Positions 1 to 64,000 of a DNA stretch of 64,000 nucleotides are shown here, piece by piece. The stretch's first letter is position 1; every line of letters starts with the position of its first letter. The stretch spans positions 1,769,812 through 1,833,811 of the forward strand of contig NZ_CM001022.1 of assembly GCF_000165795.1 (NCBI RefSeq), written 5' to 3'. The notes beneath the pieces were generated by a model, which was not told where the DNA came from, did no database searches, and saw only the letters and a list, made by a program, of their open reading frames with translations. The position numbers were made by a program, and so were the translations under genes. This DNA comes from Aminomonas paucivorans DSM 12260 (lineage in GTDB: Bacteria; Synergistota; Synergistia; Synergistales; Synergistaceae).

Positions 1-2181
1 TTCCTCAATGCCCGCCCCAGGGGAAGCCGGGCCGAGGCGGTACAGGTCCTCCTCCACCAGAAGCCACCCGAGGGACACCAGTTCGTCCCTTGTCCGCTGG
101 AACGCCTTCTTCTTCGCGTCCGAGCTGTCCTTCGTGCTGCCGGAGTAGAACGTCCTCCTCCAGTCCTCCAGGTGGACCCCGAGGAAAGCCCCGTCCCGGT
201 CCAGCCTGCCGTGGTCCTTCGCCGCCGCGTACCAGGAGTCCAGCGCCTGCCGCAGGACCGGACGAAGGGATTCCCTCCTGGGGGCTTGGATGCCTCCCTG
301 AGCCTCCACCAAGACGGCGCTGTGGACAGGCCGCCCCTCTTCATCCGCCAGGCCCGGGAGGACTACATCCTGGAGTTCCAGGGTCAGGGGATTTCCCAGT
401 TCCGCGTCCTTCGATTTCGTGGCGGTGACCGTCACCAGGTGGTTGCTTTTGGTGACGCACAGCTCTGTGTCCATCGCAGCCTTCAGGGCCGAGGAGCCCC
501 GCGCCCGGTTCCGGTCCCCGTGCCCGGAGTGGTGAACCGCCAGGATCAGCGCCCCGGGGTTCTCCAGCCGCAACCGATCCATGGCCCCGATGAAGCGCCC
601 CACGTCCTGGGAGCTATTCTCGTCCGCCCCCGCAAGGCACCGGGCCACGGTATCCAGGACGATCAGGGCCAAGGGTTCTCCCGCCTCTTCCCGGATGACA
701 GCCAGGGCCGCCGAGGCTTCCTCGATGCCCTCCAGGGTCGCCAGGTCAGCAGCGCAGTTCGACAGGGCCAGACGATCCACCAGAACCCCGTGGTGCTCTT
801 CCCATCCGGCGATACGTCGGGCCAGGCCCCTTGCCCCTTCCCCGGCGACGTAGGCCACAACCCCCTGCCGGACCTTCCGCCCGCAGAAGTACCGCCCCGT
901 GGCTACGGAACAGGCCAGGCCCACGGACGCGAAGCTCTTCCCGCTGCCGGGCTCCCCGAAGATCAGGCCGAGGGTGTCCCGCTCGAAGAGCCTTTCCACC
1001 AGCCAGTCCGGGGGGAGAACCTCCAGGTCCCGCCTCCATGCGAAGCGAAGACGCCCCGCCTTCCTGGTAGCCGGTCCCGCCTCCGGGAACGCCTCACAGG
1101 TCGTTGCTACAGCAGCCGGGGGGAAGTCGTCGTCCTCCGGGTCGTCCGAGAGGGGCAGGAGGGGGATGGGGGGCCCTACTTCGAGGTCGCCCCAGTCATC
1201 GCCCTGATCCACGGCGGAATCCTCCGCCACCTGTTGGAGCCGCAGGATTTCCGCCGCCATGGTTTCACCACGCCCTTTCGCTGTTTGGAGTTCTTCCCGT
1301 GCCGCTTCGAGCCCCAGGGACGTCGCCAAGTCGTTCCAGTCCGACCCCGGGGTCCCTTCCGGGGTGAGGGGAACCGCCCCGGATTCCTTCGCCGCCGCTT
1401 CCGCAGCCCGCCGCCCGGCTTCGTCGTTGTCCGTCGCCGCGTAGAGGACCACATGGGGACGGCACCGCCGCACCAGGGAGCAGACGGCCGGGACGTTCGA
1501 CGTGCTGAAGGCCGCTAGGACCACGCCAGCGTCACCCACTAGCTGCTGAAGGCTGTAGGCCGTCGCGTAGCCTTCTGCCACGTAGATGGCCTTGTGCTTG
1601 GGGTTCCGCCAGTCAGGGGCCATCGAATGAAAGGAGCCCGTCAGGACGGAGCCCCTGATGAGCCGCTTGGAGCCGTCCGCGCCGATCCGCTGGACCCCCG
1701 CCAGGCCGCCGATGGAGTCGTACAGGGGAACCAGCAGGCCCCCGGTGCCGTCCACCTTCAGGCCCGGGAGAACAGGGAGCCCCTTACGGACCTGGTACAC
1801 ATGGGGGGAATCCAGGACCTTCCCTTCATCCCAGGCCTTGCGCATTGCCACCGCCGCCCGGGCCGCTTCAAGGGCTGCCTTCTGGCGCTCCGCTTCGGCC
1901 TTCGCCAGGGCTTCCGGGTCGGCCTGTCCGCCCTCTCCGGGAGGGTCCACCCCCAGCAGCCGGGCCAGCTCCAGGACACCGCCGTGCTGCCCCGTGGTGC
2001 GATCCAGGAACCCCGCCCGCTCCGGGTCGCAGCAGACGCCGAAGCTCGGGTTCTTCTCAGGCCGCAGGGGAGACAAGCACCTGCCGGACCAACCGCCCGG
2101 GCCGCCCCACTGGACGGGGGAAGGAATCACTCTGCAAAACCACCGCCGCAGCTCGTCCGGGGAGGCGTTGTAGCGACTCAT
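1..2181 (-). CDS. Phage/plasmid-type primase-helicase (TOPRIM plus RepA/DnaB-like ATPase), partial
   Basis: The minus-strand frame is open from an ATG at 2181 to the window edge: 727 codons with no stop, and the C-terminus is missing. Residues 35-70 hold a cysteine-containing stretch like a primase CHC2 zinc motif (PEKNPSFGV, then a TGQHGGVLELARLLG segment). About 195-275 is a TOPRIM domain (VAEGYATA, later ATDND). A Walker A GEPGSGKS is near 406, a Walker B-like LALIVLDT near 503, and a downstream RGSSAL segment is typical of RepA-type replicative helicases. The expected role is priming and unwinding DNA for replication of the element. The start overlaps the stop of the preceding HTH gene by one base (TGATG), so translation is probably coupled. 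Family assignment is by motif only. Confidence 0.8.
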   Translation of the reverse strand, partial: MSRYNASPDELRRWFCRVIPSPVQWGGPGGWSGRCLSPLRPEKNPSFGVCCDPERAGFLDRTTGQHGGVLELARLLGVDPPGEGGQADPEALAKAEAERQKAALEAARAAVAMRKAWDEGKVLDSPHVYQVRKGLPVLPGLKVDGTGGLLVPLYDSIGGLAGVQRIGADGSKRLIRGSVLTGSFHSMAPDWRNPKHKAIYVAEGYATAYSLQQLVGDAGVVLAAFSTSNVPAVCSLVRRCRPHVVLYAATDNDEAGRRAAEAAAKESGAVPLTPEGTPGSDWNDLATSLGLEAAREELQTAKGRGETMAAEILRLQQVAEDSAVDQGDDWGDLEVGPPIPLLPLSDDPEDDDFPPAAVATTCEAFPEAGPATRKAGRLRFAWRRDLEVLPPDWLVERLFERDTLGLIFGEPGSGKSFASVGLACSVATGRYFCGRKVRQGVVAYVAGEGARGLARRIAGWEEHHGVLVDRLALSNCAADLATLEGIEEASAALAVIREEAGEPLALIVLDTVARCLAGADENSSQDVGRFIGAMDRLRLENPGALILAVHHSGHGDRNRARGSSALKAAMDTELCVTKSNHLVTVTATKSKDAELGNPLTLELQDVVLPGLADEEGRPVHSAVLVEAQGGIQAPRRESLRPVLRQALDSWYAAAKDHGRLDRDGAFLGVHLEDWRRTFYSGSTKDSSDAKKKAFQRTRDELVSLGWLLVEEDLYRLGPASPGAGIEE

Positions 2182-2492
2182 CAGCACCCACCCCCAAGAT
2201 CAAGGCTGCCTTGCCGCCCCTGGAGAGGCTGGTTCTCCTCATCCGGGGTCTGCGTCCAGGAAGCGTCCAGGTCCAGCGAGTACTCCGCTACCCGCCGACC
2301 GTCGCCGACATCGACCAGCCGGGACCGGATCGGCCAGCCACGGCGCTTCAAGTCGTAGATTCGAGCGCTCAGGCGGAAGGACCCCACTCCGTCCAGAGCC
2401 TCAAGCGGGGTGATGTGTTCCCCGGTCAGGAGCCGCCTCAAGATGGCCTCCGCTTGGGTCTGCGCCTGGGATGCGTTCGGGTTCAGGTTCAT
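2181..2492 (-). CDS. Small helix-turn-helix protein of the integrated element
   Basis: This 103-residue protein has one recognisable segment, roughly residues 12-60, with ITPLEALDGVGSFRLSARI followed by YDLKRRGWPI. That pattern (an LTPLEAL helix, then a recognition helix ending in IYDLRRxGxxI) is the phage-associated helix-turn-helix family usually found next to phage replication genes. The tail ends in a glycine-rich GGGC. Its ATG overlaps the stop of the 261-aa gene as ATGA, and its own stop overlaps the primase start, so it sits in a coupled replication cassette. It may be an origin-binding or regulatory protein; this is inferred from fold and position only. Confidence 0.65.
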   Translation of the reverse strand: MNLNPNASQAQTQAEAILRRLLTGEHITPLEALDGVGSFRLSARIYDLKRRGWPIRSRLVDVGDGRRVAEYSLDLDASWTQTPDEENQPLQGRQGSLDLGGGC

Positions 2493-3274
2493 CGGCAGTC
2501 ACCCCCGGAGACCATGCAGTAGCGACCCTCGGGCTCAGGGCCGGAGGGGATCAGGTCGGATGAGGAGGATCTAGGGGATGGCGGTACTAGACCCTGACCG
2601 TGCAGCCAGGGTGATGCAGGTGGGTCTCCTTGTTGTTGGTCGGGGTCTCCGTCGCCGGGACCACCACCTCCACCTGGGGAGGCTGCCACCGTCGCCACCC
2701 GGGCCACGTGGGAACGCCGAGGAGCACGGGACCGAGACTGCACAGCTCGACGGGGAGCAGGGCGGGAAACAGGACGGCGGGGGATGACCACCTTGCGAGG
2801 TTCCGGTTTCTCTGCTGTTCCGATTTTCGAGATGCGCCGGCGCGGAGACATCCCAGGAGGAAGACCCTGGGCCCTCAGGAGCCGACTGCAAGCTTCGTCG
2901 TACTCCCGCTCAAGTTCCTGGGAAAATAGAAAACGTGCTACAGCTTCCTCCGCATCTCGAAGAGAGGGATCTTGTGAGTCCAATAAACGACGTGCCGCGT
3001 CCCAGACTGTCTCCCTGCCCAATTTAAGCCGTTTCCTTGTCCTTCTAGCGATTTGCAGGTATCTCGTTTTGATTTTACTAGAAAGCCTCTCCATGTAATC
3101 CAAAGACTTGCTCTTGGTGTAATTTAGGTGCTTAATTGGCAAACAAAGAGTGAATGGCCCTTCTTCTCCGGGAAAATAAACTTCATCACAGATACAGCGT
3201 GCCTTATGGTCTATATGACCACATACTTGTATCGCTCTCGGGTCCTTCGTGGTAAGATTGGACTTACCAGGCAT
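2489..3274 (-). CDS. Unknown 261-aa protein of the integrated element
   Basis: Not recognised. The ATG at 3274 is preferred over longer readings because AAAGGTGG lies just upstream and because upstream codons run into the XRE gene. The N-terminal part has closely spaced cysteines and histidines (VCGHIDHKARCICDE, residues 16-30, then another Cys near 46), suggesting a metal site. Residues 60-150 are charged and helical, with many Arg/Lys. The last ~90 residues are low-complexity Pro/Gly/Ser/Arg and look disordered. Base composition shifts within the gene: the 5' half is comparatively A+T rich, the 3' half very GC-rich. It is coupled to the following HTH gene through an ATGA overlap. Replication-associated or regulatory roles are possible, but there is no evidence for either. 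Confidence 0.6.
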   Translation of the reverse strand: MPGKSNLTTKDPRAIQVCGHIDHKARCICDEVYFPGEEGPFTLCLPIKHLNYTKSKSLDYMERLSSKIKTRYLQIARRTRKRLKLGRETVWDAARRLLDSQDPSLRDAEEAVARFLFSQELEREYDEACSRLLRAQGLPPGMSPRRRISKIGTAEKPEPRKVVIPRRPVSRPAPRRAVQSRSRAPRRSHVARVATVAASPGGGGGPGDGDPDQQQGDPPASPWLHGQGLVPPSPRSSSSDLIPSGPEPEGRYCMVSGGDCR

Positions 3275-3333
3275 GCGTGCACCACCTTTCTCTTTGGGCC
3301 TCGGGGAGACGCTCCCCGGGGCTCTTTCTTTTC

Positions 3334-3534
3334 TCACGCCGACTTCGGCCACTCTCGCCCGCAAAGTTCGTCCAGGCTCACACCTAGGACGTCCGCCAGC
3401 TTGACGACAGAATCGAGACGCAACCCCGCCTTCCCCTCTTCGGCGTCCCGTAGCCGCCCCCAATCCAACCCGCTGTCTCGCGCCACTCGGTATCGGGTTA
3501 ACCCCCGGGCTTCTCGAAGCTCCTTAATTCGCAT
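3334..3534 (-). CDS. XRE-family HTH repressor-like protein
   Basis: This is a 66-residue single-domain Cro/CI-type DNA-binding protein. The whole chain is the HTH fold: MRIKELREARGLTRYRVARD, a turn, then recognition-helix residues around WGRLRDAEEG, and the closing helices DSVVKLADVLGVSLDELC that are typical of XRE proteins. The start at 3534 is chosen because GGGGAGGTG sits 6-7 bases upstream; longer readings lack a ribosome site. It is the first gene of the element's minus-strand cassette and has its own promoter just upstream. The likely role is control of the element's replication genes, as usual for such proteins at the head of phage operons. Confidence 0.85.
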   Translation of the reverse strand: MRIKELREARGLTRYRVARDSGLDWGRLRDAEEGKAGLRLDSVVKLADVLGVSLDELCGREWPKSA

Positions 3535-3562
3535 GTTTTCACCTCCCCTAACGAGATACCCC

Positions 3563-3591
3563 ATTGTATATCTATCGGCAAAAGAGGGCAA
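3563..3591 (-). promoter_or_regulatory. Putative sigma-A promoter for the element's XRE cassette
   Basis: Read on the minus strand, TTGCCC and TACAAT are separated by 17 bases, with the -10 box about 28 bases ahead of the XRE start codon. Four of six and five of six positions match the consensus. The surrounding DNA is A+T rich. Confidence 0.55.
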
Positions 3592-3881
3592 CCGCCATGT
3601 CGACACGATGGACAGCGCCACTACAGGTAGAGGGGAACCCGCCCGGGGCTAGTGCATGTGCCCATGTGCTATTTGCCTTTTTGGGTCAGCAGGAAGGGGG
3701 CACCTGGGTCTTGGCATATGTGACAGACAACATATACTAGAGTGACATACTCCGCAGGGAAACCGGACCACGGGGAAGGATTACGGAAGTTGAAATGTGC
3801 GGATGCAGATTAGCGGAACATTGACCGAACGGGGGCGAATACAAGGGAAACCGGAGAAAAACCCGGTGATACCAACGGTTT
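3592..3881. other. Gene-less end of the element, with short repeats
   Basis: No credible reading frame occurs between the XRE promoter and the metG fragment. The stretch contains two GTGACA copies (3720-3725 and 3742-3747) spaced 22 bases apart, about two helical turns. It also holds a near-inverted pair CATATGT/ACATATA (3715-3721 and 3730-3736) and several ATGTGC-like words around 3652-3668. Such short direct repeats near an element end can be integrase or excision-factor arm sites, but nothing here proves that. No terminator with a clear U-run was found. Confidence 0.4.
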
Positions 3882-3956
3882 TTAGCCGATGTGGGGGACG
3901 TCGTTGACGTAATAGATCGGGGTGGTGATGTAGAAGGGGGTTCGCTGTTCACTCAT
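3882..3956 (-). pseudogene. metG: metG 5' fragment: methionyl-tRNA synthetase cut after codon 24
   Basis: The reading frame begins at 3956 with MSEQRTPFYITTPIYYVN and continues DVPHIG, then meets TAA. This is the canonical start of class I methionyl-tRNA synthetase, whose catalytic HIGH motif follows exactly here; the frame stops at HIG. GAGGAGG lies upstream, overlapping the rsmI stop. rsmI followed by metG is a common arrangement. The rest of metG is not in the window and is presumably beyond the left end of the inserted element. Whether a working metG is restored at the other junction, or exists elsewhere, cannot be seen from here. Confidence 0.85.
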
Positions 3957-3969
3957 GGGGGGTTCCTCC

Positions 3970-4821
3970 TCACGCAGGTCCGTTTCGGGATTCTTCGCCG
4001 CGGCGCTGCCACAAAAAGGCCTTGGCGCGGTTCTTCGGGATACCATAGCGCTCCCCCAGGGACTTGACAACCGCGCGCCAGTCCCCGCCCTCCTCCAGCT
4101 CCCGGAGGGCCTCCTCCTGCCAGAGAGAGTCGGGGACGTCCGAGTTCTCAGGGGGTTCCGCTCCCGCCACCACCCCCACCAGCTCCCCACGAAGCCGTCC
4201 TCCCCGGGCAGCCTCCAGAAGCTCCCCCAGAGTGCCCCGAAGGGCCTCCTGGTGTACCTTACTGATCTCCCGGACCACCGCCGCGGGCCGGTCCCCCAGC
4301 TCCTCCCTCCACAGGGCGAGGTCCTCCTCGGGATGGTGAGGGGAGAGGTAGAAGATCAGGGTCTCCGGGCGATCCGCCAGGGAGCGGACTCGTCGGCGGC
4401 GGGCGGCGGGGCGTCCCTCCAGGAAGCCCACGAAGAGGAAAGACCGCGGATCCAGCCCCGAGAGGAGCAACGCCGGGATCAGGGCGTTGGGACCCGGGAG
4501 GACATCCACCTCGTACCCCGCCGCCAGGGCCGCCGCCAGCACCTGCCCCCCCGGGTCAGAGATCCCGGGGGTCCCCGCGTCGGACACCAGGACCACCGTC
4601 TTCCCTTCCCCCAGGACCCGGAGGATCTCCGGGATCCGTCGGACCTCGTTGTGTTCGTGGGTGGAGAGCAGGGGCTTGCGCAGGCCCAAATGGTTCAGCA
4701 ACCCCAGGGTGCGCCGGGTATCCTCGCAGGCCACCAGATCCGCCGCCTCCAGGACCTCCAGGGCCCGGAGGGTGATGTCCTTGAGGTTGCCGATGGGTGT
4801 GGGGACCAGGATCAGGGGCAT
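3970..4821 (-). CDS. rsmI: 16S rRNA (cytidine(1402)-2'-O)-methyltransferase RsmI
   Basis: This 283-residue protein is a SAM-dependent methyltransferase that modifies C1402 of 16S rRNA at the ribosomal P site. It opens with MPLILVPTPIGNLKDITLRA, has ACEDTRRT near residue 35 and LVSDAGTPGISDPG around 80-93, then GPNALIPALLLSGL; all are hallmarks of the tetrapyrrole-methylase-type RsmI family. The C-terminal part (EEGGDWRAVVKSLGERYGIPKNRAK) is the usual helical domain. Length matches the family. Its start overlaps the preceding methyltransferase by 10 bases, and metG follows within 13 bases, so all three were one transcript before the element arrived. Confidence 0.95.
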   Translation of the reverse strand: MPLILVPTPIGNLKDITLRALEVLEAADLVACEDTRRTLGLLNHLGLRKPLLSTHEHNEVRRIPEILRVLGEGKTVVLVSDAGTPGISDPGGQVLAAALAAGYEVDVLPGPNALIPALLLSGLDPRSFLFVGFLEGRPAARRRRVRSLADRPETLIFYLSPHHPEEDLALWREELGDRPAAVVREISKVHQEALRGTLGELLEAARGGRLRGELVGVVAGAEPPENSDVPDSLWQEEALRELEEGGDWRAVVKSLGERYGIPKNRAKAFLWQRRGEESRNGPA

Positions 4822-5576
4822 GGGGTATCCTCCAGACGGTACGCCTCCAACAGTTCCTCCGAGTGGGTCCCGTCGCCTCGGTGGATGAACAGGGGAGGCT
4901 CCACCGTCAGCCCGGGCCCCCCGTCCCGCAGGGCCTCCAGGAGCACCACCGAGGCGGCTCGGTCCGGCTTGGGGTGCACCGCCCGCAGGCGTTTGGGCTC
5001 CAGCCGGTGTTCCCGGAGCAGGGACGTGAGCTCCCCCAGGCGTTTGGCCCGCATCACGAGGAAAAGGCGCCCCCGGCTGCGCAGGCAGCCCCGAGCCGTC
5101 CGGACCAGGTCCTCCAGGGAGCAGGCCAGACCGTGTACCGCCAGGGCCACTCCCTCCCGGGGGCTGGGTCGGCTCCGCTTCGGATCCTCGTAGGGCGGGT
5201 TGGCCACCACCGCGTCGTAGGGCCTCCCGTCTCCCCAGCAGGCTCGGTCCCGAAGATCCCCCGGGTCGAAGCGGGTCCAGCGTTCCAAGCCGTTGGAACG
5301 GGCGTTCCTTCGGGCCAGTTCCACCAGCCGGGGCTGGAGGTCCAGCCCCCGAAGGGAAAAGCCCTCCCCCAGACACCCCCGGGCGCGCAGCCGCGCCGCC
5401 AGAAGCAGGGAGAGGGCCCCGTGGGCACACCCCAGCTCCAACACCCGCTCCCTCCCCTTGAGACGGACGAAGTGGGCCAACAGCACCGTGTCCACCGTGA
5501 CCCGAGGGCCCTGCCCCTCCGAGGGCTGCTCCAGGGTGAGGGCCCCCCAGAGCAGGTCGTCCCGGGTGGTCTCCAT
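4812..5576 (-). CDS. tRNA1(Val) adenine-N6-methyltransferase-like protein
   Basis: This 254-residue class I SAM methyltransferase has motif I VLELGCAHGALSLLLAARL near residues 43-61 and the N6-adenine catalytic motif NPPYEDP near 135. The N-terminal segment (DLLWGALTLEQPSEGQGPRV followed by TVDTVLLAHF) matches the TrmN6/YfiC family, which methylates A37 of tRNA-Val. The ATG is linked to the smc stop as TGATG, and its own end overlaps rsmI, so it sits in a run of RNA-modification genes. The exact target RNA is inferred from the family. Confidence 0.82.
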   Translation of the reverse strand: METTRDDLLWGALTLEQPSEGQGPRVTVDTVLLAHFVRLKGRERVLELGCAHGALSLLLAARLRARGCLGEGFSLRGLDLQPRLVELARRNARSNGLERWTRFDPGDLRDRACWGDGRPYDAVVANPPYEDPKRSRPSPREGVALAVHGLACSLEDLVRTARGCLRSRGRLFLVMRAKRLGELTSLLREHRLEPKRLRAVHPKPDRAASVVLLEALRDGGPGLTVEPPLFIHRGDGTHSEELLEAYRLEDTPCP

Positions 5577-8500
5577 CAGGCCCAATCCTCCAACCGGACC
5601 CCCACCACCTGGGAGAGCCCGGGCTCCGAGAGGGTGACCCCGTAGAGCAGATCCGCCCGCTCCATGGTGACCCGACGGTGGGTCATGGCCAGGATCTGAC
5701 GGGACTGGGCGTACTCCCGGGCCAGGTCGGCGAAGCGGCGGAGGTTCACCTCGTCCAGGGCCGCGTCCACCTCGTCCAGCACCGCCAGGGGACACCCCGC
5801 CACCTCCATGGAGGCGAAGAGCAGGGCGATAGCGGAGAGGGACTGCTCCCCCCCGGAGAGCTGGGAGATGCCCTGGGGACGCTTCCCCGGGGGGCGGGCC
5901 ACCACCTCCACCCCCGCTTCCCAGGGGTTGGCCGCCTCCAGCAGCACCAGGTGCGCCTCCCCGCCCCCGAAGAGCCGCTGGAACAGGTGGTCGAAGCGCC
6001 GGTCGATCTCCCCCAGGGCCTTGGAGAACACCGTCTGGGCCTGCCGGTCCGCGTCGGCGATGAGCTTCTCCAGCTCCCCCATGCTTCCCCGGACGTCGTC
6101 CAGCTGTTCTCCCAGGAAGGCCAGACGGTCCTGGAGGGATCGGTCCTCCGAGAGAGCCCCCAGATCCACCGGCCCCAGATCCTTGACGGCCCGATCCAGC
6201 TCCCGGACCTTCCGTCGCAGTTCCTCCGGGTCCGGGGCAGCGGGGTCCTCCTCCGTCCCCGGCTCCACCCCCGGATAGGGGTACTGGTCCTCCCAGGTGG
6301 CCACCAGCTCCGTCAGCTCCCGATCCAGGGCGGAACGCTCCTGCATCGCCTCCCCCAGCCGCGCTTCCAGGGCCACGGACGCCCCTTCCGCCCCCTTCTG
6401 GCGCCTTCGGGCGACCTCCAGTCGGACCTGAAGGGACCGGAGGCGTTCCGCCCCTTCCTCCCCCTGTCGGGCCAGGTCCTCCCGGCGCCGGTGCGCCTCC
6501 AGCCACCGTTGCCCCAGATGCCTCAGCTCCTCCAGAGCCTCCCCCCGACGGACCTTCCTCTCCTCCAGAAGCCCCCGGATCTGCTCCCTTCGGCCGACGA
6601 GGCGTCGTCTCTCCTCCTCCATGCGCTCCAAGAGGAAACGGGCTCCCTTGAGGCGTTCCTCCAGCAGCTCCACCCGGGAACGGCACCGTTCCCATTCCGC
6701 CTCCAGGGCGGACTCCTCCTCCGCGCCCTCCCCCGAGGGAAGGCGCTCTTCCAGGTCCCGAGCCTCCCGGAGAGTCTCCAGGCGCTTTCTCCCCTGTTCC
6801 TTCAAAAGCCGCCGGAGGTCCTCCCCCAGCTGGAGGGATCGACTCCGTTCCTCCTCCAGCGCCCCGAGACGGCGACTTGCCTCCTCCAGGATCGCCTCCG
6901 CCTCCTTCAAGGCCCCCAGGGCCTTTTCCCTGCCCGAGGCGGCCTCTCGCTCCGTCTCCTCCTGGTCCAGAAGCGCCGCCTCCAGGGAGGCGATCCGGCT
7001 CTCCATCTCCCCCACCCGGGCCTGCCCCTCTTCGATCTGGGCCTTCAGTTCCAGGGCCCGATGGCGGGAGGCGTTCTTTCCCCCGGAGACCGCCCCGGTA
7101 GGCTGGAACACGTCCCCCTCCAGGGTGGCCACGGGGCCCCGGAAGGCACTGCGCGCCACGGACTGGCCGTCCCGGTAGGTGCGCACCACCAGCAGATCCC
7201 CCATGAGGTGTTCCAGGGCCGGACGCCACTGGTCCTGGATCTCCACCAGGTCCAGGGCAAACCCCACCGCCCCGGAAGCGGAGGCCGCGCCGGCGCGGTC
7301 GGGGTGGCGGGGACGGGTGCGTTCCAGGGGCAAAAACGTCCCCCGTCCCGCCTGGTGTCCCTTGAGAAGGTCGATGCAGCGCCCCGACTCCTCCAGGGTC
7401 TTCACCAGCATCCAGAACTGCCTCCCCCCCAGGAAGGCCTCCACCGCCTCGGCGCATTCGGGAGGGCAGCGGAACGCATCCAGCACCACCACGGGACTGG
7501 CGTCCAGCTTCCCCAGACGGGCCGCAGAGACCACGTGCTGCACCGGCCGGGGAAGCACCTGCAGCTCCAGCACCTCGGACCATTCCTCCGTCTTGGAGCG
7601 CAGGGAGGCGGTCTCCCTGCGAAGCCGCTGAATCTCCGCCGCGCTTTCCTGGCAACGCGCGTAGGCTTCCGCGTGACGGGAAGAGGCGGTCTCCACCCGG
7701 GCCAAAGCCCCTTCCCGGCCCTGTGCCGCCCGATCCCGCTCTGCCCCCACCTCCTCCAGGAGGTGGCCCAGACGCTCCAGGTCCTTTCGTCCCTCCAACC
7801 ATCGCTGCCCCAGGGTGGACAGGTACGCCCCGGCGCTGGCTTTCTCCGCCTCCAGGGCACCCCGACGCCGCAGAAGCTCTTCCCGGATCTCCCGGTCCGC
7901 CCGGGCCCGGCTCCGGATCTCTTCGTGCCGCGTCTTCAACTCCTCCCGCTGGGCCAGGACCTCCTGCCACTCCCCCTCCAGGGAGGAGCAGACCTCTCGG
8001 TGGGCCTCCGACTCCGCGGCCTGTCGGCGGTCCTGCTGCTCCAGAGATCGCTCCTCCCCGCGAAGCTCCTCTTCCCCCCGGGCACCCTCCGCCAGGGAGG
8101 TGCCCAGGGAATAGGCCCGCCGCCCCTGCTCCTCGAAGAAACGGCGCAGGGTTTCCCGTTGGCGGGTTTCCTCCTCCCGGGAGGCGGTGGCCTGATTCCA
8201 CTCCCCCTCCAGGTAGGCGGCCTTGAGGCTCCAGGCCCGTCGCCAGAAGCTCCGGCTTTCCCGCAGTCCCCCCAACAGCTCGAGGGCGGCGGCACGCTCC
8301 TCCAGGGTCTCCTCCAGGTGTCGCCTCCGAACCCAGTAGTAGCGCCTGCGCAGCTCCTCCAACCGATCCAGCAGCTCCCGGGCTCGGGTCGCCCGGGCCA
8401 CCTCCGGGGCGATCTCCTCCCTACGCGCCGCCAGCTCCGCGGAGAAGGCCCGAAGGCGCTGGTATTCCTCCTGTCCCCGGGCGAGGCGGTCCGCCGCGTC

Positions 8501-9004
8501 GGTGCGTCTCTTCCGGTACACGTCGATGCCGAAGAGGGTCTCCAGCTGGAGACGGCGGGCGGAAGGACGCTGCTGGATCACCTCCGCCACCTCGCCCTGC
8601 CCGATGAAGGCGAACCGGTCCCCCTCCAGGCGAAACTGGCGCTTCGTCTCCTCCAGCTCCTGGAGGGTCCGGCGCTCCCCGTCCACCAGGGCCTGGGTGG
8701 AGCCGTCCGCCAGGACCCGGCGGCGCAGGGTGCAGACCCGCAGATCCTCCCGAAGCTGGAGGGTCACCTCCGCCTCCTTCGCTCCGGGCAGGCTGGGGGA
8801 TCCCTGAAAGAGCAGGTCGCTCTGCCGGGCAATGCGCAGCCGCCCCGGGTGGCTGTCCCCCAGGGTCCAGCGGAGGGCATCCAGCAGGTTGCTCTTGCCG
8901 CTGCCGTTGGGCCCCACCACCGCCACGAAGCCGGAGCCCAGGGCCAAATCGTGGCTCCCCCCGAAGCTCTTAAACCCTCGGAGATGCAGCCGCGCGATGT
9001 ACAA
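5576..9004 (-). CDS. smc: Chromosome segregation protein SMC
   Basis: The 1142-residue structural-maintenance-of-chromosomes ATPase has an N-terminal GFKSFGG and Walker A GPNGSGKS by residue 38. Long coiled coils (very Glu/Arg rich) span about 170-480 and 650-970, separated by a hinge around 480-640. The C-terminal head has the signature LSGGEQSLSAIALLFASM and Walker B/D-loop AVLDEVDAALDEVN. It compacts and helps segregate the nucleoid with ScpA/ScpB, which are not in this window. The start is TTG: GGGAGGAA lies 8 bases upstream, and the MYIARLHLRGFKSF reading matches other SMC N-termini. It overlaps rng by 35 bases. Confidence 0.95.
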   Translation of the reverse strand: MYIARLHLRGFKSFGGSHDLALGSGFVAVVGPNGSGKSNLLDALRWTLGDSHPGRLRIARQSDLLFQGSPSLPGAKEAEVTLQLREDLRVCTLRRRVLADGSTQALVDGERRTLQELEETKRQFRLEGDRFAFIGQGEVAEVIQQRPSARRLQLETLFGIDVYRKRRTDAADRLARGQEEYQRLRAFSAELAARREEIAPEVARATRARELLDRLEELRRRYYWVRRRHLEETLEERAAALELLGGLRESRSFWRRAWSLKAAYLEGEWNQATASREEETRQRETLRRFFEEQGRRAYSLGTSLAEGARGEEELRGEERSLEQQDRRQAAESEAHREVCSSLEGEWQEVLAQREELKTRHEEIRSRARADREIREELLRRRGALEAEKASAGAYLSTLGQRWLEGRKDLERLGHLLEEVGAERDRAAQGREGALARVETASSRHAEAYARCQESAAEIQRLRRETASLRSKTEEWSEVLELQVLPRPVQHVVSAARLGKLDASPVVVLDAFRCPPECAEAVEAFLGGRQFWMLVKTLEESGRCIDLLKGHQAGRGTFLPLERTRPRHPDRAGAASASGAVGFALDLVEIQDQWRPALEHLMGDLLVVRTYRDGQSVARSAFRGPVATLEGDVFQPTGAVSGGKNASRHRALELKAQIEEGQARVGEMESRIASLEAALLDQEETEREAASGREKALGALKEAEAILEEASRRLGALEEERSRSLQLGEDLRRLLKEQGRKRLETLREARDLEERLPSGEGAEEESALEAEWERCRSRVELLEERLKGARFLLERMEEERRRLVGRREQIRGLLEERKVRRGEALEELRHLGQRWLEAHRRREDLARQGEEGAERLRSLQVRLEVARRRQKGAEGASVALEARLGEAMQERSALDRELTELVATWEDQYPYPGVEPGTEEDPAAPDPEELRRKVRELDRAVKDLGPVDLGALSEDRSLQDRLAFLGEQLDDVRGSMGELEKLIADADRQAQTVFSKALGEIDRRFDHLFQRLFGGGEAHLVLLEAANPWEAGVEVVARPPGKRPQGISQLSGGEQSLSAIALLFASMEVAGCPLAVLDEVDAALDEVNLRRFADLAREYAQSRQILAMTHRRVTMERADLLYGVTLSEPGLSQVVGVRLEDWA

Positions 9005-10478
9005 CCGCCCGTTCCTCCCGCCGCTCCAGCAGATCCACCCGATGCTCCATCTGAGCCAGGGAGCCCTGGGAATCCAGGCGGTACCGGGCCCAGGAAAACT
9101 CCGGCACCTCCCGAAGGAAGAGGGTCCGCCCGAACTCCTCCTGCCAGGCCTTGAGGTAGGTCTCCCCCACGTACCGGGCCACCGCCGGGTAGGCCTCCAC
9201 CAAAAGGGCCTCGGATCGGGAGGACTGGCAGACCTTGCGCAGGAAGCGTTTGATCTGCATGGCCACGCTCTCCTCCTTCTCCACCCACCCCAGGCCGCCG
9301 CAGAAGGGACAGCCCCGGCTCACGAGGGAGCGCAGGTCCGGGCGGGCCCGTTTGCGGGTGATCTCCACCAGTCCCAGCCCCGTGACCCCGTAGACCCGGG
9401 CACGGTAACGGTCCTTGCGGAACAGCTCCTGAAGCCTCGCCACCAGGGCTCGACGGTCCTCGTCGGTCTCCATGTCGATGAAGTCGATGACCACGATCCC
9501 CCCCAGGGCCCGCAGACGCAGTTGCCGGGCCACCTCGTCCGCCGCCTCCAGGTTGGTGGCCAGCACGGTGTGCCGCAGGTCCGTGGAGCCGGTGAACTTG
9601 CCCGTGTTCACGTCGATCACCGTGAGGGCCTCGGTCTGGTCGATCACCAGGTAGGCCCCGGAGTGAAGCCAAACCTTCCGGTCCAGAAGCCCCTCGATCT
9701 CCTTCTCGATGCCGTAGATCTCGAAGAGGGGGGTGTTGCCCCGGTAGTAGTTCACCTCCGGGGGTTCGCCGTCGCGGAAGTGCTTCAGCCACTCCTCCAC
9801 CCGGTCCCGCTCCTCCTCGTTGTCCACCACGATCTCCGTCACGTCCCCGTCCAGCTCGTCCCGAAGCACCCGCTCCAGGAGGCCCAGGTCCCGGTAAAGC
9901 AGGCAGGGAGCGGCGTTGCGCCGGCCGTTCTCCTCCACCTCCTGCCACTGCTCCAGGAGCTCCTCCACGTCCCGCATCAGGTTCTCCTCGTCGCACCCCT
10001 CCGCCACGGTGCGCACGATGAGGCCGTATCCCTGGGGCCGACAGGACCGGGCCAGGCCGCGCAGCCGGGCGCGCTCGTCCTCGTCGGCGATGCGCTTGGA
10101 GACCCCCGTCTCGTGCCCCCCCGGAACCAGCACCAGATAGCGCCCCGCCAGGGAGACCCGGGGGGTCACCCGAGCGCCCTTGCCCTTCCGGGCGGATTTC
10201 ACCACCTGGACGATCATCTCCGCGTTGGGCTTCACGTTTCGGTCCGGCACGTCGTCCAGGTAGAGGAACCCGTTGCGCCCGTCCCCCAGGTTCACGAAGG
10301 CGGCGTGCATCCCCGGAAGCACGCTGTCCACCCGGGCCTTGTAGATCTCCCCGGTGCGCTGACGCTCCCACATCCTCTCCAAGTAGAGGTCGTACAGCCG
10401 CCCCCGCTCGTCCAGGATGGCCACCCGCATCTCCTCGGAGTCCACGGTGTTGGCCACGATCTTCTTGCCCTTCGTCAC
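8970..10478 (-). CDS. rng: Ribonuclease G (RNase E/G family)
   Basis: This 502-residue endoribonuclease of the E/G family matures rRNA and helps turn over mRNA. An S1-like domain lies at about 35-120 (GEIYKARVDSVLPGMHAAFV). The catalytic core includes VIDVNTGKFTGS and VVIDFIDMETDEDRR, the metal-binding aspartates of RNase E/G. A zinc-link CPFCGG sits near 405. It lacks the long C-terminal scaffold of RNase E, so RNase G is the better name. The GTG start at 10478 follows AGGAGG and overlaps the previous stop as GTGA. Confidence 0.93.
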   Translation of the reverse strand: MTKGKKIVANTVDSEEMRVAILDERGRLYDLYLERMWERQRTGEIYKARVDSVLPGMHAAFVNLGDGRNGFLYLDDVPDRNVKPNAEMIVQVVKSARKGKGARVTPRVSLAGRYLVLVPGGHETGVSKRIADEDERARLRGLARSCRPQGYGLIVRTVAEGCDEENLMRDVEELLEQWQEVEENGRRNAAPCLLYRDLGLLERVLRDELDGDVTEIVVDNEEERDRVEEWLKHFRDGEPPEVNYYRGNTPLFEIYGIEKEIEGLLDRKVWLHSGAYLVIDQTEALTVIDVNTGKFTGSTDLRHTVLATNLEAADEVARQLRLRALGGIVVIDFIDMETDEDRRALVARLQELFRKDRYRARVYGVTGLGLVEITRKRARPDLRSLVSRGCPFCGGLGWVEKEESVAMQIKRFLRKVCQSSRSEALLVEAYPAVARYVGETYLKAWQEEFGRTLFLREVPEFSWARYRLDSQGSLAQMEHRVDLLERREERAVVHRAAASPRV

Positions 10479-11191
10479 AGAACCGCCTCCTCCGACGGAT
10501 CCGGGGTACCCGGTCTCATCAGCTCCAGGACCTCTTCCGTCTCGTCGTTCCACCCTCCCAGACGTTCCCGAACCACCAGGAGGTCTCCCCAACCCGAGAT
10601 CCTCCCCGCCGCCGCAAGCCATCGGACCAGGTGGGAGGCCCCGTACCGGTCCGGATCCAGCAGGACCAGGCTCAGCCCGTCCCCCTCCGGGCGGACCCGC
10701 CTCACGCAGGGCGCCGCGGCCTCGCAGGTTCGGAGATCCTCCGCCGCCCCTTCCCGATCCACGGGTCCGTGGAAGAACAGCCGATAGGCCCCTGCCTTGC
10801 AGAGGGAAGCCAGGGAAGAACCCTGGACCTCCTCCGCCCCCAACAGGGAGAACCCGGGGGGCAACACCGCCCCGAAGCGTCCCGCTGCCCGAGGCTCCCA
10901 ATCGTCGAACCAAACCTCCAGGGGCTCCCCACACCCCACCACCCCCACGGGCAGAGGGGGACCCAGGCTCACCTTGGGGTGGGGGGAGAAACCCTGGGTG
11001 AGGCTCACCGAGAGCCCCGCCCTCCGGGCGGCCCGCCCGAAGAGCACCGGAAGATCCGCATGGGAAAGGAAACAGGCGGCTCCCCGCTTGGCGTAGAGGA
11101 ATCGGACCCGAGGGTTGACCGGGGCCGGAGTAGGGCGCGGGGAGACCCCCTCGATGCCCTCCCGAAGGACCTCTTTCTCTTCCTGGGACAT
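10475..11191 (-). CDS. Radical-SAM-linked DUF2344 protein
   Basis: The 238-residue protein begins its conserved domain at RVRFLYAKRGAACFLSHADL, followed by SVSLTQGFSPHPKVSLGPPL and PVGVVGCGEPLEVWF. This is the family that follows a dedicated radical SAM protein, often in the same operon or fused to it, and is frequently found beside RNase G. The biochemical role is not established. Here it sits between its radical SAM partner (TGATG coupling) and rng (GTGA coupling), which suggests a job tied to RNA or translation. The last ~40 residues are poorly conserved in appearance. Confidence 0.85.
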   Translation of the reverse strand: MSQEEKEVLREGIEGVSPRPTPAPVNPRVRFLYAKRGAACFLSHADLPVLFGRAARRAGLSVSLTQGFSPHPKVSLGPPLPVGVVGCGEPLEVWFDDWEPRAAGRFGAVLPPGFSLLGAEEVQGSSLASLCKAGAYRLFFHGPVDREGAAEDLRTCEAAAPCVRRVRPEGDGLSLVLLDPDRYGASHLVRWLAAAGRISGWGDLLVVRERLGGWNDETEEVLELMRPGTPDPSEEAVL

Positions 11192-13002
11192 CACCCCTTC
11201 CCCCCCTTCCCGGCGAGCTGCCCCCTCCGGGGGCACTCCTCCACGGCGAAACCGCAGGCATGACAGGCGCCGACCCGGCAGTCCCCCGTAAGCTCCCCTG
11301 AAAGGGCTCGGGCCCGTTCCCGGAGCAGGAACTCCTGGGTCACCCCCGCGTCCAGGTGCGCCCAGGGCAGGGGCACGTCCAGGGGCCGGGGACGGGCTAC
11401 GTACGCCTCCGGGTCCACCCCGCACCGCTCGAAGGCCTCCAGCCACCGTCCCAGGTCGAAGGTCTCCGTCCACCCGTCGAACCGGGCTCCCTGCCTCCAT
11501 GCCTCTTCCAGCACCGGAGCCAGAGCCCGGTCTCCCCGGGAGAAGACCCCCTCCAGGAAGGTCTGGTCCGGATCGTGGTAGGACAGACGGATCTTGGAGT
11601 CCTTGATGAGCCGGGACTTGACCCACCGGCCCCGCTCCCGGAGGGCCTCCCGGGTGGCCTGAGCCTCCCACTGAAAGGGGGTATGGGCCTTGGGGACAAA
11701 GCCAGCCAGGGAGATCGCCACCTCCCCCCGCCGTTTGTGGGCCCGAGCGGTCCGCACCGTCTCCTTGGCGATGCGGACGATTCCCTCCAGGTCCTCTTCC
11801 GTCTCCGTGGGGAGGCCCATCATGAAGTACAGCTTCACCCGATCCCACCCGTGGGCAAAGGTGGCCTCCAGGGAGGCCCGGATGTCCTCCTCCGTGACCC
11901 CCTTGTTGATCACGTCCCGAAGCCGCTGGGTCCCCGCCTCGGGGGCAAAGGTGAGCCCCCCCTTGCGAAGGGTCTCCAGCTTCGCCGCCAACTCCACGGA
12001 GAAGGCGTCCATGCGCAGGCTGGGCAGGCTCAACTTGATGGATCGGGGGCGAAGGATCTCGTCCAGCCGGACCAGCGCCTCCTCCAGTCCCGACCAATCG
12101 CAGGTGGCCAGGGAGAGGAAGCCCACCTCCTCCCATCCGGTGAAGTCCAGCAGCCGCTTCACCTGGTCGCACACCGAAGCGGCGCTCCGCTCCCGTACGG
12201 GGCGGTCGATCATCCCCGCCTGGCAGAACCGGCACCCCCGAGTGCAGCCCCGGAACACCTGCACCGCCACCCGATCATGCACGATGGCGGTGGAGGGGAC
12301 CAGCATCCGATCCTGAAGGAAACCCTCGTCCAGGTCCGCCAGGACCTGACGACGCACCGGGGTTCGGGGGATCCCCAGGGCCGGAACGTAGACCCCCGGA
12401 AGCTCCGCCAGGGCGCGCAGGCGCTCCTCCCGGGGACACCCCTTCAGACCAGAGAGGGTCCGCACCAGGGAGGGCCACAGCACCTCCCCGTCCCCCAGGA
12501 GGAAGGCATCCACGAAGGGTGCCAGGGGTTCCGCCACAAGGGCGCCGGGGCCTCCCGCCACCACCAGGGCATGGGCCTCCGTCCGGTCCTCCGCGTGCAG
12601 GGGCACCCCCCCCAGGTCCAGCATGGTGAGCAGGTTCGTGTAGGAGAGCTCGTACTGGAGGGTGAAGGCCAGGACATCGAAGGCCCCCAGGGGGCGATCC
12701 GTCTCCAGGGTCCCCAGGACCTTGCCCCGGCTCCGAAGCTCCGCCTCCATGTCCGGCCAGGGACAGTAGGCCCGTTCCGGGTCCGCCTGGGGCAGGCTCT
12801 TCAGGAGGGCGTGGAAGATCTGAAACCCCAGGTAGCTCATCCCCACCTCGTACACATCCGGGAAGGCAAGGCAGACCCGCACCAGCCCCGGGGCATCGGG
12901 CTTCGGAGGGGTCAAGCCCCACTCCGCCCCCACATAGCGCGAAGGACGCTTCACCGATGCCCACAGGGGCCAGCGAGGGTCCTTCCTCTCAACGCAATCC
13001 AT
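11191..13002 (-). CDS. Radical SAM protein with B12-binding-like N-terminal domain
   Basis: The 603-residue protein has an N-terminal half resembling a cobalamin-binding-type fold (FPDVYEVGMSYLGFQIFHAL, later LVVAGGPGALVAEPLAPFVD). A radical SAM core follows with CTRGCRFCQAG near residue 260, giving the CX3CX2C iron-sulfur triad. MGLPTETEEDLEGIV is the usual strand after the SAM site. The C-terminus has a second Cys cluster (CRVGACHACGF, then EECPRR) that could hold another cluster or zinc. The start is placed at 13002, after GGAGGAGAAAAC, rather than at an upstream alternative. The substrate is unknown. It is the standard partner of the DUF2344 gene that follows. Confidence 0.85.
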   Translation of the reverse strand: MDCVERKDPRWPLWASVKRPSRYVGAEWGLTPPKPDAPGLVRVCLAFPDVYEVGMSYLGFQIFHALLKSLPQADPERAYCPWPDMEAELRSRGKVLGTLETDRPLGAFDVLAFTLQYELSYTNLLTMLDLGGVPLHAEDRTEAHALVVAGGPGALVAEPLAPFVDAFLLGDGEVLWPSLVRTLSGLKGCPREERLRALAELPGVYVPALGIPRTPVRRQVLADLDEGFLQDRMLVPSTAIVHDRVAVQVFRGCTRGCRFCQAGMIDRPVRERSAASVCDQVKRLLDFTGWEEVGFLSLATCDWSGLEEALVRLDEILRPRSIKLSLPSLRMDAFSVELAAKLETLRKGGLTFAPEAGTQRLRDVINKGVTEEDIRASLEATFAHGWDRVKLYFMMGLPTETEEDLEGIVRIAKETVRTARAHKRRGEVAISLAGFVPKAHTPFQWEAQATREALRERGRWVKSRLIKDSKIRLSYHDPDQTFLEGVFSRGDRALAPVLEEAWRQGARFDGWTETFDLGRWLEAFERCGVDPEAYVARPRPLDVPLPWAHLDAGVTQEFLLRERARALSGELTGDCRVGACHACGFAVEECPRRGQLAGKGGKG

Positions 13003-13083
13003 GTTTTCTCCTCCAAGACAAAACCGACCTCGGGACCCGCAAGGGTCCGGCCGGAACGGGGTATGGCGCAAGGGGTTCCTCGC

Positions 13084-14196
13084 TCAGTCGAAACGCTCTC
13101 GGGCCGTGGACACGGCGACGCTCTGCACCAGCCCCAGGGCCAGGGCTTCCGCCAGCAGGGAGCTGCCTCCGTAGCTGAACAGGGGCAGGGGCAACCCGGT
13201 GATGGGGGCCAACCCCATGCTCATAGCGATGCTCTCCATCACCTGAAACCAGAGCCAGGCGGAGAGGGTGGCCACCAGGATCTTGGCCCGAAGGTCCCGG
13301 CTTTGGAGAGCCACCTTGATCATGCGCCAGAAAAGCAGGGCGAACAGGCAGAGCACCAGGGAGCACCCCAAAAAACCAAACTCCTCCGCAAAGACGCTGA
13401 AGATGAAGTCCGTGTGGGGTTCGGGAAGAAAGTGCAGACGGCTCTGGGTCCCCGCCAGAAAGCCCTTCCCCACCAGCCCCCCGGAGCCCACGGCGATGCG
13501 GGACTGGATGACATTGTACCCGGCCCCCTGGGGGTCCAGGGTCGGGTCCAGGAAGACCAGCAGACGCATCTTCTGGTACGTCTTGAGGCCCTGCCAGGCA
13601 AAGGGAAAGGCCAACAGCCCCGCGCCTCCCAGACAGGCCAGATAGGAGGGCTTTGCCCCGGAGACCCACAGGGCGACCATGGTCATGGCCCCGTAGACCA
13701 GGGCGCTTCCCAGGTCCGGTTGAAGCAGCAGGAGGGACAGGGACACCCCCGCCACCCCCAGGGTCCCCAAGAAGGCTCGGGGGGTCTCGGGAGGGACGCG
13801 GCTGCAGTGTTTCGCCAGGACAAGCCCCAGGGCCACCTTGCCCAGTTCCGAGGGCTGAAGGCGGAAGGGCCCCAGGTGGAACCAGCTCTGAGCTCCCTTG
13901 GCGGCGTGCCCCAGAACCAGCAGGGCCACCAGCAACCCCAGAGCCCCCAGGTAGAGGGGAACGGCCTGCTTCAGGAAGTTCTGATACCCCACCTTGAGGA
14001 CCCCCAGGTAGGCCAGGGCTCCCAGAAGGCCCCACAACAGCTGTTTCATGGGGTACTCCGGGTGGTTTCTCCGGACCCCCAGGGAGGCGCTCACCAGGGC
14101 CACCAGGCCCAGGACGAACAACCCCAGGGTCAGGACCACTAGGGGGCGGTCCAGGTTCTTGCGGATCTCCGTCCAGGACGGAGAGAAATCAGCCAT
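13084..14196 (-). CDS. rodA: Rod-shape SEDS glycosyltransferase RodA
   Basis: This 370-residue polytopic membrane protein of the FtsW/RodA/SpoVE family polymerises peptidoglycan glycan strands along the cylinder with PBP2. About ten hydrophobic segments are visible. Family motifs include AQSWFHLGPFRLQPSELGK and the C-terminal LPLPLFSYGGSSLLAEAL. RodA rather than FtsW is chosen because the gene lies with mreBCD and mrdA. The ATG at 14196 overlaps the minE end by 8 bases. The upstream alternative start has no ribosome site and would lie deep inside minE. Confidence 0.93.
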   Translation of the reverse strand: MADFSPSWTEIRKNLDRPLVVLTLGLFVLGLVALVSASLGVRRNHPEYPMKQLLWGLLGALAYLGVLKVGYQNFLKQAVPLYLGALGLLVALLVLGHAAKGAQSWFHLGPFRLQPSELGKVALGLVLAKHCSRVPPETPRAFLGTLGVAGVSLSLLLLQPDLGSALVYGAMTMVALWVSGAKPSYLACLGGAGLLAFPFAWQGLKTYQKMRLLVFLDPTLDPQGAGYNVIQSRIAVGSGGLVGKGFLAGTQSRLHFLPEPHTDFIFSVFAEEFGFLGCSLVLCLFALLFWRMIKVALQSRDLRAKILVATLSAWLWFQVMESIAMSMGLAPITGLPLPLFSYGGSSLLAEALALGLVQSVAVSTARERFD

Positions 14197-14488
14197 GCTT
14201 CGGGTCCTTGGTTCCCTTCGGCGTTCCCGCCGCACCCCGTCTTCGGACGTTCTTCACCGGGATGTTCGCCACCAGGGCCACGGACCGGTCCTCCCTCTCC
14301 AAATCCAGCTCGATGCGGCTCTCGTCGATCTCCATGTAGTTGCGGATCACCGCAATGATATCCTGCCGCAGGTTCTCCATGGTCTCTCGGGAGATGTCGC
14401 TTCGGTCGTGGATCAGGACAAGCTGCAGCCGCTCCTTCGCGGTGTTTCCCGAAGGCTCCTTGCCAAGCAGACGACTCAGAAACCCCAT
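14189..14488 (-). CDS. minE: Cell-division topological specificity factor MinE
   Basis: The 99-residue protein starts with the amphipathic membrane-binding helix MGFLSRLLGKEPSGNTAKER. Next comes the anti-MinCD region LVLIHDRSDISRETMENLRQ and the dimer strand ELDLEREDRSVALVANIPV. These are the three signature parts of MinE, which drives MinD oscillation to place the septum. It is slightly longer than usual because of a Lys/Gly-rich tail. Position after minC-minD supports the call, and it overlaps rodA. Confidence 0.95.
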   Translation of the reverse strand: MGFLSRLLGKEPSGNTAKERLQLVLIHDRSDISRETMENLRQDIIAVIRNYMEIDESRIELDLEREDRSVALVANIPVKNVRRRGAAGTPKGTKDPKHG

Positions 14489-14499
14489 CGTCAACACCC

Positions 14500-15303
14500 C
14501 TAGAACCCGAAGATCTTGCAGACCTTGGAGAACAGGCCCTTCTGCTGGGCCGCGTCCAAGGAAAGCAGGGGGACGTCCTCCCCGTCCAGCCGGCGCGCCA
14601 CGTTGCAGAACGCCTGGGCGGCGGGGGACAGCTCCGCGAGGGTCAGGGGCTCTCCCCGGTTGCTGGAGGTGACCACCGTGTCGTCGTCCGGAACCACCCC
14701 GATCAGGTCCACCGCCAGGATGTCCAGCACGTCGGAGACGTCCATCATGTCCCCCTTTTTGACCATGTGGGGACGGATCCGGTTGATCACCAGGCGGATG
14801 GGGGCTTTGCCCATGGACTCCAGCAGACCGATGATGCGGTCCGCATCCCGCACCGCCGAGACCTCCGGAGTGGTGACCACCAGAGCCTCGTCCGCTCCCT
14901 CCGCGGCGTTGCGGAAACCCGCCTCGATGCCTGCGGGGCTGTCCACGAAGACGAAGTCGAAGTCCTCCCGCAGCTCGTCGCAGATGGCGGTCATCTGATC
15001 CGCCGTGATGGCGTCCTTGGTCCTGGTCTGGGCGGCGGGGATCATGAAGAGGTTCTCCACCCGCTTGTCCCGCACCAGGGCCTGGGCAAGCCGGCAGGAT
15101 CCCTCCGCCACGTCCACCAGGGTGTAGACGATGCGGTTCTCCAATCCCATCACCAGGTCCAGATTCCGCAAACCGATGTCCGCGTCGATGGCCACCACCT
15201 TGCGGCCGCTCTTGGCCAACGCCACCGCCAGGTTCGCGGTGGTGGTGGTCTTGCCCACGCCTCCCTTGCCGGAGGTCACCACGATCACCCGTGCACCCAA
15301 CAC
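14500..15303 (-). CDS. minD: Septum-site ATPase MinD
   Basis: The 267-residue ParA/MinD-type ATPase has a deviant Walker A GKGGVGKTTTTANLAVAL near the N-terminus. Switch motifs follow (VDADIGLRNLDLVMGLENR with the leading residue Ile-Asp, and DFVFVDSPAGIEAGF). The C-terminal end KGLFSKVCKIFGF is the amphipathic helix that anchors MinD to the membrane. The start is GTG at 15303, preceded by AGGAGGGATT. The next gene is minE and the previous one minC, 8 bases away. It recruits MinC to the poles to block misplaced Z rings. Confidence 0.96.
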   Translation of the reverse strand: MLGARVIVVTSGKGGVGKTTTTANLAVALAKSGRKVVAIDADIGLRNLDLVMGLENRIVYTLVDVAEGSCRLAQALVRDKRVENLFMIPAAQTRTKDAITADQMTAICDELREDFDFVFVDSPAGIEAGFRNAAEGADEALVVTTPEVSAVRDADRIIGLLESMGKAPIRLVINRIRPHMVKKGDMMDVSDVLDILAVDLIGVVPDDDTVVTSSNRGEPLTLAELSPAAQAFCNVARRLDGEDVPLLSLDAAQQKGLFSKVCKIFGF

Positions 15304-15311
15304 AATCCCTC

Positions 15312-15986
15312 CTAACGCTCTCGTCGAAGGTCCCCGTCGGTGCCGGGCCAATCCCCCACCACCACCGAGTCCTCCTCCACCGAGACAAGCACCGAATGGC
15401 CCCACCAGGGAGCCCCGCGATCCATGGAGCCCACCCGGCAGCCGATGCGCACCTGGGTGGCCTCGAACACCCGCACGGAGACCGTAGCCTCGTCGTCCCC
15501 CTCCATGCCCGCATGCACCAGGCCCTGAAGGCGGCCCAGCACCACCACGTGCCCCAGGGCGAAGACCTCCGCCCCGTCGTTGACGTGGCCGCAGACCACC
15601 ACGTCCCCCCGATGCTCCACCCGCTGTCCGGAACGCAGGGACCGGCGCAGACACAGGGCAGGCTGAAGTCCCTGCCCCTTTCGGACCGAGGAGACGGGTT
15701 CCCCCACGGGCAGCCCCGCCGCCTTGAACCGTTCCAGGGTCGCCCCGTCCAGGCTCTTCCAGGACAGGACCGTCATGCCCCCGGGCCAGACGAACCCCTC
15801 CAGGATGCGCTGCAACAGCCCACCCGAGAGGTTGCGTCCCTGAAAGTCCAGCACCACCTTGGCGCCGGAGAGCATGTGAGCCCCTTCCGCCAGGACGCGG
15901 GAAAGCTCCCCGGGCAGGTCCGCCTCCGGGATGGTCTCGGGGACGACGCACCGAAGGGCCTCGGCGGTTCCCTTGAGTTGGATCAT
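15312..15986 (-). CDS. minC: Septum-site inhibitor MinC
   Basis: The 224-residue protein has an N-terminal FtsZ-inhibiting domain and a C-terminal beta-helix. The latter shows SLRSGQRVEHRGDVVVCGHV, NDGAEVFALGHVVVLGRLQG and HAGMEGDDEATV, the typical MinC C-terminal repeat that binds MinD. The start ATG at 15986 follows AAGGAGG and overlaps the mrdA stop as ATGA. It blocks FtsZ assembly away from midcell in concert with MinD and MinE. Confidence 0.94.
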   Translation of the reverse strand: MIQLKGTAEALRCVVPETIPEADLPGELSRVLAEGAHMLSGAKVVLDFQGRNLSGGLLQRILEGFVWPGGMTVLSWKSLDGATLERFKAAGLPVGEPVSSVRKGQGLQPALCLRRSLRSGQRVEHRGDVVVCGHVNDGAEVFALGHVVVLGRLQGLVHAGMEGDDEATVSVRVFEATQVRIGCRVGSMDRGAPWWGHSVLVSVEEDSVVVGDWPGTDGDLRRER

Positions 15987-17737
15987 GGTCCCGTGCCTCC
16001 TTTGCGGTCATGCTGCACCAGATACGAGAGAATTTTACCCACCAGGGGAGCGGCCACGGAAGATCCGTGCCCTCCCCCCTCCACCAGAGCCACCGCCACG
16101 AACCGGGGGCGTTCCACGGGGGCGTAGCCCACGAACCAGGCGTGGTCGTCCCCGTGGGGGTTCTGGGCCGTCCCGGTCTTGCCCGCCACGGTCACCCCGA
16201 AGGCTCCCGCCCGCTTGCCCGTTCCGCTTCGCACCACTTCCTCCAACCCTCTCTGGAGGGACCGAAGCCCCGACTGAGGGATTCGAAGGTCCTTGCGGGG
16301 GAAGCGCTCCCGGGAGTTCAAGTGGGGAATCACCAGGTGCCCTCCGTTGGCCACGGCGGCGTACACCCGGGCCAGCTGAAGAGGAGTCATGAGAAGAAAC
16401 CCCTGGCCGATGGAGTAGTTCACCGTGTCTCCCTTGTACCAGGGCTCCCGAAAGCGCTTCTTCTTCCAGGCGGGACCGGCCAGGTTGCCCGACGCCTCTC
16501 CGGGGATGTCGATCCCCGACGGAGAACCCACCCCCAGGATGGCGGACCACTTCAGGAGCCGTTCGATGCCCAGCCACACTCCGGTCTGATAAAAGAACAC
16601 GTCGCAGGAATCCCGGATGGCCTCCAGCAGGTTCTCCGACCCGTGACCGGAGTGCTTCCAACACTTGAAGGTCCGGTTACCCAGGGTATAGTACCCCGGA
16701 CAGTAGACGGTGGTGTGGTTGTTCACCACGTTTTCCTCCAGAGCGGCGATGGTGGTGACGGCCTTGAAGGTGGATCCGGGGGGGTAGGTCCCGCTCACGC
16801 ACCGGTCCATCATGGGTCGGGCGGGGTCCTTGAGCAGATCGTTCCACTCCCGGGAGGAGATGCCCCAGGTGAGGGGGTTGGGGTCGAAGGTGGGGGAGGA
16901 GTAGAGGACCTTCACCCCTCCGTCCTGCACGTCCAGGACCACCAGGGCCCCCTTCTCGTTTCCCATGAGTTCCGCCGCCACCCTCTGGGCTCCCAGATCC
17001 AGAGTGAGACGAAGGTCCTCTCCCCGGGCAGGCTCCCGCCGGGAAACCTCCCGCAGCCGTCGCCCTCGGGAGTCCACCTCCACCGCCTCTTCCCCCACGT
17101 CCCCCCGAAGGCGTCCCTCGTAGAACGCCTCGATCCCCGTCTTCCCGACCCCGTCCCCCCCCTGATACCGGGCATCCGCAGCGGATTCCAGCTCCTCCCG
17201 GGTGATCTCCCCCACGAACCCCGTGACGTGGGAGACCAGGGCCCCCGCCGGGTAGACCCGTCGCCAGACCGGAAAGGGAAACAGGAGGGAGGAAAACTCC
17301 GGATCCGCCACCAGGTCCGCCACCTGGGCCAGGGTCAGGTTGTTCGCCAGGCTCACCGCCCGGTAGGGGGCCACGTACTGCTTCTCCACCATCTCCGTCA
17401 AGGTGGCCTCGTCCAGGGGAAAGCCCTTCCGCCGAAACAGCTCCACCACCCGCTTCCGGTTCTCGGGCTTCTGGAGATCCATAGGGTACCCCTTGACGTC
17501 GAAGGTCCGCACGTTCACCGCCAGGGGCGCTCCGTTGACGTCGGTGATCACCCCGCGAGGGGGCAGCAGGCGCACCAGACGCAGCCGGTTACGGGAGGCC
17601 AGCTCCACGTAGCGATCCGCCCGAAGGACCTGAAAGTACCCCAATCCTCCCATCAGAGTCAGGAGAAGCACCACCGCCAGCACCCGCACCCGCTCCAGGC
17701 GCTGGTCCATGGAGAGCCGCTCGAACCCTTTAGTCAT
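15983..17737 (-). CDS. mrdA: Penicillin-binding protein 2 (elongation transpeptidase)
   Basis: This 584-residue class B PBP has an N-terminal membrane anchor (VLAVVLLLTLMGGLGYFQVL) and a dimerisation domain with RGVITDVNGAPLAVN. The transpeptidase domain has the active-site motifs STFK (in YPPGSTFKAV, about 317), SCD (in IRDSCDVFFY) and KTGT (in VAGKTGTAQNP). It crosslinks peptidoglycan during rod elongation with RodA. It lies between mreD and minC with overlaps on both sides, so synthesis is probably coupled to the rest of the elongasome genes. Confidence 0.95.
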   Translation of the reverse strand: MTKGFERLSMDQRLERVRVLAVVLLLTLMGGLGYFQVLRADRYVELASRNRLRLVRLLPPRGVITDVNGAPLAVNVRTFDVKGYPMDLQKPENRKRVVELFRRKGFPLDEATLTEMVEKQYVAPYRAVSLANNLTLAQVADLVADPEFSSLLFPFPVWRRVYPAGALVSHVTGFVGEITREELESAADARYQGGDGVGKTGIEAFYEGRLRGDVGEEAVEVDSRGRRLREVSRREPARGEDLRLTLDLGAQRVAAELMGNEKGALVVLDVQDGGVKVLYSSPTFDPNPLTWGISSREWNDLLKDPARPMMDRCVSGTYPPGSTFKAVTTIAALEENVVNNHTTVYCPGYYTLGNRTFKCWKHSGHGSENLLEAIRDSCDVFFYQTGVWLGIERLLKWSAILGVGSPSGIDIPGEASGNLAGPAWKKKRFREPWYKGDTVNYSIGQGFLLMTPLQLARVYAAVANGGHLVIPHLNSRERFPRKDLRIPQSGLRSLQRGLEEVVRSGTGKRAGAFGVTVAGKTGTAQNPHGDDHAWFVGYAPVERPRFVAVALVEGGGHGSSVAAPLVGKILSYLVQHDRKGGTGP

Positions 17738-18197
17738 GGGTTTTTCGACGCCACAGCAGGATCAGGGAGAAACCGAGGACGAGGGGCAGGGCGGTGAGCT
17801 GCTGGATCGCCAGGAGGCGAAAGGCCGCGGCGCTCCGATCCCCCCACAGGAGAAACCGGGCGGCCCCCAACCCCAGGTGGGCGATCCCCGCCATGAGGAT
17901 CCAGAGCATGGGGGTCCTCCCCGCCATGGGGGTCCGGTACCACAGAGCGGAAGCCACCGTGAGGGCTCCTGCCTGGATGGCCGCGGTGATGCCCGGAACG
18001 CTGGTCCAACGGAGGTCCCAGAGCAGGCCGCCGAAGAAGGCGAACCAGACCCATCGTGGGAGGAGGTCCCGGGCATCCTCCTCCCGGAGGGCCCGCTGGA
18101 GGACTCCCAGGAAGAAGAGATCCGGCACCACGAAGAAGCCCAGGAAGAGGACCTGCATCAGGTCCTGCAGAAGCCAGAGTCCCGCCAGGAGGATCAT
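17730..18197 (-). CDS. mreD: Rod shape-determining membrane protein MreD
   Basis: The 155-residue, very hydrophobic protein has four to five predicted membrane spans (MILLAGLWLLQDLMQVLFLG at the start, LALGFSLILLW-like at the end). The sequence is weakly conserved, as is usual for MreD. A charged WVWFAFFGGLLWDLRWTSVP segment matches the usual MreD loop region. Identification rests mainly on topology and on its place between mreC and mrdA. Its start overlaps the mreC stop as ATGA, and its end overlaps mrdA by 8 bases. Confidence 0.88.
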   Translation of the reverse strand: MILLAGLWLLQDLMQVLFLGFFVVPDLFFLGVLQRALREEDARDLLPRWVWFAFFGGLLWDLRWTSVPGITAAIQAGALTVASALWYRTPMAGRTPMLWILMAGIAHLGLGAARFLLWGDRSAAAFRLLAIQQLTALPLVLGFSLILLWRRKTHD

Positions 18198-18967
18198 GGG
18201 GTCTCTCCCGGGGGGATCAGGATCTCCAGGGTATAGAGCTGGGTCAGGTGGGCTCCCAGCACCACCCGGTAGAGCTGGAATCCCCCGCTGGCTCGCCCGG
18301 GGGACCAGATCCGCCCCACGGGGATGCCCGGAGGGACCGCTTCGCCCACCAGGGCGGTGGAGAGACGCATGTCCCGTTCCAGCCGTTTTTCCGCGGGGAT
18401 GTACTGAAGCCACACGTTGCCCCGGTCGTCCCCCGCCAGGACGCCCAGGTCCCGGGTATCCTCCACCACCATGGCCAGCAGGGATTCGGAGGAGGTCAGG
18501 AGACGTACCCAGGCGTAATCCTTCCCCACCCGGTCCACCGTGCCGATGAGGTAACCCTCCGAAACAGCGGGCGCCCCCAGGACGACCCCGTCCCGAGATC
18601 CCCGGTCCACCCGGACCTCGCTCCACCACGCTTCGGGGTACCGCAGGGTCACCTTGGCCCCCACCAGAGAGCCCGTTCGGGGGGGCACCGGTTCCGCCAG
18701 CACCTCCAGCCTGCGCCGCAGGGCCAGGTTCTCCGTCTCCAGGTCCAGCAGTCGCTCCTTGAGGGTCTTGCGCTCCGCCACCCAGGAGGTGAAGCCCTGG
18801 GCCACCATGCGCAGCTCCAGCATGGGGCGCTCGGGCCAGGAAAGGCTCTGCCCCACCAGGTCCACCGCAGGACGGGACCAGGGAGCGTGGAAGCTGCTCC
18901 AGGCAAGGATCAGTCCCGCGACGGCGGCCAGAGCACCGTGAAACCAGAGGGATTCCAGGCGACGCAT
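18194..18967 (-). CDS. mreC: Rod shape-determining protein MreC
   Basis: The 257-residue periplasmic protein has one N-terminal membrane anchor (LWFHGALAAVAGLILAW) and a coiled-coil segment at about 65-95 (ERLLDLETENLALRRRLEVL). A beta-rich domain follows containing VRVDRGSRDGVVLGAPAV and the usual GLIGxVxxV-like GYLIGTVDRVGKDYAWVRLL. It links MreB filaments to PBP2 and RodA. It sits 22 bases after mreB and is coupled to mreD by ATGA. Confidence 0.94.
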   Translation of the reverse strand: MRRLESLWFHGALAAVAGLILAWSSFHAPWSRPAVDLVGQSLSWPERPMLELRMVAQGFTSWVAERKTLKERLLDLETENLALRRRLEVLAEPVPPRTGSLVGAKVTLRYPEAWWSEVRVDRGSRDGVVLGAPAVSEGYLIGTVDRVGKDYAWVRLLTSSESLLAMVVEDTRDLGVLAGDDRGNVWLQYIPAEKRLERDMRLSTALVGEAVPPGIPVGRIWSPGRASGGFQLYRVVLGAHLTQLYTLEILIPPGETP

Positions 18968-18989
18968 GAAGGGGGGGACCGGAAGGCCC

Positions 18990-20045
18990 CTACGCTCCGC
19001 CGCCCTCGACGGAGACGGTGATCTTTCTGGTCAGGTCCATGCTCTGGAGCATCTTCCCCAACCCCAAGGCCACGGAGAAGAGGGGCTGCTCCGCCAGGTG
19101 CACCGGCACGTTCAGAGCGTCCGCCAGTCGAAGGTTCAGCCCCCGGAGGTTGGCTCCGCCCCCGGTGAGCATGAGCCCCTGATCCACGATGTCCTTGACC
19201 AGCTCCGGCGGGGTCTTCTCCAGGGCCATGCGGAGCATGTCCTCGATGCGTTCGATGATGGGGGACAGGGCCTCCCGGACCTCCACGGAGGAGACCCGGA
19301 CCACCTTGGGCAATCCGTCCATGAGATCCCGCCCCTTGACCTCCATCTCCAGCTCCTGCTCCAGGGGCGCGGCGGAACCCAGGGCGAACTTGATCTCCTC
19401 CGCCGTGGTCTCCCCGATGGAGAGGGTGTAGTTCTGCCGCATCATGGCCACCAGGGCGTTGTCCATCTCGTCCCCCGCCACTCGAAGGGAATGGCTGATG
19501 ACGATGCCCCCTAGGGAAAGCACCGCCACCTCGCTGGTTCCGCCCCCGATGTCCACGATCATGTTGCCCCGAGGCTCGTGGATGGGCAGCCCCGTGCCCA
19601 GGGCCGCCGCCAGAGGCTCCTCCACCACGAAGGCCTCCCGGGCTCCCGCCCCCAGGGTGGCGTCCACCACCGCCCGCTTCTCCACCTCCGTGACGCAGGC
19701 GGGCACGCACACCACCACCCGGGGGTGCACGAAAAGCCGCCGCCCCTGGTTCGCCCGGACCATCACGTGCTGGATGAGGTTCTCCGTCATTTCGAAGTCC
19801 GCGATGACCCCGTGCTGAAGGGGACGCACCGTCTCCACCCCCGCGGGGGTCTTGCCGATCATCCTCTTGGCTTCCATCCCGATGGCCAGGATCTCCTTCT
19901 GGCCCTTCCGCCCGGACTTCCGCGTGGCCAGCACCGAGGGCTCGTTGAGCACCACGCCCTTGTTCTCCACGTAGACCACCACGTTGGCGGTCCCCAGATC
20001 GATCCCCACATCCCGACTGAACCATCCTGCAAGGAACTTGAACAC
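18990..20045 (-). CDS. mreB: Actin-like rod-shape protein MreB
   Basis: This 351-residue bacterial actin has phosphate loop 1 in VGIDLGTANVVVYVENKGVV. VVCVPACVTEVEKRAVVDAT, the phosphate 2 motif NMIVDIGGGTSEVAVLSLGG and the adenosine motif LMLTGGGANLRGL are all present. The GTG at 20045 is chosen because CGGAGGGG lies just upstream and the resulting start VFKFLAGWFSRDVGIDLG resembles other MreB N-termini. It is the first gene of the long minus-strand shape/division block and is separated from radC by a terminator. Confidence 0.96.
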   Translation of the reverse strand: MFKFLAGWFSRDVGIDLGTANVVVYVENKGVVLNEPSVLATRKSGRKGQKEILAIGMEAKRMIGKTPAGVETVRPLQHGVIADFEMTENLIQHVMVRANQGRRLFVHPRVVVCVPACVTEVEKRAVVDATLGAGAREAFVVEEPLAAALGTGLPIHEPRGNMIVDIGGGTSEVAVLSLGGIVISHSLRVAGDEMDNALVAMMRQNYTLSIGETTAEEIKFALGSAAPLEQELEMEVKGRDLMDGLPKVVRVSSVEVREALSPIIERIEDMLRMALEKTPPELVKDIVDQGLMLTGGGANLRGLNLRLADALNVPVHLAEQPLFSVALGLGKMLQSMDLTRKITVSVEGGGA

Positions 20046-20110
20046 CCGAACCCCTCCGCTCGACCCCCGCAAGGACGCGTGACGCCGTCCGTCCAAAGGG
20101 CGCGACATAG

Positions 20111-20133
20111 TAAAAGGGAACCTTTCGGTTCCC
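20111..20133 (-). terminator. Intrinsic terminator after radC
   Basis: On the minus strand GGGAACC and GGTTCCC form a 7-bp stem closed by a GAAA tetraloop and followed by TTTTA. It lies between the radC stop and the mreB start, so it probably ends the recJ-relA-radC transcript. It could also attenuate transcription into mreB. Confidence 0.75.
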
Positions 20134-20176
20134 GAGAGACTTCCTTTAGGTTGAGCATACCGCAAGGGAAGTTGGG

Positions 20177-20845
20177 TCACAAGACGGGGGGACCGTCCTC
20201 CTCTCCCCAGAACGCCCCTCCCGCCAGGACATAGTGCCCCGCAAGCTCGATCCCCAGAAACCGGAGGCACTCCCTGCAGTGCTTCGTCAGGGCCCGGTCC
20301 TCCTCGCTGAGCCGGGGATCCCCGCAGGGGTGGTTGTGCCACAGCACCACCCGGGCCGCGTCCAGGCGCACCGCCCGCCGCCAGAGGAAACGCAGGTCCA
20401 CGAAGGCCCCGTCGAGGCCGCCGTAGGAGACCACCTGTTCGTCCAGACAACGTTCCTTGGGGTCCAGGAACAGGGCCCCCACCCACTCCCGTTCTTCCTC
20501 CTCCACGCGCAGGGCCCGGTCGCGCAACCGATCCCGCCAGGACGTCTCGGGCTCCCGTTCCTCCCGTCTGAGGCGGCAGCCCAGCTCCAGGGCGGCGCAC
20601 AGCACCGCGGCCTTGGCGGGTCCCAGGCCGGAGAAACCCGTCAGCTCTCCGGCGGGGATGCGGGCCAGTCCCCGAAGCCCCCCGTAGGTCTCCAGGAGAG
20701 CTGCTCCGGTCTGCAGGGCGTCCCGATCCCGAGTCCCGGTGCGCAGAAGCACCGCCAAGAGCTCCGGGGCGGAGAGGTTCGAGGCCCCCTCGGCCAGGAG
20801 GCGCTCCCGGGGGCGGTCCTGGGGAAGAAGCTGGCGAATCCGCAT
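20177..20845 (-). CDS. radC: RadC/JAB-domain protein
   Basis: This 222-residue protein has an N-terminal helix-hairpin-helix part (ARIPAGELTGFSGLGPAKAA) and a C-terminal JAB/MPN metalloprotease-like domain. The metal-site motif HNHPCGDPRLSEEDRALT is intact, and LFLDPKERCLDEQVV is the usual first strand. The family was once linked to DNA repair, but its true function is unsettled. It is the last gene of the lapA-recJ-relA operon, 10 bases after the metallo-beta-lactamase-fold gene. Confidence 0.92.
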   Translation of the reverse strand: MRIRQLLPQDRPRERLLAEGASNLSAPELLAVLLRTGTRDRDALQTGAALLETYGGLRGLARIPAGELTGFSGLGPAKAAVLCAALELGCRLRREEREPETSWRDRLRDRALRVEEEEREWVGALFLDPKERCLDEQVVSYGGLDGAFVDLRFLWRRAVRLDAARVVLWHNHPCGDPRLSEEDRALTKHCRECLRFLGIELAGHYVLAGGAFWGEEDGPPVL

Positions 20846-20855
20846 GGCATCAGCC

Positions 20856-21491
20856 TCAGCGGGGCCAGAAGGGGTTGTTCCGCCGCTCCTCCCCGATGCG
20901 GGTCTCCGGGCCGTGGCCGGGAAGGACCCGCAGTTCGTCGGGAAGCTCCGCCAGAACCCGAAGGGAGGCCTCCAGAAGCTCTTCGCTCCCCCCCGGCAGG
21001 TCCGTCCGGCCGATGCTTCGGGCGAAGAGGGTGTCCCCGGCGAAGAGGACCCGTTCCTCCCCTTCCGTCACCAGGAGGCAGATCCCTCCGGGGGTGTGGC
21101 CGGGGGTGTGGATCACCCGGACGGTCAGGCTCCCCACCGCCAGCTCTTCCCCGTCCGCCAGGATCCGTTCCGCCGGATCGAAGGACAGGGGCTCCCCCAT
21201 GAAGGTGGAGAGGTTCTTCCCCGGTTCCAGCAACATGTCCGCATCGCCCCGATGGATCGCCACGCCGCACCGGGAGAGGGGGCGCATCTGCGGCAGTCCC
21301 CCGATGTGGTCCCCGTGGCCGTGGGTGAGAACGATCCACTCCAGGGTCAGCCCCTTATCCTCCAGGAAGGCCCGGACCTCCGAGGCCTCCCCCCCCGGGT
21401 CCACCAGGAAGGCATGCCCCCCCTCGTCCCAGACCAGGTAGCCGTTGGTCCACAGGGCTCCCAGGGGGAACCGTTTGATCTCCATCCTCAT
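20856..21491 (-). CDS. Metallo-beta-lactamase-fold hydrolase (glyoxalase II-like)
   Basis: The 211-residue hydrolase has the binuclear metal motif THGHGDHIGG near residue 56 and a second ligand HTPGHTPGGI. VLFAGDTLFARSIGRTDLPG and the final VLPGHGPETRIGEERRNNPF are the pattern of hydroxyacylglutathione-hydrolase-like enzymes. Such stand-alone forms without the substrate-binding helical domain act on varied thioesters, so the substrate cannot be named. It is coupled to dtd by an ATGA overlap. Confidence 0.88.
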   Translation of the reverse strand: MRMEIKRFPLGALWTNGYLVWDEGGHAFLVDPGGEASEVRAFLEDKGLTLEWIVLTHGHGDHIGGLPQMRPLSRCGVAIHRGDADMLLEPGKNLSTFMGEPLSFDPAERILADGEELAVGSLTVRVIHTPGHTPGGICLLVTEGEERVLFAGDTLFARSIGRTDLPGGSEELLEASLRVLAELPDELRVLPGHGPETRIGEERRNNPFWPR

Positions 21492-21937
21492 TCGCTCCTC
21501 TCGGTCTCCAGGATCAGGGTGACGGGGCCGTCGTTGGCCAGCTCCACCCGCATCAGGGCCTGGAAAACCCCGGTCTGGACCTCCGGCCCCTTGCTCCTCA
21601 GGGCCTCCACGAAGGCTTCATACACCCCCGCCGCCTCCTCGGGCCGGGCCGCCTCGGTGAACGAGGGACGCCGCCCCCGGCGGCAGTCCCCGTACAGGGT
21701 GAACTGGGACACCGCCAGCACCGAGCCCCCCACGTCCAGAAGGGATCGGTTCAGCTTCCCCTCCTGATCCTCGAAGACCCGCAGGTGGACCACCTTCTCG
21801 GCCATCCACTCCACTTCCTTGGGGCCGTCCCCGTGGGTGATCCCCACCAGAAGGCAGAAGCCCGGGCCGATTTCCCCCGTCCGGACCCCCTCCGCGAAAA
21901 CCCGAGCCCAGAGGACCCGCTGCAGCACCACCCTCAA
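21488..21937 (-). CDS. dtd: D-aminoacyl-tRNA deacylase
   Basis: The 149-residue enzyme removes D-amino acids mischarged onto tRNA. Hallmarks are SQFTLYGDCRRGRRPSF around residue 78 and the C-terminal ANDGPVTLILE carrying the GPVT cross-subunit motif. The TTG start at 21937 gives the expected MRVVLQRV N-terminus and follows a G-rich GGGGGTGAG. It lies 4 bases after relA; the relA-dtd neighbourhood is common in bacteria. Confidence 0.93.
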   Translation of the reverse strand: MRVVLQRVLWARVFAEGVRTGEIGPGFCLLVGITHGDGPKEVEWMAEKVVHLRVFEDQEGKLNRSLLDVGGSVLAVSQFTLYGDCRRGRRPSFTEAARPEEAAGVYEAFVEALRSKGPEVQTGVFQALMRVELANDGPVTLILETERSE

Positions 21938-21941
21938 GCTC

Positions 21942-24224
21942 TCACCCCCGCTGCACTTCCTGCACCCCGTTGAGCCCGCTCAGCCGGGCCATGACCCGGT
22001 AAAGGTGCTCCACGTCCCGCACCTGCACCTCCACGCTCATCCGGGCCCGGGTGCCCCCCGCCACGCTGGCCTTGATCCCCACCACCCCGCCGTCCGCAGC
22101 GCCGATGGCCTGGGTGACGTCGGAGAAGAAACCCGGACGATCCACCCCCTCCAGGCAGACCCGGGCCACGTAGCGGGACTGTTTCGGGTTGCCCCAGGCC
22201 ACGGTGACCAGGCGGTCCCCCCCCTTGGCGGTGACGTTGGGACAGTCCCCCCGGTGGATGGTGATGCCCCGGCTCTTGGTGACGCAGCCCGTAATGGGGT
22301 CTCCGGGCACGGGACGGCAGCACTGGGCCAGGGAGACCAACACCCCTTCCGCCCCCTCCACCACGATCTCCGCATCCACTTCCTTGCGGGGCGGGGGCAG
22401 GATCTCTTTCTTCGTCTCCTCCCCGCCCCCGTGGGGCCGATCCACCCCCAAGCGGGCCAACACCCCCTGGGGGGTCTGGTTGCCTCCTCCCACCGCCAGG
22501 ATGAGGTCCTCTCCCCCGCCGTACCCCAGCTCGTGGCCGATGTGGTTGATCTGGGGCATAAGCCCCTCCAGGGTCACCTCTTTGTTGGGGTAGCGCCGGA
22601 CGATCTCCCGCTCCAGAAGCTCCCTCCCCCGGACCAGGCGTTCCTCCCGCTCCGCCCGATCCTGCTGGCGGAAGTAGGCCCGGATCTTGTTGCGGGTTCG
22701 GTTGCTTCGGGCGATCTTGAGCCAGTCCCGGGAGGGTTTGCCCTGGGGGGAGGTGAGGATGCGCACGATGTCTCCGTTGGAGAGGACGTGGTCCATGGGG
22801 ACGATCCGCCCGTTCACCATGGCCCCCACGCACCGATGCCCCACCTCCGTGTGGATGGTATAGGCGAAGTCGATGGGGGTGGACCCGTGGGGAACCGAGA
22901 CCACCTCCCCCTTAGGGGTGAACACCAGCACCTCCGAGGAGAGCACGTCGGTCTTCAGGTTGTCCAGGAACTCCGTGGGCTCCGAACCGTCCTGCTGGGA
23001 CTCCAGGACCTGGCGGATCCAGGTGAGGCGCCGATCCAGCTGGTTCACCCGCTGCTTGCCTTCCTTGTAGTGCCAGTGGGCGGCGATGCCGTACTCCGCC
23101 AGGCGATGCATCTCCCAGGTGCGGATCTGCACCTCCAGGGGTTCCCCGCTGGGGCCCAGCACGGTGGTGTGGAGGGACTGGTACATGTTGCTCTTGGGGT
23201 TGGCGATGTAGTCGTCGAACTGCCCCGGGATGGGTTTCCAGATGGTGTGCACCAGCCCCAGGACCTGGTAGCACTCCGCAAGCCCCCCCACCACCACCCG
23301 GAGGGCCAAAAGATCGTAGAGCTGGTCCAGGGAGAGGTTCTTCCGACGCATTTTTTCGTAGATGCTGTAGAAGTGCTTGGGGCGCCCGTTCAGGGACGCC
23401 TCTACCCCCTCCTCCAGGAGCCGCTGCTGGAGGATGTCCAGGGCCTGCTTAATGATGGCCTCCCGCTCCGGGAGCTTCTTGCGGACCCGGCGGCGGATCT
23501 CGTAGTAGATCTCCGGGTCCAGGATCTTGAAGGACAGGTCCTCCAGCTCCCGCTTCACCTGGTAGATCCCCAGGCGGTGCGCCAGGGGCGCGTAGATCTC
23601 CAGGGTCTCCTTGGCGATGGCCAGCTGTCTGTCCCGCCGGTGGGCCTGGAGGGTCCGCATGTTGTGCAGCCGGTCCGCCAGCTTGATGAGTACCACCCGG
23701 ATGTCCTTGGCCATCACCAGGAACATCTTCCGGAGGTTCTCCGCCTGGTAGTCCTCGATGGACTTGAAGGGCAGCTTCCCCAGCTTCGTGACCCCGTCCA
23801 CCAGGGTCAGGACCTCCGGCCCGAACCGCTCCTTCAGGACCGCATCCCCCACGGGGGTGTCCTCCAGCACGTCGTGGAGCAACGCCGCGGAAAGGGTCTC
23901 CACGTCCAGCTCCATGTCCGCCAGGATGGAGGCCACGCTGATGGTGTGGACCACGTAGGGCTCCCCGCTGTGGCGTTTCTGCTCCCTGTGGGCTTCCGCG
24001 GCGAACACCAGGGCCTCCCCGAGGCGCAGGAGATCCTCCTTGTCCAGGTAGCGGGCCGCCTTGGACCAGAGTTCCTGCAGCACCAAGCGGACGGAGCTGA
24101 CCCGATGGTCCTCCGGCAGGCGCCCCACGAAGCTCTCCATGAGGTTTCGCAGCGCCCGGTCCTGGGCGAAGGAGCTCTTGGGACGCACCACCCCCGAGGA
24201 CGGAGGAAGCTGGGATTCGCTCAT
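21942..24224 (-). CDS. relA: Bifunctional (p)ppGpp synthetase/hydrolase (Rel)
   Basis: This is a 760-residue long RSH protein. The N-terminal HD hydrolase domain is intact (LSAALLHDVLEDTPVGDAVL, KLADRLHNMRTLQAHRR). The synthetase domain has GRPKHFYSIYEKMRRKN, YDLLALRVVVGG and NMYQSLHTTVLGPSGEPLEV. A TGS domain (VVSVPHGSTPIDFAYTIH), a Cys pair in LAQCCRPVPGD and a C-terminal ACT domain (VCLEGVDRPGFFSDVTQAI) follow. Both catalytic halves look active, so it should set stringent-response alarmone levels alone or with other enzymes. The ATG at 24224 overlaps the recJ stop as ATGA. Confidence 0.96.
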   Translation of the reverse strand: MSESQLPPSSGVVRPKSSFAQDRALRNLMESFVGRLPEDHRVSSVRLVLQELWSKAARYLDKEDLLRLGEALVFAAEAHREQKRHSGEPYVVHTISVASILADMELDVETLSAALLHDVLEDTPVGDAVLKERFGPEVLTLVDGVTKLGKLPFKSIEDYQAENLRKMFLVMAKDIRVVLIKLADRLHNMRTLQAHRRDRQLAIAKETLEIYAPLAHRLGIYQVKRELEDLSFKILDPEIYYEIRRRVRKKLPEREAIIKQALDILQQRLLEEGVEASLNGRPKHFYSIYEKMRRKNLSLDQLYDLLALRVVVGGLAECYQVLGLVHTIWKPIPGQFDDYIANPKSNMYQSLHTTVLGPSGEPLEVQIRTWEMHRLAEYGIAAHWHYKEGKQRVNQLDRRLTWIRQVLESQQDGSEPTEFLDNLKTDVLSSEVLVFTPKGEVVSVPHGSTPIDFAYTIHTEVGHRCVGAMVNGRIVPMDHVLSNGDIVRILTSPQGKPSRDWLKIARSNRTRNKIRAYFRQQDRAEREERLVRGRELLEREIVRRYPNKEVTLEGLMPQINHIGHELGYGGGEDLILAVGGGNQTPQGVLARLGVDRPHGGGEETKKEILPPPRKEVDAEIVVEGAEGVLVSLAQCCRPVPGDPITGCVTKSRGITIHRGDCPNVTAKGGDRLVTVAWGNPKQSRYVARVCLEGVDRPGFFSDVTQAIGAADGGVVGIKASVAGGTRARMSVEVQVRDVEHLYRVMARLSGLNGVQEVQRG

Positions 24225-25918
24225 CCGACACACCCCCCCGCAGCGCTTCCGACGGGGGCTCCCTGGACGATCCGCTCCAGGTAGAGACGAAGCTGCCTGC
24301 GCCCACGCCAGACCTCCTGCCTGGGGCGGTAGATCCACCCCTGGGGGATCACCCGCTCCAGAAGCCGCTCCTCATCGAAGGCCACCAGTTCACAGCGCCC
24401 CAGGAGGACCTTGAACACCTTGCCCGTCTTGCCCAGGGGCTGCACCGAGGGGATCGCGCCCCCCGCATCCAGGAAGAGCGGGGAGGGGTTGCCCATGCCG
24501 AAGGGGCGCAGCACCTCCGCCTCCGCCCACGCTTCCGGCGTCAATGCCTCCAGGGGCCAGGCCAGGACGTGCAAGGGCTCAGAAAGGAGGGGAACGTCCC
24601 GGAGAAGCTGCTCCAACCGGGGACGGACCTTCCCCCAAAGCCCCGGTTCCACGGCAAAACCCGCCGCCTGCCGGTGCCCTCCCCATGCCGCCAGATCCGA
24701 GGACAGTTCCTGGAGGACCGCCACCGCATCCCCACCCCCGCCCTCGGGCATCCGCAGGGTCCCCCGAAGCTGCGTCCCCGTGGGGGCCACCAGGGCCACC
24801 GGACGCCCCCGTTCGCTGCACAGGCGGCTGGCCACGCTGCTCAAGACCCCTACGGGCCAGTCGTTTCCCTGGTGGACGTGGTGGTCCCCGTCTCCTCGGG
24901 CATCCCGGTGCACCTGCCCGGAGAGGAAGCGGCGCTTCTGGTTCAGGTCTACCAGGTTCCGCACCAAGGGGTCCAGTGGCTCGTCCCCGGGATGGAGGAG
25001 ACGAACCGCCTGCTCCGCCAGGTCCAGCCTGCCTGCGGCATTGAGGCAGGGGATCACCTTCATGGTCAGGTCCTCCTCGTCCACCTTCGGGGCCTGGAGA
25101 TCCAACTTCTCCAGCAGCAGGCGAAGCCCTCGCCTGGGGGCGGAACGAAGGACCTGAAGCCCCCTCCGGACCAGGCTTCGGTTCAGGGGGTTCTTCAGGC
25201 TGACGCAGTCCGCCAGGGTCGCCAGACAGACCAGGTCCAGCCTCTCCTCCAACCACTCCCGAGGAGCCGCCTCGGTCCGGGAGGCCCAGGCCCACAACAC
25301 CCCCGCGGCGCACAGCTGGCGAGCGGCGGGGGAGGATGCCGGCTCCGCGTGGGGGTTCACCAGGACCGCATCCTCCGGCAGCACTTCCCCGGCCTGGTGG
25401 TGGTCGAAGATGGCCACGGGAATGCCCGCCCTTCGGGCTTCCCGCACCGCCTCCAAATCCTTGGTGCCGCAGTCCACCACCACCAGGAGATCGCACCCCC
25501 GACTGGCGATGGTGCGCACCACCGACTCGTGGAACCCGTATCCCTGGTTGAAGCGATGGGGGATGAAGTAGCGCACCGAGGCACCCCGCAGGAGCAACAG
25601 CTCCAGGGCCAGGGTGGTGGAGGTCAGGCCGTCCACGTCGTAGTCCCCGTAGACCACCGCCCGTCCTCCCGGAGGCAGCGCCTCGAAGAGTTCCCGAGCC
25701 TTCCGTTCCGAGGGGGTCAGGGGCAGGGCACGCAGCAGCCCTTCCAGGTCCGGGGACAGCCAGCCGGGGAGCCCCTCCGAAGCGCTCCCGAACTCGGGGT
25801 CCTGCAGGCGAAGGAGTCCGACGAGGAAGGGAGAAAGACCGAGGCGACGGGCCAGGAGGCACGTCGCCTCATCCACCTGGTGGACCCGGATTTCCTCCGG
25901 GGCGTGGGCGAGGATCAA
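24221..25918 (-). CDS. recJ: Single-stranded-DNA exonuclease RecJ
   Basis: The 565-residue DHH-family 5'-3' exonuclease has motif GDYDVDGLTSTTLALELLLL, then VVVDCGTKDL, the DHH motif (VAIFDHHQAG) and LATLADCVSL. The C-terminal DHHA1 part carries GGHRQAAGFAV. The start is taken as TTG at 25918, because it overlaps the lapA stop as TTGA in the same style as its neighbours; no ATG fits. It acts in recombination and mismatch repair. Confidence 0.92.
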   Translation of the reverse strand: MILAHAPEEIRVHQVDEATCLLARRLGLSPFLVGLLRLQDPEFGSASEGLPGWLSPDLEGLLRALPLTPSERKARELFEALPPGGRAVVYGDYDVDGLTSTTLALELLLLRGASVRYFIPHRFNQGYGFHESVVRTIASRGCDLLVVVDCGTKDLEAVREARRAGIPVAIFDHHQAGEVLPEDAVLVNPHAEPASSPAARQLCAAGVLWAWASRTEAAPREWLEERLDLVCLATLADCVSLKNPLNRSLVRRGLQVLRSAPRRGLRLLLEKLDLQAPKVDEEDLTMKVIPCLNAAGRLDLAEQAVRLLHPGDEPLDPLVRNLVDLNQKRRFLSGQVHRDARGDGDHHVHQGNDWPVGVLSSVASRLCSERGRPVALVAPTGTQLRGTLRMPEGGGGDAVAVLQELSSDLAAWGGHRQAAGFAVEPGLWGKVRPRLEQLLRDVPLLSEPLHVLAWPLEALTPEAWAEAEVLRPFGMGNPSPLFLDAGGAIPSVQPLGKTGKVFKVLLGRCELVAFDEERLLERVIPQGWIYRPRQEVWRGRRQLRLYLERIVQGAPVGSAAGGCVG

Positions 25919-26319
25919 GGGTGTCCCTGCATTCCTTCCTCGGAGGCCTCCAGGGGGGCCGGATCGGCGAGGGAAACGCCAGCGAAGGAAGGATCGGCGG
26001 CGGGCTGGGGAAGGACCTCCTGCCCGTTTCGATGCTGGAACGCCGCAAGCAGGGATTTCCGTTCCTCCTCCAAACCTTCCGCCCGCTTCTCCGCCGCCTT
26101 GAGCTGGCTGCGGTACTTCTTGCGGACCTCCAGCAGGGCCCCCAGGGAAAAGAGCCACATCAGCACCACTCCGGAGGAGAAGAGCAGCACCTCCCACAGC
26201 CCCTGGGGCACCGTCCGTTCGTACAGGAGGAAACGCACCGTCACGTCCCCGGGATTTTGGAAAGCGTACAGAGCCGAGAGCAGCATCGCCAAGGCCACCG
26301 CCAGAGTGTAGCTCTTCAT
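25915..26319 (-). CDS. lapA: LapA-domain small membrane protein
   Basis: The 134-residue protein has two hydrophobic segments: residues 5-22 (TLAVALAMLLSALYAF) and about 42-63 (LWEVLLFSSGVVLMWLFSLG). A charged coiled coil (EVRKKYRSQLKAAEKRAEGL) and an acidic, Pro-rich tail follow. NPGDVTVRFLLY after the first span is typical of the lipopolysaccharide-assembly protein A (DUF1049) domain. It heads an operon with recJ and relA and has a recognisable promoter. Function in this organism is inferred only from the domain. Confidence 0.8.
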   Translation of the reverse strand: MKSYTLAVALAMLLSALYAFQNPGDVTVRFLLYERTVPQGLWEVLLFSSGVVLMWLFSLGALLEVRKKYRSQLKAAEKRAEGLEEERKSLLAAFQHRNGQEVLPQPAADPSFAGVSLADPAPLEASEEGMQGHP

Positions 26320-26359
26320 GGGGGTTCCTCCTCACACTGCGAGTTTGCGTTGCCCCACC

Positions 26360-26388
26360 ATCATACCCCAGTCCTTGCGGTGGCCCAA
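26360..26388 (-). promoter_or_regulatory. Putative sigma-A promoter of lapA-recJ-relA-dtd-radC
   Basis: Minus strand TTGGGC, 17 bases, then TATGAT (five of six at -10). It lies between the secF terminator and the lapA start, where a new transcription unit is expected. TGAGGAGG precedes the lapA ATG. Confidence 0.6.
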
Positions 26389-26429
26389 GAGGAGCGCGGG
26401 CACTGGGGTTGTTCCTTCTTCCTGCACAC

Positions 26430-26455
26430 AAAAGGGAGGGGCCGAGGCCCCTCCC
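26430..26455 (-). terminator. Intrinsic terminator after secF
   Basis: A perfect 10-bp stem GGGAGGGGCC/GGCCCCTCCC with a 2-base loop is followed on the minus strand by TTTTGTG. It ends the yajC-secD-secF transcript 33 bases after the secF stop. Confidence 0.85.
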
Positions 26456-26488
26456 ACGGGATCGAACGGAGGAACGGAAACCGAAGGA

Positions 26489-27364
26489 TCAGTACTTCGG
26501 GGAGCGGAGATACCACTCCGCCACCACCGCGCTGGCGATGTAGATGGAGCTGTAGGTCCCCACGGTGATCCCCACCAGGAAGGCGAAGGCGAAGTTGGAG
26601 ATGACCTCTCCCCCCAGAAAGTACATGGCCAGAACGGGCAGGAGGGTGGTGAGGGAGGTGTTGATGGTCCGGGAAAGGGTCTGGTTGACCGATTCGTCCA
26701 CCAGGTCCACGATCCCCTTGCCCCGCAGTTCCTTCCAGTTCTCCCGGACCCGGTCCAGAACCACGATGGAGTCGTTGAGGGAGTAGCCCACCACGGTGAG
26801 GATGGCGGCGATGAAGGACACCCCCACCTCCTTCCCCGTGAGGCTGTACACCCCCAGCATCAGGATCACGTCGTGAAGCAGGGAGAAGATCGCCGCCATG
26901 CCGAAGCGGAACTGGAATCGGAAGGCCATATAGGCCAGGATGCCCCCCAGGGCGAGGATCAGCGCCACGAAGGCCTGCTGGCGCAGCTCTTCCCCCACCA
27001 CGGGGCCCACGGTCTCCAGGCGGAGCACCTGGATCTTGCCGAACCGTTGGCCCAGGGCCCCCAGGACCTGCTTGCGGTTCTCGCCGGACTGGGACTGGAA
27101 GCGCACGATGACCCCCCGGTCGCTGTAGGCCTGGATGGTCGCCTGTCCCTGCCCCACCCCCGCCAAAGCCTCCCGGACCTGCCCCACCTCCACCGCCGCG
27201 GGGAACTCCACCTGCAGGAGGATCCCGCCGGTGTAGTCCACGCTCAGGTTCAGCCCCTTGGCGATCACCAAGCCCAGGCTCAGGACCATGAGTGCGCAGC
27301 TGATCCCCAGGGCGAGACGCCGGTATTTCATGAACGGAATGTGCCACTTGGAAGTATCGAACAT
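26489..27364 (-). CDS. secF: Protein-export membrane protein SecF
   Basis: The 291-residue RND-family subunit uses the proton or sodium gradient to aid Sec translocation. Six hydrophobic spans are visible. VDYTGGILLQVEFPAAVEVG is the periplasmic-domain start, and the SecF signature TVVGYSLNDSIVVLDRVREN is intact, followed by RTINTSLTTLLPVLAMYFLG. It follows secD by 25 bases and ends the operon at a strong terminator. Confidence 0.95.
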   Translation of the reverse strand: MFDTSKWHIPFMKYRRLALGISCALMVLSLGLVIAKGLNLSVDYTGGILLQVEFPAAVEVGQVREALAGVGQGQATIQAYSDRGVIVRFQSQSGENRKQVLGALGQRFGKIQVLRLETVGPVVGEELRQQAFVALILALGGILAYMAFRFQFRFGMAAIFSLLHDVILMLGVYSLTGKEVGVSFIAAILTVVGYSLNDSIVVLDRVRENWKELRGKGIVDLVDESVNQTLSRTINTSLTTLLPVLAMYFLGGEVISNFAFAFLVGITVGTYSSIYIASAVVAEWYLRSPKY

Positions 27365-27389
27365 GTCGTATGCTCCTCAGAAGGGAAGG

Positions 27390-28772
27390 CTACAGCGCCA
27401 GGCTGCGCTTCCGGGCCAGCATCATCTGCAGGATCGCCCGGGTCACCACCACGTTGCAGAACACCGCCGCCACGACGCCGATGCTCAGGGTCACGGCGAA
27501 GCCCCGGATGGGACCGGAGCCGAAGTAGAAGAGAACCCCCGCGGCGATGAGGGTGGTGATGTTGGAGTCCAGGATGACCACCAGGGCCTTGCTGAACCCG
27601 GCGTCCAACGCCGCCAGAAGGGTCTTCCCGGACCGGTATTCCTCCCGCATCCGCTCGTAGATGAGGATGTTGCCGTCCACCGCCATCCCGATGGTGAGGA
27701 TGATCCCGCCGATGCCCGGCAGGGTCAGAGTGGACTGCATAAGGATCATCCCCGCCATCACCAGGAGCAGGGAAATTCCCAAGGCCAGGTCCGCCGCGAT
27801 CCCCAGGATCCCGTAGTACAGGAGCATGAAGACCACCACGAGGCCTGCTCCGATAAGCCCGGACTTGATCCCTTCCCGCACCGAGTCCGCCCCCAGGGTG
27901 GGCCCCACGGAGCGGTTCTCCAGAACCTCCACCTTCACCGGCAACGCCCCGGCCCGAAGCATGATGGAAAGCCTCTGGGCCTCGGACTCGGAGAAGCGAC
28001 CGGAGATCTGGGCCTCCCCGCCGCTGATCCGCTCCTGGACCACCGGGGCGGAGACCACGATGCCGTCCAGGACGATGGAGATCTGCTTGCCCACGTTGGC
28101 TGCGGTGGCCTCGTCGAACAGGCGGGCCCCCTCTTTGTTGAACTTCAGGGAGACCACGGGACGGCTGAACTGGTCGAAGGCCGTGCGGGCATCCTTGAGG
28201 TCCTTCCCCGCCACGTACACCGGCCCGAGGAGGTAGACCCGCCCCTCCTCGTCCCGAGCCACCTGCATACCCGGCTTGCCTGCGACCTGGGCCTTCATCT
28301 CCTCCGCCACCCGGTCCACTTCCGCCTTGGCGGCGGCCCACCGGGTCTTGGCCTGCTCGAAGGAAGCGTCGCTGTCGTAGTTCTTCCGCTCCGGCCCGGG
28401 GGGAACCTCCGGGGAGACCCCTTCCACCTTGCGGAACTCCAGCAGGGCGGTGCGTCCGATGAGATCCAGGGCCGCCTCCGGGTCCGCCACGCCGGGAAGA
28501 TCCACCGCCACCCGGTCCTTGCCCTGCCTCTGGATGACCGGTTCCGTGACTCCATACTGGTCGATCCGGTTGCGCAGCACCGCCAGGAGGCGTTGGATGC
28601 TGTCCTCAGTGATGGGGCTTTCCGGCGTGCCCACCGCCTGCAGGACGATGTGGGCTCCCCCTTTCAGGTCCAGCCCCAGCCGCACGCGCCCCTGGATGGG
28701 GAACACCACCAGGGCCGCCGCAGCGGCGACGGCCACCACAAGAAGCAGCCGCCAACGATCCCTTTTCAACAT
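27390..28772 (-). CDS. secD: Protein-export membrane protein SecD
   Basis: The 460-residue RND-family Sec accessory subunit has an N-terminal span, then LGLDLKGGAHIVLQAVG, the SecD DxKGG hallmark. A large P1 periplasmic domain (residues 50-270) and five C-terminal spans follow, with GMAVDGNILIYERMREEYRS and DSNITTLIAAGVLFYFGSGP. The start is ATG 28772, with GGAGGACC upstream, instead of a far upstream Arg-rich reading. P1 is shorter than in E. coli, as in many anaerobes. It works with SecF and YajC. Confidence 0.95.
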   Translation of the reverse strand: MLKRDRWRLLLVVAVAAAAALVVFPIQGRVRLGLDLKGGAHIVLQAVGTPESPITEDSIQRLLAVLRNRIDQYGVTEPVIQRQGKDRVAVDLPGVADPEAALDLIGRTALLEFRKVEGVSPEVPPGPERKNYDSDASFEQAKTRWAAAKAEVDRVAEEMKAQVAGKPGMQVARDEEGRVYLLGPVYVAGKDLKDARTAFDQFSRPVVSLKFNKEGARLFDEATAANVGKQISIVLDGIVVSAPVVQERISGGEAQISGRFSESEAQRLSIMLRAGALPVKVEVLENRSVGPTLGADSVREGIKSGLIGAGLVVVFMLLYYGILGIAADLALGISLLLVMAGMILMQSTLTLPGIGGIILTIGMAVDGNILIYERMREEYRSGKTLLAALDAGFSKALVVILDSNITTLIAAGVLFYFGSGPIRGFAVTLSIGVVAAVFCNVVVTRAILQMMLARKRSLAL

Positions 28773-28860
28773 GGTCCTCCGTCCTCCTCTTCCGAAAGGA
28801 AGCTCCAGGGGCAAACCAGCCGCTGAAGCCCGATCATGCCCGGCTTCCCCGGGGTCATCC

Positions 28861-29241
28861 TTACTCTTCCTTGGAAGGGGCTTCCTCGGAAGAGACGTTT
28901 TCTTCCTGGGTCTTTTCCGGGACGTCCTTTTCCTTCGGGCCCTTCTTGGGGGGCTGCTTGTCCTCCGGGCCACGCTTCACGGAGATGGATCCTTTGAGGA
29001 TCCGCATCTTGACACCCTCGGCGACCTCGATGATGTAACTGTCGTCCAGGAGTTCCCGGACCACCCCGAAGAAGCCCCCCGCCGTGACCACCGTATCCCC
29101 TCGGCCGATGGATGCCAGCATCTGGTCGTGGGCCTTCTGCTTCTTCTTCTGAGGCCGCACGATGAGGAAGTAGAAGATGACGACGAAGAGCGCCAGCGGC
29201 AACAGCATACCCATGATTCCACCCTGCTGCGCGTTACCCAA
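28861..29241 (-). CDS. yajC: Preprotein translocase subunit YajC
   Basis: The 126-residue protein has a single N-terminal span (MLLPLALFVVIFYFLIVRPQ) followed by KKKQKAHDQMLASIGRGDTV and VTAGGFFGVV, the standard YajC layout. The C-terminal 40 residues are a charged Lys/Glu/Pro tail and look disordered. The TTG start at 29241 is backed by AAGGAGGGGG 6 bases upstream. It is the first gene of the yajC-secD-secF unit. Confidence 0.92.
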   Translation of the reverse strand: MGNAQQGGIMGMLLPLALFVVIFYFLIVRPQKKKQKAHDQMLASIGRGDTVVTAGGFFGVVRELLDDSYIIEVAEGVKMRILKGSISVKRGPEDKQPPKKGPKEKDVPEKTQEENVSSEEAPSKEE

Positions 29242-29275
29242 GAGAACCCCCTCCTTCTGGTCTTCACACGGAAAC

Positions 29276-29320
29276 GTGCGCCCTCACCGCCGGTGCGGGC
29301 GCACGGGGATTATTGTACCA
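29276..29320 (-). promoter_or_regulatory. Extended -10 promoter and 5'-terminal hairpin of yajC-secDF
   Basis: TGGTACAAT (29312-29320) is an extended -10 element; no good -35 is seen. About seven bases downstream, starting at 29304, the transcript would begin with a hairpin: GTGCGCCC pairs with GGGCGCAC, and inside it CACC pairs with GGTG. A 5'-terminal hairpin can protect mRNA from decay. No long U-run follows it, so it is not a standard terminator for rex. Confidence 0.45.
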
Positions 29321-29340
29321 TGGGCGCAGGAATCAAACAG

Positions 29341-29970
29341 CTACCTCTCTTCCTTCTCCTTGAGATAGAAAAGAAGTTTTTCCAGTTCCACGGAAATATC
29401 CACGCTGTACACCAGAAGCCCCTCCGGGACCACCACCGTGGTGGGAGCAAAAGTGAGGATGCCCCGTACCGTGCCGCTCTCCACGGCCTTGTCCACGCAG
29501 GCCTGGGCCGCCGCCGCGGGAACCGAGAGGATGAGCACCTCGATCTTCTTCTCCCCCATGACCGCGGCCATGTCCTCGAAGGGGTAGCACGGCACCCCGA
29601 GGATTTCCCGGCCCGCCTTTTCCGGGTCCACGTCGAACAGGGCCTCCATGTGGAACTTCTCGCTCTTGAAGGCCGTGTGACCCAGCAGCGCTGCCCCCAG
29701 ATGCCCCACTCCCGCCAGGGCGATCCGCCAGACCCGAGGCGGGGAGAGGATGGTCATGACGTGCTCGTAGAGCCGGTCCACGTGGTACCCCACCCCGCGC
29801 TTGCCGATCTCCCCGAAGTAGGAAAGATCCTTGCGAACCTGGCTCGCCTTGATTCCCAGCATCTCCCCGATCTGCTGGGAGGAGACGACGCGACGACCTT
29901 CCTCGTGAAGCTGTCCCAGAAGACGGTAGTACTGGACGAGCCGTTCCACCGTCGGTTCCGCAACCTTCAT
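29341..29970 (-). CDS. rex: Redox-sensing transcriptional repressor Rex
   Basis: The 209-residue repressor senses the NADH/NAD+ ratio. The N-terminal winged helix has SSQQIGEMLGIKASQVRKDL followed by SYFGEIGKRGVGY, the strongly conserved Rex DNA-binding pattern. A Rossmann domain follows with ALAGVGHLGAALLGH (GxGxxG) and VLILSVPAAAAQ. The C-terminal helix would be the domain-swapped dimer arm. Targets usually include fermentation and electron-transfer genes. It follows ridA by 43 bases. Confidence 0.96.
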   Translation of the reverse strand: MKVAEPTVERLVQYYRLLGQLHEEGRRVVSSQQIGEMLGIKASQVRKDLSYFGEIGKRGVGYHVDRLYEHVMTILSPPRVWRIALAGVGHLGAALLGHTAFKSEKFHMEALFDVDPEKAGREILGVPCYPFEDMAAVMGEKKIEVLILSVPAAAAQACVDKAVESGTVRGILTFAPTTVVVPEGLLVYSVDISVELEKLLFYLKEKEER

Positions 29971-30013
29971 CCCGCACCTCTCCCCCGTCCACGCACCCCT
30001 GGTCGTGAAGCTC

Positions 30014-30394
30014 TCAGGCTTTGTAGGCCACGACCTCGATCTCCACCAGAGCCCCCTTGGGCAGACCGGCCACGGCCACGAAAGAACGGGCCGGGGGGAC
30101 CTTGCCGAAGAAGCCCTTGTAAACTTCGTTCACCGCCCCGAAGGCGGCCATGTCGGTGACGAACACCGTCACCTTCACCACGTCGTCAAAGGTCAGCCCC
30201 TCCGCCTCCAGGAGTCCCTGGATGTTCCGAAGCACCCGGTCCGCCTGAACGGCCACGTCCCCGGAGACAATCTCCCCGGTGGAGGGCTCCAGGGGAGTCT
30301 GCCCCGAGAAGAACCAGAAAGGACCGGCGGCGATTCCCTGACTGTAGGGGCCGATGGCTCCGGGCGCCTTGTTGGTGCTCACAGCTCGCTTCAT
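30014..30394 (-). CDS. ridA: RidA-family enamine/imine deaminase
   Basis: The 126-residue trimeric enzyme hydrolyses reactive 2-aminoacrylate and related imines from PLP enzymes. Conserved pieces are APGAIGPYSQGI, FFSGQTPLEPSTGEIVSGDV, VVKVTVFVTDMAAFGAVNEV, the catalytic-Arg segment PPARSFVAVAGLPKGALVEI and the final EVVAYKA. ATG 30394 is chosen because GGAGGTGTG lies upstream. Presence near many PLP-dependent pathways in this genome is consistent but not specific. Confidence 0.94.
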   Translation of the reverse strand: MKRAVSTNKAPGAIGPYSQGIAAGPFWFFSGQTPLEPSTGEIVSGDVAVQADRVLRNIQGLLEAEGLTFDDVVKVTVFVTDMAAFGAVNEVYKGFFGKVPPARSFVAVAGLPKGALVEIEVVAYKA

Positions 30395-30458
30395 TGCACA
30401 CACCTCCATTGGGTTGGTCGTGTTCCTGAGGCAGAGTAAATCCAGAAGAGCCGTCCGG

Positions 30459-30731
30459 CTACCAGGGCTTTTCCTCCCGGTCCACCCGACGCTCTTCCAC
30501 CACTTCAAAACAGGGCTGGCCTCTCTTGAGGGACCCTTCATCCTCCGTCAGGACGCGCAGGGCAAGCACCCGATTCGGAAAGGCGACCTCCAGCAGATCT
30601 CCCGCCTTCACCGCCGCGGACGGCTTCGCTCCCCTGCCGTTGACTCGAACCGCCCCGATGTCCACCATCTCCTGGGCGACGGTGCGACGCTTCACGATCC
30701 GCGCGAGTTTGAGAAAACGATCCAATCGCAC
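30459..30731 (-). CDS. RqcP/YabO-type S4-domain RNA-binding protein
   Basis: The 90-residue protein is almost entirely an S4 domain: VRLDRFLKLARIVKRRTVAQ, then EMVDIGAVRVNGRGAKPSAA and VKAGDLLEVAF. This is the pattern of Bacillus RqcP (YabO) and its Hsp15 relatives, which bind 50S subunits carrying stalled peptidyl-tRNA and help RqcH add alanine tails. The GTG start at 30731 follows GGAGGGG and matches the family N-terminus. It is followed by ridA and preceded, 102 bases away on the same strand, by an eRF1-fold protein. Hsp15-type heat-shock function is the alternative. Confidence 0.85.
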   Translation of the reverse strand: MRLDRFLKLARIVKRRTVAQEMVDIGAVRVNGRGAKPSAAVKAGDLLEVAFPNRVLALRVLTEDEGSLKRGQPCFEVVEERRVDREEKPW

Positions 30732-30833
30732 TTTTGCCCCTCCATTAACAAGCTCGCTGGCAGTATAGCAGAGGTGCCGGAGGAGGTGCAACGAGACGTC
30801 CGACGCGTTCGACCCTGAGGCACCGCCCTTTTC

Positions 30834-31964
30834 CTAAAGGGCAAAGCGCAGGCGGGCACCCAGGCCATCGTGATCCCGAAGGGCGGAGGGACGCCCCAGG
30901 ACCAGAACCTCCCCATCCCTCTCCAGGACGCGCCTCGCCAGGACCTCCCAGAGGTCCGCTTCCTCCTGCATGAAGGTGCCGCACAGGGGGCATTCCGTCT
31001 CGTCCAGGCCCAGGGCCCCACAGGCGGGACACCTTTTGCCGTTTCGGACTTCCTGCTCCTCCAGAACCAGCTGGTGCACCGCCCCTTGATTGGAGGCGGC
31101 GAGAACGGACCTCAGTCCCAAGGTCGCCGTCCCCCCGGCGGAGGATTCCTCCAGAATGCGGGAGACCAGCTCTTCCCCCTCCTCGAAGAAGCACCGCAGC
31201 GCCTCCGTCCGGGCCTCCTCCAGAAGCTCTCCCCGGTGGGTTCCCTCGCGGCACCCCTGAAGCCAACGCGCGGGAAGGGAGGGGATGCTCCCCAGGGCTC
31301 GGAGGGTCTCCTCCGCCAGATCCCGGTGGACCTGAACCCAGGCCCTTTCCGCAGGACGTTGGTCATTCAGCTCCCGAAGCCGGGCGGCCACAGAGCGCAG
31401 ATGCCGTTGGAGGGTCTCGTCCACCCGGCGCTCCAGCCTCCGTTCCTCCCCCCCCTGGTACCCCGCATCCCGCACCTTCCGGGGCAGCTCCTCCCCCATT
31501 TCCCACTGAAGGGTCAGCCGCTCTCCGTGGGTGCGGTAGAAAGTGGACTGCTGGCGGTCCAGGACGAGGATCCAGCTGTCCCGGTAGGGGCAGAGGGCCT
31601 CCAACAGGGGCAGGATCCGGGGCTCCCCCCGCAGGTCCACCGAGGGTTTGGGGGAGGAAGGCAGATCCACGGTCTCCAGGACTCCGCTGCGGGGGGAGGC
31701 GAAGAGAGCCACACCCCGGGGGACTCCCTCTCCCGCGAAGCCCTCAAGGCGCAGGGCCAGGGAGTCGAAAACCCCCTCCAGCTTCTTCCAACCTTCCTCG
31801 CCCAGGGGGGAGGATTGCTCCCGAGCCGCCCGGGCCTGGTTCTTCAGGTCGATCAGGGTCTCCTTGGGAGATTTGCGCGTGCGGTCCGCATCCACGTAGA
31901 CGGAGAGAATCGGATCTTGCCCTTGACACTGCTCCAGCACTCGTTTCGCCACCGTCCTGACCAC
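30834..31964 (-). CDS. Bacterial archaeo-eukaryotic release-factor-like protein (baeRF)
   Basis: The 376-residue protein has the three-part layout of the eRF1/Vms1/Pelota superfamily. Residues 15-130 start with ILSVYVDADRTRKSP. A middle RNase-H-like domain begins SWILVLDRQQSTFYRTHGER and contains YQGGEERRLERRVDETLQRH at 169-188, where eRF1 carries its GGQ loop; here Gln170 precedes the two glycines. An L7Ae-like third domain ends with a zinc ribbon at Cys312, Cys315, Cys325 and Cys328. The GTG start follows AAGGGG but is not certain. It lies 74 bases after rpoD and upstream of the RqcP-like gene. Peptidyl-tRNA cleavage on stalled ribosomes is a plausible, unproven function. Confidence 0.75.
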   Translation of the reverse strand: MVRTVAKRVLEQCQGQDPILSVYVDADRTRKSPKETLIDLKNQARAAREQSSPLGEEGWKKLEGVFDSLALRLEGFAGEGVPRGVALFASPRSGVLETVDLPSSPKPSVDLRGEPRILPLLEALCPYRDSWILVLDRQQSTFYRTHGERLTLQWEMGEELPRKVRDAGYQGGEERRLERRVDETLQRHLRSVAARLRELNDQRPAERAWVQVHRDLAEETLRALGSIPSLPARWLQGCREGTHRGELLEEARTEALRCFFEEGEELVSRILEESSAGGTATLGLRSVLAASNQGAVHQLVLEEQEVRNGKRCPACGALGLDETECPLCGTFMQEEADLWEVLARRVLERDGEVLVLGRPSALRDHDGLGARLRFAL

Positions 31965-32038
31965 GTTGCACCCGCCCCTTCCTCTTCCTAAAGTCTCCGT
32001 CGCCGAGGCATGCTCCCCAGCGAGCTCCATGGTGCCCC

Positions 32039-33202
32039 CTACTCCAGAAAATCCCGGAGCTTCTTGCTCCGGCTGGGATGCCGCAGCTTGCGGAGCGCCT
32101 TCGCCTCGATCTGTCGGATGCGCTCCCGGGTGACCCCGAAGCGCCTCCCCACCTCCTCCAGGGTATGGGGGTGTCCGTCCTCCAGGCCGAACCGGAGACG
32201 CAGGACCTCCCTCTCCCGGTCGGTCAGATCCTCCAGCATCTCCTCCAGCTGTTCCCGGAGAATCTGGCTTGCCGCCGCCTCCTCCGGGCTGGGGAGGTCC
32301 TTGTCTTCCAGGAAATCCCCCAGCTGGCTGTCCTCTTCCTCGCCAATGGGGGTCTCCAGGGAAACGGGCTCCTGGGCGATGCGCTGGATCTCCTCCACGC
32401 GCTCCGCAGGGATCTCCATCTCCCCGGCGATTTCCTCCGCCGTGGGCTCCCGACCCAGGCGCTGCACCAACTGCCGGGACACCCGGATGAGCTTGTTGAT
32501 GGTCTCCACCATGTGGACGGGAATGCGGATGGTCCGGGCCTGATCGGCGATGGCACGGGTGATGGCCTGGCGGATCCACCAGGTGGCGTAGGTGCTGAAC
32601 TTGTAGCCCTTCCGGTAGTCGAACTTCTCCACCGCCCGGATGAGCCCCAGGTTTCCCTCCTGGATCAGGTCGAGAAAGAGCATGCCCCGGCCGATGTACT
32701 TCTTGGCAATGCTCACCACCAGCCGCAGGTTCGCCTCCACGAGCTTCGCCTTGGAGGGGGCGTGTCCTGCCTCCACCCCCTTGGCCAGCTCCACCTCCTC
32801 CTCCGGCGTCAGGAGGGGGATCTTGCCGATCTCCCGCAGATACATCCGCACCGGGTCGGACAGGGGCAGGTCCTCCAGCTCCCCCATCTCCTCCTGGTAG
32901 GTGGCCTGAGGGAGGGGCTCGTCCGCCGGCGTTTCCTCTCGGGTCTTGGCCTCCTCCATCACCTCAATGCCCAGTTCCATGAGGTTGAAGTACAGGTTGT
33001 CCAGCACGTCCGCCGAGAGGACCTCCTTGGGAAGGTGCTTCTCGATGTCCTCGTAGGTGACGAAGCCCTTTTCCCGCCCCTCGTGGAGCAGTTCCCGGAC
33101 GTTGTCGATGTAGTCCATCATGTCGTCCGCAGCAACGGGCTCCTGGACAGGAGCGTTCTCGGGCTGCGCCTGCGCCGTCCCCTTAGGGCGCTTTTCGCTC
33201 AT
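32039..33202 (-). CDS. rpoD: Primary RNA polymerase sigma factor RpoD (sigma-A)
   Basis: The 387-residue housekeeping sigma factor has region 1.2 ([20 protein letters not shown]). Region 2 has [40 protein letters not shown] and [20 protein letters not shown]. Region 3 follows, then region 4 with [16 protein letters not shown] and the [23 protein letters not shown]. Region 1.1 is short and acidic. The ATG at 33202 lies inside the end of dnaG (20-base overlap), the classic dnaG-rpoD macromolecular-synthesis arrangement. Confidence 0.97.
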
Positions 33203-34970
33203 AGGACCGTTTCTCCCCCCTCTTGATCTTCGCCGCCATGGCGACATAGTCCTTTCTTTCTTCCTCCGAGAGGCTCTCCTTGCGCACCACCCTCCGGTGC
33301 AGCTCCTCGTACCTCCGTCGCCACTCCCGAAGCCTGAGCTGGCGAAGCACTTCCTCCTCCGGGGATTCCTCCAGGTACAACTCCTCCAGAAAGGCTCCCC
33401 CCAGGGCCAACAATGCCGCAGACCGTTGGTCCCCCGTCTGGAGCCACCGCGCCTCCAGCTCCTCCGGACTCTCCCCGCAGAGGAGGGCCGAGGCCACCGC
33501 TCGGGCGCACTCGGAACGCAGAAGGGGAAGAACCCCCTCCGGGGCGGAGGAGGACCGGGACCCCTCCCGGGACCAGAGAAGGTGGCACAGGGCCGCCTCC
33601 CAAGGGTCCGGGGCGGGTTCCTCTTCCCCACTCTCATGGATAGATACGCCGGGGGGGGGAAAAATGCCTTCTCCCCTCTCCCCGGATCGGGGGGGAAAGG
33701 GGGGCCTCTTTTCCGAAACGCCTCCCCACCCCCGCTGGCGAAGCAGGGCCTCCAGCTCGTGGGGAAGCAGTCCCAGGTCCGCCGCCACGTCGGGAAGGCT
33801 GGGGCGGACGTCCAGCACCGAAAGGGACGCGATCCCCCCGAGGACCTCCTCCAGCCCCCGCTTCCTTTCCTGGGGATCCTCCAGCCACTTCCTTCGGGCC
33901 GCCACGTGGAAACGGGGGAGGGGAAGGGCCTCCGTCAGGGCTCCCTCGAAGGCCTCCGCGCCCTGGGGATCCCGAAGCAGCTCGTCGGGATCCTTGCCCT
34001 TGGGAAGCCGCACCACCCGCACGTCCAACCCCTTCCTCCGCAGGACGTACATACCCTTGAGGGCCGCCTCCTGTCCCGCCGCGTCCGTGTCGAAGCAGAT
34101 CAGGCAGCGGTCCGCCTGTCGGGCCAACAGATCCGCCTGTTCCTCCGTGAAGGCCGTTCCCAGGGAGGCCACCGCCTCGGGGTGTCCGTTCAGATGGCAC
34201 CGGATGGCATCCAGATACCCCTCCACCACCAGGGCGCTCCCCTTCTCCCGGATGGCCCTCTTGGCCTGAGGCAGCAGATAGAGGACCTTGCGCTTCTCGA
34301 AGAGGGGGCTTTCGGGACTGTTGACGTACTTGGCCCCTTCCCCGTCCACCAGGCGTCCGCCGAACCCCAGAAGTCTCCCCGTTTCGGAGCGGATGGGGAA
34401 CATCACCCGACCCCGAAAACGGTCGTAGGTCCCCTTGGGCCCTTCCACCAAGAGGCCTCGTTCCACCGCGTCCCGCAGATTCAGCCCCTGACGGCGCAGG
34501 TGGTCCTCCAGGGACCGCCACGCCGGAAGGGACCACCCCAGCTCGAAGCGCTCCCAGGCCTCCTGCGGCAGCTCTCGCCTCCGAAGGTAGGCCCGAGCAG
34601 CCTCTCCTTCCGAGGCCCCCAGGGAGGCCCGGTAGAAGGCCAGGGCCTCCTCCAGAACGTCCCCTCCCTCCTCTCGACGACGGCCCCGATGCTCCAGGAC
34701 CACCCCGGTCCGGGCGGACAGGACCTCCAGGGCCTGGGGAAAGGTCCACCCTTCCATCTCCATGAGAAACCGGAACACGTCCCCCCCCGCCCCGCATCCG
34801 AAGCAGTGGTAGGTCTGCCGCTCCCGGGAGACGGAAAAGGAAGGGGTCTTCTCCTGATGGAAGGGGCAGAGCCCCACGAAGCTCTTCCCCGCCTTGCGGA
34901 GCTTGACGTAGTCTCCCACCACCTCCACCAGATCGAGGCGTTCCTTGATACGGCGTACCTCATCGTTCAA
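33183..34970 (-). CDS. dnaG: DNA primase DnaG
   Basis: This 595-residue replicative primase has an N-terminal CHC2 zinc ribbon: Cys35, His38, Cys56, Cys59. The RNA-polymerase domain contains [22 protein letters not shown], and the TOPRIM part has [13 protein letters not shown] and [16 protein letters not shown]. The C-terminal ~150 residues are a divergent DnaB-interacting domain after a Pro/Gly-rich linker. It is a separate and unrelated-looking paralogue of the element's primase at the window start. It leads the dnaG-rpoD pair. Confidence 0.96.
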
Positions 34971-34992
34971 GACCCGACCCCCTTCGAGATGG

Positions 34993-35027
34993 AAAACCGC
35001 AGGGGAGAGCGACGCTCTCCCCTGCGG
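34993..35027 (-). terminator. Intrinsic terminator after hppA
   Basis: A 14-bp GC-rich perfect stem (34997-35010 with 35014-35027, core GCAGGGGAGAGC) and a 3-base loop are followed on the minus strand by TTTTCC. It separates the pyrophosphatase gene from dnaG. Confidence 0.85.
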
Positions 35028-35108
35028 CGGACGTGCCTGTCTTCCCCCCGGACAAGGGGGGCCCCGCCGACGCGAGATCGGAGAGGACGCGGATCCGTGG
35101 CTCCGTTC

Positions 35109-37070
35109 TTAGGAGAACAGGGGGGCCAGAACCAGGGCCACCACGGACATGAGCTTGATGAGAATGTTCAGGCTGGGACCCGCGGTGTCCTTGAAGGGAT
35201 CCCCCACCGTGTCCCCCACCACCGCCGCGGCGTGGGCCGGAGTCCCCTTGCCGCCGTGATGCCCCTCTTCAATGTACTTCTTGGCGTTGTCCCAGGCGCC
35301 CCCGGCGTTGGCCATGAAGATGGCCATCATGACGCCGGTGACGATGGAACCGCCCAGAAGCCCGCCCAGGGCCTCCGCACCCAGGATCAGCCCCACCACC
35401 ACAGGAACCACCACCGCCATGAGCCCGGGGATCACCATCTCCCGCAGGGCCGCAGCGGTGGAGATGTCCACGCAGCGCTCGTACTCCGGCTTGCCGGTCC
35501 CCTCCATGATGCCCGGGATCTCCCGGAACTGGCGGCGCACCTCGTCGATCATCTTCTGGGCCGCCCGGCCCACCGCCTGGATGGAGAGGGCGCTGAAGAG
35601 GAAGGGCAGCAGGCCACCGATGAAGAGCCCCACCATGACCTTCGGGTCCTTCAGGTCGATGGTGTCCAGCTTCACCGCCTGGGCGTAGGCCACAAAGAGG
35701 GCCAACGCGGTGAGGGCGGCGGATCCGATGGCCAGCCCTTTGCCGATGGCAGCAGTGGTGTTGCCCACCGCATCCAGCTTGTCGGTGATGTTCCGAACCT
35801 CGTGAGGCAGACCGCTCATCTCCGCGATGCCCCCGGCGTTGTCCGCGATGGGGCCATAGGCGTCCACGGAGAGGGCCATGCCGGTGATGGCCAGCATGCC
35901 CACGGCGGCGCAGGCGATGCCGTAGAGACCGCCGAAGTGCACCCCCACCAGGGTGGCGGCGCAGATGAACAGGACCGGCCAGCCCGTGGACTTCATGCCC
36001 ACGCCGATGCCCGCCAGGATGTTCGTGGCCGCCCCGGTGTTGGAGGCGTTGGCGATCTCCTTGACGGAACCGTAGCTGGAGGAGGTGTAGATCTCGGTGA
36101 TGTAGCCGATGATGACCCCGGAGGCCACGCCGCCCACCACCGCCCAGAAGAGGGTCAGGTCATCGAAGATCCAGCGGGTGACGAAGAAGGCCCCCAGGAT
36201 CATGAAGAGACCCGTGGAGATGAGACCCATGCGCAGGGCGAACTGGGGATCTCCTCCCTCCTTCACCCGGACGAAGAAGGTGCCCAGGATAGAGGCCACG
36301 ATGCCGATGGCCGCCAGGAACAGGGGGTAGGCAACCCCAGCCACCCCGAAGAGCAGGGCACCCACGGCCATGGCGGCGATGATGGAGTTCACGTAGGACT
36401 CGAAGAGGTCCGCCCCCATGCCGGCGATGTCCCCCACGTTGTCCCCCACGTTGTCCGCGATGACCGCAGGGTTCCGGGGGTCGTCCTCCGGGATGCCCGC
36501 CTCCACCTTACCCACCAGGTCCGCCCCCACGTCCGCCGCCTTTGTGTAGATGCCCCCGCCCACCCGGGCGAAGAGGGCGATGGAGCTGGCGCCGAAGCCG
36601 AAGCTGGCGATGACGTTGGCGTCCCCGTAGAGGACGTACATCCCCACGATGCCCAGGATGCCCACACCCACCACCGTCATGCCCATGACGCTGCCGCCGG
36701 TGAAGGCAATCCGCAGGGCGGAGTTCATGCCCTGGGAGGCGCCGTAGGCGGTCTTGCCGTTGGACTTGGTGGCCACCCGCATCCCCACGTAGCCCGTCAG
36801 GGCGCTGCAGAGGGCACCGCTCACGAAGCACACCGCATTAGGCACGTTGATCTTGAAGGCCAGCAGGGCCGCCACCAGAAGGACGAAGGGGACCAGGGCC
36901 TTGTATTCCCGATAGAGGAACGCCATGGCGCCCTTTTGGATGATGCCGGAAAGCTCGTTGATCCGGTCGTTTTCCACCTTAAACGCGTTGATCTTGCCGG
37001 TCGCCACGAAGGCAAAGAGCAGCGCCAAGACCCCCGCGCCGCCGACCACCCCAATCCACGAAACACCCAT
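35109..37070 (-). CDS. hppA: Membrane-bound ion-pumping pyrophosphatase, K+-dependent type
   Basis: The 653-residue protein has about 16 predicted spans and couples hydrolysis of pyrophosphate to H+ or Na+ export. The catalytic loop [20 protein letters not shown] and then [20 protein letters not shown] carries the DX7KXE and acidic substrate-Mg ligands. The second acidic site [18 protein letters not shown] is intact near the C-terminus. The motif [10 protein letters not shown] has Ala where K+-independent enzymes carry Lys, so it should need K+. Which ion is pumped cannot be decided by eye. ATG 37070 follows AAGGAGGG. It is monocistronic with its own promoter and terminator. Confidence 0.93.
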
Positions 37071-37144
37071 CACGAACCCTCCTTCAGCAGATAAACCCGA
37101 AAGCCTCTCCCGGCTTTCCCGGGAACGGAACAAAAGCGAAGTTC

Positions 37145-37173
37145 ATTATAGACAGACCCCGAGAAGCGCACAA
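37145..37173 (-). promoter_or_regulatory. Putative sigma-A promoter of hppA
   Basis: TTGTGC and a perfect TATAAT are separated by 17 bases, about 75 bases upstream of the hppA start on the minus strand. A short AAAGCC/GGCTTT hairpin lies in the leader. Confidence 0.65.
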
Positions 37174-37195
37174 GCAGAAGGGACGGGGCAAAAGG

Positions 37196-37861
37196 TCAAC
37201 CCAATTCCGTCTTTTCCGATCCCCCGTCCTCTTCCGCCCGAACCCCCACGGACACCCAACCTTGCGAAAGCTCGACCCCCTTGAGGGAACGGAGCATCCC
37301 CAGAAGCCCCCCCCGGACGAAGCCCGCCACGAAGCCCTTCATGGGCAGGGGGCGTCCCTCGACGAAGACTCGACAGCTCCGGTTTTCCCGGTCCGGCAAC
37401 ATCCCCTCGAACCGGTCCACCAGGTGGCCCAGGGTGTCCGGCCCGAAGAGGGTCACCCCGTCCCCCGGGACGGTACGGTCGTAGACCCCCAGGACCCCGG
37501 GGATTCCCTCCGGCACCGGATGCCCGGGGGCTCGCACCCAGATCTTGGGGACCGGGATCTCCTTGCCTCCTTCAAGAAGGACCAGGTCTCGATCGGCGAA
37601 AAACCTCCCCACCCACCGCCTCGGGTCCTCCTCCGGCGAGCCCGCCTCGTAGCGGATGCCGTCGGGCCCCCAGAGCACCGCATCCCCCCGATCCCCCAGG
37701 ACCCCGCCGGAGTCCGTCCCTACCGGGGAAAGGACCGGCTCTGCGGTGCGCTTCACGTACCCCGTGCGGACCCCTCGGGCCTCCAGCCTCTCCAGAATCT
37801 CCCTGCATAGGGTTGTCTTCCCGCTGTCCTTGTAGCCGCAAACCCCCACCAACAGGATCAT
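37196..37861 (-). CDS. mobB: MobB-like GTP-binding protein (molybdopterin-guanine dinucleotide synthesis)
   Basis: The 221-residue P-loop protein starts MILLVGVCGYKDSGKTTLCR, the MobB Walker A. GYVKRTAEP follows at the position of the family's HxHH/KH segment, then DRDLVLLEGGKEIPVPKIWV. The last ~60 residues (EGRPLPMKGFVAGFVRGGLL and on) form an extra domain seen in some MobB-like proteins. MobB aids loading of GTP for the Mo/W cofactor. No other cofactor gene is nearby, so the role stays inferred. Its start overlaps the permease stop as ATGA. Confidence 0.78.
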   Translation of the reverse strand: MILLVGVCGYKDSGKTTLCREILERLEARGVRTGYVKRTAEPVLSPVGTDSGGVLGDRGDAVLWGPDGIRYEAGSPEEDPRRWVGRFFADRDLVLLEGGKEIPVPKIWVRAPGHPVPEGIPGVLGVYDRTVPGDGVTLFGPDTLGHLVDRFEGMLPDRENRSCRVFVEGRPLPMKGFVAGFVRGGLLGMLRSLKGVELSQGWVSVGVRAEEDGGSEKTELG

Positions 37862-38979
37862 GTTCCACCTCCATCCCCGGAAGAAGCCCTTCGCTCCCCC
37901 TCCCTCAGGATCGTCCGGTAGCTCTCCAACAGAAAAAGGCTTAAGGAGAGAAGCATGGGCCCCAGGAAGAGCCCTAGAAAACCCCAGGCCGCCAGCCCCC
38001 CCAGCACCCCCACGAACACCAGAAGCACGTGGGCCTTGCTCCCCTCGGAGATGAACAGGGGGCGCAGGAAGTTGTCCACGGTGCTCACCACGCCTCCCCC
38101 CCAGAGGAGCAGAAGGACGCCCTCCTGGGTGTGTCCCGTCATCAGAAGGACGATCCCCCCGGGGGCCCAGACCACCGGGGTTCCCACGAAGGGGATCATG
38201 CCCGTGACGAACATCGCCCCGCCGAAGAAGACGGGATGGGGAAGCCCCACGAACCACCAGCCGAGCCCCCCCAGGGTGGCCTGGATGGCGGCGGTGAACA
38301 TGATGCCGTAGACCACCGCCTGGAGCATCTTCTGCGTCCGCAGGGACAGGGCCTTCTTTTCGTGGAACGGCAGGGGGAGCAGGTCCCCCACGAAGGCGAC
38401 CATGGCCCTCCCGTCCCGCACCAGGAAGAAGGAGGAGATGGTGATCACCACCAGGCTGAAGAACGAGTGGAAGGCGTTGGCCACCATCCCCCGAGAAAGG
38501 GCCGTCAGGCCCGCCCCGACCCAACGCCCCGTCTCCCCCAACAGGGCCTTCAGCTCCGGAACGCGAAAGAACAGGGGGCCCAGCACGGAGGCTCCGGAGG
38601 CGTGGACCCGGGAAAGGAGGGCGTCCACCCCCTCTCGGTCCAAAAGGGGCAACCATTCGGACAGAACCCCGTAGAGGCGCACCGCCTCTCGGCCCAAAGA
38701 CACCGCCACCGTCCCCAGAGGGATGGCCAGGAAGAGGAGGATGATCCCCGTGGTGAGGGCCGCCGCCAGGTTGGCCCACCGCCCCCCGAAGACGCGCTGG
38801 TGAAGGAACCGATAGGCGGGGTAGGCGAAGTAGGAGAACACCGCCGACCAGGCCAGGGGACGCAACAGGGGCAGAGCCATCCAGCAGGTGAGCCCCAGGA
38901 CCCCGAGAAGCAACGCCACGAACGGAACGGGGCTGTTGCGGATGCGACGCCCCACCTCTTGCCGAGCTTCCCGACCCAT
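37858..38979 (-). CDS. AI-2E family transporter
   Basis: This 373-residue membrane protein with about eight spans belongs to the AI-2E/UPF0118 family of exporters. Conserved late segments include GGLGWWFVGLPHPVFFGGAM, FVTGMIPFVGTPVVWAPGGI and VVSTVDNFLRPLFISEGSKA followed by GFLGLFLGPMLL. The family includes Na+/H+ antiporters and putative signal or polymer exporters, so the substrate is not assigned. ATG 38979 follows AAGGAGGGG. It is divergently transcribed from the HD-GYP gene. Confidence 0.88.
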   Translation of the reverse strand: MGREARQEVGRRIRNSPVPFVALLLGVLGLTCWMALPLLRPLAWSAVFSYFAYPAYRFLHQRVFGGRWANLAAALTTGIILLFLAIPLGTVAVSLGREAVRLYGVLSEWLPLLDREGVDALLSRVHASGASVLGPLFFRVPELKALLGETGRWVGAGLTALSRGMVANAFHSFFSLVVITISSFFLVRDGRAMVAFVGDLLPLPFHEKKALSLRTQKMLQAVVYGIMFTAAIQATLGGLGWWFVGLPHPVFFGGAMFVTGMIPFVGTPVVWAPGGIVLLMTGHTQEGVLLLLWGGGVVSTVDNFLRPLFISEGSKAHVLLVFVGVLGGLAAWGFLGLFLGPMLLSLSLFLLESYRTILREGERRASSGDGGGT

Positions 38980-39045
38980 GCAAACCCCTCCTTGGATTGT
39001 CCGACCGGACCCGCGGCGCTTCGCGCCGATCCCTGTTTCCCTTCC

Positions 39046-39054
39046 TGCTATAAT
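39046..39054 (+). promoter_or_regulatory. Extended -10 promoter of the HD-GYP gene
   Basis: TGCTATAAT is an exact extended -10 motif 30 bases before the GTG start. No convincing -35 is present, as is usual for this class. Confidence 0.6.
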
Positions 39055-39084
39055 GACTCCAGACTCGCCCAAGAAGGTGACGAT

Positions 39085-40251
39085 GTGGCAGAGCAGGAAG
39101 GCTCGATCGTTCGGGTTCCCCTTCAGTCCCTGGACACCTACGACGGGGTCGTGGCGGAAGACGTGACCTCTCCGGAGGGAGCGCTGCTCCTGCCTCAAGG
39201 GCTTCGGCTGTCCCTCCTCGGGGCCTCGCTGCCCAAGGTGCTGGACCGTCTTCGCTCCTCCGGGGTGGAAGGAATCTCCATCCGCATGGAGACCTCCGTC
39301 TCCCTGAAAAGCGTAGACTCCTTCCTGGAGGTGGTCCTGGCCCAGAACCAGGCAGTCATCGACCGGGAGGTGAGCCGCGAGGCGGTTTCGCAGGTGCAGG
39401 GGCTCTTCCAGTCGGTGCGCCGCCAGCCCATGACGCCGGAACTTCTGGTGCCTCTGGTGGCCACGGGAAAGACCCTGGCCCAGGAAATCCTGAAGAACCC
39501 CCAGGTGCTTCTCTCCCTTGCCCGGGTCCACCGATGGGACGAATACACCTTCGTCCATTCCTTCAACGTGGCGGCCCTGGCGGGCTTTCTGGCCCAGCGC
39601 CTCCACCCGCAGGAACCGGACTTGGTGGAACAGATCGTCCTGGGGGGACTCCTCCACGACCTGGGGAAAGCCCAGGTCCCCCTGGAGGTGCTGAACAAGC
39701 CGGGCCCCTTGGACGACCGGGAGTTCGCCCTGATGAAGCAGCACTCCGCCTGGGGGGAGGAACTGGCCCTCCAGGGAGAGGTGACCTCCGCCCCCATCCG
39801 CGCGGTCATCCGATGGCACCACGAACGGTGGACCGGCTGCGGCTACCCCGACGGGCTACGCCGGGAGGAAATCCCCGAGGCGGCTCGGATCACCGCCGTG
39901 GCGGACGTGTTCGACGCCCTCACCGCCGAGCGGGCCTACAAACAGTCCCTGCCCTCCCGGGATGCCATGAACCTCATCCTGGGGGACACGGGACAACACT
40001 TCGACCCCCGGGCCAGCAGGACCCTCCTCACCAGCTTCGGCCTCTACCCTCCCGGCTCCATCGTGGAGCTTTCGGACCGATCCGTGGGGGTGGTGGTCTC
40101 CGCGGGAGGGGAGGACCTGATCCGTCCGGTGGTGCTGATCCAGGTCACCCCGGAGGGAACGGCCCCCGAATCCCCCCTGTTTCGGGATCTTCGGAGGTGC
40201 GACCTCCGCATCCGAAACTACCTGGGGTCGGGTGCCCGGAGGGACCTGTAG
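39085..40251 (+). CDS. HD-GYP domain protein (cyclic-di-GMP phosphodiesterase-like)
   Basis: This 388-residue cytoplasmic protein has about 120 N-terminal residues of unassigned fold. An HD-GYP domain follows: HSFNVAALAGFLAQRL, the metal-binding GGLLHDLGKAQVPLEVLNKP, IRWHHERWTGCGYPDGL with the GYP triad, and ADVFDALTAERAYKQSLPSR. All catalytic ligands appear present. The GTG start at 39085 is preceded by AGAAGGTGA; the nearby ATG is in another frame. No receiver domain or signal peptide is seen. The 3' end runs 107 bases into the convergent larB gene. Confidence 0.9.
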   Translation: MAEQEGSIVRVPLQSLDTYDGVVAEDVTSPEGALLLPQGLRLSLLGASLPKVLDRLRSSGVEGISIRMETSVSLKSVDSFLEVVLAQNQAVIDREVSREAVSQVQGLFQSVRRQPMTPELLVPLVATGKTLAQEILKNPQVLLSLARVHRWDEYTFVHSFNVAALAGFLAQRLHPQEPDLVEQIVLGGLLHDLGKAQVPLEVLNKPGPLDDREFALMKQHSAWGEELALQGEVTSAPIRAVIRWHHERWTGCGYPDGLRREEIPEAARITAVADVFDALTAERAYKQSLPSRDAMNLILGDTGQHFDPRASRTLLTSFGLYPPGSIVELSDRSVGVVVSAGGEDLIRPVVLIQVTPEGTAPESPLFRDLRRCDLRIRNYLGSGARRDL

Positions 40252-41014
40252 CTCCCTCGCAGCCCCTGCCCCGAGCCACCAGGGCGGCGGAAAGCCCCGC
40301 CCCCACGCCGTTGTCGATGTTCACCACCACGAGCCCGGGGCAGCAGGAGGCCAACATGGCCCGGAGGGCCGTCCGCCCCCCCTCCGCGATCCCGTACCCC
40401 ACGGAGGTGGGAAGGCCGATCACCAACCCGGGCACCAGCCCCGCCACCACGCTGGGCAGGGCTCCTTCCATCCCCGCAGCCACCACCGCCACGTCCGCCT
40501 CCCGCAGGGAGGGCAGCACCTCGAAAAGCCGATGGATCCCCGAAACCCCCACGTCGTAAAACCGGTCCACCCCGCAGCCGGAGAAACCGGCGATCCCCGC
40601 CGCCTCCTCCGCTGCGGGGATGTCCGTGGTGCCCGCCGCCACCACCGCCACGCGCCCTCGGGTCTCCGGGGGCACGCAGACCAGGGTCCCCAAACGCGAC
40701 CGGGGCTCGTAGGACCACTCCGGGATCGTCCCTCCCAGCCGACGGGCCACCTCCCCCTCCAGGCGGCTGAAGGCCACGTTGGCCCGCCGCCTCAAGGCTT
40801 CGTCCCGGATCCCCTCCAGGTGCCCGAACTCCTTGCCCGGGGAGTACACCACCTCTCCGATGCCCTTGCGGGAGGGGCGGTCCCAGTCGAACCGCACCTC
40901 CCGACCCGCAAGGCCGCGGCACAGGAGACCGTGCCGTTTCCGGGCCGCCTCCACGGTACAGCGTCCCGCCGCCAGGTCCTCGAACAGCTCCTCCAGACCC
41001 GCAAGGGCGGTCAT
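40145..41014 (-). CDS. larB: Pyridinium-3,5-biscarboxylic acid mononucleotide synthase LarB
   Basis: The 289-residue AIR-carboxylase-like enzyme makes the first intermediate of the nickel-pincer cofactor of lactate racemase-type enzymes. Family segments are FDWDRPSRKGIGEVVYSPGK, VAVVAAGTTDIPAAEEAAGI, VVAAGMEGALPSVVAGLVPG and VVVNIDNGVGAGLSAAL. After this the frame runs on about 40 unusual residues, antisense to the HD-GYP gene. LarC and LarE are not in the window. It follows guaA by 13 bases. Confidence 0.92.
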   Translation of the reverse strand: MTALAGLEELFEDLAAGRCTVEAARKRHGLLCRGLAGREVRFDWDRPSRKGIGEVVYSPGKEFGHLEGIRDEALRRRANVAFSRLEGEVARRLGGTIPEWSYEPRSRLGTLVCVPPETRGRVAVVAAGTTDIPAAEEAAGIAGFSGCGVDRFYDVGVSGIHRLFEVLPSLREADVAVVAAGMEGALPSVVAGLVPGLVIGLPTSVGYGIAEGGRTALRAMLASCCPGLVVVNIDNGVGAGLSAALVARGRGCEGATGPSGHPTPGSFGCGGRTSEDPETGGIRGPFPPG

Positions 41015-41027
41015 GTCGGTGAGGTCC

Positions 41028-42569
41028 CTACTCCCACTCGATGGTGGAGGGAGGCTTGCCCGTGATGTCCAGGGTCACCCGGTTGATCCCCGGAACCTCG
41101 TTGCAGATCCGCCGGGCGGTCCGGTCCAGCAGGTCGTAGGGCAGACGGGCCCAGTCGGCGGTCATGCCGTCCTGGGACTCCACCGCCCGGAGCACCGCCG
41201 TCTCCGCGTAGGTCCGCACATCCCCCATGACCCCCACGGAGCGGGTGGGCAGAAGGACGCAGAAGGCCTGCCAGAGCTGGTTGTAGAGCCCCGCCGCGGC
41301 GATCTCCTCCCGGAAGATGGCGTCAGCCTCCCGGAGCAGCGCCAGTCGAGGCTCCACCACCTCTCCCAGGCACCGCACCGCCAGCCCCGGACCGGGGAAG
41401 GGCTGCCGGGCCACGAAGACCTCCGGGATGCCCAGCAGGCGCCCGATCTGGCGCACCTCGTCCTTGAAGAGGTCCCGAAGGGGCTCCAGGACCTTCATCT
41501 TCATGATCTCCGGCAGCCCCCCCACGTTGTGGTGGGACTTGATCACCGAAGCTCCCTTCCCCTGGTGGCCGCTCTCGATGACGTCGGGGTAGAGGGTCCC
41601 CTGGAGGAGCCATGCAGCCCCTCCCAGCCCTCCGGCGACGTCCTCGAAGACCTCCACGAAGGTCCAGCCGATGGCCTTGCGCTTGGCCTCCGGGTCCGTG
41701 ACCCCCGCCAGTGCCCCCAGGAAGCGGCCCCCCGCGTCCACTCGGTGCACCGAGAGATCCAGAACCCGGTAGGTATCCATCACCTGGTCCGCCTCGTCCT
41801 TGCGAAGCAGCCCGTTGTCCACGAAGAGGCATTGAAGCTGGTCCCCCAGGGCCCGGGCGGTGAGCACCGCCGCCACCGTGGAGTCCACTCCCCCGGACAG
41901 GCCGCAGAGCACCCGCTCCGCCCCCACCTTTTCCCGGATCTCCTCCACGGTGCGGTCGATCCAGTCCTCAAGCCTCCAGGTAGGGTCGCAGCCGCAGATC
42001 CGGAAGAGGAAGCGCCGGAGGATCTCCGTCCCCTGTTCCGTGTGGGCCACCTCGGGGTGAAACTGCAGCGCCCCGATGCGACCGTCCCCCATTTCGAAGC
42101 CCGCCAGGGCACCCCCTTCGCTGACCGCCACCGCCCGAGCCCCCGGAGGCAACCCGGTGACCTGATCCCAGTGGCTCATCCAGACCTGCAGGGAAGCCGG
42201 CAGCCCCTCCAGAAGCGCCGAGGTCTCCGAAGCCCGTTCCACCCGGGCGCGGCCGTACTCCGCCGCCCCCGCCCGTTCCACCCGTCCCCCCAGCTGGTGG
42301 GCCAGCATCTGCATGCCGTAGCAGATCCCCAACAGGGGGATCCCGGACCGCAGGAGCCGTTCGTCCAGCCGAGGCGCGTCGGGCTCGATGCAGCTCCGGG
42401 GACCTCCGGAGACCACGATCCCCTTGGGATTGCGCCGCAGGACCTCCTCCGCATCGCTGTCCCAGGGAAGGATCTCGCTGTGCACCGACAGCTCCCGGAT
42501 GCGCCGGGCGATGAGCTGGGTGTACTGGGACCCGCAATCGAGGATGACGATGTTGTCGTGAACCTCCAT
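41028..42569 (-). CDS. guaA: GMP synthase (glutamine-hydrolysing)
   Basis: The 513-residue enzyme converts XMP to GMP. The glutaminase domain has ILDCGSQYTQLIARRIREL, the nucleophile in LGICYGMQMLAHQLGG and the triad partner in ALQFHPEVAHTEQG. The synthetase P-loop is LCGLSGGVDSTVAAVL near residue 227, and the C-terminal dimerisation domain ends DITGKPPSTIEWE. ATG 42569 gives the typical MEVHDNIVILDCGSQ start, with GGGAGG upstream. Confidence 0.97.
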   Translation of the reverse strand: MEVHDNIVILDCGSQYTQLIARRIRELSVHSEILPWDSDAEEVLRRNPKGIVVSGGPRSCIEPDAPRLDERLLRSGIPLLGICYGMQMLAHQLGGRVERAGAAEYGRARVERASETSALLEGLPASLQVWMSHWDQVTGLPPGARAVAVSEGGALAGFEMGDGRIGALQFHPEVAHTEQGTEILRRFLFRICGCDPTWRLEDWIDRTVEEIREKVGAERVLCGLSGGVDSTVAAVLTARALGDQLQCLFVDNGLLRKDEADQVMDTYRVLDLSVHRVDAGGRFLGALAGVTDPEAKRKAIGWTFVEVFEDVAGGLGGAAWLLQGTLYPDVIESGHQGKGASVIKSHHNVGGLPEIMKMKVLEPLRDLFKDEVRQIGRLLGIPEVFVARQPFPGPGLAVRCLGEVVEPRLALLREADAIFREEIAAAGLYNQLWQAFCVLLPTRSVGVMGDVRTYAETAVLRAVESQDGMTADWARLPYDLLDRTARRICNEVPGINRVTLDITGKPPSTIEWE

Positions 42570-42662
42570 ACCCAAGCGCCTCCCGTATCTGGTGTGGGGC
42601 CATGCGGCCCGTTCGAGTATGCCACAACCCCCCGACCCCTCCAAGGGAACCGGGGGAGGATC

Positions 42663-42690
42663 AAAAAAGCCCCCGCCCGAAGGCGGGGGC
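42663..42690 (-). terminator. Intrinsic terminator after groL
   Basis: GCCCCCGCC and GGCGGGGGC make a 9-bp stem with a 4-base loop, followed on the minus strand by TTTTTT. It lies 22 bases past the groL stop. Confidence 0.9.
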
Positions 42691-42712
42691 TTCCGGTGAC
42701 GAGGGGAAGGAT

Positions 42713-44392
<1,680 letters not shown>

Positions 44393-44683
44393 CTACTTCT
44401 CGACGACGGCGAGGACGTCCCGCTCGCTGAGGATGAGGTAGTCTTCCCCGTCGAACTTGACTTCCGTCCCGGAATACTTGCTGTAGATGACCCGGTTCCC
44501 CACCTTGACCTCCATGGGGAGCTTCTGGCCGTTGTCCAGCACCTTGCCGGTGCCCACCGCCACCACTTCGCCCTCCACGGGCTTTTCCTTCACGGTGTCG
44601 GGCAGGACGATGCCTCCCTTGGTCATTTCTTCCTTGTCCACGGCCTTGACGACCAGACGGTCGCCCAGCGGCTTCAGCTGCAT
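44393..44683 (-). CDS. groS: Co-chaperonin GroES
   Basis: The 96-residue heptameric lid of GroEL starts [20 protein letters not shown], has the mobile-loop segment [15 protein letters not shown] and continues [11 protein letters not shown] and [23 protein letters not shown] 44683 follows GAGGAGGG. It is the first gene of the operon, with the CIRCE element in its leader. Confidence 0.97.
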
Positions 44684-44719
44684 GATGCAATCCCTCCTCA
44701 TACAGGATGTGGTTTCGTG

Positions 44720-44746
44720 TTAGCACTCACGTCGACCGAGTGCTAA
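44720..44746 (-). promoter_or_regulatory. CIRCE operator (HrcA-binding inverted repeat) of groESL
   Basis: TTAGCACTC, nine bases, GAGTGCTAA: an exact match to the CIRCE consensus. It sits at the expected transcription start between the -10 box and groS, so HrcA should repress groESL under normal conditions. hrcA itself is not in the window. Confidence 0.97.
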
Positions 44747-44760
44747 ACCTTCCGGGCCAA

Positions 44761-44789
44761 AGTCTAGGCAAACCCCCTTCTTCCCTCAA
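44761..44789 (-). promoter_or_regulatory. Putative sigma-A promoter of groESL
   Basis: TTGAGG, 17 bases, TAGACT on the minus strand, 15 bases ahead of the CIRCE element, so HrcA binding would cover the start site. Both boxes match four of six consensus positions. Confidence 0.6.
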
Positions 44790-44874
44790 GGGGAATCAGG
44801 GCGATTCTCTCCGAATAGGCCGCCTGATTTTCCGGGCAAGCTCCTCCGAATGACTTGTTTTGATGTTTTTTGAC

Positions 44875-45912
44875 TTAGGCGTTCAGCTCCCAGGAGGGGT
44901 CGGGGGCGAAGGTGACGTCGCAGCGGATGCCCCGCCGGAAGGAGGAGTAGCCCGCCGCGGCGATCATGACCCCGTTGTCGGTGCACAGGTCCCGAGGAGG
45001 GAGGTACACCCGCCATCCCCGGCGCGCCCCTTCCTCCTCCAGCCCCGCGCGAAGAGCGCTGTTGGCCCCCACTCCCCCCGAAAGGGCCACCTGGCGCACC
45101 CCGGTCTGCTCCACCGCGACCCGGGTCTTCTCCAGGAGGGAGGCCACGGCGGCCCGTTGGAAGGAGGCGCACAGGTCCTCCACCGGAACGGGAAGACCGT
45201 CCTTCTCCAGCCGCTTCAGGACCCAGAGCACCGCCGTCTTCAGACCGCTGAAGCTGAACTCCACCACCCCGGAGCCGGAGAGGGGCACCGGAAGGGGAAA
45301 GGCCTCCGGGTTTCCCGTCGCGGCAAGACGGTCCACCACGGGCCCCCCGGGATAGCCCAGGCCCAGGAGCTTGGCCACCTTGTCGTAGGCCTCCCCCGCC
45401 GCGTCGTCCCGGGTTCCCCCCAGAACCTGGTAGTCCCCGAAGGCCCGCACCAGCAGGATCTCCGTGTGCCCTCCGGAGACGATGAGGCAGAGGAAGGGAG
45501 GCTTGAGGTCCCCGTGGGCCACCACGTTGGCGAAGAGATGCCCCTCCAGGTGGTTCACCGACACCAGGGGCACCTCCCAGGCCTGGGAGAGGGCCTTGGC
45601 GGTCATGACCCCCACCAGGAGGGATCCCATGAGGCCGGGGCCGGAAGTGACCGCCACCAGGTGCAGCTCCCGGGCGGGGTTGCGGATCCCCGCCCGATCC
45701 AGGACCTGGTGGAGCAGGGGAAGGATGGCCTCCTGGTGCTTGCGGCTGGCCAGTTCCGGCACCACCCCTCCGTGGGGCGCATGGTCCTCCACCTGGCTGG
45801 AAAGCCCTGCGGCCAGGACCCGCCGGGGGCCCTCCAGGACCGCCACGGCGGTGTCGTCGCAACTGGTCTCGATGCCCAGGGTGAGAAAGGGATCCCCGGC
45901 AACCAAAGTCAA
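44875..45912 (-). CDS. tsaD: tRNA N6-adenosine threonylcarbamoyltransferase TsaD
   Basis: The 345-residue Kae1/TsaD enzyme transfers threonylcarbamoyl to A37 of ANN-reading tRNAs. Marks are LGIETSCDDTAVAVLEG, the metal ligands in VNHLEGHLFANVVAHGD, CLIVSGGHTEILLVRAF, YDKVAKLLGLGYPGGPVVD and VALSGGVGANSALRAGL. The start is taken as TTG 45912, overlapping the previous stop as TTGA; a second TTG six bases later is possible. TsaB, TsaC and TsaE are not nearby. Confidence 0.93.
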   Translation of the reverse strand: MTLVAGDPFLTLGIETSCDDTAVAVLEGPRRVLAAGLSSQVEDHAPHGGVVPELASRKHQEAILPLLHQVLDRAGIRNPARELHLVAVTSGPGLMGSLLVGVMTAKALSQAWEVPLVSVNHLEGHLFANVVAHGDLKPPFLCLIVSGGHTEILLVRAFGDYQVLGGTRDDAAGEAYDKVAKLLGLGYPGGPVVDRLAATGNPEAFPLPVPLSGSGVVEFSFSGLKTAVLWVLKRLEKDGLPVPVEDLCASFQRAAVASLLEKTRVAVEQTGVRQVALSGGVGANSALRAGLEEEGARRGWRVYLPPRDLCTDNGVMIAAAGYSSFRRGIRCDVTFAPDPSWELNA

Positions 45913-46082
45913 TGGGAACAGCCCCCGCAACCGCCGCAGGAGCCTCCGCAGGAACACCCTTTGCCCCGGCGACGCTCTCCCGCCTCGTGGATCAGCACCT
46001 TGCAGCGGCACTCGGGACAGCGGCTTGCGTGATCCTCCGATTCGAAACGGTGTCCGCACTCGGCGCAACGATAGACGTGCAT
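45909..46082 (-). CDS. FmdB-type small zinc-ribbon protein with Cys/Gly-rich tail
   Basis: The 57-residue protein has an FmdB/CxxC-CxxC regulatory-family zinc ribbon: MHVYRCAECGHRFESEDHAS then RCPECRCKVLIHEA. The tail is unusual, KGCSCGGSCGGCGGCSH, adding five more cysteines and a terminal His that could bind metal. ATG 46082 follows GAGGAGGAACC. It is coupled to tsaD by a TTGA overlap. Function of the family is not settled; regulators and metal-handling proteins are both suggested. Confidence 0.8.
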   Translation of the reverse strand: MHVYRCAECGHRFESEDHASRCPECRCKVLIHEAGERRRGKGCSCGGSCGGCGGCSH

Positions 46083-46137
46083 GGTTCCTCCTCCTTCGGT
46101 CCTTTTCCCCGGGTTCCGCCAACCCGCCTCGTCCGCC

Positions 46138-46683
46138 CTACCGGACGGGGACATCGAAGGACACCCCGTCGTCCCCGTATCCCAGGACCACCACGCTCCC
46201 GGGCTTCAGCTTCCCCGGCACCGCCACCGCCAGCACCGCGTCGGTGCCGCTGGGCAGATCCCCCTGGGGCAACCGATCCGGCCGGGTGAGCACGTCGGCG
46301 CTCGTGACGCGGTGGTCCCCCACCCGAAGCCTGGTGGGGTCGAAGGTCATGGGCTTGGCGGTGACGAACTGCACGGCGAACAAAGTCTTTCCTCGTACGG
46401 CATCGCTGCCGAAGTGGCGGCCCTGGTAGCGCAGCCATTCGGGGGAAAACTCCGCCTTCGCCAGGGCCTCCGAGAGGGCACGGTCCACCAGGACGAACTG
46501 GAACTGAGCCCGTGCCCCCAGAACCATGTCTCCCAGCCGTTGCCCCTCGTGGAAACACACCGCGGTGCGCCGCTCAATCAACCGATTCAGGGCGGCCTCG
46601 TCCATCCCCGAAGCCGTCGCGGCAAACCCCAGACACAGCATCCCCGCCAGCAGGAGACACCCTTTCCCTCGAAACCGTTTCAT
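46138..46683 (-). CDS. Unknown exported protein
   Basis: Not recognised. The 181-residue product starts with a clear signal peptide (MKRFRGKGCLLLAGMLCLGF then AATASG, cleavage likely near residue 25). The mature part is mixed alpha/beta, with a basic-acidic middle and a C-terminal strand-rich segment KLKPGSVVVLGYGDDGVSFD. No lipobox is evident: the Cys residues at 9 and 17 lie inside the hydrophobic core. It is three bases after murJ with its own ribosome site, so it is probably translated with the lipid II flippase, which hints at an envelope role only. Confidence 0.7.
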   Translation of the reverse strand: MKRFRGKGCLLLAGMLCLGFAATASGMDEAALNRLIERRTAVCFHEGQRLGDMVLGARAQFQFVLVDRALSEALAKAEFSPEWLRYQGRHFGSDAVRGKTLFAVQFVTAKPMTFDPTRLRVGDHRVTSADVLTRPDRLPQGDLPSGTDAVLAVAVPGKLKPGSVVVLGYGDDGVSFDVPVR

Positions 46684-46686
46684 GCC

Positions 46687-48258
46687 TCACTCCACCCCTT
46701 TCTCCTTCGGCGGGTCCTTCCTCGCGGCGCCGCGAAGCCACCCCCACTCCGGCGACCCCGCCGCCCACGTCACCCCTCCGTACAACCCCAGGGCCAGGAG
46801 AAACGCCCCGCCCAACCAGGCCGCCCGAAGCCCTGCCCCCGCCTCCAGAGGATACGCCCAAAGGGTGCGGAAGAGGAAAAGCCCCGCCCCCAGGACCAGG
46901 CAGCAGCCTCCCTGTCGCAGGGCCCACCGGGGTTCGAAGAGCACCAAGGGGTAGCCCAGGTCCCGCTGGAGACACCGCACCCCCACCCAGGCGGCGCCGG
47001 AGAAGGCCAGAGAGGTCCCCAGGGCCAGTCCGGCGTAGGACAGAAACGGCATCAGGGCAGCCCCTGCGGCCAGGTTGGCCGCCACGGTGAAGCCCGTCAC
47101 CTTCAGGGCCGCCCGGGGGAGGCCCCGGGCGTAGAGGGCCCGCATGATCACGGTGGTGCAGGCCATGCCGGGAAGCCCCAGCCCGTAGAGGGCCAGGGCC
47201 TTGGCGGTGGCGTCCCAGGCCCAGCCGCCGAAGGCGCCCCGCACGAAGAGCAGGTGGACCACTTCTCGGGAGAAGAAGAGCAATCCCAGGGAGACCGGAA
47301 GCACCACGAAGAGGTTGAACCGAAGAGCATCCCGAAGGAAGTCCCGGAAGCCCTCGCGATCCTCCGGCTTCTGCCGGGAAAGGAGGGGCAGCACCGCCTG
47401 GGAGATGGCGATGACGAAGAGCCCCAGGGGCAGCTGGAGGACCCGATCTGCGTAGTTGAGCACCGAGATGGCCCCCCCCTCCAGGAAGGACCCCAGCATC
47501 CGGCTGATCACCGGATTGAGCTGGTTCAGGGAGAGCCCCGCAGCGTAAGGCAGGAACAGGGCCATCATGCGGCGCAGTTCCGGGTTGTCCCGACGGGGGA
47601 CGGCGGGAAGGAGGGGCATCCCCATGCGGGCTGCCCAGCCCCACTGGAGGAGCATGTGGCAGCTCCCCCCCAGAAGGACCGCCCCCACCATGCCCCACAG
47701 GGTGGGGTTCGGGTACAGGGCCAGAAGGCATAGAATGAAGGCCAGGTTGCTCGCGGCGGGGGCCACCGCGGGGACGAAGAAGCTGTCCAGGCTGTTGAGC
47801 ACCCCCATGGCCAGGGCCCCCACGGAGACCAGAAGCAGGAAGGGGAAGAGCCACCGGGTGAGGGTCACCGCCAGGGCCCGGTCCTCCGGGGAGAACCCCG
47901 GGGCCATGACCCCCACCAGCAGGGGGGAGGCCAGGATCCCCAGAAGCACCACCCCGGTCCCCACCGCCAGGAGCACCGAAAGGGCCTGCCGGGCCAGGGC
48001 GTGGGCGGCGGGTCGCCCCTCCTCCTCCAGCGTGCGGGTGAACACCGGTACGAAGGACGCCGACAGGGCCCCCTCCGCCAGAAGCTGGCGGGACAGGTTG
48101 GCCAGGGTGTAGGCCACGTAGAAGGCGTCCAGCTGTCGCGTGGCGCCGAAGAAGGCGGCGGTGAGCATCTCCCGCACCAGGCCCAGCACGCGGCTGGCAA
48201 AGGTGCCCAGCATCATCCGAAAGGCGTGGCGCACCATGCGGGTCATGGAAGCGGACAT
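46687..48258 (-). CDS. murJ: Lipid II flippase MurJ
   Basis: This 523-residue MVF/MATE-like membrane protein has about 14 spans and flips the peptidoglycan precursor lipid II. Conserved parts are ASRVLGLVREMLTAAFFGAT, LLAEGALSASFVPVFTRTLE, LNQLNPVISRMLGSFLEGGA and ISVLNYADRVLQLPLGLFVIA. ATG 48258 follows GGGAGG; the longer reading upstream would overlap the divergent gene. It is the head of the murJ-exported protein-(FmdB-tsaD) stretch. Confidence 0.94.
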   Translation of the reverse strand: MSASMTRMVRHAFRMMLGTFASRVLGLVREMLTAAFFGATRQLDAFYVAYTLANLSRQLLAEGALSASFVPVFTRTLEEEGRPAAHALARQALSVLLAVGTGVVLLGILASPLLVGVMAPGFSPEDRALAVTLTRWLFPFLLLVSVGALAMGVLNSLDSFFVPAVAPAASNLAFILCLLALYPNPTLWGMVGAVLLGGSCHMLLQWGWAARMGMPLLPAVPRRDNPELRRMMALFLPYAAGLSLNQLNPVISRMLGSFLEGGAISVLNYADRVLQLPLGLFVIAISQAVLPLLSRQKPEDREGFRDFLRDALRFNLFVVLPVSLGLLFFSREVVHLLFVRGAFGGWAWDATAKALALYGLGLPGMACTTVIMRALYARGLPRAALKVTGFTVAANLAAGAALMPFLSYAGLALGTSLAFSGAAWVGVRCLQRDLGYPLVLFEPRWALRQGGCCLVLGAGLFLFRTLWAYPLEAGAGLRAAWLGGAFLLALGLYGGVTWAAGSPEWGWLRGAARKDPPKEKGVE

Positions 48259-48302
48259 GAAACGACCTCCCTGCGGGCAGAGGGACGAAAGGAGCACGAA
48301 GG

Positions 48303-48800
48303 ATGACGACGGAGCTGTGGGGTGTGGGGCAGCCCCTTCGAGGGGACGACGGGGCAGGGGTCTTCGTGGCCTCTCGGCTGGCAAGACGCCCCCCCGAGGG
48401 GTTGCGGGTGCGGGTCTGCGAGACCGTTCCGGACAACTACCTGGCCCTGCTGCTTCGAAACCCTCCGGAGCTGCTGCTGGTGGTGGACGCCGCGGACCTG
48501 GGCCTTTCTCCGGGGACTTTGGTCCGCCTGGAGTCCCCCACGGGGGGAGAGACCATCTTTTCGGGGACCCACGACTTTCCCTGGGACGCCCAGCTGCGCT
48601 CTCTGCGGGATCGGCTCCACCTGATCTTTCTTCTGGTGCAGCCCCGGGACCGGGACCTTCGCGTGGGGCTCTCTCCGGAGGTCCGCCGGGCCTGTCTGCA
48701 CCTCACGGGGCTCCTTCGCCGGGGCAGGTGGGACCGCCTTCCCCCGATGGAGACGCTCCCGGCCGCAGGGGGCTACCACGAAAAGCGGTCTCCCAGGTAG
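48303..48800 (+). CDS. Hydrogenase-maturation-protease-like peptidase (HyaD/HycI family)
   Basis: The 165-residue protein has the family opening GVGQPLRGDDGAGVFVASRL and VVDAADLGLSPGTLVRL, where the acidic nickel-contacting residues sit. GTHDFPWDAQ follows, and LVQPRDRDLRVGLSPEVRRA is the common end. These proteases trim the C-terminus of the large subunit of [NiFe] hydrogenases after Ni insertion. No hydrogenase gene is in the window. It is divergent from murJ (44 bases) and its last 28 bases overlap the lptB end. Confidence 0.85.
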   Translation: MTTELWGVGQPLRGDDGAGVFVASRLARRPPEGLRVRVCETVPDNYLALLLRNPPELLLVVDAADLGLSPGTLVRLESPTGGETIFSGTHDFPWDAQLRSLRDRLHLIFLLVQPRDRDLRVGLSPEVRRACLHLTGLLRRGRWDRLPPMETLPAAGGYHEKRSPR

Positions 48801-49513
48801 AACTTCCGGGCGATCTCGCTTTCCGCCACCTCCTGGGGGGACCCCTCCACCACCACCTGCCCCTGGTGGATCAGGAAGGTCCGGTCCGTGATGGCCAGGG
48901 TCTCCCGGACGTTGTGGTCCGTGAGCAGGATCCCGTAGCCCTTGTTGCGCAGACCCAGGATGATCTGCTGGATGTCGTACACCGCGATGGGGTCGATGCC
49001 GCTGAAGGGTTCGTCCAGGAGGAGGAAGGAGGGCATGATGGCCATGCACCGGGCGATCTCCACCCGACGCCTCTCCCCCCCGCTCAGGGCGTACCCCGGG
49101 GCGTCCACGATCCGATGGAGACCGAACTCCTCCACCAGATGGTCCGCGGTCTCCCGGCGCTTCTCCTCGTCGTGGCCGTTCTCCTGCAGCACCAGCTCCA
49201 GGTTCTCCCGCACCGTGAGGCGACGGAACACCGATGCCTCCTGGGGGAGGTACCCCAGACCCAGCCGCGCCCGGCGGTACATGGGCAGATGGGTGATCTC
49301 CCGATCCCCCAGGAGGACCCGCCCCGCGTCGGGGTAGATGCGCCCCACCACCATGTAGAAGGTGGTGCTCTTCCCCGCCCCGTTGGGGCCAAGAAGGCCC
49401 ACGATCTCCCCCTCCCGGACGCTCAGGGAAACGCCCCCCACCACCCGACGCCCCTTGTAGGACTTCTCCAGACCCTGCACCTCCAGGGTTTGGGGCGGAC
49501 GGGAAACGGTCAC
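48773..49513 (-). CDS. lptB: LPS export ABC transporter ATPase LptB
   Basis: This 246-residue ABC ATPase has Walker A GLLGPNGAGKSTTFYMVVG, a Q-loop in LGYLPQEASVFRRLTVREN and the signature ALSGGERRRVEIARCMAIM. Walker B and switch read FLLLDEPFSGIDPIAVYDI and GILLTDHNVRETLAITDR. These match LptB rather than generic branched-chain importers. The GTG start follows AAGGAGGGG and overlaps the lptA stop as GTGA. It drives LPS transport to the outer membrane, a diderm marker. lptF, lptG and lptC are elsewhere. Confidence 0.94.
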   Translation of the reverse strand: MTVSRPPQTLEVQGLEKSYKGRRVVGGVSLSVREGEIVGLLGPNGAGKSTTFYMVVGRIYPDAGRVLLGDREITHLPMYRRARLGLGYLPQEASVFRRLTVRENLELVLQENGHDEEKRRETADHLVEEFGLHRIVDAPGYALSGGERRRVEIARCMAIMPSFLLLDEPFSGIDPIAVYDIQQIILGLRNKGYGILLTDHNVRETLAITDRTFLIHQGQVVVEGSPQEVAESEIARKFYLGDRFSW

Positions 49514-50352
49514 GGTTTCCCCTCCTTGGGAAGGGTGAAGACCAGCTGGGGGTTCCCCAGGGCCTCCAGCCTTCGGGTGTCCAGGTGGAGCACCAGGCTG
49601 TCGGCGGTGACGGTGCGGTCGGCCTGGATCGCCCGGGCGTTGCCCGAAACCACCACCGTGCCCCGCTCCTTGGAGTAGATGCCCTTCTCCCCCCTCAGGC
49701 GCACCGGCTCCCCCTTGGCGCCCCGGAAGGTCCCCTCGAGGGAACCCGTGGCCTCCAGCTCCGCTACCCGTTCTCCCGCCAGGCGTCCCCGCACCCCGGA
49801 GGCGGATAGGACGATGCCCTGACTCGGGTCCTCGTACCGTCGGACCCCCTTGGCCCAGAGGACGTCTCCATCCCGCCCCACCTCTTCCGCCTCCAGGCGG
49901 TAGGCGGTGAAGGAGGCATGGACGCCCTGCCTCGCCAGGTAGGCCTTGCCCCCCAGGGTCCACCGGAGGAACCCGGCGGAGAGCTGGTCCTTGCCTCGGT
50001 GGAGGCGCACGTTCCCCGTGGCCTCCAGGATCTGCCGCGACCCCTCCGTGGAAAGCAGCAGCTCGTCGCTGTCCACGGAAAGCCCCTCCCGGGGGAAGAC
50101 CCCCTGGACCTTGCCCTGAAGGCGGAAGGTCTTTCCTTCCAGGAAGCCCTGCCCCTTGAGGGCGCGAAGGTCCGCCCCTCCCTTGAGGAGTCGGACGTTC
50201 CCCGTCGCCTCGATGCGTTCCGTGGCGGGGTCGAACCGAAGCTGGTCCGCCGTCAGCCGCACCTCCGACGAGGGAGCCGGGGCCGCCCACGACACCCCGG
50301 ACCACACGAGGAGAACCCACACCGCCATCCCTGCCAACGCCCGCCGGCCCAT
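49510..50352 (-). CDS. lptA: LptA/OstA-type periplasmic LPS transport protein
   Basis: The 280-residue exported protein has a signal peptide (RALAGMAVWVLLVWSGVSWA then AP, cleavage near 24). Repeated beta-jellyroll strands of the OstA family follow: VRLTADQLRFDPATERIEAT, GNVRLLKGG, LEATGNVRLHRGKDQLSAGF and ADRTVTADSLVLHLDTRRLE. It is longer than E. coli LptA and may carry two OstA units. ATG 50352 is favoured over an upstream TTG. Position directly before lptB supports the LPS bridge role. Confidence 0.85.
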   Translation of the reverse strand: MGRRALAGMAVWVLLVWSGVSWAAPAPSSEVRLTADQLRFDPATERIEATGNVRLLKGGADLRALKGQGFLEGKTFRLQGKVQGVFPREGLSVDSDELLLSTEGSRQILEATGNVRLHRGKDQLSAGFLRWTLGGKAYLARQGVHASFTAYRLEAEEVGRDGDVLWAKGVRRYEDPSQGIVLSASGVRGRLAGERVAELEATGSLEGTFRGAKGEPVRLRGEKGIYSKERGTVVVSGNARAIQADRTVTADSLVLHLDTRRLEALGNPQLVFTLPKEGKP

Positions 50353-50448
50353 GCCCCCACTCCCCTTTTCTCGACACAAAAACGGCGGCCCGACGGTTTC
50401 CCCGCCGCGCCGCCGCTATTCTACCATCCAGGAATCGGTCCCACTCCC

Positions 50449-51444
50449 TTAGGCGGGGAAGAGGGTCTCGGCGATCTGCACCGCGTTGAGGGCCGCGCCC
50501 TTGAGCAGGTTGTCCGACACCACCCACAGGGCCAGGGCTCGGGGAAGGCCGGTGTCGCGGCGGATCCGCCCCACGTACACCGGGTCGGTGCCCTCCGCCT
50601 CCCGGGGCAGGGGATAGACGCCCCGGGCCGGGTCGTCCGCAAGCTGCACCCCCGGGGCATCCGCCAGGATCTCCCGGGCCCGCTCCGGGGAGAGGTCCTC
50701 CCGAAACTGGGCCACCAGGGCTTCCCCGTGTCCCCGGAACACGGGAACCCGCACGGTGGTGCTGCTCACCGCCAGATCGGGAAGGTGGAGGATCTTCCGG
50801 GATTCCCGCACCATCTTCCACTCCTCCTCCGAGACCCCCTGGTCGTCGAAGGCCCCGATGTGGGGCAGCAGGTTGAAGGCGATGGGATGGGGGTATACGG
50901 AGGGGGTCCCCTCCCGTCCCTCCAGGACCGCCCGGGCCCCCTCCTCCAGCTCCGCCACCGCCACCGACCCCGTCCCGGAGACGGACTGGTAGGTGGCGGC
51001 GGAAAGGTACTCCAACCCCGCCTCCCGATGCAGGGGGGCCAGGGCCACCAGGGCCTGGATGGTGGCGCAGTTGGGGTTGGCGATGATCCCCCTGTGCTTT
51101 CGGGCGTCCTCCCCGTTCACCTCCGGCACCACCAGGGGCACCTCCGGGTCCATGCGCCAGGCGGAGCTGTTGTCCACCACCACCGCCCCCCGGCGGGCCG
51201 CCTCGGGGGCCCAGCGACGGGAGGGGCCGGAGCCCGCGGAGAACAAGGCCAGATCGACCCCCTCGAAGGCCTCCTCGCAGACCTCCCGCACCGGGATCTC
51301 CTGCCCCCGGAAGGGAAGGCGCCTGCCCGCGGAGCGGGAGGAGGCCAAGGGCACCAGCTGGTCTGCGGGGAAGCCCCGTCGCTCCAGCACCGCCAGCATC
51401 TGGCGCCCCACCAGGCCCGTGGCGCCCAGCACCGCCACCTTCAT
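50449..51444 (-). CDS. asd: Aspartate-semialdehyde dehydrogenase
   Basis: The 331-residue enzyme makes aspartate semialdehyde, the branch point for threonine, methionine, lysine and diaminopimelate. The NADP site is VAVLGATGLVGRQMLAVLER, then ALFSAGSGPSRRWAPEAARR. The active-site Cys is in IIANPNCATIQALVALAPLH. VSGTGSVAVAELEEGA and the C-terminal WVVSDNLLKGAALNAVQIAE complete the family pattern. It is the last gene of the T-box operon, joined to lysC by TGATG. Confidence 0.96.
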   Translation of the reverse strand: MKVAVLGATGLVGRQMLAVLERRGFPADQLVPLASSRSAGRRLPFRGQEIPVREVCEEAFEGVDLALFSAGSGPSRRWAPEAARRGAVVVDNSSAWRMDPEVPLVVPEVNGEDARKHRGIIANPNCATIQALVALAPLHREAGLEYLSAATYQSVSGTGSVAVAELEEGARAVLEGREGTPSVYPHPIAFNLLPHIGAFDDQGVSEEEWKMVRESRKILHLPDLAVSSTTVRVPVFRGHGEALVAQFREDLSPERAREILADAPGVQLADDPARGVYPLPREAEGTDPVYVGRIRRDTGLPRALALWVVSDNLLKGAALNAVQIAETLFPA

Positions 51445-52676
51445 CAGAACGCCGCCTCCTCGATGAAGTGGTCGTGCAGCGCCCGCACCGCATCCTCCGC
51501 CCGGGTGGCGGCCACCACGCAGGTGAGGGCCAGGGAGGTGGAGGCGATCATGTCGATGTTGACCCCTTCTTCCGCCAGCACCTGGAACATCTGGGCGGGC
51601 ATCTCCGGGTGGTTGGCGATCCCCGCCCCCACCACGGAGACCCGGGCGATCTCCGTGTCGAAGCTCACCCCCTGGGCTCCCATCTCCCGGTTCATGGCCC
51701 GGCAGGTCTCGATGGCCTGATCCAGGTTCTCCTTCTTCACCAGAAAGCCGATGTCGTTCACCCCGCCGCGCATGCCGTTCTGGATGATCATCTCCGCCCC
51801 CACGCCCTTCTCTGCCAGGTCCGAGAAGAGCCGGGCCGCCACGCCGGGGATGTCCGGCACCCCCAGGAGGGCCACCTTGGCCACCTTCGCGTCGTGCACC
51901 ACCGCCTTGATGACGAGACCCTCGCTCACAGGATTGCTCACGACCCACGTCCCCTCCTCTTCCACGAAACTGGACGCCACGTACAGAGGCACCTCGTACC
52001 GCGCCGCCAGTTCCACGCTCCGGGCCTGAAGCACCTTGGCCCCCTGCACGGAGAGTTCCATGCACTCCTCATAGCTCAGTTCCTTCAGCTTCCGGGGGGA
52101 CCGGACCACCTTCGGGTCCCCGGACATGATCCCCGTCACGTCCTTGAGGATCTGGCAGCTCTGGGCCTTCAGGGCCCCCGCCAGGGCCACGGCGGAGAGA
52201 TCCGAGCCTCCCCTGCCCAGGGTGATGACGTCCCCGGACTCGGTGATGGCCTGGAAACCCGTCACCACCGGGACCACCCCCTCCAGGGAAGCGTCCTCCA
52301 CCGCCTGGGCCTCCACCCGGAAAAGCCGTCCCTCCGTGGGGAACCCCTTGGCCTTGAATCCCGCCTGGAGGGCGGTGAAGGAACGGGAGGGGACCCCCTC
52401 CTGCTGGAGGGCCAGGGCCAGAAGCGCCACGCTCTGCTGCTCCCCCGTGGCCAGAAGCTGGTCGATCTCCCGCCCGCTGCCGTAGTAGGACACGTCCCGG
52501 GCAAGGGCCAGAAGGCGGTCCGTGGTGCTCCCCATGGCGGAGACCACCACCGCAACCCGGAACCCCTCCTCCCGGATCCCCCGGATGCGGCAGGAGACCT
52601 CCTTCATGCGCTGAGGGTCCGCCACGGAGCTGCCCCCGAACTTCAGCACCGTCAGGGGGCGACCCTTCCAGTCCAT
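51444..52676 (-). CDS. lysC: Aspartate kinase
   Basis: The 410-residue kinase starts the aspartate pathway. The kinase part begins LTVLKFGGSSVADPQRMKEV, with ITLGRGGSDLSAVALAGAL and ILKDVTGIMSGDP. Two C-terminal ACT domains lie around 265-410 (LLGVPDIPGVAARLFSDLAE and VVGAGIANHPEMPAQMFQVL), the usual feedback site for Lys or Thr. Length fits the monofunctional class. It sits between thrB and asd with one-base overlaps. Homoserine dehydrogenase is missing from this operon and must lie elsewhere. Confidence 0.96.
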   Translation of the reverse strand: MDWKGRPLTVLKFGGSSVADPQRMKEVSCRIRGIREEGFRVAVVVSAMGSTTDRLLALARDVSYYGSGREIDQLLATGEQQSVALLALALQQEGVPSRSFTALQAGFKAKGFPTEGRLFRVEAQAVEDASLEGVVPVVTGFQAITESGDVITLGRGGSDLSAVALAGALKAQSCQILKDVTGIMSGDPKVVRSPRKLKELSYEECMELSVQGAKVLQARSVELAARYEVPLYVASSFVEEEGTWVVSNPVSEGLVIKAVVHDAKVAKVALLGVPDIPGVAARLFSDLAEKGVGAEMIIQNGMRGGVNDIGFLVKKENLDQAIETCRAMNREMGAQGVSFDTEIARVSVVGAGIANHPEMPAQMFQVLAEEGVNIDMIASTSLALTCVVAATRAEDAVRALHDHFIEEAAF

Positions 52677-53653
52677 CACCCCTTCCCCCCGGAAGCGACG
52701 CCCTGGGACGACGAGGCCTTCTCGAAGGGAAAGGTGCGCTGCACCACCGCCCCGGAGCCGTTGCCGTCCAGCACGAAGAACTGGGAGCGCACTCCGTGCT
52801 CCGAGAAGGTGCCGCACAGGGTCTCCGCCACGCGACGGGGACGCCCCTTCACCAGGGCCACCACGCTGGGACCGGAGCCGCTGATGGCCACCCCCAGGCA
52901 GCCGGGAATCTCCCGAACCCGATCCATGATGACCTCCCCCCCGGGGAACAGCTTCGCCCGGTAAGGCTGGTGAAGCCGGTCGTCCATCCCCCAGGCCAGG
53001 AGGTCCCACTGTCCCGTGGCCCAGGCGGCGGTGAGGAGCGCCGCCCGGCCCAGGGTGAACACCGCGTCCCCGAAACACACCTGTTCCGGCAGGGCAGCCC
53101 GGGCCTCCCGGGTCTTCACCTGCACGTCCGGCACCGCCACCACCACCAGAAGGTCCTCCGGCAGGGCAGGCAGGCGGACGGTGCGAAGCTCCGAGCCGTC
53201 CCAGCAGCTCACCACCATCCCCCCCAAATAACAGGGGGCCACGTTGTCCGGATGCCCTTCGATCTCCACCATGGTGCGCAGCAGCTCCTCCCGGGGGAGG
53301 GTCAGGCCGTTGAGTTCCTGGGCCAGCAGCACCCCCGCCACCACCGCGCCGGCGGAGCTGCCCAACCCCCGATAGAGGGGGATGACGTTGTGGGATCGCA
53401 GGGCAAACCCCGTCCCCGCCACCCCGAAGCGGCGACAGGCGATCTCGTAGCTGCGCACCACCAGGTTCCGGCCCGGGTCCGCCAGCTCCAGGGCCCCCTC
53501 GCCGATGGCCTCGCTGCGGTATTCCCCCTCCGGGAGGCGTTCCGTCACCTCGAAGAGGTTGTACAGAGACAGGGCCATCCCCAGAGTGTCGAAGCCCGAA
53601 CCCAGGTTGGCGCTGGTGGCGGGGGTCCGTACCGAAAGCAGGGGGACGCTCAT
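52676..53653 (-). CDS. thrB: Homoserine kinase
   Basis: The 325-residue GHMP-superfamily kinase has the N-terminal VRTPATSANLGSGFDTLGMA, the ATP-loop IPLYRGLGSSAGAVVAGVLL, EIEGHPDNVAPCYLGGMVVS and the third motif CLGVAISGSGPSVVALV. It phosphorylates homoserine for threonine synthase. Its start overlaps the thrC stop as ATGA and its end touches lysC, so the gene is fully coupled within the threonine operon. Confidence 0.96.
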   Translation of the reverse strand: MSVPLLSVRTPATSANLGSGFDTLGMALSLYNLFEVTERLPEGEYRSEAIGEGALELADPGRNLVVRSYEIACRRFGVAGTGFALRSHNVIPLYRGLGSSAGAVVAGVLLAQELNGLTLPREELLRTMVEIEGHPDNVAPCYLGGMVVSCWDGSELRTVRLPALPEDLLVVVAVPDVQVKTREARAALPEQVCFGDAVFTLGRAALLTAAWATGQWDLLAWGMDDRLHQPYRAKLFPGGEVIMDRVREIPGCLGVAISGSGPSVVALVKGRPRRVAETLCGTFSEHGVRSQFFVLDGNGSGAVVQRTFPFEKASSSQGVASGGKG

Positions 53654-54693
53654 TTCCCCATCACCTCCAGCAGGGCCTCCCGGGTGTCGTCGATCTCCCG
53701 GAAGGTGGGGGCGTTGCGAAGCGCCGCATCGGGATCCTTCAGCCCGTTCCCCGTGAGGACCATGGCCACGCGGATGCCCTGGGGCAGCTCCCCTCGGGAA
53801 TGGAGCAGGCGCAACCCCGCCAGGGGGGCACAGGAGGCGGGCTCCGCGAAGAGCCCCCCCAGACGGGCCAGATCCCTCTGGGCCGCCAGAATGGCCTCGT
53901 CGGTCACCGCCTCGAAGAAACCGTCGCTTCGGCGCACCGCCCAGCGGGCCTTGGAAGCGTTCACGGGATGGCCGATGCGGATGGCCGTGGCCACCGTCTC
54001 CGGATCGTCCACCATCCGCCCCAGCACCAGGGGGGCGGACCCGGCCGCCTGAAAACCCGCCATCCGGGGAACCCGGGTGGAGCGCCCCAGACGCCGGTAC
54101 TGTACGAACCCGGACCAGTAGGCGGTGATGTTCCCCGCATTGCCCACGGGAATGGCCAGCCAGTCCGGAGCGTCTCCCAGGACGTCGCAGATCTCCCAGG
54201 CGGCGCTGCGCTGCCCCCAGAGGCGGTAGCGGTTCACGGAGTTCACCAGGGCCACTCCCCCCTCCCCCGCCACGGAGCGGGCCAGTTCCAGGGCCCGGTC
54301 GAAGTTGCCCCTCACCGCCAGGACCTGGGCCCCGTACAGGAGGGCCTGGGCCAGCTTGCCCATAGCCACCTTCCCCGCGGGCAGCAGGACGTAACAGGGA
54401 AGGCCCGTACAGGCGGCGTAGGCCGCCGCGGAGGCGGAGGTGTTCCCCGTGGAGGCACAGATCAGGGCACGAGCCCCTCCCTCCAGGGCCTTGGCGACGG
54501 CCAGGACCATCCCCCGGTCCTTGAAGGACCCGCTGGGGTTGCATCCCTCCACCTTGGCCCACAGGTCGATGCCCAACTCCGCCCCAAGGCGAGGAAGGTG
54601 CACCAGGGGAGTTCCCCCCTCCCCCAGGTCGGGACGAGGGGTCTTGGGCCCCAGGGGAAGAAGGGCTTCGTAATGCTTCAGAATTCCACGCAT
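53650..54693 (-). CDS. thrC: Threonine synthase
   Basis: The 347-residue fold-type II PLP enzyme has LGEGGTPLVHLPRLGAELGI at its start and the PLP lysine in CNPSGSFKDRGMVLAVAKAL. The phosphate cradle is ICASTGNTSASAAAYAA, followed by PVGNAGNITAYWSGF. ATG 54693 is chosen over a GTG nine bases upstream because AGGAGGTG is spaced correctly for the ATG. It is the first gene behind the T-box leader and makes threonine from O-phosphohomoserine. Confidence 0.95.
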   Translation of the reverse strand: MRGILKHYEALLPLGPKTPRPDLGEGGTPLVHLPRLGAELGIDLWAKVEGCNPSGSFKDRGMVLAVAKALEGGARALICASTGNTSASAAAYAACTGLPCYVLLPAGKVAMGKLAQALLYGAQVLAVRGNFDRALELARSVAGEGGVALVNSVNRYRLWGQRSAAWEICDVLGDAPDWLAIPVGNAGNITAYWSGFVQYRRLGRSTRVPRMAGFQAAGSAPLVLGRMVDDPETVATAIRIGHPVNASKARWAVRRSDGFFEAVTDEAILAAQRDLARLGGLFAEPASCAPLAGLRLLHSRGELPQGIRVAMVLTGNGLKDPDAALRNAPTFREIDDTREALLEVMGK

Positions 54694-54761
54694 CGCTTCC
54701 ACCTCCTACGATGAAAGAAGACACCCCCGAGGGGGTTCGGACAGGATGGATCGAACATGTA

Positions 54762-54798
54762 GAAAACGACCCCGCCTCCATTGCTGGAGACGGGGTCG
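54762..54798 (-). terminator. T-box regulated intrinsic terminator
   Basis: Stem 54767-54779 pairs with 54786-54798 around the loop ATTGCT (plus strand) and is followed on the minus strand by TTTTCT. Its 5' arm lies immediately after the T-box sequence, which can instead pair in the antiterminator. Confidence 0.9.
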
Positions 54799-55037
54799 CC
54801 GCGGTTCCACTCCAATTCCCGATCCGGTGGATCGGGCACTCGCACGCCCGGTATCGGGGGCTGCCGTGCGCCTTTCCCTCAGGCTAGGCCGAGGCTCGAC
54901 GCCCGCTCCGGGGTGATCTTCCCGTCGGTCCGGCAGGAGGTCTTTCAGCCACGAACCTCCCTCTCTGAAGCCGGATGACGCCGGTACTCGTCCCTTCCTC
55001 GCGTTGCGTCCCCGCCGTTTCGACGGGGCGGAAATTG
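54762..55037 (-). promoter_or_regulatory. T-box riboswitch leader of thrC-thrB-lysC-asd
   Basis: The minus-strand leader has the T-box sequence GGAGTGGAACCGCGG (54799-54813), followed at once by a terminator (54762-54798). The terminator has a 13-bp near-perfect stem CGACCCCGTCTCC/GGAGGCGGGGTCG and a TTTT run. Upstream, Stem I shows the AGTA half of the loop-E motif (54985-54988), the AGAGAG segment, and the GAA half (54919-54921). Pairing of TCCGGC with GCCGGA supports the distal helix. The bases after GAA read GATCA, giving GAU (Asp) or AUC (Ile) as specifier, not a Thr codon. Uncharged tRNA should allow read-through into thrC. Confidence 0.9.
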
Positions 55038-55043
55038 GGTGGA

Positions 55044-55072
55044 TTTATACTCCCTGGGTCGAGATTTGTCAA
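55044..55072 (-). promoter_or_regulatory. Strong sigma-A promoter of the T-box operon
   Basis: A perfect TTGACA, 17 bases, TATAAA on the minus strand, with the -10 box about seven bases ahead of the first leader nucleotides. It is the best promoter match in the window. Confidence 0.85.
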
Positions 55073-55333
55073 CCGCCGGGGCACGAGGAGGGGCAATCGG
55101 ACATGACGACACCCCCGTCGTCCTCCTCGCCCCAGGATCGGCGCCTCCCGTCCTCCCTTCCAAGAGCCTCCCTGCCCGTTGTCTCCCTCAAGGAAAGCCC
55201 CCGTCCAAAAGAGATTTTTCCACCACTATTCATCAATGAGTACTGAAATAAGCATAACTACGTAGTTTTATTGACAAGTTCTTCTGTTTGAATCACACTC
55301 TGCGGTATTCCATCTTCAAGGAGGTCGGCAATC
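55073..55333. other. Divergent intergenic region between the T-box promoter and cysK
   Basis: The left half is GC-rich with no clear signal; the small Pro/Ser-rich frame at 55103-55246 is not supported. From 55205 the DNA turns A+T rich. A perfect 12-bp palindrome AACTACGTAGTT lies at 55256-55267, four bases before a perfect TTGACA (55271-55276). No good -10 follows at 16-18 bases (CACACT is the nearest). The palindrome may be an operator for a regulator of cysK. Confidence 0.5.
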
Positions 55334-56230
55334 ATGCGAGAAGGCATCCTGGCCCACGTGGGCCGCACCCCCCTGGTGAGGCTCAAGAACGCCTCCCCCA
55401 ACCCGAGGGTGACCCTGTGGGCCAAGCTGGAGCTGTGCAACCCCAGCGGTTCCCTGAAGGACCGCGTGGCCCTGCACATGATCGAACAGGCGGAAAGGAG
55501 GGGAGAACTGCGCCCCGGGATGACCCTGGTGGAGGCCACCAGCGGCAACACGGGCATCGCCCTGGGCATGGCCGCGGCGGTGAAGGGCTACGGCCTGAAG
55601 ATCTTCATGTCCGAGGCCAAGACAGTGGAGCGCCGCAAGATGCTCCGCTACTGGGGAGCGGAACTGAACCTCACCACCCGGGAGGACCCGGACAGCCACA
55701 TCTGGGCCGCCAAGGCCCTGGCGGAGGCGGAGCCGGGGCGCTTCTTCTACATCAACCAGAACGAGAACCCGGACAACGTGGAGGCCCACCGTCTGGGCAC
55801 GGGGACGGAGATCGTGGAGCAGTCCGGGGGCAAGGTGGATGCCTTCGTGGCGGGCTTCGGCACCGGGGGATGCCTCATGGGCGTGGCCCAGGCCTTTCGG
55901 GAAAAGGGCGTGGGGGCCCGCATCGTGGCGGTGGAACCCGTCCCCTCCCGGGGGAGCATCGACGGCCTGAAGCATCGGGACGAGGCTTACCAGCCCCCCA
56001 TCGCCGACCGCAGCTTCTTCGACGAGACGAGGGGGGTCACCCAGGAGGAGGCGGTGCGGGCCGCCCGGGCCATCGCCGTCCAGGAGGGCATCGTGGCGGG
56101 CATGTCCTCCGGGGCCACCCTCCACGCCGCCCAGGAACTGGCCCGCACCCTGGACCACGGGAACATCGTGGTGCTCTTCGGCGACCGGGGGGAGCGCTAC
56201 TTCAGCACCCCCATCTTCGGGGAGGCATAG
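55334..56230 (+). CDS. cysK: Cysteine synthase (O-acetylserine sulfhydrylase)
   Basis: The 298-residue fold-type II PLP enzyme has [19 protein letters not shown] and the PLP lysine in [20 protein letters not shown]. The substrate loop is [19 protein letters not shown], the phosphate loop is [15 protein letters not shown], and [18 protein letters not shown] follows. [20 protein letters not shown] ends the protein much like bacterial CysK/CysM. Relatives include cystathionine beta-synthases, so the sulfur donor is not certain. AAGGAGG lies upstream. pdxS follows 134 bases later. Confidence 0.9.
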
Positions 56231-56364
56231 AGGCCAGATTCCCTTCCGGTTCCGCCCCTTCTGGTCCGTTCCAGAACGCCCCGACGCCGCCTCCTCCCTG
56301 GTCCTACCGGGAAAGGGGCGGCTCCCCTATGGTGTCCCCGACACACCACAAGGAGGGGATCGCC

Positions 56365-57249
56365 ATGACGGAAAAGGGAACGCCGAAGCTGAAGGACGGA
56401 CTGGCCCGCATGCTGGTGGGCGGGGTCATCATGGACGTGACCACGGCGGAGCAGGCCCGCATCGCCGAGGAGGCAGGGGCGGTGGCGGTGATGGCCCTGG
56501 AGCGGGTGCCCTCCCAGATCCGCAAGGAGGGCGGCGTGGCCCGCATGGCGGACCCGGCGAAGATCCGGGAGATCCGGGAGGCCGTTTCCATCCCCGTGAT
56601 GGCCAAGGCCCGGATCGGACACTTCGTGGAGGCCCGCATCCTGGAGGCCCTGGGGGTGGACTTCGTGGACGAGAGCGAGGTGCTGACCCCGGCGGACGAG
56701 GAGCGGCACATCGAGAAGACGGGCTTCACCACCCCCTTCGTCTGCGGAGCCCGGAACCTGGGGGAGGCCCTTCGGCGCATCCACGAGGGAGCCGCCATGA
56801 TCCGCACCAAGGGCGAGGCCGGCACGGGGGACGTGGTGGAGGCGGTGCGCCACATGCGGGCCATCACGCGGGAGATGGACGCCCTTCTCGTGGCCCCGGA
56901 GAGCGCCCTGGAGGGCCTGGCGGCGGAGTACCGGGTTCCCGAGGAGCTGCTTCGCCTCTGCCGGAAGACCGGACGCCTTCCCGTGGTGAACTTCGCCGCC
57001 GGAGGCATCGCCACCCCCGCCGACGGGGCGCTGATGATGGAGTCGGGCTGCGACGGGGTCTTCGTGGGCAGCGGCATCTTCACCTCCACCGACCCCGCAG
57101 CCCGGGCCCGGGCGATCGTGCAGGCGGTGGCGCACCACGGCGACCCGGCGGTGCTGGCGGAGGTGTCCACGGGATTGGGAGAGGCCATGAGGGGCATCGG
57201 CGTCTCCACCCTCCGGGAGGAGGAGAAGCTCCAGTCCCGGGGGTGGTAG
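56365..57249 (+). CDS. pdxS: Pyridoxal 5'-phosphate synthase, synthase subunit PdxS
   Basis: The 294-residue (beta/alpha)8 subunit of the DXP-independent PLP synthase starts with [60 protein letters not shown] and [20 protein letters not shown] carry the catalytic lysines and ribose-phosphate loop. [20 protein letters not shown] and [10 protein letters not shown] follow. AAGGAGGGG precedes ATG 56365. It uses ammonia from PdxT, the next gene, to build PLP from ribose 5-phosphate and glyceraldehyde 3-phosphate. Confidence 0.98.
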
Positions 57250-57251
57250 CC

Positions 57252-57824
57252 ATGGGACCCGCCGTGGGGGTCGTGGCCTTCCAGGGAGCCTGGAGGGAGC
57301 ACCGGAACACGCTGGAGTCCCTGGGAGCCTCCGTTCGTCTCCTCCGTCGACCGGAGGATCTGGAGGGGGTTTCCGGGGTGGTGCTTCCCGGAGGGGAGAG
57401 CACCGTCATCGGCCGCTTCCTGGAGCAGTCGGGCCTGGCCCCGGCCCTGCGGGCCTCCCTGGAGGAGAGGACCGCCCTGCTGGCCACCTGCGCCGGGGCC
57501 ATCCTGGCCTGCCGGGAGGTAGAGGGGTCCCCGCCGCAAGGACGCCTGGGCCTGGTGCCCGCCCGGGCGGTGCGCAACGCCTACGGTGGCCAGAGGGAGA
57601 GCTTCGAGGCGGACCTGCCCTGGGAAGGAGGGGATTCCCTCCGGGGGATCTTCATCCGGGCCCCCCGGTTCGAGGACCTGGGGGAAGGAACCCGAGTCCT
57701 GGCCCGACATCGGGGCGAGCCCGTGGCCTTTTTGTGGAACCGCTGTCTCCTCTGCGCCTTCCATCCGGAGTTGGGGGAGGACCTTCGGGTGCACCGGAGG
57801 TTCCTGGACCTCTGTCCCTCCTAG
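57252..57824 (+). CDS. pdxT: Pyridoxal 5'-phosphate synthase, glutaminase subunit PdxT
   Basis: The 190-residue class I glutaminase has VVAFQGAWREHRNTLESLGA at the N-terminus, then VVLPGGESTVIGRFLEQSG. The nucleophile Cys is in LLATCAGAILACREVEG and the catalytic His/Glu pair in LCAFHPELGEDLRVHRRFL. ATG 57252 is two bases after the pdxS stop. It supplies ammonia to PdxS through a channel. Confidence 0.96.
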   Translation: MGPAVGVVAFQGAWREHRNTLESLGASVRLLRRPEDLEGVSGVVLPGGESTVIGRFLEQSGLAPALRASLEERTALLATCAGAILACREVEGSPPQGRLGLVPARAVRNAYGGQRESFEADLPWEGGDSLRGIFIRAPRFEDLGEGTRVLARHRGEPVAFLWNRCLLCAFHPELGEDLRVHRRFLDLCPS

Positions 57825-57835
57825 ATCCATCCCCC

Positions 57836-57862
57836 GGGGATCCGGCCTGTGGCCGGGTCCCC
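57836..57862 (+). terminator. Possible terminator after pdxT
   Basis: GGGGATCCGGCC pairs with GGCCGGGTCCCC (one G-U wobble) across a TGT loop. It lies 12 bases after the pdxT stop and just before the convergent cyclase gene end. Only a weak CCTTTAG follows, so efficiency is uncertain. Confidence 0.5.
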
Positions 57863-57868
57863 GGGCCT

Positions 57869-58507
57869 TTAGGGAAGCATCCCCACCGCCCTCACCGGGG
57901 CCCCGTCCGCAAGGGCGTACCGCAGGGGAAAGGCCCCGAAGAGGAACCCCTCCTCCGGCAGCCCGCCCAGTCCCGTCAGGTTCTCCACCAGCACGACCCC
58001 CCGCCCCAGGAGGGTCCGGTGGACCGGGAAGTCCGGGGAATCTATGGGGTCGAAGGAGATGGCGTCCGCCCCCACCCCCTTGAGGGGGAAGGCTCCCAGC
58101 CAAGCCGCAGCCTCCCGGGTCAGGCAGGGGAAGGGACCAAAGTAGGCCTCCTGTCCCCAGAACCGGTCCCAGCGGGTGCGCAGAAGCAGGTACTTCGCCC
58201 GCCCCAGGGCCTCCCGGTGGGGCGCCAGCCTCTCCGCCGTCACCGACGCCCCCCTCAGGTCCGAGACGTCCACCACCAGAGCAGGCCCCAGAAAGCGGTC
58301 CGCCGCCAGGACGTCCAGCGTGGCTCCCTCCCCCAGCATGTGCGCCGGAGCGTCCATATGGGTCCCCGTGTGGGAGTACAGGGAGAGCAGGGTCTCCCGG
58401 AATCCGTCCTTCTCCAGGGTGTTCGCCGGGGTCAGCCTCGGGGGCTCCGTCCCAGGAAACACGGGCATGCCTTCCTCGATGCGATGGGTCAGGTCCACCA
58501 CCCTCAC
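57869..58507 (-). CDS. Cyclase-family (kynurenine formamidase-like) metal hydrolase
   Basis: The 212-residue protein has the metal-site motif HTGTHMDAPAHMLGEGATLD at about residue 45 and the opening VVDLTHRIEEGMPVFPGTEP. GPALVVDVSDLRG, KGVGADAISFDPID and a late GVVLVENLTGLGGLPEEGF follow, all typical of the cyclase/KynB family. The GTG at 58507 is favoured by GAGAGGAGAGG spacing; a GTG six bases upstream is possible. The substrate is unknown: kynurenine formamidase, isatin hydrolase and polyketide cyclase relatives share the motif. It is the last gene of the signalling operon. Confidence 0.85.
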   Translation of the reverse strand: MRVVDLTHRIEEGMPVFPGTEPPRLTPANTLEKDGFRETLLSLYSHTGTHMDAPAHMLGEGATLDVLAADRFLGPALVVDVSDLRGASVTAERLAPHREALGRAKYLLLRTRWDRFWGQEAYFGPFPCLTREAAAWLGAFPLKGVGADAISFDPIDSPDFPVHRTLLGRGVVLVENLTGLGGLPEEGFLFGAFPLRYALADGAPVRAVGMLP

Positions 58508-58567
58508 GGGCACCTCTCCTCTCCGGGGATCGAAGGACCCCCGGAGAGGATACCCGGAATCGCCCCT

Positions 58568-58861
58568 TCAAGCATCCAGGTCGTCCTTGTACCGCTCGTA
58601 CTCCTCCCGGGTGATCTCCCCCCGGACAAAGCGGCGCTCCAGGATCGCCCGCAGGGCCTCCCCCTCCGGGTCGCCCTGCAGGGCCCGGATCCGTCGGCGG
58701 AACTGGGCGATGCGGAACAGCAGGGCCAGGAAGAAGAACAGCAGCAGCACCCGCAGGGTCATCCCCCCGGGGATGGGAAGGGCCGGGGCCAGCCCGCTCT
58801 CGTCGAGGGAAAGGGGCAGAATGCCCCACCACACCGGGACAGGACGGGACCTCCTCTTCAC
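58568..58861 (-). CDS. Small SHOCT-like membrane protein
   Basis: The 97-residue protein has one hydrophobic span (LRVLLLFFFLALLFRIAQF, about 35-53) after a basic, Pro-rich N-terminus. A C-terminal short helical motif LRAILERRFVRGEITREEYE matches the SHOCT (short C-terminal domain) pattern. The GTG start overlaps the kinase stop as GTGA, with GGGGAGGG upstream; an internal ATG just before the span is the alternative. SHOCT proteins often act as oligomerising or regulatory appendages. Coupling to the kinase suggests an accessory role, not demonstrated. Confidence 0.7.
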   Translation of the reverse strand: MKRRSRPVPVWWGILPLSLDESGLAPALPIPGGMTLRVLLLFFFLALLFRIAQFRRRIRALQGDPEGEALRAILERRFVRGEITREEYERYKDDLDA

Positions 58862-61311
58862 GCCCCGTCCCTCCCCAGGGCTTCCCGGACCTTCGCCACC
58901 AGGTCCCGGGCGGTGAAGGGCTTGGGCAGGAAGAGGACCCCCGGGTCCAGGACGCCCCGGTGGGCGATGACGTCCTCGTGGTACCCGGAAGTGAACAGGA
59001 CCGGAAGGTCCGGCCGGATCGCCAGGAGCCTCTCGTGGAGCTCCTTGCCGTTGAGGTCCGGCAGCACCACGTCCGACAGGAGAAGTTGCACCTGATCCTT
59101 CCTCTCCCGGAAGAGGGCCTCCGCCTGCCGGGCGTTCTCCGCCACCAGGACCTCCAGACCCCTCCCCCTCAGGATCCGCTCCACCAGGCCGCGAACCGCC
59201 GGTTCGTCCTCCGCCAGGAGCACCAGCCCCTCCAGGGGGGTTTCCTGGCGGGGATCCTTCTGGGGCTCCCCGGAGGGCTCCAAGGAGCCTCCCTCCCGGG
59301 GAAGATAGATCTTGAAGGTGCTCCCCTTGCCCGGTTCGCTGTAGACCCACAGATGCCCCCCGTGCTGCTTCACGATGCCGTACACCATGGACAGCCCCAG
59401 CCCCGTCCCCTTGCCCACGGGCTTGGTGGTGAAGAAGGGCTCGAACAGGTGCGCCCTAGTTTCCTCATCCATCCCCGTGCCCGTGTCGGACACCTCCAGC
59501 AGGACGTAGGAACCCGGGGCGGCCTCCAGATACCAGACCGCCGCCTCAGCACGAAGCTCCACGTGGGACGTCCGCAGGGAGAGGATTCCCCCTTCGGGCA
59601 TGGCGTCCCGGGCGTTCACCGCCAGGTTCACGAGCACCTGCTCGAACTGGGCAGGGTCCACTCGAACCAGTCCCAGGTCCTCCCCGGGGCGGAAACGGAT
59701 CTGCACATCCTCCCCCAGAAGACGGTCGAGCAGCCGGAGGCTTTCCTCGATCCGCTCGTTCAGGTCCACCACCTTGGGGTCCAGGGTCTGGCGGCGGCTG
59801 AAGGCCAGAAGCTGGCGGGTGAGGTCCGTGGCCCTGCGCCCCAGACGCTCCACCTCCTCCAGATCCCGAACTGCCCCCTCCTGCCCCTCCAGCTTCCCTC
59901 GGGCCAGTTCCGTATAGCCCAGGATGCCCGTCAGCAGGTTGTTGAAGTCGTGGGCCACCCCTCCCGCCAGGCGCCCCACGGACTCCATCTTCTGCGCCTG
60001 GAGGAGCTGGTCCTCCAGGCGCGCCCGGAGACGGTCCGCCTCCACCCGGGCGGTCTGGTCCGTCAGCATGGCAAAGGACCCGCAGAAGCGCCCCTCTTCG
60101 TCCTGCACGGGGGAAGCGGAGACGTGGGCCCAGAGGTTTTCCCCGTCCCGGCGCCGGAAGCGGCGTTCGTACCGCTCTCCTCGCCCCGACCGCCGCACCT
60201 CGTGGCGGAGCCTCTGATCCTCCCGGTCCTCCGGGAAGAGGAACTCCTCCACGGGACGGCCCAGGAGTTCCTCCTCCTTTTCGTAACCCAGCATCTCGCA
60301 GAGCCGAGGGTTCGCCAGGATCACCCGAAAACCCTCGTCCAGGGCACAGATTCCCTCCAGGGAAGTCTCCACGATGCGCCTATAGCGCTCCTCGCTGGCC
60401 CGGAGATCCCGTTCCAGCTCGTACCGATGGCGGTAGAACTGGGTTTCCCTGCGGTTCCACATCGCCAGCCCCCCCAGGGCCAGGGCCAGGACCAGAAACC
60501 CCGCAGCCCCCAGAAGAAGCCGCACCTTCTCCCGCAGGGGGCGAAGAACCTCGTCCCGCGGGACCGAGACCTCCACCAGCCAGGCGAACCCCGGGAGGTC
60601 CGCCCGGGCCACCAGTCGGTCCTCCTCCCTCGTCCCTCGCTCCTCCGGGGAGAGGGGGAAGCGCAACCTCACCCGCCCCCCGGCGTAGGGAAGGGGCAGG
60701 GGATCCAGCACCCCCCGGAGGAACTGACGGGGATCCAGGAGGTAGAGCACGAACCCTCCCGGCGCGGCCTCCATCCCTTCCCGCATCAGGGGGATTCCCA
60801 AGACCACCGTGGATTCCTCCGGGGTGCCTCCCAGATCCACCAGGCGGGGTTCCGCTCCTCCCCGAAGCCGTGCCAGAACCTGCGCCACCCGGTCCGCCGG
60901 GAACACCCCGCCCCCCACCTCCAGGCGGGGATGTCCCGCCGCATCCAGCAGGACCGCCCCTCGGTGGTGGAACACCCGACGCCGCAGCTCCAGCCATCGC
61001 GTCAGGAAATGGAGGGAATCGGGGGAGGGTTTTCCTCCCAGGAGGGGTAGGACCGCCATTTCCACCACGGGACTTCGGGCCATGACCCTCCCGTCGGCCA
61101 GGAGCTGGTCTTTCCGAAACCCCAGCAGGGCCATGCGCTGCGCCGCCAGAACCTCCAGGACCTGCCGTGAAGCCAGGAGAAGGCGCTGCTCCTGGAAGCG
61201 GAGGATCTCCAGTCCGTCCCGGATCAGGAGAAACCCGGAGAGAAGCAGCAGGACCCCCAGGCCCCCGGCGATCCACTTCAGGGGAATGCCCCCGATCCTT
61301 CGCCTTTCCAT
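58858..61311 (-). CDS. Hybrid sensor histidine kinase with PAS and receiver domains
   Basis: The 817-residue membrane kinase has a span at about 12-32, an extracytoplasmic sensor domain to about 270, and a second span (LLLGAAGFLVLALALGGLAM). A PAS domain follows (SEERYRRIVETSLEGICALD), then a HisKA box with the phosphorylated His in GGVAHDFNNLLTGILGYTE. The HATPase has NLAVNARDAMPEGG, LEVSDTGTGMDEETR and GTGLGLSMVYGIVKQHGGHL. The C-terminal receiver has LLSDVVLPDLNGKELHERLL with the acceptor Asp. Output may pass back or to an unlinked protein. ATG 61311 follows GGGAGGAGGGG. It is 90 bases after the HD-GYP receptor gene. Confidence 0.92.
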   Translation of the reverse strand: MERRRIGGIPLKWIAGGLGVLLLLSGFLLIRDGLEILRFQEQRLLLASRQVLEVLAAQRMALLGFRKDQLLADGRVMARSPVVEMAVLPLLGGKPSPDSLHFLTRWLELRRRVFHHRGAVLLDAAGHPRLEVGGGVFPADRVAQVLARLRGGAEPRLVDLGGTPEESTVVLGIPLMREGMEAAPGGFVLYLLDPRQFLRGVLDPLPLPYAGGRVRLRFPLSPEERGTREEDRLVARADLPGFAWLVEVSVPRDEVLRPLREKVRLLLGAAGFLVLALALGGLAMWNRRETQFYRHRYELERDLRASEERYRRIVETSLEGICALDEGFRVILANPRLCEMLGYEKEEELLGRPVEEFLFPEDREDQRLRHEVRRSGRGERYERRFRRRDGENLWAHVSASPVQDEEGRFCGSFAMLTDQTARVEADRLRARLEDQLLQAQKMESVGRLAGGVAHDFNNLLTGILGYTELARGKLEGQEGAVRDLEEVERLGRRATDLTRQLLAFSRRQTLDPKVVDLNERIEESLRLLDRLLGEDVQIRFRPGEDLGLVRVDPAQFEQVLVNLAVNARDAMPEGGILSLRTSHVELRAEAAVWYLEAAPGSYVLLEVSDTGTGMDEETRAHLFEPFFTTKPVGKGTGLGLSMVYGIVKQHGGHLWVYSEPGKGSTFKIYLPREGGSLEPSGEPQKDPRQETPLEGLVLLAEDEPAVRGLVERILRGRGLEVLVAENARQAEALFRERKDQVQLLLSDVVLPDLNGKELHERLLAIRPDLPVLFTSGYHEDVIAHRGVLDPGVLFLPKPFTARDLVAKVREALGRDGA

Positions 61312-61401
61312 GGCCCCTCCTCCCTTCTGTCCGGAAGCGACCCGCTGGAGCACAAAGGCCCCCGTGCACCCCCGCCGGTCTCTCCGACGGGGAAAACCCT
61401 T

Positions 61402-63138
61402 TCACCGATCCGGGAAGCGCGCCTGGATGGAGAGGACCTCCTCCATCCCCTCCAGAAGCAGGTCCACCAGGAGAGGGTCGAACTGCCTTCCCCTCTCGTC
61501 CCGAAAAGACTCCACCACCCGGGAGATCGGCCAGGCTTCCTTGTAGCATCGCCGGTTCGCCAGGGCATCGAAGACGTCTGCCACCGCCACGATGCGCCCG
61601 TAAAGGTGGATCTCCTCCTCTCGAAGCCCCCGAGGGTACCCGGCTCCGTCCCACCGTTCGTGGTGCTGCCCCGCGATGATCGCCGCCGCCGACAGGGATT
61701 CCCGGGGCGAACGGCTCAGCAGCTCCTCCTCCAGGGCGGCGTGGCGCTTCACCTGCTCAAACTCCTGGGGGTCCAGGCGTCCGGGCTTGCAGAGAATCGC
61801 GTCGGGGACGGCGATCTTGCCCACATCGTGCAGGGGCGCCACCCTGCGAAGCAACAGGACCTCCTGCTCCGGCAGCCCCAGCCCCCTCCCCAGGAAGGCG
61901 GCCGTCTCGGCGACCCGGCGGACGTGGTTCGCCGTCTCCCGGGAACGCCCTTCGATGGCCTCCCCCAGGAGATCGATGGTCTCCTCCTGCACCGCCCGGA
62001 TCTCCTCCTGCAGTTTCTCCATCTGCCGGCGCTGCGTCAGGGCCCGGTTCTTCGCCCGCAGGGCCGCGGCCAGGAGGACGATGACCCCCAGCAGGAGCAG
62101 GACCACCGCCCCCGCCCCCAGAAGAACCGGGCGGTGACGCTCGTAGAAGGAGGGCGGGCGTCCCACCACCCGGGTGTCCGCAGGCCACTGGTGGAGTTCC
62201 AGACCGAACCGGCGCAGAACCCGATAGTCCGCGTAGTAGCCCCCCGAGGCCGAGGGATGAAGCCTTTCGGCGGGCAGGACTCCCCGCCAGGTCAGGTCCA
62301 GAAGCCGCGCCCCCTGTTCCCCCACCTTCCGGGGGTCCAGCATGTACCCCCCCACCACCCCGAAGGGCAGGTAGATGGTCCAGCAGGACCAGACGGGGAC
62401 CGGAGACGCCCGGGAAAGGACCTGGGCCACCTCCCGGGGGGTGACCCCCCGTCCCTGCTCCTGGTCCCGAAAGAAGGTGGACAGGACCACCACGTCCCCC
62501 GACCCCAGGCTGTTCAGGAAACGTTCCGCCTCTCGGAGGGAGCGGAACTCCCGGGCAGTTCCCCGGGCGCCTCGGAGGTTCTCCAGGAAGGGGCGAGCCT
62601 CCTCCGCCAGGAGCCGCCCCGATTCGGTGCCGTCGTGGAGGTAGTGGACCCGTTCGGCCTGCGGGTTGACCCGCAGGGCCAGGTCCAGGGTCTTGGGGAG
62701 GTCCGTGGCCTCGGGGAGGACGCGGATGTGGGCGGGAAGGCGGGGATCCGTCGGACCGTTGATCCCCACCGCCACCACCGGCGTCTGGGAGAACAGGGGC
62801 TCGAGGTAGCGAAGGAAAAAGTCCAGAGCGTTGTTGTCCGATAGGAGGATCCCGTCCAGGCGGACCCCCCGGAGCTTCCTCCTAAGGAGTCCCCCCAACT
62901 CGTCCAGATAGGGGGAACCGGTCCAGTGCTTCGTGTCCAGGTACTCCGCCCGCAGCTCCAGCGTCGGGTCCTGGGCGGCGAAGAAATCCTGGATCCCCCG
63001 GTGGACGTCCTCGGTCCAGCTCATGTCCCGTCCGTAGGAATGGATCACCAGGACCCGACGAGCCTGGGCATCCCCCCCCCGGACCGATGCGGCGAACCAC
63101 AGGAGCAGCCATGCTGTCAGGAGGACCCGACGTCCCAC
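61402..63138 (-). CDS. HD-GYP receptor with ABC-type substrate-binding sensor domain
   Basis: The 578-residue protein has a signal-anchor N-terminus (RRVLLTAWLLLWFAASV) and an extracytoplasmic ABC-substrate-binding-like domain, roughly 35-320. That domain opens VLVIHSYGRDMSWTEDVHRG, with ILLSDNNALDFFLRYLEPLF later. A span follows (VLLGAGAVVLLLLGVIVLLA), then a short coiled coil and an HD-GYP domain: HVRRVAETAAFLGRGLGLPE, LHDVGKIAVPDAILCKPGRL, HHERWDGAGYPRGL, ADVFDALANRRCYKEAWPIS. Probable role: ligand-controlled breakdown of cyclic di-GMP. The GTG at 63138 after GGGAGGG is preferred to an ATG upstream because it gives a clean signal sequence. Confidence 0.88.
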   Translation of the reverse strand: MGRRVLLTAWLLLWFAASVRGGDAQARRVLVIHSYGRDMSWTEDVHRGIQDFFAAQDPTLELRAEYLDTKHWTGSPYLDELGGLLRRKLRGVRLDGILLSDNNALDFFLRYLEPLFSQTPVVAVGINGPTDPRLPAHIRVLPEATDLPKTLDLALRVNPQAERVHYLHDGTESGRLLAEEARPFLENLRGARGTAREFRSLREAERFLNSLGSGDVVVLSTFFRDQEQGRGVTPREVAQVLSRASPVPVWSCWTIYLPFGVVGGYMLDPRKVGEQGARLLDLTWRGVLPAERLHPSASGGYYADYRVLRRFGLELHQWPADTRVVGRPPSFYERHRPVLLGAGAVVLLLLGVIVLLAAALRAKNRALTQRRQMEKLQEEIRAVQEETIDLLGEAIEGRSRETANHVRRVAETAAFLGRGLGLPEQEVLLLRRVAPLHDVGKIAVPDAILCKPGRLDPQEFEQVKRHAALEEELLSRSPRESLSAAAIIAGQHHERWDGAGYPRGLREEEIHLYGRIVAVADVFDALANRRCYKEAWPISRVVESFRDERGRQFDPLLVDLLLEGMEEVLSIQARFPDR

Positions 63139-63234
63139 GGAAATCCCTCCCCCGAGGCCCATAGACAACCGCCCTAAAGCGATACCTCTCTGACGAAGTC
63201 TACACCAACCCCTCTGTCCTGTCTTGGGAGAGAC

Positions 63235-63286
63235 AACGCCAAGCCCCCGGTCGTCGGAGGCTGCCGACGACCGGGGGCTTGGCGTT
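63235..63286 (-). terminator. 23-bp perfect hairpin after the phosphoribosyltransferase gene
   Basis: Arms 63235-63257 and 63264-63286 are exact inverted copies (ends AACGCC/GGCGTT, core CCCCCGGTCGTCGG) around a 6-base loop. On the minus strand GTCTCT follows, not a clean U-run. It lies 20 bases past the stop of the gene at 63306 and is most simply a terminator. Confidence 0.65.
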
Positions 63287-63305
63287 CCGCTAAAGAACGG
63301 CCGGT

Positions 63306-63860
63306 TCAGCGCCCTTCGGGAAAGACCGGGAGCTTCTCCAGATAGAGCAGGTCTTCCCCGTGGTAGCCCCCCTCCTCCAGCAGCACCGCCACACGGCAGA
63401 CCACGGAGGCCTCCGCCTGGGACAACAGGGCTTCCACCGCCTTCAGGGAGCCCCCGGTGGACACCACATCGTCCACCACCCCCACCCGCCGACCCCGGAG
63501 ACGCCGCCGGTCCACCCCGTCCAGCACCAGGGTCTGGGGGGCCTGGGTGGTGATGGAGCGCACCTCCACCACCAGGGGGTCCTCCATGTAGCTCTTCACG
63601 GACTTGCGCACCGTCACGTAATCCAGGCTCAGCCTCCGGGCCAGGGCGTGGGTGAGGGGGATTCCCTTGGCCTCCAGACAGACCAGCAGATCCAGCTCCT
63701 CCCGAGGCATCTTGGGCAGTAGGGCGTCGGCGCACCGCTCCACCAGCTCCGTGTCCCCCAGCATCACGAAGGAGGCGATGACCAGACCCGGAGCCACCCG
63801 GACCTTCTTCAGCTCCCGCTCGATTCCCGCCACCTTCAGGGTGTAATGGGTTTCGCTCAT
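63306..63860 (-). CDS. Phosphoribosyltransferase family protein (purine type)
   Basis: The 184-residue type I phosphoribosyltransferase has the PRPP-binding loop RRVGVVDDVVSTGGSLKAVE at about 125-144, with both acidic residues. A central LLVCLEAKGIPLTHALARRL and YVTVRKSVKSYMEDPLVVEV follow the pattern of adenine/xanthine phosphoribosyltransferases. Base specificity cannot be read from these motifs. ATG 63860 follows AGGAGG. The next gene upstream on this strand ends 13 bases away and encodes a membrane protein, which would fit a purine uptake-salvage pair, but that is speculation. Confidence 0.82.
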   Translation of the reverse strand: MSETHYTLKVAGIERELKKVRVAPGLVIASFVMLGDTELVERCADALLPKMPREELDLLVCLEAKGIPLTHALARRLSLDYVTVRKSVKSYMEDPLVVEVRSITTQAPQTLVLDGVDRRRLRGRRVGVVDDVVSTGGSLKAVEALLSQAEASVVCRVAVLLEEGGYHGEDLLYLEKLPVFPEGR

Positions 63861-63873
63861 GCCGTCGGTCCTC

Positions 63874-64000
63874 CTACAGGGAGAAGAAGAGCTTGATGCC
63901 CAGACCGGCGAGGAGCCCGTAGAAGGGGTTCCACCGGGCCGTCACCAGCACCGTGGCCCCGATCACCATGCCCCAAGGGGAGAAGCCAAAGGGCCCCTGG
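63874..64000 (-). CDS. C-terminal end of a membrane protein, partial
   Basis: Only the last ~41 codons are in the window. They read as one or two hydrophobic segments, WGMVIGATVLVTARWNPFYG then LLAGLGIKLFFSL, and stop at 63874. The frame is open to the right edge on the minus strand. This fits a permease or another polytopic membrane protein; the family cannot be named from so little. Its stop is 13 bases before the phosphoribosyltransferase start, so the two are probably co-transcribed. Confidence 0.6.
   Translation of the reverse strand, partial: QGPFGFSPWGMVIGATVLVTARWNPFYGLLAGLGIKLFFSL

Follow-up and report, generated by a model that had tools for sequence, protein, structure and literature searches.

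dusA-associated islands integrate at the 5' end of dusA and replace that end of the gene (PMC4482086). SpyCI islands are located at the 5' end of mutL in Streptococcus pyogenes and switch this gene (PMC3430984, PMC4689407). The archaeal integrases of the pTN3 type target the 5' half of tRNA genes, which a review describes as seldom met in bacteria (PMC8371274). The rsmI-metG operon of Aminomonas paucivorans very probably contains a small phage-satellite-like element that was integrated site-specifically by its own tyrosine integrase. Like the dusA islands, it is an integrase element positioned in a conserved stretch at the 5' end of a protein-coding gene, it leaves the gene readable, and it includes a promoter-like sequence. 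However, the target is metG together with rsmI, and the repeat is exact and 191 bp long, whereas the dusA islands have a 21-bp consensus and imperfect repeats. In addition, the metG protein is unchanged, whereas dusA islands supply a new N-terminus.

Like SpyCI, the element is a small, phage-like island that has entered the 5' end of an operon's second gene, which it severs from the operon promoter, judging from gene order and the presumed position of that promoter. It differs from SpyCI in that the target is a single-copy, presumably essential synthetase gene and the host is unrelated. As in the pTN3 type, and as in the related elements of G030, G031, G017, and G025, the attachment site probably lies in the 5' half of a gene, so that the restored gene would be read from the side of the element, but the integrase is whole, whereas pTN3-type integrases are split on integration, and the target encodes a protein and not a tRNA. 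The size, the integrase located at one end, the Xre regulator, the primase-helicase, and the lack of recognised capsid genes resemble phage satellites such as PICIs. Unlike for PICIs, no helper phage is known, and the match to a terminase small subunit is weak. No report of metG as an attachment site was found in the literature searched, which took in few subscription journals. The locus represents a known kind of mobile-DNA insertion into genes, here with a new target and a layout that is somewhat unusual. It shows that mobile DNA can occupy the 5' end of a synthetase gene that is presumably essential without harm to its coding sequence, since the start codon, the ribosome-binding site, and perhaps a promoter are part of the duplicated block.

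Junctions of the element with the rsmI-metG operon

The genome of the host is a single contig of 2,630,170 bp (G000:C1), and the window, which is the whole 64,000-nt stretch of DNA that was analysed, corresponds to its positions 1769812–1833811. Inside the window, a metG frame starts behind rsmI and encodes MSEQRTPFYITTPIYYVNDVPHIG, 24 codons that end in PHIG, before it reaches a TAA at window positions 3884–3882, which is located in the DNA of the element (Table 1). The other junction was found by reading the contig leftward from the window. The two junctions share a perfect direct repeat of 191 bp, composed of the last 107 bp of rsmI, a gap of 13 bp, and the first 71 bp of metG. Both ends of the repeat are sharp, the identity of the junctions falls to background beyond them, and the genome contains only the two copies. 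The DNA between the copies has a length of 12,444 bp, and the element is quoted as 12.4 or 12.6 kb. A complete metG gene encoding 648 residues is present at the left junction, outside the window, rsmI is complete at the right junction, and 12.6 kb now lie between metG and the other genes of its operon.

When the host flanks are joined through one copy of the repeat, they form rsmI, 13 bp, and metG, and the two genes are contiguous in 14 of 14 relatives checked at the family level. The locus contains three of the features by which tyrosine-integrase elements are recognised: direct repeats at both ends that overlap a host gene, an intact tyrosine recombinase at one end, and an uninterrupted site in relatives. 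The first-pass annotation had described the normal start at 3956, the 24 residues, and the TAA as they stand in the sequence, and it had noted phage-like replication DNA to the left of the stub, which we identified as a primase-helicase and an Xre regulator. Its proposal that a mobile element was inserted at the 5' end of metG is borne out by the 191-bp repeat, which includes the CCCCACATCGG region that was to be sought at the far junction, and by the tyrosine integrase that adjoins that junction, as had been anticipated. The insertion model was to be given up if neither end of the element held a remainder of metG; the left junction holds the complete gene. The annotation had also taken metG to be split, which is not the case, because the 191-bp duplication leaves both rsmI and metG complete. 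The in-frame start that it had named as one possibility at the far end of the element is there, but the new N-terminus is not, as the start of the protein is unchanged; a new N-terminus or fusion for metG was therefore rejected. A second metG was rejected as well: a synthetase profile search of the genome gave one full-length match, and the other matches were partial and in other frames.

Table 1. Positions of features at the two junctions and in the element (window coordinates unless G000:C1 is given)
Feature	Position	Strand	Remarks
Right copy of the 191-bp direct repeat (att block)	3886..4076		G000:C1 1773697-1773887; left copy at G000:C1 1761062-1761252
metG stub	3882..3956	minus	24 codons, then TAA
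Complete metG, 648 aa	G000:C1 1761132 to about 1759186	minus	outside the window
rsmI, complete, 283 aa	3970..4821	minus	last 107 bp within the repeat
Promoter-like TTGTCA-17-TATGGT	4042..4070	minus	about 85-114 bp upstream of the metG ATG; in both repeat copies; consensus match only
Right part of the 12.4-kb element	1..3885		remainder left of the window, to G000:C1 1761253
Tyrosine integrase, 309 aa	G000:C1 1761323-1762252	plus	Phage_integrase 1.5e-26; arginine, LRH, GH, and RY motifs present
Primase-helicase, 5' part (901 aa in all)	1..2187	minus	Toprim_3, AAA_25, primase PHROGs
Winged-helix protein of the element	2181..2492	minus	HTH_39 5e-10, phrog_4973 7e-19
Element protein without family match	2489..3274	minus	start uncertain
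Xre/Cro-type regulator	3334..3534	minus	Pfam HTH_3 2.4e-10, PHROG regulators; ATG start taken at 3534
Candidate integrase arm site AAAACCCGGT	3858..3867		also 13 bp beyond the left repeat copy

Genes of the element and its relatives

The intact integrase is located at one end of the element, 70 bp from the left copy of the repeat. It is followed by an HTH_17 protein, a serine recombinase, a RelE-type toxin, an Xre antitoxin, a possible terminase small subunit, an SF2 helicase, a RuvC-like nuclease, a 237-aa protein, the 901-aa primase-helicase, two smaller proteins, and the Xre regulator near the right end. The HTH_17 protein may be an excisionase. One protein matches terminase small subunit families weakly (about 1e-3), and no virion or capsid genes were recognised among the proteins of the element by Pfam and PHROG. 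The presence of replication and regulator genes without virion genes makes the gene content PICI-like. The G+C content of the element is 65.5%, compared to 66.5% for the locus, and an Rfam search over the locus gave no match. The arm-type repeat signal is weak, with a shared 10-mer found in 10 of 300 shuffles. The toxin-antitoxin pair formed by the RelE-type and Xre proteins (L009 7808-8478, G000:C1 1765307-1765977) could stabilise the element. The serine recombinase and the neighbouring HTH_17 protein (L009 6746-7788) share the element with the tyrosine integrase.

Matches to the integrase (E up to 1e-30) were found in 21 of the 188 genomes of the phylum, with the focal genome counted. Ten related loci, counted among those with enough sequence (other loci were too short or had no clear repeat), contain a direct repeat with one copy immediately upstream of the integrase and the other 5.6–16 kb away. 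These repeats are 59–139 bp long, compared to 191 bp at metG, and at nine of the ten loci they overlap tRNA genes. In four Synergistota genomes (G030, G031, G017, and G025; loci L075-L088), the repeat is formed by the first 46–64 nt of a tRNA gene and 28–85 bp of upstream DNA, and the complete tRNA gene lies beside the integrase and points away from it, just as metG does in the focal element. Related integrases of the same phylum thus duplicate tRNA 5' halves with upstream DNA, in the arrangement seldom met in bacteria (PMC8371274). The duplication of 5' halves in these four genomes mirrors the more usual duplication of 3' parts. In two others, the repeat occupies the position of rsmI, and is the 3' part of tRNA-Trp in G011 and the 3' end of an iron-sulphur oxidoreductase gene in G009. 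Most or all of the tRNA is duplicated in G109, G119, G176, and G006c, where the elements leave two copies of the tRNA gene, one at each end.

Three proteins of the focal element are related to those of a similar-sized element at tRNA-Gln of G109, another member of the order, with identities of 45% for the helicase, 57% for the RuvC-like protein, and 28% for the primase. No close relatives of the integrase or primase were found in viral contigs, and the same search in genome contigs gave a single remote match. The metG end of the 191-bp block was not found in viral contigs.

Strand exchange and expression of metG

The point of exchange is not readable from the repeat because its two copies are identical. 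Sequence conservation and the extent of the block lean towards the element having supplied the 5' part of metG, and strand exchange probably takes place in the conserved codons of the HIGH motif, as opposed to the 3' end of rsmI. In 13 relatives, the terminal 40 bp of the block on the metG side have a mean identity of 85%, compared to 48% for the rsmI end and 38% for the middle. Integrases tend to use stable sequence, which favours the metG end. Read from the metG side, the block takes in the start codon together with its ribosome-binding site and 120 bp of upstream DNA. The corresponding tRNA blocks contain promoters upstream of the tRNA in G017 (TTGACA-17-TATACT) and G025 (TTGACG-17-TATCAT), and no clear promoter was seen inside the repeat block of G030 or G031.

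Exchange may instead have occurred in the 3' end of rsmI, in which case the element gave rsmI a new C-terminus, the 71 bp of metG are an extra capture, and metG keeps its native 5' end. The geometry also fits such an event, as rsmI is located at the integrase-distal end and reads into the element, like the oxidoreductase gene in G009 and the tRNA-Trp gene in G011. However, the block extends 84 bp beyond the rsmI stop, which is more than rsmI needs, compared to 18 bp in G009 and 0 bp in G011, and its rsmI end is poorly conserved. We regard exchange in rsmI as possible but less likely than exchange in metG. A tree of the integrases gave no grouping by the side of the crossover, and the focal branch is long.

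The integrase probably recombines attP of the circular element with the chromosomal site. With exchange on the metG side, the strands would be exchanged in the conserved codons around the HIGH motif. The attachment site of the element would carry a copy of the metG start, the ribosome-binding site, and about 120 bp of upstream DNA, and integration would restore the 5' end of metG from this copy. Transcription of metG would start from a promoter in the copied block or in the 70 bp of the element next to it, and excision would rebuild the ancestral operon. An exchange anywhere within the 191 bp leaves both genes intact, which makes such an operon usable as a target. If the metG side is the true one, the integrase group would provide ready cases of element-borne promoter copies that drive host translation genes.

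metG is expected to be essential. Since it is also present in a single copy, the integrated state must express it, and the gene would be transcribed from within the block, from the end of the element, or from deeper inside it. The block ends 6 bp beyond the promoter-like sequence, which is a modest match located within rsmI codons, and the -35 of which is not common to relatives. On the other side of the element, the rsmI operon continues across the metG stub in the direction of the Xre and replication genes, which are on the same strand (window 3145-3885). No terminator-like site was found on the operon strand between the stub and the right-end genes of the element. Because the operon and these genes have the same orientation, host transcription may reach the Xre and replication genes.

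As long as the element is integrated, metG lies apart from the operon promoter, and the element might therefore act as a SpyCI-like switch, an option also raised by the first-pass annotation, with excision and re-integration turning metG expression up or down. We consider this unlikely, since a single-copy gene that is expected to be essential must be expressed in the integrated state, and the assembly contains the integrated form only. In its favour, metG is cut off from rsmI and the upstream genes, and SpyCIM1 acts in this way at mutL (PMC4689407). It is similarly improbable that the element is an excision-controlled regulator, in which metG output would differ between the integrated and excised states so that the satellite sets translation capacity, and whose integrase group would rebuild tRNA genes and metG from the 5' side together with their promoters. 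Homologous recombination of a circle that carried 191 bp of host DNA, with the integrase uninvolved, would account for a repeat that is long, exact, and exceeds those of the relatives. Nevertheless, the integrase adjoins the repeat, and ten relatives have the same layout at other sites, which makes such an origin very unlikely. A misassembly, which the first-pass annotation had considered at position 3885, is the least credible explanation, and we give it almost no weight. The genome was assembled from 454 and Illumina data, but with about 274-fold coverage and a 12-kb paired-end library; the published type-strain genome of 2,630,120 bp has a single gap, in the rDNA region (PMC3035310). Furthermore, both junctions are biologically sensible, the integrase is at the expected end, and the relatives share the design at other sites.

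Additional features of related elements

The tRNA-Sec attachment block of the element in G025 (L087) has copies at G025:C8 79400-79538 and 87894-88032, and a third, partial copy of 96 bp is located just past the far one, at 88132-88227, as if it were the remnant of an earlier integration. The element in G009 (L079/L080, G009:C2 about 263000-267000) encodes two radical-SAM-like proteins together with a short peptide that contains His-Gly-Ser repeats. Read from the translations, this cargo looks like a His-Xaa-Ser peptide-modification cassette.
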